From NCBI RefSeq assembly GCF_900109735.1, contig NZ_FOAS01000011.1, positions 1-64,000 on the forward strand: a DNA stretch of 64,000 bases, in the 5' to 3' direction. Both the position numbers and the translations under genes were made by a program. Source of the DNA: Atopomonas hussainii (GTDB lineage: Bacteria > Pseudomonadota > Gammaproteobacteria > Pseudomonadales > Pseudomonadaceae). Under the pieces are notes generated by a model that was not told where the DNA came from, did no database searches, and saw only the letters and a list, made by a program, of their open reading frames with translations. Below are positions 1-64,000 of this stretch, one piece after another. Within the stretch, counting starts at the first letter, position 1. Each line of letters starts with the position of its first letter.

Positions 1-227
1 CTCCAGAAGGCCAGTTGCAAGAGCAAATAGAACGCCTGAAAGCCAAAGTGCGCGCCAAAGTCGAGCATCCCTTTCACGTGGTTAAAAATCTGTTTCATTA
101 CCGCAAAACGCGCTATCGCGGTCTGACGAAAAACACGGCGCAGCTGTTCAGCCTGTTTGGCTTCGCGAATTTGCTGCTATCCAAGCGACATTTGATGCGT
201 GCTCACGGGATAAATCCGTCTTGCTGA
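1..227 (+). CDS. IS5-family transposase, C-terminal end (cut by window edge)
   Basis: The open frame runs in from before the window (first full codon at base 3) and stops at 225-227. The visible residues contain R-AKV-E-HPFHVV-K, the R(3)E(6)K spacing that carries the catalytic Glu of IS5-type DDE transposases, followed by NLFHYRKTRYRGL and KNTAQLFSLFGFANL, which are typical of the C-terminus of this family. The catalytic Asp residues would lie outside the window. No terminal inverted repeat can be assigned because the other end is missing. Whether the element is intact cannot be judged. The family call is confident; the exact IS is not known. Confidence 0.85.
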   Translation, partial: PEGQLQEQIERLKAKVRAKVEHPFHVVKNLFHYRKTRYRGLTKNTAQLFSLFGFANLLLSKRHLMRAHGINPSC

Positions 228-375
228 CGGGAAATGGCCTCTACGGAGGCTGCGCTAACGCCAAAAGGCGCTAGTCATGCGGGGAATCGAGCTGGTTTTC
301 TGATTTTGCGCTGCGAATCGGCACTGGTGCTGGTGTGAGGCTTAATAAATCAGCGTTTCCTTAACTGCCTTTTTA
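228..375. other. Intergenic tail of the IS element
   Basis: No gene is visible. Just downstream of the transposase stop are two small hairpins, GCCTC-TACG-GAGGC and CTAaCGCC-AAAA-GGCGcTAG (about 239-275). They may belong to the right end of the insertion sequence or act as a weak terminator. The IS boundary cannot be placed from one end only. Confidence 0.4.
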
Positions 376-1095
376 TTAGCTGTCTTTAGCGCCTTGCACT
401 GGCTTGCCGTCGACTTCGGCTTCTTTGAGCATGATCTGGTATTCCTTGCCGTCTTCTTCTTTCTGGTGCAAGCGCACCAGCAAGTAGCTCCAGTCTTTGG
501 CGAACCACAGCACAGTAGTGCGGCCGGATTTGGTTGGGTCGCGCACACGCTCGACTTTAATCGCGTCGAGCAGGCCGGCCTTAGTGCGGACTTTCTCTTC
601 ACCCAGCACGCGGAAGTCGTAAACGTCGATCTCGTCGCCGTCCACCACTTGGTAGCTCATGCTCTTTTTGCCGTCGGCGACGTCGTTACGCAGGGCCAGC
701 TGGTAGCTGGATTTGTCTTGCAGGCCGCTTTTTAAGGTCAGTTTGACCGCTTCGCCACGGTCGCTGCCGGTGACTTGCTTGTTGGCCCAGTCAAAGTCGT
801 GGCTGATCTCTTTGCTCTTGCCGAGGCCGCCGCGCTTAAAGCGGTATTGGTCTGGCTGAATTTGCTGGCCGTTCAAGTGAAACACGCTGCGTTCGGTCAG
901 TTCGGCCACCAGCATGGAGGCGCGGAATTGGTATTCCCATTGGCCGGACTCCAGCTTAACTAAGCTGCGTTCGGCTGAGCCGCTCACGGGTAGTTGTTTC
1001 CAGTCGGCGGTGTAGCTGGCGGTAAAGGGCAGTAGCTCACTGGCGCTGGCCAGCAGCGGCAGGGCGGTGAGTAAGCTAATCAATAGCAGGCGCAT
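376..1095 (-). CDS. DUF3108 exported protein
   Basis: 239 residues with a clear Sec signal peptide (MRLLLISLLTALPLLASAS, likely cleaved after residue 17-19) and then a beta-rich body with the DUF3108 pattern: FTASYTADW near the mature N-terminus, a conserved Y-F-R...SVFHL segment, and a C-terminal TTVLWFAKDWSYLLVRL block. The family is periplasmic and has no established function. The start ATG overlaps the purN stop by one base (TGATG), so it is very probably the last gene of a purM-purN-DUF3108 transcript, an arrangement I know from Pseudomonas. Nothing suggests a direct role in purine synthesis. Confidence 0.85.
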   Translation of the reverse strand: MRLLLISLLTALPLLASASELLPFTASYTADWKQLPVSGSAERSLVKLESGQWEYQFRASMLVAELTERSVFHLNGQQIQPDQYRFKRGGLGKSKEISHDFDWANKQVTGSDRGEAVKLTLKSGLQDKSSYQLALRNDVADGKKSMSYQVVDGDEIDVYDFRVLGEEKVRTKAGLLDAIKVERVRDPTKSGRTTVLWFAKDWSYLLVRLHQKEEDGKEYQIMLKEAEVDGKPVQGAKDS

Positions 1096-1757
1096 CAGTG
1101 CATCTCTCCGTTACGCAAGGTTTTGCCTGTGGCGGGCAGCGCTTGCCCGTCGAGCAGTGGGCCGCTGGCGGCGAGGCTTAAACGGCCTTCGGCAAACCAG
1201 CGAGCGACTTGAGGATACAGCAGGTGTTCTTGCTGGTGCACACGCTGCGCCAGTGTTTCGGCGCTGTCGCCCGGCAGAATGTCGATTGCTGCACGGGCGA
1301 TAACCGGCCCGCCATCTAGCTCGGCGGTGACAAAGTGCACGCTGCAGCCGTGTTCGCTATCGCCTTCATCCAGCGCGCGCTGATGGGTGTTTAAACCCTT
1401 GTGGCGCGGCAACAGCGATGGATGAATGTTCAGCAAGCGGCCTTGATAGTGCTCGACAAAGGTCGGCGTGAGGATGCGCATGAACCCAGCGAGGATGACC
1501 AAATCAGGCTGGTAGGCATCCATGGCGCTGATCATGGCGCGGTCGAAGGCTTCGCGGTCGGCGTAGGCTTTGTGATCGAGCACTAAGGTGTCGATACCGG
1601 CGTTTTGCGCGCGGATTAAACCGTAGGCATCGGCTTTGTTCGACAACACAGCGGCGATGTGCAAAGGCGCATCGCTGCTGTGCAGTTGGTCGATCAAGGC
1701 TTGCAGATTGCTGCCGGAGCCGGAAATCAGCACCAGCGCACGACAGGGCTGCGCCAT
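1095..1757 (-). CDS. purN: Phosphoribosylglycinamide formyltransferase
   Basis: Transfers a formyl group from 10-formyltetrahydrofolate to GAR, the third step of de novo purine synthesis, in the cytoplasm. The 220 residues include the phosphate-binding SGSGSNLQAL segment (residues 12-21) and the catalytic triad of the family: N110 and H112 in NIHPSLLP, and D148 in ELDGG. Length matches bacterial PurN (about 210-220). Its ATG overlaps the purM stop by one base (TAATG), so the two are translationally coupled. No oddity seen. Confidence 0.96.
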   Translation of the reverse strand: MAQPCRALVLISGSGSNLQALIDQLHSSDAPLHIAAVLSNKADAYGLIRAQNAGIDTLVLDHKAYADREAFDRAMISAMDAYQPDLVILAGFMRILTPTFVEHYQGRLLNIHPSLLPRHKGLNTHQRALDEGDSEHGCSVHFVTAELDGGPVIARAAIDILPGDSAETLAQRVHQQEHLLYPQVARWFAEGRLSLAASGPLLDGQALPATGKTLRNGEMH

Positions 1758-2818
1758 TAGTGTTGCTTCAGGTTGTTCAGCTTAACCGCGGCTTCGCCGG
1801 CTTGCGCTTGGGCAATCTGGCCGATCACCCATGGCTGTTCGCCGTTGGCGCGCAGGCTGGCCAGTGCGGTGTCTACTTGGTCTTGCGCGACGCAAATCAC
1901 CATGCCCACGCCGCAGTTGAGTACGCGGTGCATTTCGTGCTCGTCGACGTTGCCTTGTTCTTGCAGCCAGTCGAACACTACTGGGCGCGTCCAGCTGGCC
2001 ACGTCGATCACCGCTTGGCTGTTTTCTGGCAGCACGCGCGGGATGTTATCCAGCAGGCCGCCGCCGGTGATGTGGGCCATGGCTTTCACCGCGCCGGTGT
2101 CTTTGATCAGCTGCAGCAGCGGCTTCACATAGATGCGCGTCGGGGCCATCAGCAGGTCGGTCAGCGGCTTGCCGTCGAGGCTGATGGTTTCGATATCGCT
2201 GCCGCTAACTTCGATGATCTTGCGGATCAGCGAGTAGCCGTTGGAGTGCGGGCCCGAAGACGGCAGGGCGATCAGTGCGTCGCCGGTCTGCACTTTGCTG
2301 CCGTCGATGATTTCGCTTTTTTCCACCACGCCCACGCAGAAGCCGGCTAGGTCGTAATCTTCGCCTTCATACATGCCGGGCATTTCGGCAGTCTCACCGC
2401 CTACCAGCGAGCAGCCAGCCAGTTCGCAGCCAGCGCCAATGCCGGTCACGACGGTGGCAGCGACGTCGACGTTCAGCTTGCCGGTGGCGTAGTAGTCGAG
2501 GAAGAACAGCGGCTCGGCGCCACACACGACTAAGTCATTCACGCACATGGCGACCAAGTCTTGGCCAATGCTGTCGTGCTTGTTCAGGTTCAGCGCCAAA
2601 CGCAGTTTGGTGCCCACGCCGTCGGTGCCAGAGACCAGCACCGGCTGCTTGTAACCGGCAGGGATTTCACACAGGGCGCCGAAGCCGCCCAAGCCGCCCA
2701 TCACTTCGGGGCGGGCAGTGCGCTTGGCGACACCTTTAATGCGCTCAACCAGGGCTTCGCCAGCATCGATGTCTACACCGGCGTCTTTGTAACTGATGGA
2801 GGGCTGCTTGTTGCTCAT
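1757..2818 (-). CDS. purM: Phosphoribosylformylglycinamidine cyclo-ligase (AIR synthetase)
   Basis: Converts FGAM to AIR with ATP, the fifth step of purine synthesis. The open frame reaches 2866, but the ATG at 2818 ([16 protein letters not shown]) fits the family's usual length (353 residues) and has AGGAC just upstream, so I place the start there. Landmarks are [11 protein letters not shown] at the N-terminus, the GTDGVGTK phosphate-binding loop, [11 protein letters not shown], and [14 protein letters not shown] in the C-terminal half. First gene of the purM-purN-DUF3108 unit. Confidence 0.96.
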
Positions 2819-2866
2819 GAGTCCTGGCCTTGGCGGAAAATAGGGGGGAGAAAAAGAAAGGCGCAC

Positions 2867-2875
2867 ATTCTAGCA
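2867..2875 (-). promoter_or_regulatory. Possible extended -10 promoter of purM
   Basis: On the minus strand the bases read TGCTAGAAT, a TGn-extended -10 with a 5/6 hexamer, about 50 bases before the purM start. No convincing -35 is present at 17 bases, as is common for extended -10 promoters. Inferred from sequence only. Confidence 0.35.
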
Positions 2876-3031
2876 GGGCTGCCGCAGCGAGGACACCTTT
2901 GCCCCTTGCCGCTGGTGCGGTTGGCGCGCACGCCGGTGAGGCAAATCATGCCCATGTGGCGCGTGTCACTTGCTGTTACTGCGGTGCGCTTTTAAGGTAT
3001 GCCAGCTTTATTTCGCCCAAGGACCCCGTCT

Positions 3032-4081
3032 ATGTCCCGCCTGTTATGTGCGCTGCTGTTTTCTTTAGCCACTGCGTTAGCCTCGGCTGCGCCGGTGGAG
3101 AACCTCTACGACGTCTCTGAGCCGGTCGCCGGCCAGCAGGCAGAAGAGCGCACGGCGGCGCTTGGGCGTGCCTTGGCTACCTTAGTGCAGCGCCTGACCG
3201 GTAGTCGCGCCGCGCTGGATAATGCCGACATCCAAGCTGCGCTAAAAGCGCCGGAAGGTTTTGCTAACCAATACGGTTATCGCCAGCAGGGCGATGCGGT
3301 GAGCCTCGATGTGGCGTTTAATCCGTTGCTGGTCGATAACCTGCTGCGCCAAGCCGGGGTGCCGGTGTGGGGCGCAAGTCGCCCGGCGGTGCTGACCTGG
3401 TGGCTAAACCAAAATGCCGACGATACCTTCGCTTTAGTGGGCGATGGTCTTGAACAAGCGGCGAGCCTGCGCGAGGGCGCCCAACATGCCGGTTTACCGC
3501 TGCGTTTGCCTTTGGCAGATCTGGATGAGCAGCTGTTGGCCACCGCCGATGTGGTGGCCGGCCAGCCGCAAACGTTGGAAGTAGCCTCCACGCGTTACAA
3601 CGCCGATGCGCGCTTGGCGGTGGTTAGCAAGCCTAATGGCGCCGGCGTGCAAGCCACTTGGCAGGCGTGGATGGGCGATTGGCAAGTGCAGGGCACGGCT
3701 GCCGGGGCGGATAACAGCGCCTTGGCCAAAGAGATCTATCAGCAACTGGCCGCACAGTTGGCTGGTCGCTTTGTCGCCAGTAGCGCCAGTCAGGGCGAGT
3801 TCATCTTGGTGGTGCATGGTGTCACTGAGCTAGGCCGCTATGCGCAGCTGGACCGTCTGCTCGAGCCCTTTGCACCGCGTTTGCTTAATGCCAATGCCGA
3901 TCGCCTGACCTATCGCCTGCAAGCTAATCGCGAGCAATTGGCCGCGCAGCTTGGCTTGGCCGGTATCGTGGCGGCCCCGGAAATGGCCCCGCAGGTGCAG
4001 CCGGGCGTGGATGCCAATGGTCAGCCGGTATTGCCGGCGGCCGATAGCCTTGGCATGGCACAACACTACCGCTGGCCGTAA
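3032..4081 (+). CDS. DUF2066 exported protein
   Basis: 349 residues from the ATG at 3032, chosen over the upstream ATG at 2999 because AAGGA lies eight bases before it and the protein then begins directly with a signal peptide (MSRLLCALLFSLATALASA). The mature protein starts VENLYDVSEPV, the hallmark opening of DUF2066 proteins, and has an LVQRLTGSRAALDN segment near the start. Function unknown; predicted periplasmic or envelope-associated. It begins a compact cluster (next gene 3 bases on) that continues through hda. Divergent from purM, as in Pseudomonas. Confidence 0.88.
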   Translation: MSRLLCALLFSLATALASAAPVENLYDVSEPVAGQQAEERTAALGRALATLVQRLTGSRAALDNADIQAALKAPEGFANQYGYRQQGDAVSLDVAFNPLLVDNLLRQAGVPVWGASRPAVLTWWLNQNADDTFALVGDGLEQAASLREGAQHAGLPLRLPLADLDEQLLATADVVAGQPQTLEVASTRYNADARLAVVSKPNGAGVQATWQAWMGDWQVQGTAAGADNSALAKEIYQQLAAQLAGRFVASSASQGEFILVVHGVTELGRYAQLDRLLEPFAPRLLNANADRLTYRLQANREQLAAQLGLAGIVAAPEMAPQVQPGVDANGQPVLPAADSLGMAQHYRWP

Positions 4082-4083
4082 GC

Positions 4084-4647
4084 ATGATGCAGCACTGGTT
4101 ACGCCAGATCCCCAATGCGCTGACCGTAATGCGGGTCGTGCTGGTGCTGCCGATTGCTTGGCTACTGCTGGCTGAACGCTTCGGCCAAGCGCTGAGTTTG
4201 TTTTTTATCGCCGGTATTTCCGATGGGCTGGATGGCTTTCTGGCCCGGCGCTTTGGCTGGACCAGTCGCTTTGGCGCAGTGCTCGATCCATTGGCCGACA
4301 AACTGTTACTGGTCACCAGTTACCTGTGCTTGAGCGTGACCCAAGTATTGCCGTGGTGGCTGACTGTGCTGGTGCTGCTGCGCGATGCGCTGATCGTTAG
4401 CGGCGCTGTGGTCTATCGCTATTTGGTCGGCGCGCTGTCGATGGCGCCCAGCGTGCTGGGTAAGTGCTCCACCGTGCTGCAAATCTTACTGGTGCTGGTG
4501 GTGCTGATTGAGCTCAGCGTGTGGTCGGCGTTTGCTGATTACCGCAGTGCGCTGATTGTCTGTGTGGCGCTGCTCGCTGTGCTCAGCGGCGGGCATTATG
4601 TGTGGCAATGGACGCGACTGTATCGTGCAACGAGGATGAAAGCATGA
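4084..4647 (+). CDS. CDP-alcohol phosphatidyltransferase family membrane enzyme
   Basis: 187 residues, about five or six membrane helices. The full family signature is present with exact spacing: D50-G51-x2-A54-R55-x8-G64-x3-D68-x3-D72, the metal- and CDP-diacylglycerol-binding site. Such enzymes join a CDP-activated lipid to a small alcohol, as in phosphatidylglycerophosphate or cardiolipin synthesis. Which alcohol this one uses cannot be told; it is shorter and more divergent at the ends than textbook PgsA. Two ATGs (4084, 4087) compete for the start. The 3' end overlaps the next gene by ATGA. Confidence 0.85.
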   Translation: MMQHWLRQIPNALTVMRVVLVLPIAWLLLAERFGQALSLFFIAGISDGLDGFLARRFGWTSRFGAVLDPLADKLLLVTSYLCLSVTQVLPWWLTVLVLLRDALIVSGAVVYRYLVGALSMAPSVLGKCSTVLQILLVLVVLIELSVWSAFADYRSALIVCVALLAVLSGGHYVWQWTRLYRATRMKA

Positions 4648-5732
4648 GCACATCGAATCGCTGGTTGTGGCTGGCAGGTGGCGTGTTATTGGCGTGGTTG
4701 ATCTATCTGCTGCAGCCGATTTTGACGCCTTTTTTGCTTGGCGTACTGATCGCCTATCTCGGTGACCCATTGGCTGACTGGCTAGAAAGCAAAGGCTTAG
4801 GCCGCACGTGGGCCGTGACCTTAGTGTTCGCGGTGTTCACCTTGCTGATGCTGTTGGCCTTACTGGTACTGCTGCCTTTGCTCGGTCGCCAGTTAGTGAA
4901 GTTGGCTGAATATGTACCGCTGGGCTTGGATTGGCTGCAAAACCAAGGCTTGCCGTGGGTGCAGGCGCAATTTGGCTTGCCAGAAGGTTTCTGGCAGCTG
5001 GATCAGTTGAAGAAGGTCTTGGCCGGGCATTTAGGCGATGCATCAGGCATCGCCAAAAACTTGCTGCTAGTGGTGGGTAACTCGGGCATGGCGCTGGCTT
5101 TGGCGCTGACTAACTTGGTGTTGGTGCCGGTGGTGAGTTTTTACCTGCTGCGCGACTGGGACATCGTCATGGCACGCCTGCGCACCTTGCTGCCGCGCCG
5201 CAATGAAGGTGTGATTGTTGGCCTGCTTGGTGAATGCCATGAGGTGATTGGCGCCTTCTTGCGCGGCCAGCTGCTGGTGATGTTAGCGCTGGGCACTGTG
5301 TATGCGCTGGGCTTGATGCTGTTGGGCCTCGACTTGGGGTTGCTCATCGGCATGCTCGCCGGTCTTGCCAGCATAGTGCCGTACATGGGCTTTGCAGTGG
5401 GCATCGTCGCCGCCTTAATTGCGGCGGTTTTCCAATTTGGGGCTGACCCACTGATGTTGGCCGGGGTGGCGGCGGTGTTTGGCGTGGGGCAAATGCTCGA
5501 GGGCATGGTGCTGACCCCGCTGTTGGTCGGCGATCGCATTGGTTTGCACCCGGTGGCGGTGATCTTCGCCATCATGGCTGGCGGCCAGCTGTTTGGCTTT
5601 GTCGGTATTTTGTTGGCCTTGCCGGTGGCTGCGGTGATTATGGTTTTGCTGCGCCATGTGCATGATTTATATAAACTTTCCGACCTTTACGGAGAGTCGA
5701 CGGTCGCCCCGCCTACACAGCAAGACACCTGA
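4644..5732 (+). CDS. AI-2E family transporter / PerM-type permease
   Basis: 362 residues, polytopic membrane protein of the UPF0118/AI-2E family. Typical elements are the N-terminal LQPILTPFLLGVLIAYLGDPLADWLE, the central VVSFYLLRDWD, and the C-terminal GLASIVPYMGFAVGI and GDRIGLHPVAVIFAIMAGG segments. Family members export small molecules or act as Na+/H+ antiporters; the substrate here is unknown. The ATG at 4644 overlaps the previous stop (ATGA) and is preferred to the in-frame upstream ATG at 4602, which lies inside the previous gene. Its stop overlaps the hda ATG (TGATG). Confidence 0.9.
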   Translation: MSTSNRWLWLAGGVLLAWLIYLLQPILTPFLLGVLIAYLGDPLADWLESKGLGRTWAVTLVFAVFTLLMLLALLVLLPLLGRQLVKLAEYVPLGLDWLQNQGLPWVQAQFGLPEGFWQLDQLKKVLAGHLGDASGIAKNLLLVVGNSGMALALALTNLVLVPVVSFYLLRDWDIVMARLRTLLPRRNEGVIVGLLGECHEVIGAFLRGQLLVMLALGTVYALGLMLLGLDLGLLIGMLAGLASIVPYMGFAVGIVAALIAAVFQFGADPLMLAGVAAVFGVGQMLEGMVLTPLLVGDRIGLHPVAVIFAIMAGGQLFGFVGILLALPVAAVIMVLLRHVHDLYKLSDLYGESTVAPPTQQDT

Positions 5733-6436
5733 TGAAACCAGTACAGCTTCCCTTGGGGGTGCGTCTGCGTGATGACGCCACCTTCGCCAACTTTTACCCC
5801 GGTATTAACGCCGCAGCACAAGGCTACGTTGAGCGCCTGTGCGAGCCGGAAGCCGGCTGGGTGGAAAGCTTGGTGTACCTCTGGGGGCCGCTGGGGGTAG
5901 GGCGCAGTCATCTGTTACAAGCGGCGTGTCATCGCCTAGAGCAACAAGGCGCGGCGGCTTTGTACTTGCCCTTAGAAGAAGTCGCCGAGCTTGGCCCGGC
6001 CTTGTTAGAGGGCTTGGAGCAATTTGAACTGGTCTGCTTGGACGATGTGCAGCGGGTAGCGACCGACCCGCAGTGGCAAGAAGCGCTGTTCCATTTATTC
6101 AATCGTCTACGCGATAGCGGGCGGCGTTTGCTGCTTAGCGCCGATGCCGCGCCGCGTGAATTGCCGCTGACCTTGGCGGATTTGCGTTCACGTTTATCGC
6201 AAGCCTTGGTGTTTCAGCTGCATGAGCTGTCGGATGAAGACAAGCTGCGCGCCTTGCAGCTACGCGCCTTTCGCCGTGGCCTGCAAATGTCGGAAGAAGC
6301 CGGGCGGTTTATTCTCACCCGTAGCGGGCGCAGTATGAATGAGCTATTCGATGTGCTGGAGCGCCTGGATCAGGCCTCGCTGCAGGCGCAGCGCAAGCTG
6401 ACTATTCCCTTCTTAAAAGAAGTGCTCGACTGGTAG
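5732..6436 (+). CDS. hda: DnaA regulatory inactivator Hda
   Basis: 234 residues, a short AAA+ protein of the DnaA family without DNA-binding domain IV. With the DNA-loaded sliding clamp, Hda stimulates ATP hydrolysis by DnaA and so limits re-initiation. The N-terminus carries the clamp-binding motif QLPLGV (residues 5-10). The P-loop reads GPLGVGRSHLLQA, with the GRSH form usual in Hda instead of GKT. Sensor and lid segments follow (DVQRV, LLSADAAPREL, LADLRSRL). Translationally coupled to the permease gene, an arrangement found across Pseudomonas. Confidence 0.95.
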   Translation: MKPVQLPLGVRLRDDATFANFYPGINAAAQGYVERLCEPEAGWVESLVYLWGPLGVGRSHLLQAACHRLEQQGAAALYLPLEEVAELGPALLEGLEQFELVCLDDVQRVATDPQWQEALFHLFNRLRDSGRRLLLSADAAPRELPLTLADLRSRLSQALVFQLHELSDEDKLRALQLRAFRRGLQMSEEAGRFILTRSGRSMNELFDVLERLDQASLQAQRKLTIPFLKEVLDW

Positions 6437-6534
6437 CGAAAGCGCCGCTTAAACCGCTGCACAGCACCATCACTGCGTTGCGCGGTGCTGGAGTCGTTCG
6501 CTGGTTTAATCAACGCTTTCGATACGGCTAGCTT

Positions 6535-6894
6535 TTACAGCCCTAACTCACGACGTGCGCGTTGCATATCGGCGCGGGCATACAGCATGGCGGCGATAAA
6601 TACCGCCGTGGTGATCGCTGCCTCGGCAGTGCCAAGCCACATATGCCCCGGCTCAAAGGCCTTAGTCACGCCCTGAATAAAGTACAGGTTGAGCACGAAG
6701 CACAGGCCTTGAAAGGCTTTGCGCCGGCCCATGAGCAGCCACGGTAAAAAGATCAGCAGCGGCACTAAATGCACGCTCAGTACCGCCAGCTTGCTGTTTA
6801 TAGTGAGCTCAAGCGACAGCACCCAAGCGCTTAAAAAGGCCAATAACACGGCATACAGCGCAAGGCTGGCCCAATACCAAGGACGCGGGTTCAT
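6535..6894 (-). CDS. DUF2069 membrane protein
   Basis: 119 residues with about four hydrophobic helices (LALYAVLLAFLSAWVL, LAVLSVHLVPLLIFLPWLL, FVLNLYFIQGV, AITTAVFIAAMLYA) and the F-x-L-N-L-Y-F-I-Q-G-V stretch characteristic of DUF2069. I take the ATG at 6894, with GGAGA upstream, over the TTG one codon earlier. Function unknown. It follows wrbA and arsC on the same strand with no gap, so it is probably co-transcribed. Confidence 0.85.
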   Translation of the reverse strand: MNPRPWYWASLALYAVLLAFLSAWVLSLELTINSKLAVLSVHLVPLLIFLPWLLMGRRKAFQGLCFVLNLYFIQGVTKAFEPGHMWLGTAEAAITTAVFIAAMLYARADMQRARRELGL

Positions 6895-6897
6895 CAA

Positions 6898-7841
<944 letters not shown>

Positions 7842-7932
7842 GGTAAGGTCGCAGTCGTCGTCAGCTCAGAGGGCGACTATTCTAGCCGCAAGCGTGCGCC
7901 AAGACGAACGCCTAAGCCGCAGGGGAGAGCGA

Positions 7933-9162
7933 ATGCAGCGAGCCAAAGATGCCTGGGATTTTGTGATTTTCTTGCTGACCCGCTTTGTCGAAGACAAGGC
8001 GCTAAACAGCGCTGCCGCCCTAACCTATACCACCTTGTTTGCGGTGGTGCCGATCATGACCGTGACCTTCACTATGTTGGCGGCGGTCCCGGCGTTTCAG
8101 GGTGCGGGCGAGCAAATCCAGAACTTTGTCTTTCAGAACTTTGTGCCGTCGGCCGGCAGTGTGGTGCAGGAGCACCTCAAGGGCTTTGCCGCGCAGGCGC
8201 GCAACCTCACTTGGGTGGGGGTGGCGGTGCTGGCGTTTACCGCCTTTATGATGCTGGTGACGATTGAGAAGGCCTTCAATGCCATCTGGCGGGTGCAGCA
8301 GCCGCGTCGTGGGGTGTCGAGCTTCTTGCTTTATTGGGCAATCTTAAGCCTTGGCCCGCTGCTGTTGGGCGCCGGTTTTGCCCTGAGCACCTATGTCACC
8401 TCGCTGTCGATTATGTCCGATGCCGAAGCCTTGCCAGGTGTGGCCACCTTGCTGCGTTTTGTGCCGTTTGTGCTTAGCGTGGGCGCGTTTACCTTACTGT
8501 ACAGCGCGGTGCCCAATGCGCGGGTCAAGTTGGGCCGGGCAGTGGCGGGGGCTTTGGTCACCGCGCTGTTGTTTGAGGCTGCCAAGGCTGCATTTGGCTT
8601 GTACGTAAAAATGTTCCCCAGCTTTCAGCTGATCTATGGCGCGTTCGCTGCCTTTCCGGTGTTTTTGCTGTGGATTTACCTGTCGTGGGTCATCGTGCTG
8701 TTTGGCGCTGAACTGGTCTGCCATTTGAGCTCCAGCGGCGCTTGGCGGCGTTTGTCGTTGCCGCCGCTGTTGATCATGATGGGGGTATTGCGGGTCTTTC
8801 ATGATGCGCAGCAGGCCGGCAAAACCGTGCGTTTAAAGCATGTGCAAAAAGCCGGGTGGCCGCTGCCGGAAGCCGATTGGGCCGATATGCTGGCGCTGCT
8901 GCAAAGTTTGGATCTGGTTTGCCGTACCAGCGATGGTGATTGGGTGCTGTCCCGCGATCTGGATCGCTTGAGTTTGTATGAGCTGGTGATTGCCTGCCCT
9001 TGGCCGTTGCCCACTACCGAGCAATTGCCTGAGAAGCTAAGCCAAGAGGCCGTCTGGTATCCAGCACTGCGCAGCGCGCTGTGTACCTTGCAGCAAGAGC
9101 GTGAAGCCCGCTTGTCGCCCAGTGTGGCCAGCTGGCTGGAGGCCGAGACAGTGGCGTCTTGA
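7933..9162 (+). CDS. YihY/BrkB-family membrane protein
   Basis: 409 residues from the ATG at 7933, which has AGGGGAGAG just upstream; in-frame upstream codons overlap the divergent arsC start and are unlikely. Six membrane helices fill the first ~280 residues, with family landmarks [41 protein letters not shown] and [25 protein letters not shown] soluble C-terminal domain of about 120 residues resembles a winged helix ([13 protein letters not shown]). Once called RNase BN, but that assignment was withdrawn for E. coli YihY; function unknown. Confidence 0.9.
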
Positions 9163-9251
9163 TGTGGCAAAGTTTGTCACTGCCTGCCGCAAGCGGTGAG
9201 TACTGACGGGCAGAGGCGGCGTGCGGGGCAGATGACAGGGGAAGTGTGATC

Positions 9252-9266
9252 TGGCACGCATTTGGC
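9252..9266 (+). promoter_or_regulatory. Candidate sigma54 (-24/-12) promoter
   Basis: TGGCACG-CATT-TGGC matches the -24/-12 consensus TGGCACG-N4-TTGC at all but one fixed base, with the GG and GC pairs at the required spacing. It lies 25 bases before the ATG of the 67-residue ORF, and the predicted start of transcription (about 9278) leaves just AAGGAG and the spacer as leader. No activator site was recognised upstream. Confidence 0.5.
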
Positions 9267-9290
9267 TTTATCGGGAAAAGGAGTTTCCGA

Positions 9291-9494
9291 ATGAGTGACG
9301 ACATGCATTCCAACAACACGGTGGTGGCGCTCAATCAGCAAGACCCGCAAGGGGCGTTGGAGCGACTGAATCGATTGACCGGCCTAAGCTTTCACAGCGT
9401 GCCTGAGTCGTTGGTCAATAGCGCCGCGCACGACGCTGAGCAAGCCAATAACGAAAAAGGCGAGGTGTCGCCACCTCGCCCTTTGTGCGGATAA
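9291..9494 (+). CDS. Small hypothetical protein (67 aa)
   Basis: I do not recognise this protein. The ATG at 9291 has AAGGAG at 9278-9283, an ideal ribosome-binding site, so translation is credible. The product is hydrophilic with no membrane segment: SDDMHSNNTVVALNQQ, then a short amphipathic stretch (ALERLNRLTGLSFHSVPESL), then an acidic/polar tail. Its last dozen codons run through the hairpin at 9459-9480. A small gene of unknown function sits at this place (after the YihY gene) in other Pseudomonas as well, as far as I recall. The sigma54-like sequence upstream suggests regulated expression. Confidence 0.6.
   Translation: MSDDMHSNNTVVALNQQDPQGALERLNRLTGLSFHSVPESLVNSAAHDAEQANNEKGEVSPPRPLCG
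9454..9486. terminator. Bidirectional intrinsic terminator inside ORF end
   Basis: GGCGAGGTG (9459-9467), loop TCGC, CACCTCGCC (9472-9480). On the minus strand it is followed by TTTTT (9458-9454), a good terminator for the gene at 9521-9940; on the plus strand the tract is only CTTTG. It lies within the coding end of the 67-residue ORF. Confidence 0.7.
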
Positions 9495-9520
9495 CTGCGC
9501 TGACGCGCTAGCAGCTGTGC

Positions 9521-9940
9521 TTAGCTGGCTGCCCACAGCTGTGGCTGAGCCTGCTTGGCGCTTTCGGCCATCTCGACCGGCTGCACAAATAACTCTTCTA
9601 CGAGCACTTTCTTCAGCTCGATTCCACTGCGCACTTGCACGCGCACGTTGCTGATCGACTTGCGCATCGGCAAGCGTGCAATACCCGAGAGCATCACCTT
9701 GCCCAGTGCATTGAGCTTGCCGTGGTCTACTTGTACTTCGCGCACTTGGCTGCCGTCTTGGTAGCTGACCAGCAGGCTGATTTGCAGCTCGGCAAGGCCG
9801 GGCATTTGTAGCCAGCTGGCAACGTTCAGTTCAATCAGCTTGCCCTCGTAAGGCGTCACAATCATTTTTGCGCTGCTGATCATGCGCTCAGGCACGTTGC
9901 CTAAGGTGTAAGCGCTTTGGGCTTGGGCGTTTTGGTTCAT
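9521..9940 (-). CDS. Hypothetical protein, 139 aa
   Basis: Not recognised. Predicted soluble, with no signal peptide or membrane helix. After a polar N-terminus (MNQNAQAQSAYTLGNVPERM) come alternating hydrophobic/polar strands (KMIVTPYEGKLIELNV, ELQISLLVSYQDGSQV, SNVRVQVRSGIELKKVLVEEL), suggesting a small beta-sandwich. Codon use and base composition match its neighbours, so it looks native. It stands alone, ending at the terminator at 9454-9486 and beginning about 120 bases from the PilZ gene on the same strand, so co-regulation with that gene is possible but unproven. Confidence 0.65.
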   Translation of the reverse strand: MNQNAQAQSAYTLGNVPERMISSAKMIVTPYEGKLIELNVASWLQMPGLAELQISLLVSYQDGSQVREVQVDHGKLNALGKVMLSGIARLPMRKSISNVRVQVRSGIELKKVLVEELFVQPVEMAESAKQAQPQLWAAS

Positions 9941-10062
9941 GGCCGAGTCTCACGCACGGTTAACGGTGTAGTGAGGCCAATGTATGGAATGAACGTCAGG
10001 AAAACTGTGCGCCACGGCGCGAAAGTGGTCGCAGAGGGTACTTGGATTGCTAAAAATGTGAC

Positions 10063-11439
10063 CTAAAGCGTCAGTGGGTGACGTGAAACCCAACGTGTGG
10101 TGTGGCTAGGGGTCGCCAAATGGATGTTTTGGTGGTTCTTGCCTTCCAGCTCAATCAGCACATCTTCTTGCAGGGTGAATTCACCCGCGCCGAGCCAGAG
10201 GCTGTGTTCCCAGTTTTGCCCCGGCTGCGGGGTGCTTAGCAGTAGGGCGTGATGGGCGCGGGTTTCTGGTGTGCGGCGGATTAACGCCGGGCGCACCGAG
10301 CCTTTGAGGTAGCGCAGGCCAACGTGCAGAGTGCTGTCGTCCTGATGCCGCCATTGCACTAGGGTAAGTACGCGCAGCGAGCCACTTTGCATCCACACCA
10401 ATTGACCCACCGGTAAATGCAGGCCGTTGGCGGTTAAGCGAATGCGCGCACCGCCTGGGCTGGTGTCGCATAGAACGCCCTCAAGGCTGGGCATGGAGCC
10501 TTGGGTGATCTGGCTGTAAATGGCGGTCAAGCCCATGATCAGGCTGCATGGCGCCTCGCGCTCGTGGCGCTCGTGCTCGCGTTGCTCGCTGTTTTGCCAG
10601 TGTTTGACGGCATGCTCGAGCAAGCGGTTTTGCTCTTCGCTGCGTAGCGGCGAGCTTTGTCGCGCCGCAACCAAGGCCGCTGCTAAGTTCAGTTGGCGCA
10701 GTGTTTGGTCTTCTGGATCGATTTCTTGCAGCTGTCGGGTTGGCCCTTTGCCGCCCATATCAATCCAAGGGCCACTGCGATTCAGCGGGTTGAACTGCTC
10801 AAGACGCGCTTGTCCGGCAAAGGGCGCTAAGGCAGTAAACAGCTCATGCAGCTCGTGGCTAGATAAGTGAAATGGGCTAGACAGTGCCAACAGCAAGGCT
10901 TGTTGGTAGGCGCCGCGCAAACTGCTCGCCGGTGTCGGGGCGAAGGGTACCGACAGTGGCTCGTCCAAACAGCCGTGATGTTCGGCTAAAAGGTAGATCA
11001 GGTGGCAGTCACGCCAGAGGTTTTCGTGCGGCTCTTGGTAGCGCTGTAAGTGGCGCAGAATGGCTTGCACCAGATACTGCATGATCATGAACAGGCACCA
11101 AGCTAAGTGCGCTTGCGAAGGCTGGCGGCCTTGCAGAATTTGCAGCAGTAGGCGCTTGTAGCCACTGGCTAGGTGTTCGCTCCAATCCAGCAGGGTTTCA
11201 TTGGGTGGCCGGTCGACGAGCTGATGGCCGCGCTTGGCAAAGCGGTCGGTAAGGTTTTGCAGCAAACGCTGGCGTTCGAGCAAATTCAGTGGTGTTTGGT
11301 TCAGTTCGTGGGTGACTCGTGCCAGACTGCGGTCATCCTGCTCGGGCATGGCTTGCAGGTATTCGACCCATTCGTTGAGTGGGCGAGGGTTGTGCGGCAG
11401 TAGCTCCGGCACATCCAAGTGCAGGCTTTGCAGATTCAT
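10063..11439 (-). CDS. PilZ-domain protein, putative c-di-GMP receptor
   Basis: 458 residues. The first ~280 are predicted helical with no recognisable catalytic motif. The C-terminal third resembles a PilZ domain: a basic REHER (RxxxR) stretch at about residue 282, then CDTSPGGARIRL (the D-x-S-x-x-G signature) roughly 35 residues later, then LVWMQSGSLRVLTLVQWRHQ and HVGLRYLKG as the closing strands. Both c-di-GMP contact motifs are thus visible, though the spacer is a little long. PilZ proteins relay c-di-GMP to motility, envelope or polysaccharide targets; the target here is unknown. No signal peptide. Confidence 0.75.
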   Translation of the reverse strand: MNLQSLHLDVPELLPHNPRPLNEWVEYLQAMPEQDDRSLARVTHELNQTPLNLLERQRLLQNLTDRFAKRGHQLVDRPPNETLLDWSEHLASGYKRLLLQILQGRQPSQAHLAWCLFMIMQYLVQAILRHLQRYQEPHENLWRDCHLIYLLAEHHGCLDEPLSVPFAPTPASSLRGAYQQALLLALSSPFHLSSHELHELFTALAPFAGQARLEQFNPLNRSGPWIDMGGKGPTRQLQEIDPEDQTLRQLNLAAALVAARQSSPLRSEEQNRLLEHAVKHWQNSEQREHERHEREAPCSLIMGLTAIYSQITQGSMPSLEGVLCDTSPGGARIRLTANGLHLPVGQLVWMQSGSLRVLTLVQWRHQDDSTLHVGLRYLKGSVRPALIRRTPETRAHHALLLSTPQPGQNWEHSLWLGAGEFTLQEDVLIELEGKNHQNIHLATPSHTTRWVSRHPLTL

Positions 11440-11481
11440 GCCCGGCCCTTAAACGCAGACTGACAGGCAAGTGAGATCAAC

Positions 11482-11937
11482 ATGCAGAAGCTATTCCTCG
11501 TGGCCGGATTATTGTGGCTATTGAGTGGCTGTTCGGGGGAGCAGGCAGTACTGACTAATGGTGACAAGGTAACGGTTCAGTTCGCTGATAGCCAGTGGCT
11601 AGTGGTGAATTATTGGGCGATTTGGTGTGCGCCTTGCCGTGAGGAAATCCCCCAGTTCAACGCGCTGGCTAAACAGTCGTCAGCCCTGACGGTGCTGGGG
11701 GTTAACTATGATGGCGAGCAGGGCGAGCGCTTGCAGGCGCAGATGCAGCAGTTAAAAGTGGGTTTCGCGGTGCTCCTGCAAGATCCCGCGCAGCGCTGGG
11801 GCATTGCGCGGCCACAGGTGCTGCCAACCACGCTGTTGATCGACCCGCAGGGAACGCTGCAGGCCACCTTAGTGGGCCCGCAAACGCTGGAGTCGTTGCA
11901 GGCCGCGTTAGCGCAGGCTGGCTTTACAGGCGATTAA
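11482..11937 (+). CDS. TlpA/thioredoxin-like lipoprotein
   Basis: 151 residues. Lipobox LLSGC with the acylated cysteine at 17, so it is anchored in the envelope. A thioredoxin fold follows, with the redox motif W48-C-A-P-C52 and the cis-proline region RPQVLPTTLLIDPQG. It should act as a periplasmic thiol-disulfide reductase or isomerase; the partner is unknown. Convergent with the lipoprotein gene, overlapping its stop by four bases (11934-11937). In Pseudomonas a thioredoxin gene holds the same place between yihY and proS. Confidence 0.88.
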   Translation: MQKLFLVAGLLWLLSGCSGEQAVLTNGDKVTVQFADSQWLVVNYWAIWCAPCREEIPQFNALAKQSSALTVLGVNYDGEQGERLQAQMQQLKVGFAVLLQDPAQRWGIARPQVLPTTLLIDPQGTLQATLVGPQTLESLQAALAQAGFTGD

Positions 11938-12866
11938 TGCGCCTGTTGCAAGGCTTGGATGAATTCTTCTTGCAGTTCGGGATCGTTCGCCGTGAGGGCG
12001 AGCAGGCTTTGCTCTAAATTGGCGGCTTCGCTGTCTAGCCCCAGTGCCTGCAGACGGCGCACGCGTTGCACCCATTCACTGACGTCGTCGTCTTCTAGAT
12101 CATCAAAGATCAGCGCCTGAGCTTCGCTTAGGGTTTGCCGTAGCGAGCGGTCAAGCTGCAGCTCGGCGTGCGCTTCGGTGTCATCCAGCGGGTCTAACAC
12201 GCTTAAGCGCAGTTGCTTGACGTTGCGTAAATCCAGATCGGCAAAGGGCGGCTGGAGTAAGTTCAGCGCCAGTTTGCCGTTGCTGTCGGTGAGTAGCTCG
12301 AAGCCTTCATGGCCGGGCACATCGACTCGCAGCGGGCGCTCTGCCCAAGGCAAGTTGAGGGTTTCTTCGCGCTGGTTGAGCTCTTTTTGCGTTAGGCGCT
12401 GCAGGCTCTGTTGTGCGCGGCTGTTGGACTCAACGTTCATCGCCGGGTTAAGGCCGTCGAACCCGTACTTCAGCCAGCCACGGGTTACCGAGGTGGGCAG
12501 ACTGTCGAGGGTAATGACGTTCACCACGTTGGCGCTGAGCCCGGCGACGATAGCCACGGCGCCCAAAGGCACTTCGTACAGCTCGCGCCACGGCTGGTAG
12601 GGGGTGTAGCGCAGCAGGTAGCGGGTTTCTTCGATCTCAGTGACATCGAAGGTTTTGCTCTCGTGCACGCGGATATTGCGCTGCGGCAGAGCCAGTGGCT
12701 CGGTTTGTCCGGCTTCTAAGGTGAGCGAGTGGCTGATCAATTTGCGCTCGAAGCGCGACTCGACATCTTTACGCTGCGGTAATTGATTGGCGCAACCGAC
12801 CAGCGTCACCAACAGGGTGACGCTTAACGCGGTTTGCAACGGACGAAAACGAGCCAAAAGCATCAT
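11934..12866 (-). CDS. Conserved lipoprotein of unknown function
   Basis: 310 residues. Lipobox LVTLVGC with cysteine at about residue 25, followed by Ala-Asn, which predicts outer-membrane sorting. The body is mixed, with a hydrophobic AVAIVAGLSANVVNVITL stretch near residue 105 and a helical acidic C-terminus (FDDLEDDDVSEWVQRVRRL) with TPR-like character. No family recognised. It starts two bases after the proS stop and is probably co-transcribed; AAGGAG lies rather far (17 bases) upstream, within the proS end. A gene of this kind follows proS in Pseudomonas. Confidence 0.75.
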   Translation of the reverse strand: MMLLARFRPLQTALSVTLLVTLVGCANQLPQRKDVESRFERKLISHSLTLEAGQTEPLALPQRNIRVHESKTFDVTEIEETRYLLRYTPYQPWRELYEVPLGAVAIVAGLSANVVNVITLDSLPTSVTRGWLKYGFDGLNPAMNVESNSRAQQSLQRLTQKELNQREETLNLPWAERPLRVDVPGHEGFELLTDSNGKLALNLLQPPFADLDLRNVKQLRLSVLDPLDDTEAHAELQLDRSLRQTLSEAQALIFDDLEDDDVSEWVQRVRRLQALGLDSEAANLEQSLLALTANDPELQEEFIQALQQAH

Positions 12867-12868
12867 GG

Positions 12869-14584
12869 TTAGCGCGCAATACGCTCCTTGAGTAGCGCCA
12901 GTAGGTCGGCGCGGGCAATGTTTTGCGCCTCGCTGTCACGGCGGTTTTTGTATTCCAGCAGACCTTCATTGAGGCCGCGCTCGCTGACCACGATACGGTG
13001 CGGAATGCCGATCAGCTCCATGTCGGCGAATTTAACGCCGGGGCTGGTCTTGCGGTCGCGGTCATCCAGCAGTACTTCATAACCGGCAGCAGTCAGTTCT
13101 TGGTAGAGCGCGTCGGTGGCTTCGCGTACGGCGTCGTTTTCGTACTTCAGCGGTACCAGAGCGATCTGGAAGGGCGCCAAAGCGTCGGTCCAGAGGATGC
13201 CGCGCTCGTCGTAGTTCTGCTCGATCGCCGCCGCCACCACGCGGGTGACGCCGATGCCGTAGCAGCCCATGGTCAGGGTGATTGGCTTGCCGCTTTCGCC
13301 CAGCACTTGGCAGTTCATGGCTTCGCTGTATTTAGTGCCGAGCTGGAAGATGTGCCCCACTTCGATGCCGCGCTTAATTTCCAGCGTGCCCTGGCCGTCT
13401 GGGCTTGGGTCGCCTTCCACTACGTCGCGCAGGTCAGCTACTTCTGGAACTGGCAGGTCACGCTCCCAGTTAATGCCGAAGTAGTGCTTGTCGTCGATAT
13501 TGGCGCCGGCGCCGAAGTCGCTCATTAGCGCTACGCTACGGTCGATGATGCACGGGATCGGCAAGTTGACTGGGCCTAGCGAGCCTGGGCCAGCGCCAAT
13601 CGCGGCGCGAATTTCTGCTTCGCTGGCAAACACCAGCGGGCTGGCCACTTGCGCCAAGTTAGCGGCTTTGATTTCGTTCAGGCTGTGGTCGCCGCGCACG
13701 ATCAGGGCGATCAGTTGGCCTTTTTCAGCACCGTGCACCACCAGGGTTTTCACGGTTTTTTCGATGGCCAAGCCAAACTGTTCAACCAGTTCGTCGATGG
13801 TTTTCGCGTTGGGGGTATCCACCAAGCGCAGTTCTTCGGTGGCTGCGCCGCGCACGCTTTCTTGCGGCAGGGCTTCGGCTTTTTCGATGTTGGCGGCGTA
13901 ATCCGAGCTAGTAGAGAAGGCGATATCGTCTTCGCCGGAATCGGCCAGTACGTGGAATTCATGCGAGCCAGTGCCACCAATCGAGCCGGTATCGGCCTGC
14001 ACTGGGCGGAAGTTCAGGCCCAGACGGGTGAAGATGTTGCAGTAGGCCTGATGCATGCGGTCGTAGGTTTGCTGCAGCGACGCTTGATCGGCATGGAAGG
14101 AGTAGGCGTCCTTCATGATGAATTCGCGGCCACGCATCACGCCAAAGCGCGGGCGGATTTCGTCGCGGAACTTGGTCTGAATTTGGTACATGTTGATCGG
14201 CAGCTGCTTGTAGCTGTTCAGCTCGTTGCGTGCCAGATCGGTGATGACTTCTTCGTGGGTGGGGCCGGCGCAGAAGTCACGTTGGTGACGGTCTTTTAAG
14301 CGCAGCAGCTCGGGGCCGTATTGCTCCCAGCGGCCAGACTCTTGCCACAGCTCAGCCGGTTGCACGCTGGGCATCAGCACTTCGATAGCGCCGGCGGCGT
14401 TCATTTCTTCGCGCACCACGTTTTCTACTTTGCGCAGTACCCGCAGGCCCATGGGCAGCCAAGTGTAGAGGCCTGAGGCCAGTTTGCGGATCATCCCGGC
14501 GCGCAGCATCAGCTGGTGGCTGATCACCACGGCGTCGGAGGGGGTTTCCTTAAGGGTAGAAAGCAGGTACTGACTGGTACGCAT
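12869..14584 (-). CDS. proS: Prolyl-tRNA synthetase
   Basis: 571 residues, the bacterial form of class II prolyl-tRNA synthetase. The N-terminal [18 protein letters not shown] and [18 protein letters not shown] (motif 1 region), [16 protein letters not shown], and [25 protein letters not shown] (motif 2) are textbook. The central ~180-residue insertion is the INS editing domain that clears Ala-tRNA(Pro). Motif 3 lies at [17 protein letters not shown]. The C-terminal anticodon-binding domain includes [20 protein letters not shown]. Length is normal for the long bacterial form. Confidence 0.97.
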
Positions 14585-14686
14585 GTTTGGCCGTTCTGTC
14601 GGTTGTCAGAGGAAAAAACAACGCGGCATTGTACGAGCATGCGCTACAGCCGTACAGGTTGCGCGGTCTGGAATAAGGAGAAGAGT

Positions 14687-15103
14687 GTGCCTGAGTTAAC
14701 CGCCAGCATGGTGGAAGCCTTGATTCGTCATGGCGTGCCGATGGCCGAAGACATCGACTTAAAGGTCGACAGTATCGACGGTCATCATGCCCGCGCCCGC
14801 GTGCCGTTCAGCCCGCGCATGGTGCGCCCCGGCGGCACGTTATCGGGGCCGATTATCATGTCGCTGGCCGATGCGGCTATGTATGCGGTGATCTTAGGTG
14901 CCTTAGGCAAGGTCGAGATGGCGGTCACGTCGCACTTAAATATCAACTTTTTAGCGCGGCCAAAGCCCGAAGATTTAGTCGCTGACGCACGGATTATTAA
15001 GCTCGGTCGTCGCCAAGCGGTGTGTGAGGTGACACTGTTCTCCGCTTCTGATGAGGAAAGCCCTGTGGCGCATGTGACGGGTGCCTACGCGCTGCCGCTG
15101 TAA
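14687..15103 (+). CDS. PaaI-like hotdog thioesterase
   Basis: 138 residues from a GTG at 14687, chosen because AAGGAG ends six bases before it and longer starts overlap the divergent proS. Hotdog-fold pattern: RPGGTLSGPIIMSLADAAMYAVIL holds the long central helix with the Asp expected in the active site, and MAVTSHLNINFLARPKPEDLVADARIIKLGRRQAVCEVTLF is the sheet that completes the dimer. Such enzymes hydrolyse aryl- or acyl-CoA thioesters; the substrate is unknown. Confidence 0.85.
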   Translation: MPELTASMVEALIRHGVPMAEDIDLKVDSIDGHHARARVPFSPRMVRPGGTLSGPIIMSLADAAMYAVILGALGKVEMAVTSHLNINFLARPKPEDLVADARIIKLGRRQAVCEVTLFSASDEESPVAHVTGAYALPL

Positions 15104-15177
15104 GCGGGAATCGTCAGGTTGGCAAAGATGCGCTAGGCTCGAAGGCGTCTCGTACACGAGTTATCAAGGACGACAGT

Positions 15178-15936
15178 ATGTTCAGGTGGTTTAAACAAAG
15201 CCTGATAGTGGCGCTCAGCATGCTGGCTTTACCGCTGGCAGCGGAAACTTTGCAAGTGGGCTTTGGCCCGCATCGCCCACCCTATGTCTTTGAAAACCAA
15301 GCCAAGGGGCTGGAGTACGAGCTTTTTGTCGCAGCAGCGCATTCAGCGGGCTTTATCGTACAAGGGTATTTTGGCCCCGTGGCGCGGCTTAAAGTGATGC
15401 TCGAAGAACGCAAGCTCGACGCGCTGTCGTCGATGTTTTTCGAGCATGAGTTGGTCAGCCATTTCAGTGAGCCCTACGTAACCTATCGCGATATGGCCGT
15501 GGCCTTAGACAAGCGCGGCTTGCAGATTCGCAGCATTGCGGATTTGTCGAAGTATTCGATCAGCACCTTTAAGCATGCGAGCCGTATATTGGGGCCCGAG
15601 TTCTCGGCGATGGCGGCGAGTAATAAGGCCTACCGTGAAGAACTGCGCCAAGTAAATCGCAATAAGCTGCTCTACAGCGGACGTGTCGATGTGGTGGTTG
15701 CGGACCCGATGATTCTGCAGTTCTTCAACACCGAAGTGGCCCACAGTGTGGATATCCACCAGCCACTGCGCTGGTACGACGTATTTAAACCCGTGCATTA
15801 TCAAGGCGCGTTTGCGCGTGACGTACAGCGCGATCGCTTCAATATCGGCTTAGCCGCGATCCGCGCTGATGGCACCTATGCCCGTATCGAAGCCAAATAC
15901 CGCAAAACCCTCCCTAAGCAGCACGTAGGGCGCTGA
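15178..15936 (+). CDS. Periplasmic substrate-binding protein, family 3
   Basis: 252 residues, with signal peptide MFRWFKQSLIVALSMLALPLAA. The mature protein opens ETLQVGFGPHRPPYVFENQAKGLEYELF, the standard start of amino-acid-type (SBP_bac_3) binding proteins. Two lobes can be traced, joined by strands at about residues 105 and 205. There are no ABC permease or ATPase genes nearby. Solitary members in Pseudomonas often serve chemoreceptors or have diverged to unknown ligands, so transport is not assured. AAGGA precedes the ATG. Confidence 0.82.
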   Translation: MFRWFKQSLIVALSMLALPLAAETLQVGFGPHRPPYVFENQAKGLEYELFVAAAHSAGFIVQGYFGPVARLKVMLEERKLDALSSMFFEHELVSHFSEPYVTYRDMAVALDKRGLQIRSIADLSKYSISTFKHASRILGPEFSAMAASNKAYREELRQVNRNKLLYSGRVDVVVADPMILQFFNTEVAHSVDIHQPLRWYDVFKPVHYQGAFARDVQRDRFNIGLAAIRADGTYARIEAKYRKTLPKQHVGR

Positions 15937-16000
15937 TTCGCCAGCAGATTTCTGCACGCCAGCCATACTCTCTATAGGCCGTTGCCGTTAGGGAGTTGCT

Positions 16001-16753
16001 ATGCATCCGTTGTCACCCGAAATGCTCCTCGATTATTGGTCGCTGGATATGCTGCAGACCAATGTGCTGATTTTTTTGCACGTACTGGGCGCGCTTTTTT
16101 TAGGTTGTGTGGTGGGCTATGAGCGCGCTTATCGTGGTCGTGCCGCCGGCATGCGTACTTACGGTTTGGTCTGCATGGCTTCGGCAGCGTTGACGGTGCT
16201 GTCGGGCTTGTCCACCACTTGGTACGGCGGCCACGGGGTTACCACGCCGATGGGGGTTGACCCCACGCGGGTGATTCAGGGCGTGGTGACCGGCATCGGC
16301 TTTCTCGGTGCCGGGGTGATCATGAAAACCGGCCTGAATATCAGCGGGCTAACCACGGCAGCCTCGATTTGGGCCTCATCGGCGATTGGCGTGCTAGTAG
16401 GGGTGGGGTTTTACAGTGCAGCCGTGCTGATGACCTTGCTGGCAGCGGCCAGCATGATGGGTCTGGCGCGTTTGGAAACCCGCTTGCCGCAGCGTCCAGC
16501 GATTGGCTTACAGGTGTTGTTTGAGCCGCAGTTTGTGCCGAAAGAGGGCGAGATTCGGGCGTTCTTAATGGCCCACGGCTTTGATATGGCCATGGGCTCG
16601 GTGGCGGTGAGCTGCAAAGAATCCGCGATTGAATGGCGCTTTGTTGCCGTGGCGCATTGTCGCCGCTGCGGCACACCCATGATCGATCTGGCGCAAAACC
16701 TGCGTGAGCACCCCGGCGTGCATAGCTTTCACATTTCCCACGCGCGTAACTGA
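16001..16753 (+). CDS. MgtC/SapB-family membrane protein
   Basis: 250 residues. The hydrophobic N-terminal half (four or five helices) bears the MgtC signatures LGCVVGYERAYRGRAAGMRTYGLVCMASA and GVVTGIGFLGAGVIMKTGLNISGLTTAASIWASSAIGVLVG. The C-terminal ~90 residues form a soluble ACT-like domain. MgtC proteins inhibit the F-type ATP synthase or alter membrane potential and Mg2+/phosphate homeostasis; no Mg2+ leader structure is visible upstream. AGGGAG precedes the start. The CRRC dipeptide pair near residue 220 is unusual but I attach no meaning to it. Confidence 0.88.
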   Translation: MHPLSPEMLLDYWSLDMLQTNVLIFLHVLGALFLGCVVGYERAYRGRAAGMRTYGLVCMASAALTVLSGLSTTWYGGHGVTTPMGVDPTRVIQGVVTGIGFLGAGVIMKTGLNISGLTTAASIWASSAIGVLVGVGFYSAAVLMTLLAAASMMGLARLETRLPQRPAIGLQVLFEPQFVPKEGEIRAFLMAHGFDMAMGSVAVSCKESAIEWRFVAVAHCRRCGTPMIDLAQNLREHPGVHSFHISHARN

Positions 16754-16818
16754 GTAGGGCTTGACCGCAGCCAGCAACCTCGCCAGCCTGCTGCACTCAG
16801 CAATCAGGATAGGTGCAG

Positions 16819-17514
16819 ATGGCTAAGGTGTTGGTGGTCGAAGACGAGGCGGCAATTGCCGATACCTTGTTGTTCAGCTTGCGCAGCGAAGGGCATGAGG
16901 TGCAGTGGCTGCAACTGGCGCAAGCGGCGTTGCAGGCCCAGCAAGAATCGCCGGCGGATGTATGGCTGTTGGATGTCGGCCTGCCGGATATCGACGGCTT
17001 TGAAGCGTGTCGTCGCTTACGGCAGTTCTCCCAAGTGCCGGTGCTGTTTTTAACCGCTCGTGACAGCGAGATCGACCGCGTGGTGGGCTTTGAAATTGGT
17101 GCCGATGATTACGTCACTAAGCCTTTTAGCCCGCGCGAAGTAGCCGCGCGGGTGCGCGCCATTCTAAAGCGCACGCAGGTGCAAGAGCCGCTGGCAGAGC
17201 CAACCTCGGCACAGTCTTGCGGCGTGTTTGTGGTTGACCAAGCGCGGGCGCAAATCCGTTACCGCGAGCAAACCTTAGTGCTCACCAGTCATGAATGGCA
17301 TCTGCTGCATACCTTATTGGCGCAACCTGAGCGGGTGTTCAGTCGCGAGCAGTTGCTCGATGCCATCGGCACGCCCAGTCACGCCGGTTATGAGCGTAAC
17401 ATCGACAGCCATATCAAAACCCTGCGCGGCAAATTACGCGCCGTGTATGCCGAGGGCGAGCCGATCCAAACCCACCGTGGCTTGGGTTACAGCTATCAGC
17501 CGGAGCGCGCCTAA
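16819..17514 (+). CDS. creB: Response regulator CreB
   Basis: 231 residues, OmpR-type: receiver domain 1-120 with acidic pocket E8-D9, phospho-acceptor D52 (LLDVGLPDIDG), the LTARD threonine and YVTKPFSP lysine; winged-helix DNA-binding domain from about 140 (LTSHEWHLLHTLL, RNIDSHIKTLRGKLR, HRGLGYSY). In Pseudomonas CreBC responds to PBP4 inhibition and envelope stress and activates creD. The ATG at 16819 is preferred over the GTG two codons earlier. Its stop overlaps the creC ATG. Confidence 0.92.
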   Translation: MAKVLVVEDEAAIADTLLFSLRSEGHEVQWLQLAQAALQAQQESPADVWLLDVGLPDIDGFEACRRLRQFSQVPVLFLTARDSEIDRVVGFEIGADDYVTKPFSPREVAARVRAILKRTQVQEPLAEPTSAQSCGVFVVDQARAQIRYREQTLVLTSHEWHLLHTLLAQPERVFSREQLLDAIGTPSHAGYERNIDSHIKTLRGKLRAVYAEGEPIQTHRGLGYSYQPERA

Positions 17515-18944
17515 TGCGTTTAGGCATCCGCATTTTTCTGGTGTATTTCCTCTTTGTCGGGCTGGGCGGTTACTTTTTGCTAAATACCGTGAATGAAGAA
17601 ATCCGCCCTGGCGTGCGCCAGAGCAGCGAAGAAACCTTAGTCGATACCGCCAACCTACTCGCCGAGTTGCTGCGCGATGACCTGAAACACGGTCGCTTGG
17701 CGCAAAGCCAGTTTGCCGAGTTGCTCACCCGGTATGGCCAGCGTGAACCCAATGCGACCATCTGGGGGATTAGCAAAAGCTCGGTGAGCCACCGCATTTA
17801 CGTCACCGATGCGCAAGGGCGGGTGATTTTGGATTCCAGCGGACAAGCGGTGGGCGAAGACTACTCGCGCTGGAACGATGTCTATCTCACCTTGCGCGGC
17901 GAATACGGTGCGCGTTCCACCCGTGAGCTGGCCGATGATGCAGATTCTTCGGTGATGTATGTCGCCGCACCCATCAAAGACGGCAACGAGATCATCGGTG
18001 TGGTGTCGGTGGCCAAACCCAATCGCACCTTGCAGCCGTATATCGCGCGCACCGAGGCGCGCTTAACCGCATTGGCGGTGGGCCTGATTGTGCTGGGGCT
18101 GTTGGTTGGCGCGCTGCTGTCGTGGTGGCTGACCCGCTCGCTGCGTTTGTTGGGTGCCTATGCCGGCGCGGTCAGTCAGGGCGCTAAAGCGCAAGTGCCG
18201 CAGTTTCGCGGTGGCGAGCTGGCGCGTTTGGCCGAGGCGCTAGAGCAGATGCGCCGCGAGCTGGACGGCAAGCAATACGTTGAGCGTTACGTGCACACCT
18301 TAACCCACGAGCTGAAAAGCCCGTTGGCTGCCGTGCGCGCCGCCGGTGAGCTACTGCGCGAGCCGTTGAGCGAAGCCGAGCGCGAGCGTTTTGCCGATAA
18401 CGTGGTGAGCGAAAGCCAGCGCATGCAACAGCTGATTGAGCGTTTGCTCAATCTGGCCGTGGTCGAGCAGCGCCAGGCTTTACAGCAGGTCAGCGAGATT
18501 TCCTTAAAAGCCTTGTGTGACGAGGTGCTCGCCGCACAGCACGCGCGCTTAAGCGAAGCGCAGCTCCACGTGGTGCTAGATGTGTCGGGCACCCTGAGTG
18601 TGCGTGGCGAACGCTGGCTGCTGGCGCAAGCGCTGCATAACCTGCTGGACAACGCCATCGACTTTGCCCCGCCCGAGAGTGCTTTGCACTGGTGGGCCGA
18701 GCAGCGCGACGGTCAGTTGGCACTCTCGTTGTTCAACCCCGCAGAACCGATTCCTGAATACGCCTTGAATCGTCTTAGCGAACGCTTCTATTCGCTGCCA
18801 AGGCCAGCCAGCGGGCGCAAAAGCAGCGGCTTGGGGCTGAACTTTGTGCAGGAAGTGCTGCACTTGCACGGCGGAAAACTGCACATCGCTAATGTCAGCA
18901 CGCCGAGTGTGGGTGTGTGCGTCACGGTGTGTTTGCCGCTATAG
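17514..18944 (+). CDS. creC: Sensor histidine kinase CreC
   Basis: 476 residues. One membrane helix at 8-24, a periplasmic sensing domain of about 155 residues ending in VMYVAAPIKDGNEIIGVVSVAKP, a second helix at about 184-206, HAMP, then the dimerisation/phospho-acceptor H265 in THELKSP and the ATPase domain with N box (LLDNAIDFAP) and G2 box (SSGLGLNFVQEV). Phosphorylates CreB. Directly followed, after 146 bases, by the target gene creD. Called by synteny with creB and creD as well as sequence. Confidence 0.92.
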   Translation: MRLGIRIFLVYFLFVGLGGYFLLNTVNEEIRPGVRQSSEETLVDTANLLAELLRDDLKHGRLAQSQFAELLTRYGQREPNATIWGISKSSVSHRIYVTDAQGRVILDSSGQAVGEDYSRWNDVYLTLRGEYGARSTRELADDADSSVMYVAAPIKDGNEIIGVVSVAKPNRTLQPYIARTEARLTALAVGLIVLGLLVGALLSWWLTRSLRLLGAYAGAVSQGAKAQVPQFRGGELARLAEALEQMRRELDGKQYVERYVHTLTHELKSPLAAVRAAGELLREPLSEAERERFADNVVSESQRMQQLIERLLNLAVVEQRQALQQVSEISLKALCDEVLAAQHARLSEAQLHVVLDVSGTLSVRGERWLLAQALHNLLDNAIDFAPPESALHWWAEQRDGQLALSLFNPAEPIPEYALNRLSERFYSLPRPASGRKSSGLGLNFVQEVLHLHGGKLHIANVSTPSVGVCVTVCLPL

Positions 18945-19004
18945 CCTGACTAGCTGGCAGCGCGCCTAGGTGGCAGCAAGGCTTAGTCGCAGACGCCGGC
19001 ACTC

Positions 19005-19020
19005 TCCACACAATCTCCAC
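19005..19020 (+). promoter_or_regulatory. Possible variant cre tag upstream of creD
   Basis: TCCAC-ACAATC-TCCAC is a direct repeat with the geometry of the CreB/BlrA tag TTCAC-N6-TTCAC (11-base period) and the same T-to-C change in both halves. It lies 71 bases before the creD ATG, where CreB is expected to act. Inferred from geometry and context. Confidence 0.45.
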
Positions 19021-19090
19021 ATTAGCCCCATACAGTGCCCACACGGGCAGCGCAGGCTAGCGACTCCAACCAATCACAGGGAGTCGCCGC

Positions 19091-20458
19091 ATGACCCGTA
19101 CCTTAGGCTTTAAAGTGCTCACTATTGTGGGCTTGGTGTTCTTTCTACTGATACCGCTGACCATGATCGATGGCTTAGTCAGTAGCCGGCAGTATTTGCG
19201 CGAAGGCGTCGAGCGCGATATCGCCCGCTCCAGCAGTTATGCCCAGCAGATCACCGGGCCCATCTTGGTGGTGCCCTTTGTGGAAATTAAACGCACGTGG
19301 CGGCAAGACCCGCAAACCGGCGAGCGCTATGAAGATGTCAAAGAGTTCAGCAAGCGGCTGTACTTCTTGCCCGAGCAACTGCAGCTGGACGGCCAGCTAG
19401 GCACCGAAGTGCGTCAGCGTGGCATCTACAAAATTCGCCAATATCAAAGCCTCAGCCACATCAGCGGCCAGTTTGTGTTGCCCAAGCGCTTGGGGCTCAA
19501 AGGCGAGGATGAGAACTACCGCCTCGGTACGCCGTTTATCGCCGTGGGTATTAGCGATATTCGCGGCATTGGCAACAAGATGACCGCCAACGTGAACAAC
19601 CACCAGCGGGCATTTGCCCCGGGTACGCAGATAGGGTTTCTGCAAAATGGTGTACACGCCAAGTTAGGCAAGTTCAATTTGGGCGCCGCACAAAGCCTGC
19701 GCTTTGCCTTCGACCTGCAACTGCAAGGCACCAGCACTTTTGCTGTGGTGCCGGTTGGCGCCGATACCCAAGTCAAGCTGACCTCCGACTGGCCGCACCC
19801 TAGTTTTGTTGGCGAATACTTGCCGCGTGAACGCGAAATAAGCAGTCAAGGTTTTACCGCTGCGTGGCAAACCAGCTTCTTTGCCACCGATATGCAGCAA
19901 GCGTTGAATGACTGCCGCTTCAAGCAGAAATGCAGCGGGCTGAACGATCGAGCCATGAAGGTCAATTTGATCGACCCCGTGGATCAATACTTAAAAACCG
20001 AGCGCGCGATTAAATACGCCTTACTGTTTATCGGCCTGACATTCGCGGTGTTCTTCTTGTTCGAAGTGCTCAAACGCTTGGCCATTCACCCCGTGCAATA
20101 CACCTTGGTCGGGTTGGCGTTAGCGTTCTTCTACCTGCTGTTGTTATCGCTGGCCGAACACATGAGCTTCGCGCGCGCCTACGCCTTGGCCGCAGCGGCC
20201 TGTGTGAGCTTGCTGGCGGTTTACACCCACAGCGTGCTGCGCGACTTCTGGCGGGCACTGAGCTTTAGCGCCTTACTCACTGGCCTCTACGGCATGCTCT
20301 ACGTGCTACTCAGCGCCGAAGACTTCGCCCTGTTGATGGGCTCAGTACTGGTGTTTGGCCTGCTCGCCGCCTTCATGCTGCTCACCCGCAAACTCGACTG
20401 GTATGCCATTGGCCGCAACAACAACGCGGAGGTGGCTCATGAGTCAGCAGCGCAGTGA
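19091..20458 (+). CDS. creD: Inner-membrane protein CreD
   Basis: 455 residues. A single N-terminal helix (VLTIVGLVFFLLIPLTMI), a long periplasmic domain of about 290 residues, then about five C-terminal helices (YALLFIGLTFAVFFLFEVLKRL, QYTLVGLALAFFYLLLLSLAEH, and on to the end), the CreD layout. RTLGFKVLTIV and EHMSFARAYALAA are family landmarks. Overproduction of CreD in Pseudomonas and Aeromonas accompanies beta-lactam and envelope-stress responses; the biochemical role is unknown. AGGGAG lies before the ATG. Confidence 0.92.
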   Translation: MTRTLGFKVLTIVGLVFFLLIPLTMIDGLVSSRQYLREGVERDIARSSSYAQQITGPILVVPFVEIKRTWRQDPQTGERYEDVKEFSKRLYFLPEQLQLDGQLGTEVRQRGIYKIRQYQSLSHISGQFVLPKRLGLKGEDENYRLGTPFIAVGISDIRGIGNKMTANVNNHQRAFAPGTQIGFLQNGVHAKLGKFNLGAAQSLRFAFDLQLQGTSTFAVVPVGADTQVKLTSDWPHPSFVGEYLPREREISSQGFTAAWQTSFFATDMQQALNDCRFKQKCSGLNDRAMKVNLIDPVDQYLKTERAIKYALLFIGLTFAVFFLFEVLKRLAIHPVQYTLVGLALAFFYLLLLSLAEHMSFARAYALAAAACVSLLAVYTHSVLRDFWRALSFSALLTGLYGMLYVLLSAEDFALLMGSVLVFGLLAAFMLLTRKLDWYAIGRNNNAEVAHESAAQ

Positions 20459-20540
20459 ACGCCACGACTGGCACTGGCGGGCAGAGCGCTGCCAATTGAG
20501 GGATTGGTTGGCTAGTCAGCGGGTGTTTTGGATAGGGTGA
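20439..20540 (+). CDS. Possible 33-aa small ORF overlapping creD end
   Basis: An ATG at 20439 lies seven bases after GGAGGT, a near-perfect ribosome-binding site, inside the last codons of creD (+1 frame), and opens 33 codons. The product (MSQQRSERHDWHWRAERC, then QLRDWLASQRVFWIG) is rich in Trp, Arg and His. It resembles no family I know. It could be a small creBCD operon protein or the stub of a longer lost gene; the creBCD terminator follows 35 bases later. Confidence 0.35.
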   Translation: MSQQRSERHDWHWRAERCQLRDWLASQRVFWIG

Positions 20541-20575
20541 GTGATGGTTTTGATTATTGGAGTCTAAGAGTTAGC

Positions 20576-20608
20576 AGCGAAGGGCTGGGATAGCCCTTCG
20601 CTGTATTT
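20576..20608 (+). terminator. Terminator of the creBCD unit
   Basis: AGCGAAGGGCT (20576-20586), loop GGGAT, AGCCCTTCGCT (20592-20602), then GTATTT. An 11-bp perfect stem with a short T-rich tail, 118 bases after the creD stop. Confidence 0.7.
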
Positions 20609-20713
20609 ACTAAGTGGTGGGCGTGGTGTGGCGCTTTGGGTGTGGGTCGAAGTGGTAATGTTCCTTTAAATAATAGTTTGGGTTTTCTTGTGCGAATATT
20701 TAATTTGAAGTTG

Positions 20714-21055
20714 ATGATTTTTATGGGGGCTTCATTGTTTTTTGGTTTTAAATTATTTCTGCTGATTGATGGTGCGTTTGATCGTGACGAGTGGGTGCGA
20801 CCTGTTACTAATCAAGAAAGTGCTGGCTGTTATCGTGGTGCGATGGTTGAGGACCTGATTGCAAGGCATCTTTTCGTTGGTATGAGAAGGTCTGATGTGG
20901 TTGCCCTGCTGGGCCAGCCGGACTATAGGTCTGGAACTGGCGAATTGCAGTATGTACTGGGAATGTGTAGTGGGGTTGGTTTCGATTATGACTATCTAAA
21001 TATTTATTTTGATGGTGCGGGTGGTTTTGTGAGTGCGAAGGTTTTTCAACATTGA
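20714..21055 (+). CDS. BamE/SmpA-like small membrane-anchored protein
   Basis: 113 residues from the ATG at 20714 (start uncertain; no good ribosome-binding site, frame open from 20636). A hydrophobic N-terminus (MIFMGASLFFGFKLFLLI) is followed by a domain with LFVGMRRSDVVALLGQPDYRSGTGELQYVLG, the helix-turn and G-x-P pattern of BamE/SmpA-type folds, and a closing FDYDYLNIYFDGAGG strand. There is no lipobox. The reading frame is clearly richer in A/T than everything around it, with T-rich codons, so it is probably a recent arrival. Function unknown. Confidence 0.6.
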   Translation: MIFMGASLFFGFKLFLLIDGAFDRDEWVRPVTNQESAGCYRGAMVEDLIARHLFVGMRRSDVVALLGQPDYRSGTGELQYVLGMCSGVGFDYDYLNIYFDGAGGFVSAKVFQH

Positions 21056-21140
21056 TGCTGGGTATGGGGTGGTGTGATCGGAAACTATAGGGCCGGGGGT
21101 ATTTGGGCTTGCTATTGAAGTGAGATTTAAAGATCTGATT

Positions 21141-21704
21141 TCGCCTCCCGGCGACTTACTATTCTTTGCGAAAGAATAGTATGCACAAGAAACAGGCCCC
21201 CGCCATTGGCCCGGCTGCGCCGGGTTCCCTCGCTCCAGGTTTCTTCGGCTTTGGCATCCTGCGTCGCCCTAACTCCTGCATCCATGCAGTCGTCCAGAGG
21301 CCCAGCCCTATGGGCCATCCATGGCCCATAGGGCTTTGCGCGGCATCCATGCCGCTTAACCTCTTCCAGAAACCTTCCACTCGGCCTGCTGAAGGGGGCA
21401 TTGGTGCAAGTCGATGGCTTGGCGGTTTGCAGGTTGAGCTACAAAAAATACTTAGCGAAGCCATCACTGATGGTGCGATTTGCACCAACCGCCCCTTTTA
21501 TCCGGCTGAGTGCAGGCTGGCTGTAGTGGGGTAAGCCGCAGGGATGCGGCGCAAGCGGCGATGGGCCATGGAGGGCCCTTCGCCGTGGCCCCATGAAAGC
21601 CTGCCGGAGCGAAGGTATCCAGCGCAGCTGGACCGGATAGTGGGGCAAGCGCTTTTGGTTACTTTTGGCGCGACTGCCAAAAGTGACTCGCCCGGGAAGG
21701 GCGA
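21141..21704. repeat. 564-bp non-coding element: two inverted, homologous, hairpin-rich modules around a central stem
   Basis: No gene is supported between 21056 and 21868. Module A (21141-21355, read on the minus strand) and module B (21535-21704, plus strand) share the same series of hairpins: GCGGCAT-GG-ATGCCGC versus GCCGCA-GGGA-TGCGGC; a long GGGCCATGG stem; CCCGGC-GCA-GCCGGG versus TCCAGC-GCA-GCTGGA; an ACT...AGT stem of 9-10 bp; and TCGCC-GGGA-GGCGA versus TCGCCC-GGGAA-GGGCGA. Stem bases change in pairs between copies. The centre holds a further long-range stem (21401-21409 with 21480-21488; 21413-21420 with 21458-21465). I have seen similar sequence between genes in Pseudomonas genomes but know no accepted name or function. 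Confidence 0.75.
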
Positions 21705-21868
21705 AACAAATGGGTTCAGCAAGCTCAGTAATCAGCTTAACCCTGCCAATGGGTTGCTCACCGGTTGGTTGACCAAATGCATTTCACTCGATGCGATCGG
21801 TAATCAGCTTGGCTCAATATGTCAGAGATTCTTGCGGCATTTCGGGGTGGTTATCTCGCTGGTACCGG

Positions 21869-22663
21869 CTAGCCATTTCCAGCCATCACCCCTTCATACA
21901 GCCCGGTAATCTCATGCATTTTTTTCAGCAGTTGCTCGCTGGTGGTGAAGATCACCACCGGCACGTAACGCTGTTCGTCGGTGAGGCGGAAGCCGGCTTG
22001 TGAGAAGCGCCATTGCATGGCCACTTTGTTGAGTTTTAGCTTGATGTCGGCGGTGTTTTCTTCGGCGTTTTGCAGGTATTGCAGGGCTTGGTCGAACTCG
22101 TTAACCGCCTGTTGGAATTGCGGCGCGAGGCTGTCGTCGTTAATCCGCCAGCTCAGTGCTAAGTACAGTTTGGCAATGCGCTGGCTGAGCATGCGCTGGC
22201 GGCCTGAGCGGTTGACCAGCACGGCGCTGTGGCTGCCGGCGTGGGCTTCGATCAGCTTGACCACGTTTTCGCAGGCGCCGAGCAGTAAATCGCTTTGGCT
22301 GAGCAGGGCTTGGGCGGTGGTTTTATCGGGTTGGCGCAGGGCGTGTTCGCGGTAGTCCTGCCAAATCAGGCGCACCCGGCCCAGTGCTTCGCGCACTTCT
22401 TGCGTGGGGGCGTAGGCGTCCAATTGTTCTAGGTTGCTGTCAAACAGTGCCAAGGCATCGTCGAGCTGCTGTTGCGCAACATCCGGGCGTACATCTTGGC
22501 CAAGCATGAGGTAGGCCTTGGCGATGCGTTGGCTCAGCATGCGCTGCAAGCCCGACATGTTGACGGCTTCGGCATTATTCAGCACGGCCTGTGCCGGGAG
22601 TGACGCAACGGCCAGTAAGCAGGATAAGAGCAGGGCAAATACAGGATTGCGTGAGGTGTTCAT
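21869..22663 (-). CDS. Exported PilJ-N-domain (nitrate-sensor-like) protein
   Basis: 264 residues from the ATG at 22663, where AAGGAG sits eight bases upstream and a signal peptide begins (MNTSRNPVFALLLSCLLAVASLPAQA); the frame is open a little further. Two copies of a PilJ-N/type IV pili chemoreceptor N-terminal domain are visible: NMSGLQRMLSQRIAKAYLML and, about 130 residues later, NRSGRQRMLSQRIAKLYLAL. There is no transmembrane helix, HAMP or signalling domain after them, so it is a free periplasmic protein. Related domains bind nitrate in NarX/NIT-type sensors. Downstream of, and on the same strand as, the porin with a sigma54-like promoter. Confidence 0.82.
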   Translation of the reverse strand: MNTSRNPVFALLLSCLLAVASLPAQAVLNNAEAVNMSGLQRMLSQRIAKAYLMLGQDVRPDVAQQQLDDALALFDSNLEQLDAYAPTQEVREALGRVRLIWQDYREHALRQPDKTTAQALLSQSDLLLGACENVVKLIEAHAGSHSAVLVNRSGRQRMLSQRIAKLYLALSWRINDDSLAPQFQQAVNEFDQALQYLQNAEENTADIKLKLNKVAMQWRFSQAGFRLTDEQRYVPVVIFTTSEQLLKKMHEITGLYEGVMAGNG

Positions 22664-22734
22664 GGGCAGCTCCTTGCCAAGGCGCGTGAAAGCAGATGAA
22701 AGACGCCGGAGCAGCACAGCGCAGCCCCGGCAAA

Positions 22735-22753
22735 GGCCCCGATTGCTCGGGGC
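22735..22753 (-). terminator. Hairpin between porin and PilJ-N genes
   Basis: GCCCCGA-TTGC-TCGGGGC (22736-22753), followed on the minus strand by CTTTGCC. A weak terminator or processing hairpin after the porin gene, which would lower expression of the following gene. Confidence 0.45.
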
Positions 22754-22768
22754 GTACCTACAGTGAAA

Positions 22769-24013
22769 TCACAGGCTGTATTGCAGTTGCAGCCAGAGCT
22801 TCTGGGTGTCGACACCGAAGTCATCAGCATCGTATTGCGCGTACTTAACCAGAGCGCTCAGGTTCTTAACGCCGGGGATGGCACGGCCGTAAGCCACGTC
22901 GAACTCTTCACCGTACTGGCTAGAGCCTGTTTCGGCGCGGAAGTCGTGGTACCAAGCCTGCAGGCTGCCACCGAGCAGCGGAATGCTGCCGCCAAAGTAG
23001 GCGTCTTTCACACCGGCTTGCGGGGTGGTTAAGAAGACATCCGCCCAGCCTTGGAACATGTGCTTGGTGGCCAACGGAGTTTGGAAGGCGCCTTTGCTGG
23101 TGTCTTTGTCGCCTTCGAGCACTTCGTAACCGCCTTTGAGCATCAGGCCGCCGAGGTCTTTGAAGGTGTAACCGGCTTCCAGCAGGTAGTAGTCGGCATC
23201 GAGTTTTTTCGGGTTGCCGGCGTACTCGCTCTGGCTGGCGTACTCGGCGGCGTAGGTGACGCCGGCCACGGTGCCGTTCAAGCGCAGGCCATTGGTCGCG
23301 CTGGATTGGGTTTTGTTGGCCAGGTCGTCCAAGCCCAGCATATAGCGGTAGGCGGTGACGGTTAGCTCGGGGGCCACTATGTATTGGGCGTTCATCAAGT
23401 GGCTGTGGCCGTCGATGTTGGCCGGGTTGCCGGCTGCGGTGTAGCGGTTATCGTCGGGGCTGAAGATGGTGTTGACCTGATCGATGTAGCCGTAGGTTAA
23501 GGTCATGCCATCGAACGGTTTGAACTGCGTCAGCGCGCCGTCATAGGTTTGCTCGTTTTGCCGCCACGCAACACCACCGACAAAACGCTGATTGTCGAGG
23601 TTGATGCGCTGACGACCAACCACCACGTTGCCCATGCTGTAGTCATAACGCAGCAGGGCTTGGTTGACTTCGCCGCCATCCGGGTCAGCCACAACGGAGT
23701 ATTGGCTCTGGCCGTTGCGGGTATCGTTATAGGCGTCATCGCCGATGCGCAGCACGTGATCGCCTTCTACCAAGGCGGATAGGCCGTACCACTTGCCGGT
23801 TTGCAGAGTGATGCGCGAGCGCAGGGTTTGTGCGTTGGCGTTGTTCAGGGCGTTGTCTTGGTCAACGTGCTCGTAGCGGTAGCGAGCGTCGAGGTTGACC
23901 TTGCCGTCTTTCCACAGCTGGCTGAATTCTTCAGCGTGTACGTTGCTGCTGACGATTGCCAAACTGAGGGCAGAGAGGGTGAAAACAGCGGGCACAAAGG
24001 TGCGTTGTTGCAT
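22769..24013 (-). CDS. Outer-membrane porin, alginate-export-like beta-barrel
   Basis: 414 residues from the ATG at 24013 (AAGGAG eight bases upstream); the open frame to 24073 is ignored. Signal peptide MQQRTFVPAVFTLSALSLAIVSSNVHA, then LWKDGKVNLDARYRYEHVDQDN, a start I associate with the alginate_exp/Opr-type porin family, and repeated amphipathic strands to the C-terminal LWLQLQYSL, an outer-membrane barrel ending in Leu rather than Phe. RLRYDY-like and VVGRQRINLDNQRFVGGVAWRQNEQTYDGA segments are family landmarks. The substrate is unknown; the sigma54-like promoter and PilJ-N partner point to a nitrogen source rather than alginate. Confidence 0.8.
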   Translation of the reverse strand: MQQRTFVPAVFTLSALSLAIVSSNVHAEEFSQLWKDGKVNLDARYRYEHVDQDNALNNANAQTLRSRITLQTGKWYGLSALVEGDHVLRIGDDAYNDTRNGQSQYSVVADPDGGEVNQALLRYDYSMGNVVVGRQRINLDNQRFVGGVAWRQNEQTYDGALTQFKPFDGMTLTYGYIDQVNTIFSPDDNRYTAAGNPANIDGHSHLMNAQYIVAPELTVTAYRYMLGLDDLANKTQSSATNGLRLNGTVAGVTYAAEYASQSEYAGNPKKLDADYYLLEAGYTFKDLGGLMLKGGYEVLEGDKDTSKGAFQTPLATKHMFQGWADVFLTTPQAGVKDAYFGGSIPLLGGSLQAWYHDFRAETGSSQYGEEFDVAYGRAIPGVKNLSALVKYAQYDADDFGVDTQKLWLQLQYSL

Positions 24014-24130
24014 GGCGTGTCTCCTTGCGGATGGTATGAAAAACCGTTGCCGCGCCGGTGTGGCTAAAGCCACCGCGAGGCTTAAAAGGGTTTGGCAGAC
24101 ACGCCGTTGTGCTGACCGTGCTTAGCCTTA

Positions 24131-24147
24131 AGCAGGCAGCGTGCCAA
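24131..24147 (-). promoter_or_regulatory. Candidate sigma54 promoter of the porin gene
   Basis: On the minus strand: TTGGCACG-CTGC-CTGCT, matching TTGGCACG-N4-TTGCW at every fixed base but one, with exact GG-GC spacing. Transcription would start near 24120, giving a leader of about 107 bases before the ATG at 24013. The remainder of the 24014-24315 interval contains no gene. Confidence 0.65.
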
Positions 24148-24252
24148 TCTTTGTAATGGCTTTGAAACAAGCGTTTTATTGGCCTTTTTCAGCCGCGCAA
24201 TGGGCCTTGCGCACACAATTTGCCCACCTTTTGCGCGCAAGCTGTGTCTTTG

Positions 24253-24269
24253 CGCATGGCTTTGGTGCA
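24253..24269 (-). promoter_or_regulatory. Possible NtrC-type enhancer site
   Basis: CGCATG-GCTTT-GGTGCA compares with the NtrC site TGCACC-N5-GGTGCA: one half perfect, the other 3 of 6. It lies about 130 bases upstream of the predicted start from the sigma54-like promoter, a usual distance. A 10-base palindrome TTGCGCGCAA (24231-24240) lies between. Weak on its own; supported by position. Confidence 0.3.
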
Positions 24270-24315
24270 GATAGGGTGGTGAGCAGCGAATGGGTCAATC
24301 ATTAGGGAGAACACG

Positions 24316-25098
24316 ATGGCTACAACGTTTTATCAAGTAGATGCTTTTACCGCGCAGGCTTTTGCCGGCAACCCCGCCATGGTGTATCGCCTAGAGCAGT
24401 GGCCAAGCGATGCGCGTATGCAAGCGATTGCCGCTGAACATAACCTTTCAGAAACCGTATTCGTTGGCCCCGATGCCGAGCTAGGCCTGCGGATTCGCTG
24501 GTTTACTCCGGCGGTCGAGGTGGACTTATGTGGCCATGCCACCTTAGCCGCCGCCCAAGTGCTGAGCGAAGTGTACGGCCTGCCGCTGCCACTGCGTTTT
24601 GCCAGCTTATCCGGTGAGTTGCGTGTGGCTGAGGATGCGCAAGGGCGCCTGCAATTGGACTTTCCGCAGCAAGCCTGTGCGCCGTTTGCGGTAACGCCTG
24701 AGCTGCAAGCCGCGCTGGGACAAACCGTGGTGGAGGCCGTGGCCGGCTTAAACCTGCTGGTGCGTTTAGAGAGTGCTGCTGCGGTGTTGGCCTGCACGCC
24801 GGATATGCGCGCCATTCGTGGTTGGCCACAGCAGGGCGTGATTGTGACCGCTGAAGGCGACGATTGTGATTTCGTCTCGCGTTATTTCGCCCCGCAAGTG
24901 GGTGTCGATGAAGACCCGGTCACCGGCTCAGCGCACTGTGCGCTGATGCCCTTTTGGCAAGCACGCTTAAACAAAAGCCAGATGTTTGCCTGCCAAGTGT
25001 CGGCACGTGGTGGCGAGCTGTGGTGCGAGCTTAAAGGCGAGCGCGTGCTGATTGCCGGGCAGGCGGTGATCGTCGCCCGTGGTGAGCTGCTGGTTTAA
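24316..25098 (+). CDS. PhzF-family isomerase
   Basis: 260 residues, two-lobed diaminopimelate-epimerase-like fold. MATTFYQVDAFTAQAFAGNPAMV is the family start; the catalytic Glu is E46 in NLSETVF; LCGHATLAAAQVL and DEDPVTGSAHCALMPFW are the substrate-binding loops of the two halves. True PhzF acts in phenazine synthesis, but no phz genes are here, so it is one of the many PhzF-like isomerases of unknown substrate. AGGGAG precedes the ATG. Divergent from the porin. Confidence 0.9.
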   Translation: MATTFYQVDAFTAQAFAGNPAMVYRLEQWPSDARMQAIAAEHNLSETVFVGPDAELGLRIRWFTPAVEVDLCGHATLAAAQVLSEVYGLPLPLRFASLSGELRVAEDAQGRLQLDFPQQACAPFAVTPELQAALGQTVVEAVAGLNLLVRLESAAAVLACTPDMRAIRGWPQQGVIVTAEGDDCDFVSRYFAPQVGVDEDPVTGSAHCALMPFWQARLNKSQMFACQVSARGGELWCELKGERVLIAGQAVIVARGELLV

Positions 25099-25127
25099 GC
25101 GCTGACTTATTGATAAGCAAGTGCTAA

Positions 25128-25161
25128 AAAGCCCCATGCACGGTAATGCATGGGGCTTTGT
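25128..25161. terminator. Bidirectional terminator
   Basis: AAAGCCCCATGCA (25128-25140), loop CGGTAA, TGCATGGGGCTTT (25147-25159). A 13-bp perfect stem with A and T tracts on both sides, between the convergent phzF-like and DUF4197 genes. Confidence 0.85.
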
Positions 25162-25182
25162 TTAGCGTCGGCGGGTATGGGC

Positions 25183-25869
25183 TTACAGCAGACCAAACAC
25201 CTTCTTGGCCAAACTGCCCGCTGCTTCGGCGGGGTTCTGGCGAATCTTCTGTTCTTCTTGGCCGATCAGGGTGAACAGGCCGTCCAGCGCTTGCTCGGTG
25301 ACGTAGCTTTCTAAGTTGGCGCTTTTGGCGTCAATCACACCAAAGCTCGCGGCTTGGCCAGCGAAGGCGTTGTACTGCTGAGCAAGGCCAACCTTGTCGG
25401 TCATCTGCTTCACAATGGGCAAGAAGCGCGCTTGCAGCTGTTCGCGGCTGGAGCGGTTTAGGTATTCGGTGCCGGCGGTGTCGCCGCCGGTGAGAATGCC
25501 TTTGGCATCGCTCACGCTCATGTTCTTCACCGCATCCACCAGTAACTTACGGGCCTCGGGCACGGCGGCTTCGGCGGCGCGGTTCATGGCGGTTTCCAGT
25601 GCGGTCACTTCGCTGCCCATGCCAAAGGTTTTCATCATCTTGGCGGCTTTGCCTAAGTCGCCGGGCAACTCAATGCGCACTTCGGGGTTGCCGAGTAAAC
25701 CATCGGTGCGGCCTAGGCTATCTACCGCCATCTCGGCGCCTTGGGTGAGGGCCGAGCGCAGTGCGCCGGTGGCGTCGCCTTGGCTTAAATCGCTAAGGCT
25801 TAAGGCCATAGCAGAGAGGCTTAGGCTTAAACCGGCAAAGAGGGTGAGGGCAGGGCGAGCGAAGCGCAT
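25183..25869 (-). CDS. DUF4197 exported protein
   Basis: 228 residues with signal peptide (MRFARPALTLFAGLSLSLSAMALS). The mature part is all-helical and carries the DUF4197 order: LSDLSQGDATGALRSALTQGAEMAV, NPEVRIELPGDLGKAAKMMK, AMNRAAEAAVPEARKLLVDAVKNMSVSDAKGILTGGDTAGTEYL, ending GQEEQKIRQNPAEAAGSLAKKVFG. Periplasmic; function unknown across the family. AGGAGAA precedes the ATG. Single-gene unit bounded by the terminator above. Confidence 0.88.
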   Translation of the reverse strand: MRFARPALTLFAGLSLSLSAMALSLSDLSQGDATGALRSALTQGAEMAVDSLGRTDGLLGNPEVRIELPGDLGKAAKMMKTFGMGSEVTALETAMNRAAEAAVPEARKLLVDAVKNMSVSDAKGILTGGDTAGTEYLNRSSREQLQARFLPIVKQMTDKVGLAQQYNAFAGQAASFGVIDAKSANLESYVTEQALDGLFTLIGQEEQKIRQNPAEAAGSLAKKVFGLL

Positions 25870-25959
25870 GGTGTTCTCCTTTACAAAGTGTCGGGGCTTG
25901 GGAAGCCGTGCTTAAACCGTGCTTCCCTTGGTTACCCCGCGTTCATCCAGTCAGTGTAG

Positions 25960-28446
25960 TTAAGCCGCCTGATTTGGTTTAGGCAGGCTTTGCTTGTTGG
26001 CCACTTGGCGAATCGACAGGCGCAGCTCCGCTGGCAATACACGCTTGGCGGCGCTTTCGACGGTGAGGCTTAGCTCGTCGTGATAGGCCAGCCGGCCGTA
26101 TTCGCCAATGCGCACCACGCCTTGCTCCAGCAGGGTGGCAATGAAGTGGCGGAACAGGGTTTTGTCGAAGAACTCCGGTGCATTTAAGCCATGCAGAATC
26201 GACAAACGCTGGGCCATCACGGCGCAGAGGTTTTCCAGCTCGGCAGCATCCAACGCGTGTTGGCCATGATTAACCAGCAAAGCAATCGCCATATAGAAGC
26301 GCTGCAAGGTTTGGCTAATGGCGCGCGAGAGGAGGTTGAGCAGCACGAATTCGCGGCTGCTGGCCTCGGGGGCGCTCAGTTGGCCGTCGTGCTCGTTCAG
26401 CAAGCCTTGCTCGACCAAGGTGTTGAGCCACTGATCGATCACCGGGGCCAGTTCATCGCTGCGCCAACGAATAAACAGCTCGGCTTGCAGGAAGGGGTAC
26501 AGCGCTTGGGTTAAGCGCTGTACTTCTTGGCGGCTAATGCTTTGGCTGCTCTGGAAGTAGCTGGCGAGCAGGCTGGGCAGCGCTAGGGCATGCAGAATGT
26601 TGTTGCGGTAGTAGGTCATCTGCACGGCGTTGCTTTCATCAAGCAGGAAGATATCGCCGAGGGCGTCTTTCTGTCGCTCGATCAAATCCAACGCTTCGAC
26701 GTGTTCGATCATCGCCGCGCCATCGCCTTGCGGCAGGCTGGCGTGCGCGGAATACGGCTGACGGCGCAGCAGTTGCAAATACAGGTCGAGCAACTGCGCC
26801 AGCGAGGTGCCATCCAAGGCCTGACGCGGCGTGGACAACAGCGCCATCGCCACCAAGTTAACCGGCGTGATGGCTGCTGCAGCGTTGATGCGCTGGGCAA
26901 TGCAGTCGCCCAAGGCGCCGGTAGCGCTGTTCAGCCAATCGGGGCGGTAGTTGGCACCGTGGTCTTCGTTTTGCCAGCCGGGGCGCTGCTGGTTGAGGAA
27001 CTCGGTTAAGTGAATCGGCTCGCCGAAGTTCACCGATACGCGACCAAAGCGCTGTTTCAGGGCACCGAGCACACGGAAGATATCGAACACCGACTCTTTC
27101 TTTTTGCTCGCGCCGCGCAGCTCGCCCAAGTAAGTGCGGCCTTCCAGTACGCGTTCGTAGCCGATATACACCGGCACAAAGACAATCGGCTTGCGCGACG
27201 AGCGCAGGTAGCTGCGCAGGGTGATCGCCAGCATGCCGGGGCGTGGCTGCAAGGTGCGGCCGGTACGCGAGCGGCCGCCCTCAACGAAGAACTCCACCGG
27301 GAAGCCACGCGCATACAGGGTGTGCAGGTATTCGTTAAAGATCGCCGTGTACAGGCGGTTGTCTTTAAAGCTGCGGCGCATAAAGAAGGCGCCGCCACGG
27401 CGCAACAGGCTGCCAACCACCGGCATGTTGAGGTTAATGCCGGCGGCAATGTGCGGCGGGGTTAGGCCGTGAGTAAACAGCAGGTACGACAGCAGCAGGT
27501 AGTCGATATGGCTGCGGTGGCAGGGCACGTAGATGATCTCGCTGCCCTGGGCGACGCGCTGCACTTCGTCGAGGTTATGCACGTCGATGCCGTCGTAGAT
27601 CTTGTTCCAGAACCACTTCAGCACCACTTCTAGAAAGCGAATGGCGATGTAGGAGTAATCCGACGCCACTTCGTTGGCGTAAGACAGCGCGCGTTTCTCG
27701 GCCTTTTTCGGGCTGATCTTGCTGCGCTCGACTTCTTCGGCAATCGCTTGCTTAACCAGTGGTGATACCAGCAGGCCTTTGACCAAGTTGCGGCGGTGCG
27801 AGAGGTCAGGCCCGATCACCGAGGTTTTAATGTTGTGGAAGTGCACGCGCAGCAGGCGATGCGCCATGCGCACGGTGCGCTCTTGGTCTTTCTCGTGCTG
27901 TAGCAAGTCGCTGACGCGAATCGGCGTGGAAAACTGCACGCGGGTTTTGCGGCCCAGAATAAAAATCGCCAGCAATTTACGCAGGCGACCGGTAACGGCC
28001 CAGCTGTCGGCGAAAATCAGCTTCCACGCGCTGGATTCGCTGCGCGGCGATTGGCCCCAGAACACGGTGACCGGGACAATTTGCGCATCGGCGACTTGGC
28101 CTTGGCTAACCGCTTCAATGGTGCGCTCAAGGCGCGGCGGCATCTGCCGTTTGTGGGTGCGACCAAACCAACCGGGCGCTTGATCGAGGGTGAAATAACT
28201 GTGCGGCTCGCTGCTATCGCCCAAGGCCAGCGGCAGAATAGGCCGCGGTAGCTCGGCTTTGCTGCATTCCAAATCCATTACCGCCAAATCGGCGACGGCC
28301 GTTTGTTGCAGCACGTAGATGATCGGTAGCGTCGGGTCGAGCTTCAGATCGAAGGCGCTTTGATGGATGGTTTCTGAGCGAACCCACAGAAACAGCAAGC
28401 GGCGCAGGGCACCAAAGCCCAAGCGGCGGAAGGGATTACGGGTCAT
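25960..28446 (-). CDS. plsB: Glycerol-3-phosphate 1-O-acyltransferase
   Basis: 828 residues, the large membrane-bound GPAT that makes 1-acyl-glycerol-3-phosphate, first step of phospholipid synthesis. The acyltransferase block contains H310-R-S-H-I-D315 (HX4D catalytic motif, matching E. coli H306/D311), then [24 protein letters not shown] and the ERVLEG region. The long N- and C-terminal helical extensions are normal. The start at 28446 gives the expected length; the interval to the divergent ABC operon is about 240 bases. Confidence 0.96.
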
Positions 28447-28598
28447 AACGACGTCTTAACCTGGCACCACAGATGCGGCGAAAGGCCGTTAGTGTGCCCC
28501 AACTTGGGCTGTCGGTAAAATCCGCTTACATAGCGGCTTGTGAGGCTAACTGCCTGAAAATACTGGGCTTGGCGCAACTTTTTTGTGCTTTGTTGGTC

Positions 28599-28627
28599 TT
28601 GAACAGCCAGCGGCCAGTTCATAGAGT
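28599..28627 (+). promoter_or_regulatory. Possible sigma70 promoter of the Gld-like ABC operon
   Basis: TTGAAC, 17-base spacer, TAGAGT, placed 64 bases before the first ATG. Four of six bases match in each hexamer, with ideal spacing. Inferred only. Confidence 0.4.
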
Positions 28628-28690
28628 ATCGGCTCGCAGAATCCGACGGGCATCGGCCCAGTCGGGCACTCCATTGGGAAGTGGAAGGTC

Positions 28691-29614
28691 ATGATAGAAA
28701 TCCAACAATTGACGAAACGTTTTGCCGCGCACACGGCTGTCGATGGCTTGTCCTTTACGGTCGCGCCGGGTGAAGTGCTCGGTTTTCTCGGCCCTAACGG
28801 CGCCGGTAAATCCACCACCATGAAGATGTTGACCGGCTTTTTAGCGCCCACCAGCGGTACGGCGCGCGTGTTTGGCCACGATATTCAGCGTGACACCCTC
28901 GCCGCGCAGCGCCTGATTGGCTACTTGCCCGAAGGCGCGCCCTGTTATGGCGATATGACCGTGGCCGGCTTTTTAGGCTTTATCGCCGAAGTGCGCGGTT
29001 TAAAAGGCGCGCTCAAGCGCCAAGCGGTGCAGACCGCCTCTGAGAAAGTGCAGCTTGAGAGCGTGCTTAATCAGCGTATCGAAACCCTGTCTAAGGGTTT
29101 TAAGCGCCGCGTGGGGCTGGCCCAAGCCATTTTGCACGACCCTAAGGTGCTGATCCTCGACGAGCCCACCGATGGCCTCGACCCCAATCAAAAGCACCAA
29201 GTGCGCAAGCTGATTCAAAGCTTGGCGAAAGACAAAATCGTGATTGTCTCGACGCATATCTTGGAAGAAGTCGCCGCCGTTTGTACCCGCGCACTGATCA
29301 TCGCCCACGGCAAAGTGGTCGCCGATGGCACGCCCTACGAGCTGGAACGCCAGTCGAAATACCATCAGGCGGTCAGCTTAGTGCTGGAGCAGCCGGTGGA
29401 TGTGCAGCCGCTCACCGCCTTGGCCGGTGTGGCTGGCGTTGAGCAAAGCGAAGACGGCTTGCAGCTGACTGTGCTGCCAGAGGGCGATGCGGTGATCTTC
29501 CCCGCAGTGAATGCCTTGCTGGCCGCACAGAACTGGCCGGTGCGTGAAGTGAATGTGGAACGCGGGCGCCTCGATGAGGTATTCCGCCGTCTGACCGTGG
29601 GGGATGCGGCATGA
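28691..29614 (+). CDS. ABC transporter ATP-binding protein (GldA-like)
   Basis: 307 residues. Walker A GPNGAGKST, Q-loop before RLIGYLPEGAP, signature TLSKGFKRRVGLAQA (LSKGF, a variant of LSGGQ), Walker B VLILDEPTDGLDP and the H-loop VSTHILEEV. The ~80-residue C-terminal extension is typical of the GldA/NatA/CcmA-like export subfamily. First of four genes that encode ATPase, permease, a GldG-like protein and a DUF4340 protein; its stop overlaps the permease start (ATGA). Substrate unknown. Confidence 0.92.
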   Translation: MIEIQQLTKRFAAHTAVDGLSFTVAPGEVLGFLGPNGAGKSTTMKMLTGFLAPTSGTARVFGHDIQRDTLAAQRLIGYLPEGAPCYGDMTVAGFLGFIAEVRGLKGALKRQAVQTASEKVQLESVLNQRIETLSKGFKRRVGLAQAILHDPKVLILDEPTDGLDPNQKHQVRKLIQSLAKDKIVIVSTHILEEVAAVCTRALIIAHGKVVADGTPYELERQSKYHQAVSLVLEQPVDVQPLTALAGVAGVEQSEDGLQLTVLPEGDAVIFPAVNALLAAQNWPVREVNVERGRLDEVFRRLTVGDAA

Positions 29615-30345
29615 TGGGCTTGTCAGTAGTGTTCAAGCGCGAGCTGGCGAGCTACTTCGCCACGCCCTTGGCCTATGTGTTTTTGGTGATCTTTCTGGTC
29701 ATGGCCGGGGTGTTCACCTTTTATCTGGGTGGTTTTTTCGAGCGCGGCCAAGCGGATCTGCAGCCGTTCTTTAACTTCCACCCGTGGCTGTATTTGTTCT
29801 TGATTCCCGCCATTGGCATGCGCCTGTGGTCGGAAGAGCGCAAGAGCGGCACCATCGAACTGCTGATGACCCTGCCCATCAGCCGCACCGCCAGCGTGCT
29901 GGGCAAGTTTTTAGCCGCGTGGGTGTTTGCCGGTTTGGCGCTGCTGCTGACCTTCCCCATGGTGATCACCGTTAACTATCTGGGTAACCCGGATAATGGC
30001 GCGATCATCACCGGCTACTTGGGCAGCTGGCTGTTGGCTGGCGGTTATCTGGCGATTGCCTCGTGCATGTCGGCGCTAACCCGCAACCAAGTGATCGCCT
30101 TTATCTTGGCGGTGGCGACCTGTTTTGTGTTTGTGGTCAGCGGCTTTCCGCTGGTGCTGGATGCCTTTAATGGCTGGGCACCGCAAAGCGTGCTGGATGC
30201 GGTGTCGTCCTTGTCGTTCTTGATTCGTTTCCAAGCCATCAGTCAGGGCGTGGTGGATCTGCGTGATCTGCTGTATTTCCTCTCGCTGATCGCTGCCTGG
30301 CTCGCTGCCACGGCAGTGGTGGTTGATCTGAAGAAAGCCGACTAA
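29611..30345 (+). CDS. ABC-2 type permease (GldF-like)
   Basis: 244 residues, six membrane helices. The N-terminus MGLSVVFKRELASYFATPLAYVFLVIFLVM and the RLWSEERKSGTIELLMTLPISRTASVLGKF loop are hallmarks of ABC-2/GldF permeases. The last helix ends FLSLIAAWLAATAVVVDLKKAD. Coupled to the ATPase upstream by a 4-base overlap; the next gene starts 11 bases on after AAGGAG. Confidence 0.92.
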   Translation: MMGLSVVFKRELASYFATPLAYVFLVIFLVMAGVFTFYLGGFFERGQADLQPFFNFHPWLYLFLIPAIGMRLWSEERKSGTIELLMTLPISRTASVLGKFLAAWVFAGLALLLTFPMVITVNYLGNPDNGAIITGYLGSWLLAGGYLAIASCMSALTRNQVIAFILAVATCFVFVVSGFPLVLDAFNGWAPQSVLDAVSSLSFLIRFQAISQGVVDLRDLLYFLSLIAAWLAATAVVVDLKKAD

Positions 30346-30356
30346 GGAGCCTGCCG

Positions 30357-32189
30357 ATGAAACGTGTGATTTATTCCGGCACTGGCTTGCTGCTGATTGC
30401 GCTGGCTTTTGTCGTCTTTAACAGTTTTTCTAGCCTCACCTTAACCGGCGCACGGCTGGATTTAACCGAGCAAAAACTGTTCACCATCTCTGACGGCACC
30501 CGCGAGATTCTCGCTGGGCTGGATGAGCCGGTGAACCTGTACTTTTTCTATTCCAACAAGGCCGCCAAAGACTTAGTGGCGCTGCGTAACTACGCCAGCC
30601 GCGTGGAAGAACTGCTGCGTGCTTACGAGCGTGCCGCCGATGGCAAGATCAAGCTTAACGTGGTCGACCCAGAGCCCTTCTCGGAAGCCGAAGACAAAGC
30701 CGCCAGCTTTGGCCTGCAAGGCGTACCGCTGAATGCCACGGGCGATACCTTGTACTTTGGCTTGGCCGGCACCAACGCGTTGGATGATGTGCAGACCATT
30801 CCGTTCTTCCCGCTCGATCAGGAAGAGTTTCTCGAGTACCAGTTAAGCCAGCTGATTCAAGGCTTGGCTAAACCACAGAAGCCAGCGGTGGGTTTGCTCT
30901 CCAGCCTGCCGATTAATGGCGGCTACGACATGATGCAGCGCCAGCCCACCCAACCGTGGATGGTGCTGGAAGAAATGCGTCAGCTGTTCGAGATCAAGAG
31001 TCTTAAAGCTGGCCTAGATAAGATCCCCGACGACATCGGCGTGCTGCTGCTGGTGCACCCTAAGCAACTGCCGGAAGCGACCTTGTACGCCATCGACCAG
31101 TTTGTGCTGCGCGGCGGAAAGCTGTTGGTGTTTGTCGACCCCTTTGCTGAAGGCGAGCAAACCAACGACTTCACCGATGCCATGAGCAACAACAAGGCCT
31201 CTGACCTTGCGCCGCTGTTTAAAGCGTGGGGCGTGCAGTACGACCCCATGCAAGTGCTTGGCGATGCGCGCTACGCGATGAGCGTGACCGTCGCCCAGGG
31301 CCAGCAGCCGGTGCGCCATGTGGGCTGGGTGAATCTTGATAGCGACAGCCTCGACCATGACGACGTGGTCAGTGCAGGCCTGGATAACTTGGCCTTTGCC
31401 ACCAGCGGCATGCTGGCGGCTAGCGAAGGGGCGGGCACCACGTTCACCCCGTTAGTGCAAAGCTCTGATATGGCCATGCCGTTTGCCAGCAACCGTTTCG
31501 CCATGCTGCGCAACCCCGAAGAGCTGTACCGCGAAATGGAGCCCACCGGCGAGCGTTACACCTTGGCAGCGCGCGTCACTGGCCCGGCTAAATCCGCTTA
31601 TCCAGAGGGTATCGAAGGGCAGCAGGACGGCCTCAAAGAAGCCAGCAACATCAACCTGATTGTGGTGGCCGATACCGACGTACTGGCTGATCGCATGTGG
31701 GTGCAAGTGCAGGACTTCTTCGGCCAGCGCATTCCGCAGCCGTTTGCCTCTAACGCCAACTTTGTGATCAACGCGCTGGATAACCTGTCCGGCAGCGAAG
31801 CGCTGATCAGCGTGCGCTCGCGGGGCCGCTTCAGTCGTCCGTTCACTGTGGTCGAAGCGCTGCAGCGTCAGGCCGAAGTGCGTTTGCAAGACAAAGAGCA
31901 AGTGCTGCAACAACGCCTGACCGAGACCGAGCAAAAGCTCGCCTCGCTGCAGCAAAGCGACGATCCGAGCAAGGTGTTTGAACTGACCCCCGAACAGCAA
32001 GCCACCGTGCAGCAGTTCCTCAACGAGAAGATTCGCCTGCGCAAAGAACTGCGCGAAGTGCGTTATCAGCTCAATGCCGAGATCGAACAGCTGGCTGGCC
32101 AGCTAAAGTTCATCAACATTGGCCTGGTGCCGCTGCTGCTGACGCTGCTGGGCCTAGGCTTGATGCTGCTGCGCCGCCGTCGCGGCTAA
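30357..32189 (+). CDS. GldG-like ABC-associated auxiliary protein
   Basis: 610 residues. One N-terminal membrane helix (GTGLLLIALAFVVFNSFSS), then LTLTGARLDLTEQKLFTISDGTREILAGLDEPVNLYFFYS, the conserved opening of the GldG/ABC-type uncharacterised family; a Rossmann-like middle (PEATLYAIDQFVLRGGKLLVFVDPFAEG); a coiled coil near residues 505-575 (QAEVRLQDKEQVLQQRLTE and onward); and a C-terminal helix (FINIGLVPLLLTLLGLGLMLLRRR). In Flavobacterium GldFG works with GldA in gliding; here no other gliding genes are seen. Probably an envelope export or assembly complex of unknown cargo. Confidence 0.88.
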   Translation: MKRVIYSGTGLLLIALAFVVFNSFSSLTLTGARLDLTEQKLFTISDGTREILAGLDEPVNLYFFYSNKAAKDLVALRNYASRVEELLRAYERAADGKIKLNVVDPEPFSEAEDKAASFGLQGVPLNATGDTLYFGLAGTNALDDVQTIPFFPLDQEEFLEYQLSQLIQGLAKPQKPAVGLLSSLPINGGYDMMQRQPTQPWMVLEEMRQLFEIKSLKAGLDKIPDDIGVLLLVHPKQLPEATLYAIDQFVLRGGKLLVFVDPFAEGEQTNDFTDAMSNNKASDLAPLFKAWGVQYDPMQVLGDARYAMSVTVAQGQQPVRHVGWVNLDSDSLDHDDVVSAGLDNLAFATSGMLAASEGAGTTFTPLVQSSDMAMPFASNRFAMLRNPEELYREMEPTGERYTLAARVTGPAKSAYPEGIEGQQDGLKEASNINLIVVADTDVLADRMWVQVQDFFGQRIPQPFASNANFVINALDNLSGSEALISVRSRGRFSRPFTVVEALQRQAEVRLQDKEQVLQQRLTETEQKLASLQQSDDPSKVFELTPEQQATVQQFLNEKIRLRKELREVRYQLNAEIEQLAGQLKFINIGLVPLLLTLLGLGLMLLRRRRG

Positions 32190-32199
32190 GGAGAAGCGC

Positions 32200-33195
32200 A
32201 TGGGACATCGAAATCTATGGGCATTACTCGCGGCCACGCTGCTGATGCTGGTGGTCATCGCGCTACAGCGCGATGACGAAGGCGCCGGCTTAAGCAGTGA
32301 AGTGCTGTTTAGCGACCTGAAACTGCGTGGCCCCAGCCTGACGCGCATTACCGTGAGCCGTGGCGAAGCGCCGAAAATTGAACTGCGTTTGAGTCACGGC
32401 CAGTGGATGCTCACCAGTGAGCACGGCTACCCGGCGGATACCCTGCCGGTTACCGAGCTGCTGCGTAACTTAGGCGAGGCGAAAAAGCTTGAAGCGAAAA
32501 CCGCCAGCCCTGAGTTTCATGCCCGCTTAGGGCTGGCCGAGCCAGACAGCGCCGAAGGGGCGGCTACCTTGCTCACGCTCAAGTTCACCAAGGGCAAAAC
32601 CCTCAAGCTGTTGGTCGGCAATGCCGGGCAAAGTGGTGGTCAGCTAGTGCGTATGCCCGGCGATAATCAGGTTTGGTTGATCGATAAACCGCTGTTGCTG
32701 CCGTCCACCGACATGGATTGGTTGAACAACGAAATCCTCAACCTGCCGCTGGATCGCATCCAATCGCTGACTGTGAAGCGTGCCGATGGCCAGACCATTA
32801 CCGTGCAGCGCGATAGCGCCGAGCAAATCAACTTTGCCGTGGCCGAGCTGAAAGACGCGACCTTGGATAACCGCCTAGTTAACGGTATGCCCAACGCCTT
32901 TAGCGTGTTGAGCTTTAACGAGGTAGTGCCGCGCGAGCAGCTCACCCTGCCGGGTAAGCCGAAGCTTAGCTTTACGCTGAAAACCTTCGCCGGTGACAGC
33001 CTAACTGGCGAGCTGTTTGAGCAAGCCGAACAGCCTTGGCTGCGCTTAGGCGAGCTTAAAACCGCCAAAGAGGGCAGTGTGTTGAAACTCACCGCGCCGG
33101 AGGGCTGGTTGTTCCGCCTGCAGCCTTACCAGTACCAAGCGCTGAACCAGCCGCTGAGTGCGCTCAAAGCCAAAGCCGCTGAGCCGGCGCAGTAA
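32200..33195 (+). CDS. DUF4340 domain protein
   Basis: 331 residues. N-terminal anchor helix (LWALLAATLLMLVVIALQ), then a periplasmic body with the DUF4340 pattern LTRITVSRGEAPKIELRLSHGQWMLTSEHGYPADTLPVTELLRNLGEAKKLEAKTASPEFHARLGL. AAGGAG precedes the ATG, 11 bases after the GldG-like stop. The two genes are regularly found together, which implies a shared complex. Function unknown. Last gene of the operon; terminator follows at 33213. Confidence 0.85.
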   Translation: MGHRNLWALLAATLLMLVVIALQRDDEGAGLSSEVLFSDLKLRGPSLTRITVSRGEAPKIELRLSHGQWMLTSEHGYPADTLPVTELLRNLGEAKKLEAKTASPEFHARLGLAEPDSAEGAATLLTLKFTKGKTLKLLVGNAGQSGGQLVRMPGDNQVWLIDKPLLLPSTDMDWLNNEILNLPLDRIQSLTVKRADGQTITVQRDSAEQINFAVAELKDATLDNRLVNGMPNAFSVLSFNEVVPREQLTLPGKPKLSFTLKTFAGDSLTGELFEQAEQPWLRLGELKTAKEGSVLKLTAPEGWLFRLQPYQYQALNQPLSALKAKAAEPAQ

Positions 33196-33212
33196 GCGGG
33201 TTGGGTTGTGGT

Positions 33213-33245
33213 AAAGCCGCACGGCACTGCCCTGCGGCTTTTTTT
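33213..33245 (+). terminator. Terminator of the Gld-like ABC operon
   Basis: AAAGCCGCA (33213-33221), loop of 11, TGCGGCTTT (33233-33241) running into seven T. Strong intrinsic terminator. Confidence 0.85.
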
Positions 33246-33360
33246 ATCCGCTATTTTCAATAAAACATTGAAAGTGCCTGCGCGGTTTGCCGGTTTTTCT
33301 CGCTGATTAGCGCGTGCAGACTAGGCTCCACTGCAATCAACACTTGCCAAGGGATTCCCC

Positions 33361-34374
33361 ATGAAAGCTGTCGGCTATTACCAATCGCTACCTATCGATA
33401 ACCCCCAAGCCCTGCAAGATATTCAACTGCCGGAACCCATTCCCGGCGCACATGACTTGCTGGTGGAAGTACGGGCGATTTCGGTGAACCCCGTAGACAC
33501 GAAAATTCGCCAGCGTGTTGCCCCGCAGAACGGCGAAGCCAAAGTGCTCGGCTGGGACGTCGCCGGCGTGGTGCGCGCGGTGGGCGAGAAGGTCAGCCTG
33601 TTCCAGCCCGGTGACGCGGTGTACTACGCCGGCGCCTTAGATCGCCCCGGCAGCAACAGCGAGCTGCACGTAGTGGACGAGCGCATCGTCGGCCGCAAGC
33701 CCGCGAGCTTAAGCTTTGCCGAAACCGCCGCTTTGCCGCTGACCGCCATCACCGCGTGGGAGTTGCTGTTTGATCGGCTCAAAGTAGCGCAAGGCAAAAC
33801 CGCCGATGGCAGCCTGCTGATTATCGGCGCCGCCGGTGGCGTGGGTTCGATCCTCACTCAACTGGCTCGTCAGCTGACTGGCTTACAAGTCATCGGCACC
33901 GCCTCGCGCGCAGAAACCCGCGATTGGGTACGCGAACTGGGCGCCCATGTGGTCATCGACCACAGTCAGCTGCTTACCGAACAGCTCAAAGCGCAAGGCA
34001 TCGACGCCGTGCAGCGCGTTGCCAGTCTCACGCATACCGATCAGCATCTGCCGCAACTGGTCGAAGCCCTCGCGCCACAAGGCCAGCTGGCGCTGATCGA
34101 CGACCCAGAAAACCTCGACATCCGCGCCCTCAAACAAAAGAGCCTGTCGCTGCACTGGGAGTTTATGTACACCCGCTCACTGTTTGGTACCGCCGACATG
34201 ATCGAACAACACAAGCTGCTCAACCGCGTGACAGACCTGATCGACGCCGGCCAACTGCGCACCACCCTCGGCGAGCACTTCGGCACTATTAACGCCGCCA
34301 ATCTGCGTAAAGCTCATGCCCTGCTGGAAAGCGGCAAAGCGCGCGGCAAGATCGTTTTGGAGGGATTTAGCTGA
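33361..34374 (+). CDS. Zinc-binding-alcohol-dehydrogenase-family MDR (quinone oxidoreductase-like)
   Basis: 337 residues, medium-chain dehydrogenase/reductase. The GroES-like N-terminal half holds LLVEVRAISVNPVDTKIRQ and GWDVAGVVRAVGEKVSLFQPGDAVYYAG; the NADPH-binding Rossmann half holds LLIIGAAGGVGSILTQLARQL. The Cys/His ligands for catalytic zinc are lacking (N-P-V-D-T-K in place of the Cys site), so it should be a zinc-free NADPH:quinone or enone reductase despite the family name. AAGGGA before the ATG. Stands alone. Confidence 0.88.
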   Translation: MKAVGYYQSLPIDNPQALQDIQLPEPIPGAHDLLVEVRAISVNPVDTKIRQRVAPQNGEAKVLGWDVAGVVRAVGEKVSLFQPGDAVYYAGALDRPGSNSELHVVDERIVGRKPASLSFAETAALPLTAITAWELLFDRLKVAQGKTADGSLLIIGAAGGVGSILTQLARQLTGLQVIGTASRAETRDWVRELGAHVVIDHSQLLTEQLKAQGIDAVQRVASLTHTDQHLPQLVEALAPQGQLALIDDPENLDIRALKQKSLSLHWEFMYTRSLFGTADMIEQHKLLNRVTDLIDAGQLRTTLGEHFGTINAANLRKAHALLESGKARGKIVLEGFS

Positions 34375-34528
34375 GAGACGAGCGTGGCAGCGTGCGCTTA
34401 AGAGGGCTCTGTTGTTGAAGTGCTGCGGTTAGGCTGGGTTTGAGTTCTGCGAAGTTGCTGGCATGAATAGCGCTGCACTGATGCGGTCTTACGGGTTGCT
34501 TGAAGGTCATCTTTGACTCAGCAGCACT

Positions 34529-34556
34529 AGCAGCCGCCATGTTGATGGCGGCTGCT
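34529..34556 (-). terminator. Hairpin after metH
   Basis: AGCAGCCGCCAT-GTTG-ATGGCGGCTGCT (34529-34556), a perfect 12-bp stem starting 11 bases past the metH stop. It lacks a T tract on either strand, so termination may be partial or the hairpin may protect the mRNA end. Confidence 0.6.
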
Positions 34557-34566
34557 AAGGGTTTAA

Positions 34567-38277
<3,711 letters not shown>

Positions 38278-38313
38278 GGCAAATCCTAGACAACTACTAC
38301 TTAAAGGTGCGCG

Positions 38314-38322
38314 ATGATAGCA
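38314..38322 (-). promoter_or_regulatory. Possible extended -10 promoter of metH
   Basis: TGCTATCAT on the minus strand: TGn plus a 5/6 hexamer, 37 bases before the metH ATG. No matching -35. The leader would be short (about 30 bases). Confidence 0.35.
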
Positions 38323-38384
38323 AAGTCGCGGCCAAAGAGACGTAAAACCCCCGTCCGGGCGCTTTACAGGTGCTGTTTTAGTGC

Positions 38385-38400
38385 CTTTTATTAATAAAAG
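38385..38400. promoter_or_regulatory. 16-bp perfect palindrome between metH and the REC-CheC gene
   Basis: CTTTTATTAATAAAAG is its own reverse complement. It sits in the divergent interval, 107 bases from metH and 87 from the plus-strand gene. It could be an operator or simply an AT-rich promoter element; no known box matches. Confidence 0.3.
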
Positions 38401-38487
38401 CGCAATTTGTTGGTGTTGCCGGCGTGGTTGAACTTTCCCGATCAGCGGCCGATAACGCTATGACCCCCAAGGCAAGCGAGAGCACCT

Positions 38488-39498
38488 GTGGCTGCGATTC
38501 CATTATTGGTATGTGATGACTCGGGCATGGCCCGTAAACAGCTGATCCGGGCACTGCCGGCGGATTGGCCGGTCTCTATCACCCAGGCAGCCAACGGCAA
38601 AGAAGGCCTTAAGGCCATCATGGATGGTCTTGGGCAGGTGGTATTGCTTGACCTAACAATGCCGGAGATGGACGGCTATCAGGTTCTGCAGATGCTCAAG
38701 GCCAACGCCATTGAGGCTAAGGTCATCGTGGTGTCGGGCGACGTTCAAGAAGAGGCAGTGCGCCGTGTTACCGAGCTAGGCGCGCTGGCCTTTCTGAAAA
38801 AACCGGCGGCGCCCGAGCTGGTGTTGGAGACTTTGCAGCAGTTGGGCATCTACGACCCCCGGCCCGCCGGTAGCCCACTGCATGCCGAAATTGATCGGCC
38901 AGAATTTAAAGTCGGCTTTCGCGATGCGTTTCGCGAGGTCAACAACGTGGCCATGGGGCAGGCTGCGGCGCTGTTGGCCAAGGCCTTAGGCGTGTTTGTG
39001 CAGCTGCCTATCCCTAACGTGAATATTTTTGAGGTGGGCGAGCTGTCCATGGCCTTGGCCGATATCGATCAGGGGCAGCGTTTGTCGGCGGTGTGCCAGG
39101 GCTATATCGGCGACGGTATCGCCGGTGAAGCGCTGCTGATCTTCCATGACTCGGAAGTGATTGATATCGCCAAGCTCTTGGGTATCGAGCACTTAGACAA
39201 CGAGCTGCAAGAGCAAGAGCTGTTGATGGACTTGGCGAGCATTTTGATTGGTGCTTGCCTGTCGGGCATTGCGCGGCAGCTGGATGTGCGCTTCTCGCAG
39301 GGCCATCCACAAATGCTCGGCCAGCACTGTGCGATTGGTGATTTGATGCACGTAAACAAAAGCCGCTGGAAGAAGACCTTGGCGGTAGAAATCAGTTACG
39401 GCATCGAAGGCATGCGTATTCATTTCGATCTGCTGCTGTTGTTCACCGAAGATTCGGTTAAGCGCCTGACCGATAAAATTGGCCACATGATGGACTGA
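38488..39498 (+). CDS. Response regulator fused to a CheC-type phosphatase domain
   Basis: 336 residues from a GTG. Receiver domain 1-120: acidic pair D10-D11, phospho-acceptor D55 (VLLDLTMPEMDGY), VVSGD in place of the usual Thr-Ala loop, and FLKKP lysine. The second half is CheC/CheX-like: D146-AFR-E150-VN-N153 followed 23 residues on by P176, an exact fit to the phosphatase motif (D/S)x3Ex2Nx22P. A second, degenerate half-site lies near residues 245-260. CheC-type domains dephosphorylate CheY-like receivers, so it may act on itself or a partner. The stop is two bases before the diguanylate cyclase gene. Confidence 0.85.
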   Translation: MAAIPLLVCDDSGMARKQLIRALPADWPVSITQAANGKEGLKAIMDGLGQVVLLDLTMPEMDGYQVLQMLKANAIEAKVIVVSGDVQEEAVRRVTELGALAFLKKPAAPELVLETLQQLGIYDPRPAGSPLHAEIDRPEFKVGFRDAFREVNNVAMGQAAALLAKALGVFVQLPIPNVNIFEVGELSMALADIDQGQRLSAVCQGYIGDGIAGEALLIFHDSEVIDIAKLLGIEHLDNELQEQELLMDLASILIGACLSGIARQLDVRFSQGHPQMLGQHCAIGDLMHVNKSRWKKTLAVEISYGIEGMRIHFDLLLLFTEDSVKRLTDKIGHMMD

Positions 39499-39500
39499 GC

Positions 39501-40463
39501 ATGACCGTTACCGATGAACTGAAGTCGTTTCACTGGTTGCTGGAAATCATCCACAGCGTCGATGTGGGCGTGATGGTGCTTGATCGTGAGTATCAGGTCG
39601 AAGTGTGGAACGGCTTTATGGAGAACCACTCCGGCTTAGCGCCTGATCAGACGCAAGGGCAGTCGGTGTTTGCCTTGTTCCCAGAAATCGAAGAAGCCTG
39701 GTTTCGCCGCAAGGTAGAAAGCGTGGCCTTGTTGGGCACCCCGGCGTTTAGCATTTGGGAACAACGGCCGTTTTTGATGAACTTTAAAAGCTATCAGCCC
39801 ATCACCGGCATGGCTGATTTCATGTACCAGAACATCACCTTGTTGCCGCTGAAATCCACCACTGGCGTGGTTGAGCACATTGGTGTGGTGATTTACGATG
39901 TGACCGATGTGGCGGTGAACAAAAGCCAGCTGCAAGACGCCAACATGAAGCTGGAGCGCTTGTCGCGTACCGACCGTCTTACCCAGCTGTTCAATCGTGG
40001 CTATTGGGAAGAGTGCCTTCACGCCGAATACCACCGCTTTAACCGCTACCACCAGCCGGTGTCGTTGCTGATTTTTGATATCGACCACTTCAAGAAGATC
40101 AACGACACCTACGGTCACCCAGCCGGCGATGAAGTGATTCGGCAGGTGGCGGAAGCCATGCGCAGCTTAGTGCGCAACACCGATATTCCCGGGCGCTATG
40201 GTGGTGAGGAGTTTGTCTGTCTGCTGCCCGACACGCCCGGTGATGGGGCGATGATTCTCGCGGAGCGCATTCGCACCCACATCGAGCGTTTGTTGGTGAT
40301 GCATGAAGGGCGCGAGATTCGCTTTACCGTGAGCTTAGGCGTTGCCGAGCTGGTTGACGGTATCGCCTCGGCGGGTACATGGCTAGAGCAGGCCGATCAA
40401 ATGCTCTATCAATCCAAGCACGGTGGACGCAACCAAAGCAGCTTGTTGCCTAAGAGCGAATAA
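39501..40463 (+). CDS. PAS-domain diguanylate cyclase
   Basis: 320 residues, cytoplasmic, no membrane helix. PAS domain at 10-135 (LLEIIHSVDVGVMVLDREYQVEVWNGFME...GVVIYDVTDV), linker helix, then a GGDEF domain with D155-x-L-T-x-L-x-N-R, FDIDHFKKINDTYGHPAGDEV, and the active-site GGEEF at 234-238. The inhibitory I-site RxxD (RNTD, 225-228) is present five residues before it, so product feedback is expected. Makes c-di-GMP from GTP. Almost certainly co-translated with the REC-CheC protein. Confidence 0.93.
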   Translation: MTVTDELKSFHWLLEIIHSVDVGVMVLDREYQVEVWNGFMENHSGLAPDQTQGQSVFALFPEIEEAWFRRKVESVALLGTPAFSIWEQRPFLMNFKSYQPITGMADFMYQNITLLPLKSTTGVVEHIGVVIYDVTDVAVNKSQLQDANMKLERLSRTDRLTQLFNRGYWEECLHAEYHRFNRYHQPVSLLIFDIDHFKKINDTYGHPAGDEVIRQVAEAMRSLVRNTDIPGRYGGEEFVCLLPDTPGDGAMILAERIRTHIERLLVMHEGREIRFTVSLGVAELVDGIASAGTWLEQADQMLYQSKHGGRNQSSLLPKSE

Positions 40464-40553
40464 GCGGCTGTGAAATAGTTGAGTAAAATACTTGGGCTTT
40501 CGTCGCAAGGCCTGATCCCTTACACTGCGCGCATAGCCTTGTGAGGAGTTGTC

Positions 40554-41135
40554 ATGAGCAATATCACCATCACCGAAGCCGCCCAAGCCTACCTAGCTGA
40601 TCTGCTCAGTAAGCAGAATGTCGAAGGCATCGGTATTCGCGTTTTTATCACCCAGCCCGGCACTCAATACGCAGAAACCTGTATTGCGTATTGCAAGCCC
40701 GGCGAACAAAAGGCCGAAGACACGGCGTTTGCCTTAAAAGATTTCACCGCGTGGATCGATGCGGTCAGTGAGCCGTTTCTAGATGATGCCGTGGTGGACT
40801 ACGCCACCGACCGCATGGGTGGTCAGCTGACCATCAAAGCGCCAAACGCTAAGGTGCCGCAGGTGGGTGAAGACAGCCCGCTGAACGAGCGCATCAACTA
40901 CTACCTGCAAACCGAAGTAAACCCGGGTTTGGCTAGCCATGGTGGGCAGGTTTCGTTGGTGGATATCGACGAGGGCATTGCTGTATTGCAGTTTGGTGGC
41001 GGTTGCCAAGGCTGCGGCATGGTCGACGTCACCCTGAAAGACGGCGTTGAGAAAACCTTGATGGAACGCATCCCGGAGCTGAAAGGCGTGCGCGATGTGA
41101 CTGACCATAGCAATAAAGAAAACGCGTTTTACTAA
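40554..41135 (+). CDS. nfuA: Fe-S biogenesis protein NfuA
   Basis: 193 residues: N-terminal degenerate A-type (HesB-like) domain without its cysteines in the usual C-terminal positions, then the Nfu domain with the cluster-binding C151-x2-C154 in [22 protein letters not shown]. Carries [4Fe-4S] clusters to targets, notably under oxidative or iron stress. Residue numbers match E. coli NfuA (C149/C152). GAGGAG before the ATG. Confidence 0.96.
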
Positions 41136-41215
41136 GTGCTCTTCTGCCAACAACGCTCCGTCTCGTCGGGGCGTTGTTGTTTTTCTAGGAAAATGAAAAA
41201 AGTTCAAAGAAATGA

Positions 41216-41244
41216 TTGACTTGCGCGAGGTGGATGCGTAAATT
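41216..41244 (+). promoter_or_regulatory. Sigma70 promoter of the tRNA-Val/tRNA-Asp unit
   Basis: TTGACT (41216-41221), 17-base spacer, TAAATT (41239-41244), then GCGCGC. The GC-rich discriminator before the start is the mark of stringently controlled stable-RNA promoters. Confidence 0.75.
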
Positions 41245-41261
41245 GCGCGCTCTCGACACAG

Positions 41262-41337
41262 GGGTGGTTAGCTCAGCTGGGAGAGCAGCTGCCTTACAAG
41301 CAGCGGGTCGGCGGTTCGATCCCGTCACCACCCACCA
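41262..41337 (+). tRNA. tRNA-Val (anticodon TAC)
   Basis: 76 bases with encoded CCA. Acceptor GGGTGGT pairs with ACCACCC; anticodon TAC lies in CCTTACAAG; T-arm GGCGGTTCGATCCCGTC. Clean cloverleaf. Confidence 0.97.
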
Positions 41338-41350
41338 AGTCGAGAAATGC

Positions 41351-41427
41351 GCAGCGGTAGTTCAGTCGGTTAGAATACCGGCCTGTCACGCCGGGGGTCG
41401 CGGGTTCGAGTCCCGTCCGCTGCGCCA
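41351..41427 (+). tRNA. tRNA-Asp (anticodon GTC)
   Basis: 77 bases with encoded CCA. Acceptor GCAGCGG pairs with CCGCTGC; anticodon GTC in CCTGTCACG; T-arm CGGGTTCGAGTCCCG. Thirteen bases after tRNA-Val, same transcript. Confidence 0.97.
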
Positions 41428-41432
41428 CTCTT

Positions 41433-41466
41433 AAAGCCCTTGCACTTCGGTGCAGGGGCTTTTTAA
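41433..41466 (+). terminator. Terminator after tRNA-Asp
   Basis: AAGCCCTTGCA-CTTCGG-TGCAGGGGCTT then TTTAATTT; one G-T pair in the stem. Confidence 0.85.
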
Positions 41467-41554
41467 TTTCCCATGACCCTTGTCATGTGTTTGTCACTGT
41501 TCTAGGTTTATCCTGTGCTCGCAAATGAAGAGAAGAAGCATAGGAAACAAGAAG

Positions 41555-41641
41555 ATGGACGATTATTTGGAAGAGCTGCTCGAAGGTCATGCTGATGACT
41601 GGGACGACAGCGAAGGCGTGGAAGACGCCACTGAGATGTAA
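41555..41641 (+). CDS. Possible 28-aa acidic small protein
   Basis: ATG at 41555 after AGGAAACAAGAAG opens 28 codons: MDDYLEELLEGHADDWDD followed by SEGVEDATEM. Twelve of 28 residues are Asp or Glu, with one basic residue only (His). It lies in its own interval between the tRNA terminator and the bidirectional terminator at 41668, so it has room for its own promoter (TTGTCA, 17 bases, TAGGTT at about 41479-41507) and is exactly bracketed by a terminator. Not recognised. The acidic, Trp-containing make-up recalls small regulators or DNA mimics, but that is a guess. Confidence 0.5.
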   Translation: MDDYLEELLEGHADDWDDSEGVEDATEM

Positions 41642-41667
41642 CCCAGCTTAACGAGCTGGATGATAAA

Positions 41668-41694
41668 AAAAGCCGCGACTGGATCGCGGCTTTT
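41668..41694. terminator. Bidirectional terminator
   Basis: AAAAGCCGCGA-CTGGA-TCGCGGCTTTT, perfect 11-bp stem with A and T tracts on both sides; serves the small acidic ORF (+) and the GST gene (-). Confidence 0.85.
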
Positions 41695-41711
41695 GCATTT
41701 CTGGCGTTTGC

Positions 41712-42371
41712 TTAGCGTGTGCCGCGCATTTTTTCGAGAATTTTCGTTTCGCCTTGCAGAATGCTCTGCACAAAGGGCAGGGCTTTGATGCGCTCAGCGA
41801 GGGCGTGCAGCTTAGGCCAGCGGCTTTGTTCAATTTGCTCGCCGCCGTGGCCCATGTTGATGATTTGGCAGGTGAAGGCGATATCCGCCATGCTCAGTGC
41901 GTTGCCGACAAAGTAGGCCTGCTCGCCTAGGGTGCTCTCAAGGTAGTCAAAGTGCTTAGGCAGTAGGTTGTCGAGCGTGTCGCGGATGGCTTCTTCGTTC
42001 GGCTTGCCGCCGGTCATGGGTTTTAACACGCGGTTGCGAAACACCACGAAAGTGGTCAGTGGTGCCAGCTCGTAGTCGGCATATTTCTCTAACCAGCGAA
42101 TCTTGGCGCTGTCGGCGGCGTTGTTGCCGTACAGGGTGCCGCCTGGGTAGTGCTCCTCAAGGTATTGGCAGATCACGCTGGAGTCGGCCAGAGCGAGGTC
42201 GCCGTCTTTCAGGGCGGGGATGCGGCCCAGTGGGCTCAAATCGTAATACCACTCAGGCTGGCCAAAGGGCATGACGACTTCCAGCTGGTAGTCCATCTCA
42301 CGCTGGCCTAAGTACAGGCGCACTTTGCGCACGAAGGGCGAGAGTGGGGCGCCAAATACGGTCAAGCTCAT
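41712..42371 (-). CDS. Glutathione S-transferase family protein
   Basis: 219 residues. Thioredoxin-like N-terminal domain (MSLTVFGAPLSPFVRKVRLYLGQREMDYQL, with Ser rather than Cys in the active-site position, S11) and glutathione contacts SPLGRIPALKDGDLALADSSVICQYLEEHYP, followed by the all-helical C-terminal domain with the N-capping segment MADIAFTCQ. Detoxification or thiol transfer; substrate unknown. Ends at the bidirectional terminator. Confidence 0.92.
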   Translation of the reverse strand: MSLTVFGAPLSPFVRKVRLYLGQREMDYQLEVVMPFGQPEWYYDLSPLGRIPALKDGDLALADSSVICQYLEEHYPGGTLYGNNAADSAKIRWLEKYADYELAPLTTFVVFRNRVLKPMTGGKPNEEAIRDTLDNLLPKHFDYLESTLGEQAYFVGNALSMADIAFTCQIINMGHGGEQIEQSRWPKLHALAERIKALPFVQSILQGETKILEKMRGTR

Positions 42372-42517
42372 AACGACTCCAAGGCAATGGGCGGAGCTTG
42401 GGTTATAGCACGACTGTGCGGAAATTAAGCTGGCAGATGCGCCAAGTTGGCTTGTGGCTTGGCGCGTTTGTTAGGCGGGCAGGTAAGCGCGGGATGGCGG
42501 CGCTGAGTGGTGGGGGA

Positions 42518-43276
42518 TTAGAAGGTCTTCTTCTTCCACTCTTCCTCTTGGCTTTGTTCCTGAACGGCATCGCCAAGCGCGCTGGTGTCTTCGGCGCTGG
42601 CTTTGTCTTGATCAAGCACCATGTCGTTGGCCTTGGCTAAGCGCGCTTCAAATTCAGCAAGAGCCGGTTGATGTTGGTCGATATCGGGTTGTTTCTTTAG
42701 AAACGTCACGCCGCGCTCAAAGGCGAGGCGCGCTTGGCGGGGTTGGTCTTTCTTTAAGAACATTTCGCCTTGGGTAGAAAACAGTTGGATATGCAGCTTG
42801 ACCAGCATGTTGCGCACTTCTTTTGCCCAGGCTTTGGCGTCTTTTTGCGCTAGCAGGCCTTCATGGGTGGCGCGCTGTAATTGGTGCATGAGCACCTCAA
42901 GCAGTTGCTTAATCTTTTTCGCCTTGGCTTCGTTGTCGACCCGTACTTTGGCGTTGGTGATGGCGATTTCGTCGGGCTTTTCGAGGATTTTTTTCAGTTC
43001 GGCGACGCGGCTGTTCTGACTGCCTTTGTCTATGTCGTTAAGTTTTTCGGCAAAGTGCAGTTCAAGTCGGGTGAGCAGGACTTTCAGTTCCTTGCTCATA
43101 AATTGCCCGGGGAAGTGCTCGGAGAGTTCTGTTAAGCGGCGGATGCGCTCGCTGCATTCGGCTTTTAAACGCATCTTTTGCAGCTTGGCTTGCTCCATGG
43201 AGTGATTAATAAAGGCAATCACGCCCAGCACAATCACGCCGGCAAGTATCAGCAGAACAATAATCAGTGGGGACAC
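42518..43276 (-). CDS. Membrane-anchored helical protein of unknown function
   Basis: 252 residues from the GTG at 43276, which has CGGAG at proper distance; a TTG two codons earlier abuts that site and is less likely. One N-terminal helix (SPLIIVLLILAGVIVLGVIAFI) then a cytoplasmic, charged, largely helical body with coiled-coil character (QAKLQKMRLKAECSERIRRLTEL; ELKKILEKPDEIAITNAKVRV; KAKKIKQLLEVLMHQLQRATHEGLLAQ). The segment FLKKDQPRQARLAFERGVTFLKKQ resembles one TPR hairpin. No family recognised; codon use is normal for the window. Confidence 0.7.
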   Translation of the reverse strand: MSPLIIVLLILAGVIVLGVIAFINHSMEQAKLQKMRLKAECSERIRRLTELSEHFPGQFMSKELKVLLTRLELHFAEKLNDIDKGSQNSRVAELKKILEKPDEIAITNAKVRVDNEAKAKKIKQLLEVLMHQLQRATHEGLLAQKDAKAWAKEVRNMLVKLHIQLFSTQGEMFLKKDQPRQARLAFERGVTFLKKQPDIDQHQPALAEFEARLAKANDMVLDQDKASAEDTSALGDAVQEQSQEEEWKKKTF

Positions 43277-43396
43277 TGGCAACTCCGAATCGATAACAAT
43301 GTCTTAAGGCAGTGTAGTGGTTTGTCGGCAAGAGGCCCAGCGAGTTGAGAAAAACACGCCAAGGCATTGATTTGCAAAAAAAACTGCAAAAGGGGG

Positions 43397-43425
43397 TTGA
43401 CGCTATTGGAGGTGCTCCATAGAAT
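43397..43425 (+). promoter_or_regulatory. Sigma70 promoter of the tRNA-Glu/Gly cluster
   Basis: TTGACG (43397-43402), 17-base spacer, TAGAAT (43420-43425), then GCGCGCC. Nearly consensus, with the same GC-rich discriminator as the tRNA-Val promoter. Confidence 0.85.
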
Positions 43426-43475
43426 GCGCGCCACTTCCGCTGCACAGCGAGAAGCCTGGAAAGCTCCAGGGCCAC

Positions 43476-43551
43476 GTCCCCTTCGTCTAGTGGCCTAGGA
43501 CACCGCCCTTTCACGGCGGTAACAGGGGTTCGAGTCCCCTAGGGGACGCCA
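43476..43551 (+). tRNA. tRNA-Glu (anticodon TTC), copy 1
   Basis: 76 bases with encoded CCA. Acceptor GTCCCCT pairs with AGGGGAC; anticodon TTC in CCTTTCACG; T-arm CAGGGGTTCGAGTCCCCT. Confidence 0.97.
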
Positions 43552-43552
43552 T

Positions 43553-43628
<76 letters not shown>

Positions 43629-43693
43629 AATTTTCTCAGGTTTTTTGAAAATCTGAATTGTCCTAGTGGCGTCTGCTGGTTTATCCAGTTTGC

Positions 43694-43769
43694 GTCCCCT
43701 TCGTCTAGTGGCCTAGGACACCGCCCTTTCACGGCGGTAACAGGGGTTCGAGTCCCCTAGGGGACGCCA
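43694..43769 (+). tRNA. tRNA-Glu (anticodon TTC), copy 2
   Basis: Identical to the copy at 43476-43551. No separate promoter is evident in the spacer, so it is read from the upstream promoter. Confidence 0.97.
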
Positions 43770-43771
43770 TT

Positions 43772-43847
<76 letters not shown>

Positions 43848-43854
43848 AATATGA

Positions 43855-43883
43855 AAAACGCCACCTTCGGGTGGCGTTTTTTT
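43855..43883 (+). terminator. Terminator of the tRNA cluster
   Basis: AAAACGCCACC-TTCG-GGTGGCGTTTT then TTT; 11-bp stem with a stable TTCG loop. Confidence 0.92.
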
Positions 43884-43947
43884 ATGTCTTGATTTCCTCT
43901 CTTGGCCTAGCGCCGTGGGCTTAGCGCTAGGCCAATCAATGTCGGCC

Positions 43948-44361
43948 TTAGTGACGCTGGCCGTCGTCTTGGCTTAATTGCAGCTGGCGGGCTTTGCCCC
44001 AATCAAAGGTTTCACCGGCTTGTTCGGCGGCATGGCGCTGCTCGTCGAGTGCTTGGAAGGCTTCGATCTCTTCATCGGGCATAAAGTGCAGGCAGTCACC
44101 ACCAAAGAACCACAGTAAGTCCCGTGGGATGAGATGCGCGACTTGCGGGTAGCGGTTGAATACCTTGCACAGCACGTCTTGGCCGCTGAACCAGTCATCA
44201 AATTGGCCTTGCTCTAAGGCACTGCACAGGCCGTTGAGCTCTTCCAGCAGTTCGCTATGGCTCTCGGCTGACCAATGATCGAGGTCGGTCAGGGCGCTCA
44301 GCAGGGTGTGCAACTGTTTAAGCAGGCCGAGGTGAAATTGGGTGTGGGCGTCGAGGGTCAT
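43948..44361 (-). CDS. Hypothetical protein, 137 aa
   Basis: Not assigned to a family. The ATG at 44361 is preferred to a TTG eight codons upstream. Soluble, acidic and mostly helical: MTLDAHTQFHLGLLKQLHTLLSAL, then ELNGLCSALEQGQFDDWFSGQDVLCKVFNRYPQ, then the distinctive HLIPRDLLWFFGGDCLHFMPDEEIEAFQALDEQR. The last block looks conserved and resembles proteins seen in other Pseudomonas genomes annotated only as hypothetical. No signal peptide. Stands alone on the minus strand between the tRNA cluster and the symporter gene. Confidence 0.65.
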   Translation of the reverse strand: MTLDAHTQFHLGLLKQLHTLLSALTDLDHWSAESHSELLEELNGLCSALEQGQFDDWFSGQDVLCKVFNRYPQVAHLIPRDLLWFFGGDCLHFMPDEEIEAFQALDEQRHAAEQAGETFDWGKARQLQLSQDDGQRH

Positions 44362-44635
44362 GAGTACTCGTTGGCTAGTCGACAAAGGTCGCAGTATAGA
44401 GACTTGCGCGGCTAAGCCCCAAGCCAGAGAGGTGGCTTTTCTGCTGTATGGTTATTGCGCTGGTGACTTTTCTCGTTAGGTGTCGCAAAACTGTTTCTTT
44501 TTGTTGAAAGTGCGTCCGAATTTAGAAATTAATCCTGTGTTAATGCCGCTACCATCCGGGCTCCCGAAACTCCAACAATGCGCTCTTTGCCACAAGCGAG
44601 GCGCAACAACCACAACAAGCAAGGGGATCCCTTCC

Positions 44636-46177
44636 ATGCAAGACCTGGTCAATACCTTAAATGGCCTGGTCTGGAGTCCAGCACTGATTTACCTGTGTTT
44701 GGGCGCCGGCCTGTTCTACTCCATCGTTACCCGTTTCGTGCAGGTTCGTCATTTTGGCGAAATGTGCCGTCTGCTGTTCTCCGGCAAAAAGTCGGAAAAG
44801 GGTATTTCGTCTTTCCAAGCCTTGGCGGTATCGCTGTCGGGCCGCGTAGGTACCGGTAACATTGCCGGTGTGGCTGCGGCTATCGGTTTTGGTGGCCCGG
44901 GTGCGGTGTTCTGGATGTGGATGGTGGCCTTCTTGGGCGCCGCTACTGCCTATGCCGAGTCCACCTTGGCGCAGATCTACAAAGAAGAAGACGAAGGCCA
45001 ATATCGCGGCGGCCCGGCTTACTACATCGAGAAAGCCATGGGGCAGAAGTGGTACGCCTGGATCTTCGCCATCGCGACTGTGCTGGCGTGTGGTTTGTTG
45101 CTGCCGGGCGTGCAGTCCAACAGTATCGGTAATGCGGTGGAAACCGCGTTCGGCGCCGGCACTATGATCGAAACCGGTTTCGGTTTGATCAGCTCTGCCA
45201 AGCTTTTGACCGGCACCGTACTGGTAGTGATTCTGGGCTTCATCATCTTCGGCGGCGTGAAGCGTATTTCGCGTTTTGCTGAGATCGTGGTGCCGTTCAT
45301 GGCGCTGGGCTACATCATCGTGGCCTGTGTGATCGTGGCGATGAACATCGAGCAAGTGCCGGGCATTATTGCGCTGATCGTTGGCGATGCCTTCTCGCCG
45401 ATGGCGGGTGTCGGTGCGGCGATTGGTTGGGGCGTTAAGCGTGGCGTTTACTCCAACGAAGCCGGTCAGGGTACTGGCCCGCACGCGGCCGCGGCTGCCG
45501 AGGTTGATCACCCGGCTCAGCAGGGCTTAGTGCAGTCGTTCTCGATTTACATCGATACCCTGTTCGTCTGCTCCGCAACCGCTTTCATGATTTTGATCAC
45601 CGGCATGTACAACGTGCATGGTGCGGGTGAAGGCGTGTTCCTGATCCAAAACATGGGTGCGGATGTGGCGGCTAACAGCCCGGCATTCACCCAGGCAGCG
45701 ATCGAAAGCATGATGCCGGGCGTAGGTAAGCCGTTTGTGGCCTTGGCGCTGTTCTTCTTCTCGTTCACCACCATTTTGGCGTACTACTACATTGCCGAAA
45801 CCAACGTGGCGTATATCCGTCGCACCATCAAGGTGCCGGGTGCCATGTTCGTCCTCAAGGTCGGCATCATGGCGGCCACCCTGTACGGTGCTGTGAAAAC
45901 TGCTGACCTGGCTTGGGGCTTAGGTGACTTGGGTGTGGGCTTGATGGCGTGGTTGAACATCATCGGTATTCTGATCATCTTCTTTGCGGTGCGCCCGGCC
46001 ATGGCCTCGCTGAAAGACTATGAAGATCAGCAGAAGGCGGGTGTTAGTGAGTACGTCTTCGATCCCGAGAAGCTGGGCATCAAGAATGCTGACTACTGGG
46101 TGAAGCGCTTGAAGCGTCGCCAAGCGACTGCGCAGAACGAGATGGATGTACCCGGTGCTGTGCCGAGCGCCGACTAA
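44636..46177 (+). CDS. Sodium:alanine (AGCS-family) symporter
   Basis: 513 residues from the ATG at 44636, which follows AAGGGG and gives the usual AGCS N-terminus (MQDLVNTLNGLVWSPALIYLCLGAGLFYSI); the open frame 52 codons upstream is not needed. About eleven helices. Family signatures: FQALAVSLSGRVGTGNIAGVAAAIGFGGPGAVFWMW and GVKRGVYSNEAGQGTGPHAAAAAEVDHPAQQGLVQ. Imports alanine or glycine with Na+. Single-gene unit with a terminator at 46205. Confidence 0.95.
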   Translation: MQDLVNTLNGLVWSPALIYLCLGAGLFYSIVTRFVQVRHFGEMCRLLFSGKKSEKGISSFQALAVSLSGRVGTGNIAGVAAAIGFGGPGAVFWMWMVAFLGAATAYAESTLAQIYKEEDEGQYRGGPAYYIEKAMGQKWYAWIFAIATVLACGLLLPGVQSNSIGNAVETAFGAGTMIETGFGLISSAKLLTGTVLVVILGFIIFGGVKRISRFAEIVVPFMALGYIIVACVIVAMNIEQVPGIIALIVGDAFSPMAGVGAAIGWGVKRGVYSNEAGQGTGPHAAAAAEVDHPAQQGLVQSFSIYIDTLFVCSATAFMILITGMYNVHGAGEGVFLIQNMGADVAANSPAFTQAAIESMMPGVGKPFVALALFFFSFTTILAYYYIAETNVAYIRRTIKVPGAMFVLKVGIMAATLYGAVKTADLAWGLGDLGVGLMAWLNIIGILIIFFAVRPAMASLKDYEDQQKAGVSEYVFDPEKLGIKNADYWVKRLKRRQATAQNEMDVPGAVPSAD

Positions 46178-46204
46178 CGCTGTCGTTGTTTGTAAGTGCT
46201 AAAT

Positions 46205-46232
46205 AGCCGCCCTACGGGGCGGTTATTTTTTG
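46205..46232 (+). terminator. Terminator of the AGCS symporter gene
   Basis: AGCCGCCC-TACG-GGGCGGTT followed by ATTTTTT. Confidence 0.85.
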
Positions 46233-46335
46233 TGCTGAAAATGCCGACTGCTGGCATAAATAGCGCCTTGCTTGTCGAGTCTGTCGTTTGTGCTGTGTGC
46301 CGCATGGTTGAAGACTGAATGGCGGAGGACTGACC

Positions 46336-47010
46336 ATGCACGCATTCTTAAACCCCAGCACGTATATCGACAGCGATCACCCGGCGGTGATGGCCTTTGC
46401 TGAGCAGCATCGCGGTAGCGATGCCTCGCCAGTGGCGCAGGCGGTGGCGCTGTATTACGCGGTGCGCGATGAGATTCGCTACAACCCGTATGTGTTTAGT
46501 TTTGACGATGCCACGTTTAAGGCTAGCCATGCGGTAGTGCAGGGTGAGAGTTACTGCGTGCCGAAGGCCGCGCTGCTGGCGGCCTGTGCGCGGCACTGCG
46601 GGATTCCCGCACGGATTGGCTTGGCCGATGTGCGTAACCACTTGTCCACGCCGCGTTTAATTGAAGCGCTCGGTAGCGATGTGTTTGCCATGCACGGCTT
46701 CACCGAGCTGTACCTGAATGAGCGCTGGGTGAAGGCCACGCCCACCTTTAACCAAGCCTTGTGCCGCTTGATGAAAGTGGCCCCGCTGGATTTTAACGGC
46801 CACGACGACAGCGTGTTCCATGCCTTTAATGGCGCAGGCCACAAGCACATGGAGTACTTACGCCAGCACGGCAGCTTTGCCGATGTGCCGGTGGCGATGG
46901 CTAAGGCGTATCTGCTGGATTTCTACCCCAAGTTTCAGAGCATTGCCGCTCAAGGCTCGCTGGGTGATTGCCTGCAAGGCGATATGCATGCCGAGGCGGC
47001 AGCCTTATAA
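46336..47010 (+). CDS. Transglutaminase-like cysteine protease-fold protein
   Basis: 224 residues, transglutaminase-core family: AVALYYAVRDEIRYNPYVF, then the active-site cysteine in GESYCVPKAALLAACARHCGIPARIGLADVRNHL, the His in MHGFTELYLNERWVKATPTFN, and the following Asp-containing strand. Cytoplasmic (no signal peptide). Members are usually peptidases or amidases, not true transglutaminases. GGAGG lies before the ATG. 72 bases ahead of the yadG-like gene on the same strand. Confidence 0.85.
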   Translation: MHAFLNPSTYIDSDHPAVMAFAEQHRGSDASPVAQAVALYYAVRDEIRYNPYVFSFDDATFKASHAVVQGESYCVPKAALLAACARHCGIPARIGLADVRNHLSTPRLIEALGSDVFAMHGFTELYLNERWVKATPTFNQALCRLMKVAPLDFNGHDDSVFHAFNGAGHKHMEYLRQHGSFADVPVAMAKAYLLDFYPKFQSIAAQGSLGDCLQGDMHAEAAAL

Positions 47011-47082
47011 AACAGCGCCTTGTAAACCTGCCGGTTTGCCCCCATAACAGAGGGCTTACGAATAAGCACTCTAGGCAGTTTT

Positions 47083-48015
47083 ATGACCACGGCACTGCGC
47101 ATTAGCGGGCTGCAAAAAACCTACGCGAACGGTTTTACCGCGCTGAAGGGCATCGATCTTGCGGTGCAAGAAGGCGATTTCTTTGCCTTGCTGGGCCCCA
47201 ATGGCGCCGGCAAGTCGACCACCATCGGCATTCTTTCCTCGCTGGTGACCAAGAGCGCCGGCAAAGTTGAGGTGTTCGGTCACGACCTCGATGCCGATCT
47301 AATCGGCGTGAAGCGCTGCTTGGGCGTGGTGCCGCAAGAGTTCAACTTTAACCAGTTTGAAAAAGCCTTCGATATTCTCGTCACCCAAGCCGGCTACTAC
47401 GGCATTCCCGCCAAAGAAGCCGCGCAGCGTGCGGAAAAATACCTGAAGCAACTGGGCCTCTGGGATAAGCGCGACGTACCAACGCGGATGCTTTCCGGCG
47501 GCATGAAACGCCGCCTGATGATTGCCCGCGCGCTGATCCACGAGCCGCGCCTGTTGATTCTCGATGAGCCGACTGCCGGCGTGGATATCGAACTGCGCCG
47601 TTCGATGTGGACATTTTTGACCGAGCTAAACCAGCAAGGCGTGACGATTATTCTCACCACCCACTATCTGGAAGAAGCTGAGCAGCTGTGCCGCAATATC
47701 GCGATTATCGATCACGGCCAGATTGCCGAGCACACCAGCATGCGCGAGTTGCTGAAGAAGCTGCATGTGGAAACCTTCGTGCTGGATATCGCCCAAGAGT
47801 TGACTAGCTTGCCCACGCTCAATGGCTATCAGGCCAGCTTGTTGGATGCGCACAGCGTGGAAGTGCAAGTCGAGAAAGAGCAGGGCATGACCGCTTTGTT
47901 TACTCAGCTGGCCGAACAGGGCATTGAAGTGCTGAGCCTGCGCAATAAAACCAACCGCCTTGAAGAGCTGTTTGTCTCGCTGGTGGAAAAAAACCTCCAG
48001 GAGAACCGCGCATGA
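47083..48015 (+). CDS. ABC transporter ATP-binding protein (YadG-like)
   Basis: 310 residues. Walker A GPNGAGKSTTIGILSSL, signature MLSGGMKRRLMIARAL, Walker B LLILDEPTAGVDI, H-loop ILTTHYLEEAEQLC. C-terminal ~90-residue extension as in YadG. ABC-2 exporter of unknown substrate. The stop overlaps the permease ATG (ATGA). The yadG-yadH-queF order is found in Pseudomonas. Confidence 0.93.
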   Translation: MTTALRISGLQKTYANGFTALKGIDLAVQEGDFFALLGPNGAGKSTTIGILSSLVTKSAGKVEVFGHDLDADLIGVKRCLGVVPQEFNFNQFEKAFDILVTQAGYYGIPAKEAAQRAEKYLKQLGLWDKRDVPTRMLSGGMKRRLMIARALIHEPRLLILDEPTAGVDIELRRSMWTFLTELNQQGVTIILTTHYLEEAEQLCRNIAIIDHGQIAEHTSMRELLKKLHVETFVLDIAQELTSLPTLNGYQASLLDAHSVEVQVEKEQGMTALFTQLAEQGIEVLSLRNKTNRLEELFVSLVEKNLQENRA

Positions 48016-48791
48016 GCCTAGAACTTCGCGCCGCTGCGGTGGCCCTGCAAACCATTGTGGTGAAAGAAGTGCGCCGCTTTATGCGCATTTGGCCGCAAAC
48101 CTTGCTGCCCCCGGCGATCACCATGGCGCTGTATTTCGTCATCTTCGGCAACCTGATCGGCAGCCGCATTGGCGAGATGGGCGGCTTCGACTACATGCAG
48201 TACATAGTGCCGGGGCTGATCATGATGTCGGTGATCACCAACTCGTACAGCAACGTGGTATCGAGCTTCTTTAGCACTAAGTTTCAGCGCTCGATTGAAG
48301 AGCTGATGGTGGCGCCGGTATCGGCCCACGTGATCTTGGTCGGCTTTGTGGTGGGCGGCGTGCTACGCGGTTTGGCGGTGGGCTTTATCGTTACCTTGCT
48401 GTCGTTGTTCTTCACTAAGCTCAGCGTGCATCACTTAGGCCTAACTGCCTTGGTGGTGCTGCTCACCGCTACCGTGTTTGCCTTGGGCGGCTTTATCAAT
48501 GCCGTGTATGCGCGCAGTTTTGACGATATTTCGATTATCCCCACCTTTGTCCTTACGCCGCTGACTTACTTGGGCGGGGTGTTTTATTCCATCGACCTGC
48601 TGCCAGAGTTTTGGCAAAACGTGTCGTTGATAAACCCGATTCTGCATATGGTTAACGCCTTCCGCTTTGGCATCCTCGGGGTGTCGGATATTTCCATCGG
48701 CATCGCCTTGGGCATGATGCTGCTGGCGGTGGTGTTGCTGTATGGCTTTGCATGGCGTTTGCTGGTGACTGGCACCGGCATGCGTCAGTAA
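48012..48791 (+). CDS. ABC-2 type permease (YadH-like)
   Basis: 259 residues, six helices. Landmarks of the YadH/NodJ-type permeases: [97 protein letters not shown]-type loop, and [17 protein letters not shown]. Works with the YadG-like ATPase. QueF follows after ten bases. Confidence 0.92.
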
Positions 48792-48801
48792 CGAGATTGC
48801 T

Positions 48802-49629
48802 ATGACTAACGATGTTTTGCATTCCCCGCTGGGCAAATCCAGCGAATACCGCGACACCTACAGCCCTGAGTTGCTGTATCCGATTCCCCGCGCACCGAAG
48901 TGGGCCGAGCTGGGCTTAAGCGCCGACGCCCTGCCGTTTGCCGGTGTCGATGTCTGGACCTGTTACGAGCTGTCGTGGCTGGCGCCCGGCGGCAAGCCGG
49001 TGGTGGCGATTGCTGAGTTCAGCATTCCCGCTGCCTCGCCGAATATCATCGAGTCGAAGTCATTCAAGCTGTACCTCAACTCGCTGAATCAAACCCGCTA
49101 TGCCTCGCCAAACGAGGTGCAAGACGTTCTGCAGCGCGACTTATCCGCCGCTGCCGGTGCGCAGGTTTCGGTGGTTGTTTACCGTCTCGATCAGGCGCCT
49201 GCCATACAGTCGCTTAAGGGCGTGTGCTTGGATGAGCTGGACGTGGCGATTGATAGCTATCAGCTCGACGCGCGCCTGCTCAAGCTCGCTGCACCGAGTC
49301 AGAGCGTGGTGGAGCGCTTATATAGCCATCTGCTCAAATCTAACTGCCCGGTAACGGGCCAGCCGGACTGGGGCACGGTGGTGATTGATTACCGTGGCCC
49401 GCAGTTGGATCACGCCAGTGTGTTGGCTTACTTAGTGTCGTTCCGTCAGCACGCGGATTTTCACGAGCAGTGTGTGGAGCGCATCTTCTGCGACTTGCGC
49501 GCTTTGCTCGGTGATGGCGCCGAGCTGACGGTGTATGCGCGTTATGTGCGCCGTGGCGGTTTGGATATCAACCCCTATCGCTCGACCTCGCAAGCGGCCC
49601 CGCAGTGGGGACGTTTGCCGCGCCAGTAA
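48802..49629 (+). CDS. queF: NADPH-dependent 7-cyano-7-deazaguanine reductase
   Basis: 275 residues, the long (YqcD/E. coli) type made of two tunnel-fold halves. Reduces preQ0 to preQ1 in queuosine synthesis. The QueF motif [11 protein letters not shown] lies in the N-terminal half; the catalytic Cys is in [14 protein letters not shown] with the proton-donor Asp five residues on; [10 protein letters not shown] supplies the substrate-binding Glu. Possibly co-transcribed with the yad genes. Confidence 0.96.
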
Positions 49630-49682
49630 CACGCTGCGCCAAGCCGCCGCTGGTTTTGGGCGTGGCTTGGCGCTGGTGGTGT

Positions 49683-49949
49683 TTAGATACCCATGTTGGC
49701 CAGTGCTTGCAGCACATTGCGCAAGGTGCTGGTCAGCGCCGGAAATTCGGCTTCGAAACGCTCCACGGCCAAGTTCACCCCGTCGACTAGGTTGTCGTCG
49801 GGCATGTGAGGCTCGTCGGTATCGGCAAAGCGCTCGATATCTTTGGCCAGTTCGAGCAGCGCGTGACGGTCGTCATCGCTGAGTCGATCTGGTTCGGCCA
49901 GCTGCTGACGCAGGGTTTCGAGTTGTTGCTGCAAAGTTTTGCGCGGCAT
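49683..49949 (-). CDS. DUF4404 small protein
   Basis: 88 residues, helical. MPRKTLQQQLETLRQQLAEPDRLSDDDRHALLELAKDI and VNLAVERFEAEFPALTSTLRNVLQALANMGI are the DUF4404 pattern, normally closing with that Asn-Met-Gly-Ile. Function unknown. Independent unit convergent with queF. Confidence 0.85.
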   Translation of the reverse strand: MPRKTLQQQLETLRQQLAEPDRLSDDDRHALLELAKDIERFADTDEPHMPDDNLVDGVNLAVERFEAEFPALTSTLRNVLQALANMGI

Positions 49950-50015
49950 AGTGAGCCCCCGATTGCTTGTTCACTTTCAGGGTAATGCATAAGTGCTTGC
50001 TGTGCCTGACCTGTA

Positions 50016-50663
50016 TCAAGGCCGCTCGCCGCGCGCTAAACGGTGGGCAATATCATCTAAGCAATCGGGCAGCTCACTGACGCTGTCGATCACCGAATGC
50101 ACGCCCAGTTTGAACAACCCCAAGGTTGCTTGAGCGCGCAAGGCGTCTTGCTGTGGCGCGGGCAGGGCATGCCACTCTGATTCGCTAAGGCCAATATGCT
50201 GGCTGCTCACGGCTAGGCCTATGCACCATAAGCCAGCGTTCATGCCGGCTTGCAGGGTGGCCGGGTCGCTGGATACCAGCACACTACCGTGCAGTGCAGG
50301 GGCTTCTAAGTGGCTGAGCGCGTGCCAGAGGCGATCAGGTGCGGGCCAAGGGCGCAGGTGTTGGGCATTCCATTGCAAGGCGTCCACGTTGCTGGCGCTG
50401 ATCTCGCTTAATGGGCGCTGCAACACGGCGCAGGCCGGTGCCGGTAAGTCATCCACCCACAGGTAACGCAGCTGGCGTTGGTGCAGGTGTTGCAAACACT
50501 GCCGCGCTCCGGCGGCCAAGCGTTTGGCATGCTGCTCGGCCTCGTGAATTAAGCCCGGCAAATCGGCATGCCGCTGCCAGTGCGTGCGGCAGTGACTGCC
50601 AAAGTCGACCAAGCTACCGCATAGGCTAAAGAGCACTGAGTGCAGGGCATAGGGTGTCTGCAT
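50016..50663 (-). CDS. PhnX-like (phosphonoacetaldehyde hydrolase) HAD pseudoenzyme
   Basis: 215 residues; start ambiguous among ATGs at 50663 and 50669 and a TTG at 50678. The C-terminal half follows PhnX closely (GMNAGLWCIGLAVSSQHIGLSESEWHALP and HSVIDSVSELPDCLDDIAHRLARGERP), and the N-terminus aligns with the PhnX nucleophile loop, but there the catalytic Asp of D-W-A-G-T is replaced: FSLCGSLVDFGS. The cap segment carrying the Schiff-base lysine (M-G-x-x-K) is not found, and the protein is about 55 residues short. It should not hydrolyse phosphonoacetaldehyde. A similar protein lies near queF in other Pseudomonas. Binding or regulatory role likely. Confidence 0.8.
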   Translation of the reverse strand: MQTPYALHSVLFSLCGSLVDFGSHCRTHWQRHADLPGLIHEAEQHAKRLAAGARQCLQHLHQRQLRYLWVDDLPAPACAVLQRPLSEISASNVDALQWNAQHLRPWPAPDRLWHALSHLEAPALHGSVLVSSDPATLQAGMNAGLWCIGLAVSSQHIGLSESEWHALPAPQQDALRAQATLGLFKLGVHSVIDSVSELPDCLDDIAHRLARGERP

Positions 50664-50804
50664 GGCCATCTCGCTCAAGCATTTTTACCCACCTTAGTGG
50701 GTGAGTGTGACGCTTAGATGAAGCACAGGTTGCTGTCATGGCTTTGTTACATTGCCTACGCAGACTCCGCCCAGCTCAACTGAACTGGCTAGGGAGTAAA
50801 TGGC

Positions 50805-52172
50805 ATGTGGGGTAAATCCATCGTTGGCTGCGGCTTAGTGGTTATGGCATTACCGCTGTCGGCGGCGCAGCTAACACTGCAACAGGTGTGGAACTCGGGT
50901 TTTGCCAAAGGCACAGAAATTGTCAGCGTGCAGGCGGCCACCCAGCGGGTTGCGGTATCTAATAGCGAAGAAGGCTTAGTGGATGTCTTGCAGCTCAGCC
51001 CGCAAGGCCTGCAACCCATCGCGCGTTTTGCTGACGTGCTGAGCGATGGCGAAGAGATGACCGCCGTGGCGTTTCATCCACTGCATGATTACTTGGCGCT
51101 GGCGGTACGCAGCGGCGATGCACTCAAGCCGGGGCGCGTATTGGTGCTCGATGGTAAAGCCGGCCAGCCTTTGGCCAGTCTGCCGATAGGCGTTTGGCCG
51201 GATAGCTTGGCGTTTAGCCCCGACGGCCAGCATTTGCTGGTCGCCAACGAGGGCGAGGGCTATGTGCCCGTGGGCGCCGGCTATGTCACTGCGCGTGGCT
51301 CGCTCAGCTTGTTGCGCACGGTGGGCGAGCCTGCGGCCTGGCAGCATCAGGAGATTGCGTTGCCGGCGCTGCATGGCCACCCAGGCATGGTCGAGCCGCT
51401 GCACGGCCGTAAGCTGGAGCGCGAAATCAACGGCCAAGAGCTCACGCTGCCTTTCGATAACAGCCCAGAGCATCTGGAGCCTGAATACGTCACCTTCAGC
51501 CCCGATAGCCGCTTTGCCTACGTCAGCCTGCAGGAAAACAACGCCGTGCTGAAGGTGGATGTGGCGCAAGCCAGCATCGCGCAAATTTGGGGCTTGGGCA
51601 TGACGCAGCACCCGGCCGATGTGAAAGAGGATGGCCAATACCGCCCCGACTATGCCCTGACGGCGTTGCGCGAACCCGATGGGATTAGCGTTACCCCCGA
51701 CGGCGCCTACCTGCTGACGGCCGATGAAGGCGACACCGAGCCCAAAGTGAAAAAACTTAAAGCCGGGCAACCGGCTGCCGGTGGCCGCACCTTGAGTATT
51801 TTTGCTGCCAGTAATGGCCAGCTGATTGCCGATACGGCCAGTCAGTTGGATGACATGGCCGCCGCAGCCGGTGTTTACCCCGATGCGCGCAGCCCGGCTA
51901 AAGGTGCTGAGCCTGAAAATGTGTTGAGCTTTATCGCTGGCGACACGCTGTGGGCCGTGGTGGCGCTAGAGCGTGCCGATGCCTTGGCGTTGGTCGATTT
52001 AAGCGACATTAAGGCGCCGAAAGTGGTGCAAGTGCTTGGTTTAGGCGAGGGTGCCGGTAGCGGCAACTTGGCCCCCGAGGGCTTGGCGTACTTGCCGTTG
52101 GATGGCCGGCATTATGTGCTCGCAGGCCTGGAAAAAAGCGGCCAAGTGGCGCTGGTAGAGCTCAAGCTGTAA
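50805..52172 (+). CDS. Exported beta-propeller (choice-of-anchor I-like) protein
   Basis: 455 residues, signal peptide MWGKSIVGCGLVVMALPLSAA. A seven-bladed-propeller pattern of repeated strands: LAFSPDGQHLLVANEGEGYV, VTFSPDSRFAYVSLQENNAVLKVD, ISVTPDGAYLLTADEGDTEPK and LAPEGLAYLPLDGRHYVLAGLEKSGQVALVEL. These match the choice-of-anchor I/phytase-like family, some members of which are tied to phosphatases. No catalytic residues are evident. Periplasmic or secreted; function unknown. Confidence 0.8.
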   Translation: MWGKSIVGCGLVVMALPLSAAQLTLQQVWNSGFAKGTEIVSVQAATQRVAVSNSEEGLVDVLQLSPQGLQPIARFADVLSDGEEMTAVAFHPLHDYLALAVRSGDALKPGRVLVLDGKAGQPLASLPIGVWPDSLAFSPDGQHLLVANEGEGYVPVGAGYVTARGSLSLLRTVGEPAAWQHQEIALPALHGHPGMVEPLHGRKLEREINGQELTLPFDNSPEHLEPEYVTFSPDSRFAYVSLQENNAVLKVDVAQASIAQIWGLGMTQHPADVKEDGQYRPDYALTALREPDGISVTPDGAYLLTADEGDTEPKVKKLKAGQPAAGGRTLSIFAASNGQLIADTASQLDDMAAAAGVYPDARSPAKGAEPENVLSFIAGDTLWAVVALERADALALVDLSDIKAPKVVQVLGLGEGAGSGNLAPEGLAYLPLDGRHYVLAGLEKSGQVALVELKL

Positions 52173-52184
52173 CGCGCTAGCAGG

Positions 52185-52216
52185 CCAAGCCGCAGGGTTA
52201 ATGCCCTGCGGCTTGG
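52185..52216. terminator. Bidirectional hairpin terminator
   Basis: CCAAGCCGCAGGG-TTAATG-CCCTGCGGCTTGG, a perfect 13-bp stem between convergent genes. No long T run on either side. Confidence 0.65.
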
Positions 52217-52220
52217 TGAT

Positions 52221-52817
52221 TTACATGCCGTTGGTAAAGCGCTTGTCGTGCATGTCTACCGCTGCGCGGACGGACTCCAACGCATCGCTGTACAGGCCCA
52301 GCACGCCTAAGGTGTAGTCGATGCGCTCGCGAATGCGCTGATCGTCGTCACTGCTGGCTTCGGGCAGGTTGAGTACCTGTTCCACCTGACGAATGATCAA
52401 ATGCTCAGGCAGATAGCACAGGCGGCAGTTTTTGTAGCTGCTGGCACGCAGCTCGCTGATCGGGTAGCTGCCACCCACGCCGGAAGAAACCCCGACCAAC
52501 AAGCCCGGCTTATGGGCTAATTGCGCTTTGCTGGCGTAGATAAAGAAGTTTTTGATCGCCGGGCAGGCCATGCCATTCCATTCTGGGCTAATCACCACCA
52601 CCGCATCGGCATCGCCCAGTTGCTCGGCATACAGTGCCCACGGGCCTTGGTCTTCGGCGGGCCACAGGGGCAAGGGCGCGAGGCCTAAGTCGATCACACT
52701 GCTGTCTTGCTCGGTGGTTAAGCCCAAGATGCAGGCGCGTTGACGCAAAAAGCGCGCGACCTTGCTGGATTGACTGTTGGCACGGCTGGAGCCGGCGATA
52801 AAGGCAATATTGGCCAT
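52221..52817 (-). CDS. NADPH-dependent FMN reductase-like flavoprotein
   Basis: 198 residues, flavodoxin-like. GSSRANSQSSKVARFL binds the FMN phosphate; ADAVVVISPEWNGMACPAIKNFFIYAS is the P-E-[WY]-N-G loop over the isoalloxazine ring; LLVGVSSGVGGSYPISELR follows. Reduces FMN, quinones or similar acceptors with NADPH. AAGGAA before the ATG. Confidence 0.9.
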   Translation of the reverse strand: MANIAFIAGSSRANSQSSKVARFLRQRACILGLTTEQDSSVIDLGLAPLPLWPAEDQGPWALYAEQLGDADAVVVISPEWNGMACPAIKNFFIYASKAQLAHKPGLLVGVSSGVGGSYPISELRASSYKNCRLCYLPEHLIIRQVEQVLNLPEASSDDDQRIRERIDYTLGVLGLYSDALESVRAAVDMHDKRFTNGM

Positions 52818-52916
52818 GAGATTCCTTCATGCTCGGGGAAAAGCGCAGGCTAGCCCTGTGCTGCCGTGGGGGCAAGGCAGTACGGGGCCAGTTTGAGGGG
52901 CTTTTGCGGCCACCGC

Positions 52917-55061
52917 TTAGGTGCGGAACTGCTCCATCAGTTGCTGCTGGTGGTTGGCCAAGTCATTCAGTGCCTGACTGATGCGCGCCGATTCGTCGGC
53001 TTGCCCAGACAGCGATTCGGTGACATCGCGAATGCTCGATACGTTGCGCGTCACCTCTTCGGCCACGGCGCTTTGTTCTTCTGCCGCGCTGGCAATCTGT
53101 AGGTTCATGTCGTTGATGACGCCGACGGCCTGACGGATTTTTTCCAGCGCCTCGACGGCTTTTTCGACCTGACTGACACTGCCTTGCGCGTGTTGATGGC
53201 TGGACTGCATGGCGCCCACTACTTCGACGGTGCCTTTTTGCAGGTCTTCGATCACTTGGCGAATTTCTTCTACCGAGTCTTGCGTGCGCTTGGCCAAGTT
53301 GCGCACTTCGTCAGCCACCACGGCAAAGCCACGGCCTTGCTCGCCGGCGCGGGCGGCCTCGATGGCGGCGTTTAACGCCAGCAGGTTGGTTTGCTCGGCA
53401 ATCGCACGGATCACCTCCAGCACCGAGCCAATTTGCTCGCTGTTGGCAGCCAGTTTTTCAACTCGCGCCATGGCGGTGCTCATGTCGCCGGCTAAGGTGT
53501 CGATGCTCTGGGTGGTGCTGTTGATCACCCGCATGCCTTGCTCGCTGGCGCCGTCGGCATTGCGCGCCGCCTCGGCGGCTTGTGCAGCGCTGGCCGCTAC
53601 CTCTTGGGCAGTGTGGGCCATTTCTTGGCTGGCGGTGGCGACTTGGTCAATTTCACGGAACTGCTGCTGCATGCCATCGCTGGTTTGCCCGGCGATATTG
53701 GCGGCGCTGTCGGCGGTGCTGCGCGCATCGACCACTGACTGCTTAACGTCGGCAATCACGGGCTGCAGTTTGTCCAAGAAACGGTTAAACCAGCCCGACA
53801 GCTCGCCCAGTTCGTCGGCATTGTTGTAACGCAGGCGTTGGGTGAGGTCGCCATCGCCGGTGGCGATTTCTTTCAGGCGGGCCGAAACCTGCTTAAGCGG
53901 CACCACGACGTTGCGTGCGTTGAGCCATGCCAGCAATAAGCCGAGCAAGGTCATCAGCATGCCGCCGCCAATCGCCAAGGTTGTCGAGGTGGCGTTTTGG
54001 CTGTCCATTTGTTCGGCCAGCTCGATAGCAGGGGCGAGTAAGGATTTCTCCGGCACTTGCAGCAGCAAGCCCCAAGGCTTGGCATTGGGGATAGGCACAA
54101 TGGGGCTGTAAAAACTTAAGAAGTCATTATCAGCAAAGGCGCTGGGCGTGGTGCCGCCTATATAGCTGGCGAGTTTTTGATGCAGCTCTGGCAAGGCACT
54201 GGCTAACGGTTTGCCGAGCATGTCAGGGTGATTACTGCTGCCTGCAATCAGTCCGCTGGGGCTGAAAATGCTGATTTCACCGTTGCCATCAAACAGGGTT
54301 GCGCCGCCTTGGGTGGCGGTGGCTTGGAAGTTTTTCAGTGAAATATCTAAGCCGACCACGCCGACAATGCGCTCGCCGGCATGCAGCGGGAAGGCGATGC
54401 TGGTCATCAGCGTGTCTTTGCCGTCGACTTGATCGACATACGGCTCGAGCACGCAGGTTTGTTTAGTGTTGATCGGGCAGGTGTACCACGCGTTATAGGG
54501 AGCGCCGCTGGGGCCGGGGGTGGTGTCGGCGAGGTTTTCTTCGCTCATCACTTCCAGCGCCGGTTGGCGGTTGTCGTCCCAGCTCCAATACACCGAAAAA
54601 CGCCCTTTGCCGTTACTGCCGAGGGCTTCTTGGTTGGCGAACATGTAGTCCTTGTTGTCGAGGCCGTCGGGCTCGAAGGCGACATAGACGCCAATCAGTT
54701 CGGGGAAATCTTCCAACGCGCCGCGAATCTGCGCAGTCATATCTTCACGCAGGCCGGAAGCCGCGAGCATGCGTTTTTGCTGTTGCGAGCGGAGAAACTC
54801 AACCTGGGCGGCCAAGCCACGGCCATAGTTGTAGGCGTCACGAAAATCGCTTTGCAGGGCCAGTGCCCACTCATTGCCGCGGGCTTCGATGCGTTTCTTG
54901 GCCCAGTCATCCAGTAGCGCTTGTGACGAGGCTTTAATCCCATCGCGCATTTCGTCGGCGCGGTAGATGGATAAACCGACGAGCACCATGACCACCGTCA
55001 GCAGGCTAATGGCGCTCAGTAATAAGATGCGTGACTGAATGGATAACCGGTTCAACAGCAT
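52917..55061 (-). CDS. Methyl-accepting chemotaxis protein with Cache sensor
   Basis: 714 residues from the ATG at 55061 (AAGGAC eight bases upstream). Helix at 9-30, a large periplasmic double-Cache domain (about 35-360) with [31 protein letters not shown] and [15 protein letters not shown], second helix near 375-395, HAMP ([15 protein letters not shown]), and a full signalling domain with hairpin tip [48 protein letters not shown]. The ligand is unknown; the WSWD and Cys-containing loops suggest a small organic acid or amine. No C-terminal CheR pentapeptide. Confidence 0.95.
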
Positions 55062-55101
55062 GGCGGTGTCCTTGAACAAGCGTATTAATAGTCTGCCTCT
55101 G

Positions 55102-55128
55102 TTATCGACCATAGCTTATGGAGCTTGA
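55102..55128 (-). promoter_or_regulatory. Candidate sigma28 (FliA) promoter of the chemoreceptor
   Basis: On the minus strand TCAA-N15-GTCGATAA compares with TAAA-N15-GCCGATAA (3/4 and 7/8). It lies about 40 bases before the ATG, as usual for chemotaxis genes. The rest of 55062-55363 holds no gene. Confidence 0.5.
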
Positions 55129-55363
55129 GCCGGCATAGCGCCTGCTTGCAAAAGCCTGCGGTTTGCGCGTGCAGGCCGTAAATCTAGGGGGGAGAGGTGA
55201 ACTGTTCAGGCGTCTCTTGCTGGTTGCTGCGCGGGTGTTGTTGCCGCTTATAGGGCTTTGTCGAGCAGAGGAGATAGGCGAGGTTCTGAGTGCATTGCAC
55301 CTGTGGCTTGCATCCTTCAGTCACAGCGTTAGGCTGAGTAAAACGTGGCTTGTGGAGGCTCTG

Positions 55364-55744
55364 ATGCGTTTGCTGCGATCCTGTGGGTTTGCTGTGTTGC
55401 TGCTGTTAAGTGCTGGGCTGAGTGCGGCGCAGTGGGTGACGCAGCAGCAACTGCTCGCCGAGCCACCGGCTTTGCTGCTGGATGTGCGCAGCGCCAATGA
55501 ATATGCCGCCGGGCATATCAGTGGCGCGCACAATATCAGTCACGATCAGTTAGGTATGCGCTTGGCCGAGCTCACGGCCTACCGCGATCAGCCGGTGGTG
55601 GTGTATTGCCACAGCGGCACTCGCACTCGCTATGCCATCGAGTTGCTGGAGGCCAAAGGCTTTAGCCACGTGCGGCACTTGCGTGGCGATTATTTGGAAT
55701 GGCGCGGCGCCGGCAGGCCCGTGGTGATGGGCGACGCGCCATAA
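55364..55744 (+). CDS. Exported rhodanese-like protein
   Basis: 126 residues from the ATG at 55364, where TGGAGG lies seven bases upstream and a signal peptide begins (MRLLRSCGFAVLLLLSAGLSAA); the longer open frame from 55163 has no support. Single rhodanese domain: LLLDVRSANEYAAGHISGAHNI and the active-site loop with C82 in YCHSGTRTR, then HLRGDYLEWRGAGRPV. Periplasmic sulfurtransferase or thiol carrier; donor and acceptor unknown. Confidence 0.88.
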   Translation: MRLLRSCGFAVLLLLSAGLSAAQWVTQQQLLAEPPALLLDVRSANEYAAGHISGAHNISHDQLGMRLAELTAYRDQPVVVYCHSGTRTRYAIELLEAKGFSHVRHLRGDYLEWRGAGRPVVMGDAP

Positions 55745-55751
55745 GGCGTGG

Positions 55752-56258
55752 TTAAGCGCTCTTGCGCTGTTTGCTGACCCAAGCCCAAAGCATTTCACAG
55801 GCGATGGGCTCGATGCCGGCTTCGTCGGTGACGACCACCTTAACCAGAACCTCGCCTTTATCTTGCGTGTGAATCGCGTGGATTTGCTCAGGCGTCAGCG
55901 AAGCCACGGCTTTTAGGCCGCCGGTGGTGCGCTTTAGGTAATCCACTTTTAACGACTTCATCAGCGGCAGCTTGTCGTCCGGCACATTCATGCCGACTAA
56001 GAAGCCGGTGGCCGACTCGGCCAGCAGGGCCATGGCAGCGGCGTGCACGCCCTGAATATGGTTTTGCACTTTCTTGCGGTTGGCGATGCTCAGCTCAGAG
56101 CGCTCGTGCGTCAGCTGATGCACGCGTACCTTGGCAGTGCCAGCAAACTTAACGCTCTTGCCGAACACCAGTGACAGCAGCCCAGTACGCCAGCCGGCGG
56201 GGGCTTTGTCGATTAGGTTAACGACACGGGTGAGGCGGTTGGCTTTGGTTTTACTCAT
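55752..56258 (-). CDS. DUF4442 hotdog-fold protein
   Basis: 168 residues from the ATG at 56258 (GGAGAG upstream), chosen over the longer frame to 56372, which would run through the acnB terminator. Hotdog fold: KVQNHIQGVHAAAMALLAESATGFLVGMNVPDDKLPLMKSLKVDYLKRTTGGLKAVASL, matching DUF4442/YiiD-like thioesterases. Enzymatic activity not demonstrated in the family. Convergent with the rhodanese gene, seven bases apart. Confidence 0.85.
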   Translation of the reverse strand: MSKTKANRLTRVVNLIDKAPAGWRTGLLSLVFGKSVKFAGTAKVRVHQLTHERSELSIANRKKVQNHIQGVHAAAMALLAESATGFLVGMNVPDDKLPLMKSLKVDYLKRTTGGLKAVASLTPEQIHAIHTQDKGEVLVKVVVTDEAGIEPIACEMLWAWVSKQRKSA

Positions 56259-56357
56259 ACGGCTCTCCAATTCAGGTGCCGGCGAGTCTGGCATAGCGGT
56301 TAGGGTAGCACCAAGGGCTGTGCGGCAGTGCTGGCGGGCATTTGTGCCAATCAGAAA

Positions 56358-56391
56358 CAACAAGCCCCGCACGAGGCGGGGCTTGTTGAGC
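56358..56391 (-). terminator. Terminator of acnB
   Basis: CAACAAGCCCCGC-ACGAG-GCGGGGCTTGTTG (56358-56388), 13-bp perfect stem ending 16 bases past the acnB stop. Confidence 0.85.
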
Positions 56392-56403
56392 TAAACGCTG
56401 CGA

Positions 56404-59013
56404 TTAGGCCTGAACGACCGGAATCTTCGCGTTAGCAGCGGCTTCCTTGAACTCAGCGATCTGGTCGAAGGACAGGTAGCGATACACGTCGGCAGCCATG
56501 CTGTCGATGTTCTTCGCGTATTCCATGTACTCCGCCACAGTCGGCAGCTTGCCTACGATAGAGGCAACTGCCGCCAGTTCCGCCGATGCCAGGAACACGT
56601 TAGTCGCGTCACCCAGACGGTTCGGGAAGTTACGGGTCGAGGTCGACACCACAGTCGAGCCAGTCTTCACACGTGCTTGGTTACCCATGCACAGCGAGCA
56701 GCCCGGCATTTCCATGCGCGCACCGGCCTTGCCGTAGATGCCGTAGTAGCCTTCTTCAACCAGCTGGTGTTGGTCCATCTTGGTCGGCGGAGCCAGCCAC
56801 AGGGTGGTCGGAATGCCGCCCTTGACTTTCTCCAGCAGCTTACCGGCAGCGCGGAAGTGACCGATGTTGGTCATGCACGAACCGATGAACACTTCGTCGA
56901 TCTTCTGACCTTCAACGCTGGACAGCAGACGCGCGTCGTCCGGATCGTTCGGGGCGCAGAGGATAGGCTCTTTGACGTCGGCTAGATCGATTTCGATCAC
57001 GGCAGCGTATTCGGCGTCTTTGTCGGCTTCCAGCAGTTCTGGGTTGGCCAGCCATGCTTCCATAGCCTGAGCACGACGCTCCAGAGTACGCGGGTCACCG
57101 TAGCCTTCGCTGATCATCCAACGCAGCAGGGTGATGTTGGACTTCAGGTACTCAGCAATCGCGTCTTCCGGCAGCTTGATGGTGCAGCCAGCCGCGGAAC
57201 GCTCAGCAGAGGCGTCAGACAGTTCGAACGCTTGCTCAACGGTCAGTTCGTTCAGACCTTCGATTTCCAGCACGCGGCCAGAGAAGATGTTCTTCTTGCC
57301 TTTCTTCTCTACGGTCAGCAGGCCTGCCTGAATCGCGTAGTAAGGAATGGCATGCACGAGGTCACGCAGGGTGATGCCCGGCTGCATTTTGCCTTTGAAG
57401 CGCACCAGTACCGATTCCGGCATGTCCAGCGGCATAACGCCAGTGGCGGCAGCGAACGCCACCAGACCAGAACCGGCCGGGAAGGAGATGCCCAGCGGGA
57501 AGCGGGTGTGCGAGTCACCACCAGTACCAACGGTGTCCGGCAGCAGCATACGGTTCAGCCAGCTGTGGATGATGCCGTCGCCCGGACGCAGGGAAACGCC
57601 ACCACGGGTCATGATGAAGTCAGGCAGGGTGTGGTGTGTGGTCACGTCGATCGGCTTCGGATAGGCCGCGGTGTGACAGAAAGACTGCATGGTCAGGTCG
57701 GCAGAGAAGCCCAAGCAAGCCAAGTCTTTCAGCTCGTCACGGGTCATCGGGCCTGTGGTGTCCTGCGAACCCACGGTGGTCATCTTCGGCTCACAGTAGG
57801 TGCCCGGACGCACGCCTTGGCCTTCCGGCAAGCCGCACGCACGACCAACCATCTTCTGCGCCAGGGTGAAGCCCTTGCCGCTGTCAGCCGGAGCAACCGG
57901 CTTCTTGAACACGTCAGACGGTGCCAGACCCAGCTCAGCGCGCGCCTTTTCAGTCAGGCCACGGCCGATGATCAGCGGGATACGGCCGCCAGCGCGAACT
58001 TCGTCGAGCAGTACGTCAGTCTTCAGTTCGAAGGTGCTGATCACTTCGTCGGTGCCGTGTTTGCACACTTTGCCGGCGTAGGGGTACACGTCGATCACGT
58101 CGCCCATGTTCAGGTTGGCAACATCCATTTCCAGCGGCAGAGCGCCGGCGTCTTCCATGGTGTTGTAGAAGATCGGGGCGATCTTGTTGCCGAAGCAGAA
58201 GCCGCCAGCGCGCTTGTTCGGCACGTAAGGAATGTCGTCACCGAAGAACCACAGCACCGAGTTGGTGGCGGACTTACGCGAAGAACCAGTACCGACAACG
58301 TCACCCACGTAGGCAACCGGGAAGCCTTTGGCTTTCACCGCTTCGATTTGCTTCAGCGGGCCAACCGAGCCCGGCTGCTCCGGCTCAATACCGTCGCGGG
58401 CCATTTTCAGCATGGCTTGCGCGTGCAGCGGGATGTCCGGACGCGACCAAGCATCCGGCGCCGGCGACAGGTCGTCGGTGTTGGTTTCGCCCGGTACTTT
58501 GAACACGGTCAGGGAGATTTTTTCTTCCAGCGCAGGGCGCGCCTTGAACCACTCAGCGTCAGCCCAAGACTGCAGCACGGCTTTGGCGTTAGCGTTGCCG
58601 GCTTTGGCTTTTTCTGCCACGTCGTGGAAGGCATCAAACATCAGCAGGGTGTGCTTCAGTTGCTCAGCAGCAACAGTGCCCAGCTCGGCGTTGTCCAGCA
58701 GTTCAACCAGTGTGGCGATGTTGTAGCCGCCCTGCATGGTGCCCAGCAGCTCAACGGCGCGTTGCTTGCTGATCAGCGGGGAAGTGGCTTCGCCTTTGGC
58801 TACGGCGGACAGGAAACCAGCCTTAACGTAGGCAGCTTCGTCAACGCCCGGCGGAATGCGGTTGGTGATCAGATCAAGCAGAAACTCTTCCTCGCCCGCC
58901 GGCGGGTTCTTCAGCAGTTCTACCAGCGCGGCAGTCTGCTCAGCGGTCAAAGGCTGAGGTACAACGCCAAGGGCGGCGCGTTCTTCTACGTGTTTGCGAT
59001 AGGCTTCAAGCAC
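56404..59013 (-). CDS. acnB: Aconitate hydratase B
   Basis: 869 residues. Interconverts citrate and isocitrate in the TCA cycle; as apo-protein it can bind mRNA. Started at the GTG at 59013 because it gives the family N-terminus ([21 protein letters not shown]), the usual Pseudomonas length, and GAGGG eight bases upstream; the frame to 59109 is non-conserved. Domain order is the AcnB one: HEAT-like N-terminus, swivel domain (about 170-370), then the cluster-bearing core with Cys in [10 protein letters not shown] and in [10 protein letters not shown]. Followed by a strong terminator. Confidence 0.97.
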
Positions 59014-59033
59014 AGTTATACCCTCATCAGTGA

Positions 59034-59050
59034 TCCCACAGGCTGTGGGA
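59034..59050 (-). promoter_or_regulatory. Hairpin in the acnB leader
   Basis: TCCCACA-GGC-TGTGGGA, a 7-bp perfect stem 20 bases before the acnB GTG and about ten bases before its ribosome-binding site. Could influence initiation. No match to the eukaryotic IRE loop. Confidence 0.4.
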
Positions 59051-59127
59051 CTTATATCCAGCATCCCGTTACCTGACTGCGCTCGCCGCTTTGTGAGCGA
59101 CCCCGCCAATCAGTGCTACGGCTTAAG

Positions 59128-59245
59128 CGAAGCTGCTTTCAAAGTTTTACGCCGCCTTGATAAAACGTGTGGGGTGCGCAGGGAGGGAACGCTGCGCGAG
59201 GCCCCAGGCGGATCGGAAGCTCGTGACGCTTTGAAAACAGCTTCG
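59128..59245. repeat. 118-nt nested hairpin element upstream of acnB
   Basis: Outer arms 59128-59144 and 59229-59245 (GAAGCTGCTTTCAAAG against CTTTGAAAACAGCTTC, one mismatch). Inside lie CCGCCT (59152-59157) with AGGCGG (59206-59211), GGGG (59171-59174) with CCCC (59202-59205), and GCGCAG (59176-59181) with CTGCGC (59192-59197), closing a ten-base loop GGAGGGAACG. It may be a structured RNA on either strand or a small mobile (MITE-like) insertion. The rest of the 59014-59446 interval has no gene. Confidence 0.65.
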
Positions 59246-59446
59246 ATTCTTGGGCTTTGGCAAAGATAGAAAACCGTCATGTTGGCCATGCTAGAGCATG
59301 TCTTGTGGTGACGACTTTCATCAAAAGCGCACCGATTCTAATGGAATGCGCCATCAAAGTTAAGCAGAGCGACAGACGTCCGGCGGGTGAATGGCACTCG
59401 ACAAAGGGCTAAGATGCGCCGTTGTTTGCGTTAAGAGTTAGGGTTT

Positions 59447-59917
59447 ATGCAGGGCGAGCGGGTTAAAACACCGTGTGTAGGGCTGTGCTCTACCGTGTAT
59501 GGCGATGTGGTCTGCCGTGGCTGTAAGCGTTTTCACCATGAAGTGGTGGACTGGAATGGCTACGACGAAGAGGCCAAACGCGCGGTGTGGCGGCGTTTAG
59601 AGTCTTTATTGGTGCAGGTGATCAGCTCGCGCGTCGAGGTGTTTGACTTGCCGCGTTTAAAGAATGAGCTGAGTGCGCGCAGCATGCTGCCAAAAGACAG
59701 TCACAACGCTTATTTTTTGGCCTATCGGCTGATTCAGCGTGGCGCCGGGCAAATCAGCGATTTAACCGCCTACGGCGTGGCCGTCACCCGCGAGTTTCAG
59801 GACGTCAGCCTGACCACCCTGCGCGATGCTATCGAGCAAGAGTATTTTTTGCTCTCGCAGGCGCATTACCAGCGCTATATCGAGCCGGGCCTACTGCTCA
59901 ATAGCGAGGCCAAGTGA
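59447..59917 (+). CDS. DUF1289 protein with Cys4 motif
   Basis: 156 residues. The N-terminal DUF1289 motif has four cysteines: C10-V-G-L-C14 and C23-R-G-C26-K-R, followed by EVVDWNGYDEEAKRAVWRRLE, suggesting a small zinc or Fe-S site. The extra ~95 C-terminal residues are helical and not recognised. Function unknown; the family is common beside metabolic genes. In Pseudomonas a DUF1289 gene is divergent from acnB as here. AGGG before the ATG. Confidence 0.85.
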   Translation: MQGERVKTPCVGLCSTVYGDVVCRGCKRFHHEVVDWNGYDEEAKRAVWRRLESLLVQVISSRVEVFDLPRLKNELSARSMLPKDSHNAYFLAYRLIQRGAGQISDLTAYGVAVTREFQDVSLTTLRDAIEQEYFLLSQAHYQRYIEPGLLLNSEAK

Positions 59918-60067
59918 ACTGAACGGCTCAGCCACTTTGCCAAGCTAAGCGCTGAATAACCTCGACGTTTTAACACTTCGACGGTTTGTTACGCCTAAGC
60001 CGTGGTGTGCTTACAGCGCGCAAGGCATGATGGCGGTTTGTTGCCCAGTTGCGATTTAAGGCCTGCC

Positions 60068-60850
60068 ATGTCTCTTGCCACCCAAGCGGCGTATCTGGAT
60101 TTTTGCGCGCACAGTGTTGTTGGTGCGGTGCGTGAACATAACGAAGACGCGGTGCTCGCAGACCCAGCGCTGGGGCTGTGGGCCGTGGCCGATGGCATGG
60201 GCGGCTACCAGAAAGGTGAGTTGGCCAGCGCCTTGGTGATCGAAGCCTTGCAGAGCCAGTTGACTGCCGGGGCCACGTTAGAAGCGGCCATCCAGCATGC
60301 CAATGACTATGTGCGCGCCGAGGCTGAAGGCCATGCCGATCGCATCGGTATGGGCTCTACGGTGGTCGCGGCCCGCTTTGACGGTTTTCACTTCGAATTG
60401 GCTTGGGTAGGCGATAGCCGAGCCTATCGTGTAGGCGCTGGGTATATCGAACAGCTCAGCCATGATCACAGCTGGGTGCAAGCGATGATCGATGCCGGCC
60501 AACTGTCGGTCGATGAAGCGCGTGAGCACCCACGGCGCAATATCGTGACCCAGTGTTTAGGGCGTGAGCCCGGGCCTCTGCAGGTAGGCCTGCTAGACGG
60601 CGAGCTGCGCAGTGGCGAGCTGCTCTTATTATGTAGCGACGGCCTGACCGGCGAGTTGGACGATGCGCAGATTGCTCTGTTGGCACACGGCGAAGGCACG
60701 CTGCAAAGCCGCTTGCTGGCCTTGATTAGCGCGGCAGAAGCCGCCGGTGGCCACGACAATATTTCTTGCGTGCTGCTCGCGCGGCCTTATGATGCGCCGC
60801 CGCTGGCAGAAGCGCGGCCTTGGTACAAACGAATTTGGCGACGTGGTTGA
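60068..60850 (+). CDS. PP2C-family Ser/Thr protein phosphatase
   Basis: 260 residues from the ATG at 60068 (AAGG upstream). Motifs in order: GAVREHNEDAVLADP (metal Asp), WAVADGMGGYQKGELAS, MGSTVVAARF, LAWVGDSRAYR, LSHDHSWVQAMIDAGQLS, NIVTQCLGREP, LLLCSDGLTGELDD, and GGHDNISCVLLA. All metal-binding Asp residues are present, so it should be active. It would reverse phosphorylation by the kinase 13 bases downstream. Cytoplasmic. Confidence 0.93.
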   Translation: MSLATQAAYLDFCAHSVVGAVREHNEDAVLADPALGLWAVADGMGGYQKGELASALVIEALQSQLTAGATLEAAIQHANDYVRAEAEGHADRIGMGSTVVAARFDGFHFELAWVGDSRAYRVGAGYIEQLSHDHSWVQAMIDAGQLSVDEAREHPRRNIVTQCLGREPGPLQVGLLDGELRSGELLLLCSDGLTGELDDAQIALLAHGEGTLQSRLLALISAAEAAGGHDNISCVLLARPYDAPPLAEARPWYKRIWRRG

Positions 60851-60863
60851 GGGTGTGTTGGCG

Positions 60864-62594
60864 ATGAGCGAAACGCTGATCGAAATTCCCGGTTATCAGG
60901 TGCATGGCCGCTTAGGTAAAGGCGGTATGGCCGAGGTGTATTTGGCCACCCAGTTGTCGCTCAAACGTAAAGTGGCGATCAAGGTGCTGCTCAAAACCGA
61001 CGAGGACTTCAGCGCCCGCTTTGTGCGTGAAGGGCACATGTTGGCCTCGCTGAATCACCCGTCGATCATCACCATTTATGACATCGGCCAGCTGGACGAT
61101 GGACGCCATTACATTGCCATGGAGTTTGTCGCCGGTGGCGATCTGACCCAGTTTAAAGGCCAGCCGTTAGATCCTAAGCGTGCGCTGGAGATTCTCCGTC
61201 AGCTGGCCAGTGGCCTGCGGGTGGTGCATGAGCGCGGCTTGGTACATCGCGATTTAAAGCCGGCGAATATCCTCTTTCGCGCCGATGGCAGTGCGGTGAT
61301 CAGCGACTTTGGTATCGCCAAAGAGCTGGCAGTGGATAGCGAGCTGACTCAGTTCGGCATTGCTGTCGGTAGCCCCTCGTATATCAGCCCAGAGCAAGCA
61401 CGTGGCGAGCAAATCGACGCGCGTTGCGACCTGTATAGCTTGGGCGTGATGTGGCTAGAAATGCTCACCGGCGTTAATCCGTTTCGTGGCGATAACTACA
61501 CGCAGACGGTGCTCAAACATGTGCAGTTGCCCATTCCGCAATTGCCGGCGGGTTTGCAGCACTACCAGCCGCTAGTCAACAGCCTGCTGGCCAAAGACCC
61601 GGCGCAGCGCCTAGACAGCTGTGCCAGCTTGTTGCAGCAGCTGGATGCCCTAGAAAGCGACGACGAAGATCTAGACGAAACCCAATTACGTCCCGCTCTG
61701 GCGCTGCCTACGAAGACAACGCCAGCAGCGCCGGCAGTGGCCGGTAAACGCGCCGGGGCACAGGGTTTGAGCGTACTGAGCTGGACGCTTTTGAGCTTGG
61801 GTGTAGGTTTAGTGATTGCTGGTGCTTGGCTGTTTTGGCTGCGCCAAGAACGTATCAGCGATTACTTGCAGCTTGCCGAGCAGCAAATGGCGCTGGGCCA
61901 GTTGATGACGCCAGCGGGCGATAACGCGCAAGCCAGCTTTAACCAGGTGCTGCGCTTAGACGGTGATAACGAACAAGCGCTCAATGGCCTTGAGCGAGTC
62001 AAGGCGGCGCGCATTGCCGAGCTGCTGTTGCTGGCCGAAGAGCGCTTGCAACAAGGCCAGCTGCGCAGCCCGGCTGAAGATAACGCCGAATACTATTTCG
62101 AGCAGGTGCTCTTGCTGCAACCTGAGCAAGCCGAGGCAAGTCAGGGTTTAGTGCGTGTGCAGCAGGCGCATTGGGCGTGGCTGGTTGCGCAAGGCCATGC
62201 ACGCTTACAGTCCGGCCAGTTGCTCGAGCCTGAGCAAGACAGTGCTGTGTACTACTTTAATCAGGTGTTGGCGCAAGACCCGGATAACGGCCCAGCGCGC
62301 ACGGGGCTTGAGCAAGTGGGTAAACGCTTTGCGCAACTGGCGCGCGCGGCTTACCGTCAGCCGAATTTCCCGCAGGCGCTGGCGTATATCCAGCAGGGCC
62401 TCAGCGTAGCGCCGCAAGATGCCGAGCTGCTGCGTTTAAAGCGCGAGCACGAGTCGCTGTTAAGCTCGGCACGGGCGGCGCGCCAACAGCGGCAGGCTGA
62501 GCCCGCTAGGCCCAGCGCCGGCAGCGCAGCAGAGCAGCCCAGCCAGCCAGAAGCTAATCCGTTAAAACGCCTGTGGAATCGGGTGTTTAACTGA
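60864..62594 (+). CDS. Hanks-type Ser/Thr protein kinase with periplasmic repeat domain
   Basis: 576 residues from the ATG at 60864. Kinase domain 10-260: glycine loop GKGGMAEVYLA, catalytic Lys K40, H128-R-D130-LKPAN, D148-FG, and GSPSYISPEQARG. An acidic juxtamembrane stretch with a Thr (DEDLDETQL) precedes a single helix at 303-326. Beyond it are three repeats of 53 residues aligned on GQL (345, 398, 451) with the pattern GQLxxPxxDxAxxxFxQVLxxxPxN, then a TPR-like unit (FPQALAYIQQGLSVAPQD). The topology puts the repeats in the periplasm as a likely sensor or partner-binding domain. C-terminus is Ser/Pro/Ala-rich. Confidence 0.93.
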   Translation: MSETLIEIPGYQVHGRLGKGGMAEVYLATQLSLKRKVAIKVLLKTDEDFSARFVREGHMLASLNHPSIITIYDIGQLDDGRHYIAMEFVAGGDLTQFKGQPLDPKRALEILRQLASGLRVVHERGLVHRDLKPANILFRADGSAVISDFGIAKELAVDSELTQFGIAVGSPSYISPEQARGEQIDARCDLYSLGVMWLEMLTGVNPFRGDNYTQTVLKHVQLPIPQLPAGLQHYQPLVNSLLAKDPAQRLDSCASLLQQLDALESDDEDLDETQLRPALALPTKTTPAAPAVAGKRAGAQGLSVLSWTLLSLGVGLVIAGAWLFWLRQERISDYLQLAEQQMALGQLMTPAGDNAQASFNQVLRLDGDNEQALNGLERVKAARIAELLLLAEERLQQGQLRSPAEDNAEYYFEQVLLLQPEQAEASQGLVRVQQAHWAWLVAQGHARLQSGQLLEPEQDSAVYYFNQVLAQDPDNGPARTGLEQVGKRFAQLARAAYRQPNFPQALAYIQQGLSVAPQDAELLRLKREHESLLSSARAARQQRQAEPARPSAGSAAEQPSQPEANPLKRLWNRVFN

Positions 62595-62655
62595 CGTTGT
62601 GCTGCCAACGTAAGCGCAGCGTTTTTGTGTTTTGCACCCAGAGGTGATGCACACC

Positions 62656-63483
62656 ATGTTGAAACTGCATTTTCGTGATCAATCGCAAGCCGACCGTTGG
62701 CTCACCGAAGACAGCTTGCTGCTCGGTAGTGGCGCTACGGCCACTTTGCAGCTGCAAGGTCAGGGCATTAGCGCTGAGCATGCACGCCTTGAGCACGAAG
62801 GAGGCCACTACTACTTAAGCGATTGCGGCAGCGAAAAAGGCACTTACGTTAACGGTGAGCGTATCGGCAGTCGTTACCAGTTGCGTGCTGGTGATGTGCT
62901 GCGCTTGGGGCTGACAGAGCTGGAGCTGAGCGACCCCAATCAGCGCCCGGCGCGTAGCCATCAGCCGGCTTTGTGGAGCCTGCAAGTGATGCAAGGCGAG
63001 GGGCAGGGCAAGAAGTTCCCGCTCAAGGGCTCGTTGACCTTGGGCCGCTCGGTGAAGTGCGATGCCTGCTTCGAAGACCCGCAGCTGTCGCGCCGGCATG
63101 CCGAATTTTTCTTCCGCGATGGCGTGCTGGAGGTGAAAGACTTAGGTTCTGCCAATGGCATTTTGGTTAACCAGAAGAAAGTCGCTGCTGCCAGCCTGCA
63201 ACCCGGTGATTTGGTGCAGATGGGCGGTGTCTTGCTGCTGGTGATTGGCCCCAAAGTCAGCGGCGTGCAAGCGCACGAGGAAGAAGACGCTACCTTGTTC
63301 ATGAAGGCGTTGGACTTGCCCAAGCCGGTACCTCAGTCGGTGCAGTCGGGGCGTATCGAAGTGCCACAAACGGCGCCGAAAGCGGCATTGGCTGCCGCGC
63401 CGGCTAGCTCGAAGGCACCGCTGTTACTGGGCCTGTCGGTGTTGGTGTTGGCTGTCGCCGCTGGGGTTGTGCTGCTGGCATAA
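62656..63483 (+). CDS. Tandem FHA-domain tail-anchored protein
   Basis: 275 residues from the ATG at 62656 (GAGGTG ten bases upstream; an ATG at 62647 is too close to it). FHA1 about 20-92 (SAEH at 39-42, KGTYVNGERIG) has Gly24-Ser25 where the phosphate-binding Gly-Arg is expected, so it may not bind phosphothreonine. FHA2 about 108-196 is complete (G130-R131, S145-RRH, N167-G). An acidic EEEDATLFMKALD segment at 208-220 could be a phosphosite. A C-terminal helix (255-275) anchors it in the membrane facing the cytoplasm. Likely reader of the kinase's marks. Confidence 0.92.
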   Translation: MLKLHFRDQSQADRWLTEDSLLLGSGATATLQLQGQGISAEHARLEHEGGHYYLSDCGSEKGTYVNGERIGSRYQLRAGDVLRLGLTELELSDPNQRPARSHQPALWSLQVMQGEGQGKKFPLKGSLTLGRSVKCDACFEDPQLSRRHAEFFFRDGVLEVKDLGSANGILVNQKKVAAASLQPGDLVQMGGVLLLVIGPKVSGVQAHEEEDATLFMKALDLPKPVPQSVQSGRIEVPQTAPKAALAAAPASSKAPLLLGLSVLVLAVAAGVVLLA

Positions 63484-63508
63484 CGCTGCCCGCTGGTCTG
63501 TTCTATAC

Positions 63509-63540
63509 AACAAGGCCCGCATGATGCGGGCCTTGTTGTT
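63509..63540. terminator. Bidirectional terminator
   Basis: AACAAGGCCCGCA-TGA-TGCGGGCCTTGTT (63509-63537), 13-bp perfect stem between the convergent FHA and M28 genes. Confidence 0.8.
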
Positions 63541-63546
63541 AACGGC

Positions 63547-64000
63547 TTATTTAATCCAGTGTTTGCCCCAATGGGTGATGTCATACGCAGCGGAGCGCGC
63601 TTTCATCAGCGGAGCTGGGGTTGGTGGAGTGGCTTTCTCGTCGTCGATCAGCTTGGTCGATAAGGCAAACCAGCTGGTGACAAACGCGATAGCGTCGCCG
63701 TTGACCTCCAAAGCGCGTCTATCCAAGTTATTGATGTTGTCGCAGGCTTGGTGATAGCAAGGGTCGAAGGCTTCGCCGGCCGTGCCGCCGTAACGGCTGG
63801 CTTGTTCTTCACTCTTGATGTCTTCGGCGCCGGTAAACAGGCCGCCAAAGGCAATGCCGTCCAAGAAGAACTGCGCATAGTCGGAGCGGAAGCTGATTTC
63901 ATCACCCTGCGATGGCAGGCCGCGCAGGCGATAGTACTTCTCGAACAAGGCTTCGACCGCTTTTGAGCCGGGCGGGCCTTCAAGGCCGAACTCCGAGCCA
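63547..64000 (-). CDS. M28-family zinc aminopeptidase, C-terminal part (cut by window edge)
   Basis: The frame continues past the right edge; about 151 C-terminal residues are visible. SEFGLEGPPGSKAVEALFEKYYRL, ISFRSDYAQFFLDGIAFGGLFTGAEDIKSEEQASRYGG and DPCYHQACDNINNLD (the last with a metal-ligand His) are typical of M28 peptidases related to Streptomyces aminopeptidase S. Such enzymes are normally secreted; the signal peptide would lie outside the window. C-terminus ends THWGKHWIK. Confidence 0.88.
   Translation of the reverse strand, partial: GSEFGLEGPPGSKAVEALFEKYYRLRGLPSQGDEISFRSDYAQFFLDGIAFGGLFTGAEDIKSEEQASRYGGTAGEAFDPCYHQACDNINNLDRRALEVNGDAIAFVTSWFALSTKLIDDEKATPPTPAPLMKARSAAYDITHWGKHWIK

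Follow-up and report, generated by a model that had tools for sequence, protein, structure and literature searches.

A dispersed, probably mobile TwoAYGGAY-type repeat of Pseudomonas relatives, with two GGA hairpin loops that suggest an RNA sponge for RsmA/CsrA

The window, i.e. the whole 64,000-nucleotide stretch of Atopomonas hussainii DNA that was analysed, carries an element lodged between a plus-strand gene (20636-21055) whose product is weakly BamE-like, below the cut-off, and a minus-strand gene (21869-22717) coding for a protein with a PilJ domain. The element is made of two divergent copies, A on the minus strand and B on the plus strand, of one module of about 214 nt, both lying within 21139-21706. 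Its features are listed below in window positions, which equal the positions in the fetched locus L001 plus 19599.

21105-21738, no strand: whole divergent element; ends approximate, set by eye from the conserved extensions beyond the module 3' ends of own-genome copies
21139-21399, minus: module A at full length (model 1-214), including the 48-bp insert; nhmmer, L001 1800-1540, E 3.7e-38
21491-21706, plus: module B at full length (model 1-214); nhmmer, L001 1892-2107, E 2.3e-46
21298-21362, minus: TwoAYGGAY core of module A with two GGA hairpins; RF01731, 46.1 bits, gathering cut-off 43
21528-21592, plus: TwoAYGGAY core of module B with two GGA hairpins; RF01731, 33.8 bits, below the gathering cut-off of 43
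21340-21355, minus: module A hairpin 1, loop ATGGAT, putative RsmA/CsrA-type site; from the sequence, loop GGA in 35/35 core copies
21304-21335, minus: module A hairpin 2, a 15-bp palindrome with GGA at the tip (CATGGATG); inverted-repeat scan, loop GGA in 34/35 copies
21535-21550, plus: module B hairpin 1, loop AGGGAT; from the sequence and the RF01731 alignment
21555-21586, plus: module B hairpin 2, loop ATGGAG; from the sequence and the RF01731 alignment
21141-21181, minus: module A 3' terminal hairpins (ACTATTCTTT stem; TCGCC-GGGA-GGCGA); from the sequence, terminal hairpins present in the 35-copy consensus
21658-21706, plus: module B 3' terminal hairpins (ACTTTTGGC stem; TCGCCC..GGGCGA); from the sequence, inverted repeat and 35-copy consensus
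21400-21490, no strand: spacer separating the 5' ends of both modules; borders from the profile search
21245-21292, minus: 48-bp insert nested in module A and carrying a TGCATGGATGCA hairpin of its own; absent from copies such as L003-L005, the same piece occurring in other contexts

An initial annotation, made from the letters alone, had described two inverted hairpin-rich modules whose stems change while remaining paired, and all the stems that it quoted were located where it had placed them. CCCGGC-GCA-GCCGGG of module A, in minus-strand reading, matches TCCAGC-GCA-GCTGGA of module B; GCGGC-ATGGAT-GCCGC (21340-21355, minus) matches GCCGC-AGGGAT-GCGGC (21535-21550); the ACTATTCTTT/AAAGAATAGT stem corresponds to ACTTTTGGC/GCCAAAAGT, and TCGCC/GGCGA to TCGCCC/GGGCGA. 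The palindrome at 21304-21335 has exactly the 15-bp stem and 2-base loop that had been reported. Two further descriptions hold in part. The three palindromes centred on ATCCAT are present, but the third (21277-21288) is part of the separate 48-bp insert (21245-21292) and not of the module. The long-range stem seen in the middle of the element (arms 21392-21413 and 21476-21497) consists largely of the homologous 5' ends of both modules, placed face to face.

The 48-bp insert (CGACTGCATGGATGC...GCCGA, 21245-21292 on the minus strand of module A) brings its own ATGGAT hairpin. Four exact pattern matches lie in the own genome, against 29 modules; the pattern is present in 10 of 57 genomes, the own one among them, and G051 has 12 copies. 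Pieces about 80-100% identical were found in unrelated settings (L046, L056, L060, L021, L315-L318, L335): within CCCTCTCCC..GGGAGAGGG repeats of the genome G008, within other repeats of G051 that have an uninserted copy next to them, and within the BREX gene pglX in 2 of 5426 E. coli genomes, Salmonella and Moellerella. In this last setting the relatives listed are 18 nt shorter, so that the piece is not a plain 48-bp addition there. From these contexts, the piece looks like a separate mobile insert.

The modules belong to a dispersed repeat. A BLAST search with this stretch of the window returned 42 pieces from the own genome, counting the stretch itself. A profile search of the fetched loci resolved 14 places with 29 modules in all, some of them truncated; 13 of the places hold a divergent pair (the locus L019, which repeats L015, was omitted and a copy split by an insertion was counted once). 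The full-length module of about 214 positions was found in 129 copies over all fetched material. The relatives G008 and G024, of another genus, yielded at least 37 and at least 31 fetched sites, respectively. The covariance-model search of relatives that the initial annotation had proposed detected the repeat in at least 88 of 148 genomes of the family and, class-wide, gave matches in at least 25 genomes outside it (369 searched; 27 matched, two of them, the own genome and G015, being members of the family), several of these outside genomes holding more than one copy. The copy numbers are minimum values and some copies may have been missed, as the best 40, 20 and 8 candidates per genome were scored in the sets of 57, 148 and 369 genomes, respectively. 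Additionally, scanning named records with a pattern drawn from hairpin 1 only returned at least 80 loci, mostly from Pseudomonas and Stutzerimonas, with two from Atopomonas and four from three metagenome-assembled genomes; the names suggest that the family is Pseudomonadaceae. Among the matches listed, all 80 named loci hold a module and 110 of 114 matches span the whole 159-position model. The statement of the initial annotation that related sequence lies between genes in many Pseudomonas genomes was thus borne out by both the genome and the named-record searches.

Two contigs of the own genome, C23 and C24 (L002, L003), end at the identical base just beyond module A (..GGCGAAATCAG); the assembly may break at the module repeat and own-genome copies may be missing. 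The whole element was unmatched in plasmids, where the three matches obtained concern the 48-bp insert only, and the element was unmatched in phages. The module core pattern was present in six viral contigs, and in one of them (IMGVR_UViG_3300009076_001527, L323) it lies within 500 bp of the 48-bp piece; this contig may be host DNA.

The claim that structure is under selection was examined on 35 of the 129 full-length copies, kept by k-mer non-redundancy (94 left out). Two-sided compensatory changes were observed at 30 of the 39 core pairs. In this core alignment, 95.4% of the cells are paired, against 79.3% after shuffling, and covariation reaches 0.505 against 0.190 in shuffled and 0.079-0.119 in slid alignments; slid controls preserve relatedness and shuffles do not. 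None of 500 shuffles attained the observed value by any of five measures. For 23 copies from distant families, covariation was 0.751 against 0.173 in an alignment whose fitting to the model biases it in that direction. The consensus fold covers about 175 nt and includes a multiloop. Compensatory change thus stands far above both kinds of control, as the initial annotation had anticipated.

The two strands are not equivalent. In the 68-pair full-length fold of the 35 copies, the strand that carries the GGA motifs shows 154 G·T against 33 A·C mismatches, and the own best fold of the opposite strand shows 47 G·T against 71 A·C. The same bias was found on the GGA strand in the core (79 vs 12) and in the distant copies (34 vs 16), and the folding energy of the GGA strand is the lower one in 35/35 copies. 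The excess of G·U over A·C points to selection acting on the RNA read from the GGA strand, and it disfavours a cruciform or other strand-symmetric DNA structure. The structured RNA of the initial annotation is borne out by covariation together with this asymmetry.

That annotation knew of no named family, which proved wrong: the family is Rfam RF01731, TwoAYGGAY, whose gathering cut-off (43 bits) is passed by module A (46.1 bits) and missed by module B (33.8 bits). The AYGGAY loops are ATGGAT twice in module A and deviate in module B (AGGGAT and ATGGAG); over the 35 copies, the loop strings are more variable than AYGGAY. At least 22 of 57 genomes, own included, have RF01731 matches (at least 38 in the richest genome), and 14 of 57 have matches above the cut-off. 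Eleven named loci, all matched by our own model R1, were scanned with RF01731; four have a match above the cut-off (five matches) and seven have none, so RF01731 covers only part of what R1 matches. The best match, in P. nitroreducens (L205), reaches 58.9 bits over positions 1-168, the entire model. The description of TwoAYGGAY dates from 2010 and names human gut, gamma-Proteobacteria and Clostridiales as its sources (PMC2864571); a prediction of CsrA binding followed in 2014 (PMC4333381), and Rfam 15 lists two added covarying pairs (PMC11701678). In the published open-access articles searched, no recognisable account was found in which TwoAYGGAY, or any RNA that binds Rsm/Csr proteins, is a dispersed repeat. 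As far as these searches show, the life as a dispersed repeat, the divergent neighbours and the matches outside the family with kept loop GGA are new. That the module is a structured RNA related to TwoAYGGAY is almost certain.

The GGA hairpin loops, absent from the initial annotation, are the most telling feature of the module. GGA is present in the loop of hairpin 1 (column 52) in 35/35 copies and in that of hairpin 2 (column 81) in 34/35, and the two columns are 28 nt apart in 28 of the 35 copies. CATGGATG and CAGGGATG are the strings seen most often in the loops. The two hairpin loops, which take the form CANGGANG or are CAGGA-type and lie about 28 nt apart, are kept while the stems are rewritten. 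The same was observed in 23 distant-family copies drawn from 18 of the 25 positive outside-family genomes: the stems are heavily rewritten and GGA is kept in 23/23 copies in loop 1 and in 21/23 in loop 2, two copies being without it (the loop-1 GGA of L313 lies inside a longer inserted stretch). ANGGA occurs 3.06 times per module against 1.43 after shuffling (range 0-6 per copy), and the total number of GGA is hardly above the shuffled value (7.97 vs 7.38). Several GGA motifs, at least two of them in hairpin loops, is the arrangement by which Csr/Rsm sequestering RNAs are recognised, and it is found here. GGA hairpins in pairs have been described to serve the CsrA dimer (PMC4333381).

Stems rewritten around fixed GGA loops are the trace expected of an RsmA/CsrA clamp site, and the two loops that stay fixed resemble docking sites of this kind. 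The loop consensus resembles the CsrA site. We consider with good confidence, judging by loop conservation and spacing, that the modules bind RsmA/CsrA. The gene csrA is found in 25/25 genomes with the RNA and in 48/55 without it (Fisher p 0.09); this correlation over 80 genomes does not discriminate. Besides the modules, the own genome has one RsmZ match and one RsmY match. RsmZ (RF00166) has exactly one match in 23 of the 36 genomes searched; 8 and 10 matches above the cut-off were found in G017 and G032 (genus g18), where it makes a second multi-copy Rsm RNA.

Neighbouring modules are nearly always divergent: among 49 pairs no more than 600 bp apart, 44 are divergent, 5 tandem and none convergent, and among the matches listed for the named loci, partly from the same genomes, the 33 neighbour pairs divide into 28 divergent, 4 tandem and 1 convergent. 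A module can also stand alone, and pairing is therefore dispensable: many sites hold a single module, namely 32 in G008, 17 in G024, 1 in the own genome and 6 in other genera.

Several observations bear on mobility. Judged by their flanks, 12 of the 37 sites fetched from G008 correspond to 11 of the 31 fetched from G024; for three of the 12 (L080, L086, L096) a single flank agrees. Two further pairs of the 14 with shared flanks, L065/L099 and L074/L112, were discounted as weak or paralogous. At L064/L125 and L088/L108, orientation as read from flank coordinates shows a single module that is reversed between the two species, and other shared sites hold a single module in one species and a pair in the other. 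The flipped sites could also have arisen if an ancestral pair lost one of its halves. The comparison of occupied and empty sites that had been called for was made at one G008 site: the module is present in 2 of 25 genomes of the same genus and the right flank lies downstream in 9 module-free loci, but the aligned spacers of the relatives carry other repeats, so that there is no clean empty site and the junction is unreadable. No target-site duplication could be read in these aligned spacers, nor was any detected by eye at the module ends of the own genome. There, 27 module 3' ends were aligned, two cut by contig ends; the outward ends are alike (..AATCAGCTT..), with a shared extension of about 32-34 nt beyond ..GGCGAAA after which conservation fades. 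The proposal of a transposable element is hence made plausible by copy number and presence/absence, but the target duplication was not found; to judge from the distribution of copies, the repeat is likely mobile. One module B copy (L015:128-1650, contig C36 of the own genome) is split by about 1.3 kb that contain a 391-aa open reading frame, with model positions 155-161 matched on both sides; the product presumably resembles the DDE integrase of an insertion sequence.

How these RNAs would act has several competing answers. Three open reading frames of more than 100 residues (109, 122 and 121 aa) overlap the element, and small proteins encoded by them could be thought to explain its conservation. 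This explanation is practically discounted, a shared frame being refuted: any one frame is open in at most 44 of the 129 full-length copies, whose lengths fall in all three classes modulo 3, and none of the three frames has a Pfam match at the cut-off. The suspicion that such small ORFs are mis-called is borne out to this extent, and the protein-coding explanation was rejected on these grounds. A more serious, though still unlikely, alternative is a cis-acting element of untranslated regions, i.e. a 3'-end stabiliser, a terminator-like structure or an RsmA-dependent switch for the neighbouring genes, whose dispersal would be a by-product of tolerated insertion behind genes. Such an element would account for the position between genes, for the Cis-reg type given to RF01731 in Rfam and for the enrichment in gaps between convergent genes, which in counts resting on a simple gene caller is significant in G024 (15/31 against 12/86 for the remaining gene pairs of these loci, p 0.0003) and not significant in G008 (13/34 against 25/97, p 0.19). 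Two inward-pointing terminator-like hairpins at the window copy also agree with it, 1.0 being expected by chance. It is weakened by the orientation relative to neighbouring genes, which is not fixed where gene orientation was compared, and by the variation of the same site in orientation or in single or paired state between related species.

A DNA-level element, whose hairpins a transposase would bind in single-stranded DNA form, like RAYT with REP/REPIN, and whose loops would be the signal of that enzyme and not of RsmA, is quite improbable. It would fit the REPIN-like inverted-pair layout, the full-length unit ends, the copy-number spread and the presence/absence pattern. The excess of G·T over A·C fits RNA better than DNA, although part of it could also arise on a DNA strand; the loop consensus is CsrA-site-like; and a fold of about 175 nt with a multiloop is unlike REPs, which are about 25 nt long.

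The conserved loops, the strand asymmetry and the dispersal instead suggest a spreading RNA sponge for RsmA/CsrA. Transcripts of the modules would run outward from the centre or come from read-through. Against this reading, a scan of the window copy for sigma-70-type promoters found none in 20950-21900, and no outward terminator-like site was found there. Each transcribed module would present two sites, plus weaker ones, for one RsmA/CsrA dimer to clamp, and the repeat would form a spread-out decoy on top of RsmY/RsmZ, propagating as a non-autonomous mobile element by means of some enzyme. We lean moderately towards this chain as a whole, i.e. a dispersed, probably mobile TwoAYGGAY-type repeat whose RNA clamps RsmA/CsrA as a decoy; a decoy acting in trans and an element acting locally are about evenly balanced. 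More tentatively, and rather doubtful at present, mobile or mobilised repeats, selfishly dispersed and often in divergent pairs, in tens per Pseudomonas-family genome may titrate RsmA/CsrA, their copy number setting the threshold of the Gac/Rsm switch and varying by species. Should RsmA/CsrA binding hold true, a large class of Pseudomonas intergenic repeats that lacks an explanation, with its spurious small ORFs, would join the Gac/Rsm network and this repeat family would be a plausible source of variation in Gac/Rsm-controlled traits. For the orphan TwoAYGGAY family, this would mean a far larger alignment with strong covariation and a partner that can be tested, and whether bacterial repeats act in trans becomes directly testable.

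Among known repeats, R26, R178 and R200 of P. fluorescens, set side by side from their description, are likewise intergenic; R26 (352 bp) and R200 (320 bp) are comparable in size to the present element and a tail-to-tail gene bias is described for the repeats of that study (Silby 2009, PMC2718517). The sequestering RNAs RsmX/RsmY/RsmZ and CsrB/CsrC resemble the module in having multiple GGA motifs, of which two sit in hairpin loops that would suit an RsmA/CsrA dimer, but here there are tens of dispersed copies, divergent pairs and no recognisable promoter at the window copy. The REP/REPIN sequences of Pseudomonas are also intergenic, highly repeated, arranged in inverted pairs and rich in hairpins, whereas the unit is here of about 214 nt with a complex covarying RNA fold; the REP-like repeats lying beside the module are sequences that we take to be separate. 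The closest relative remains TwoAYGGAY (RF01731) itself, with which the module shares two adjacent hairpins with GGA loops and, in some copies of relatives, a match to the whole model, and from which it differs by a longer unit that includes terminal hairpins and by its multi-copy, dispersed and often divergently paired occurrence.
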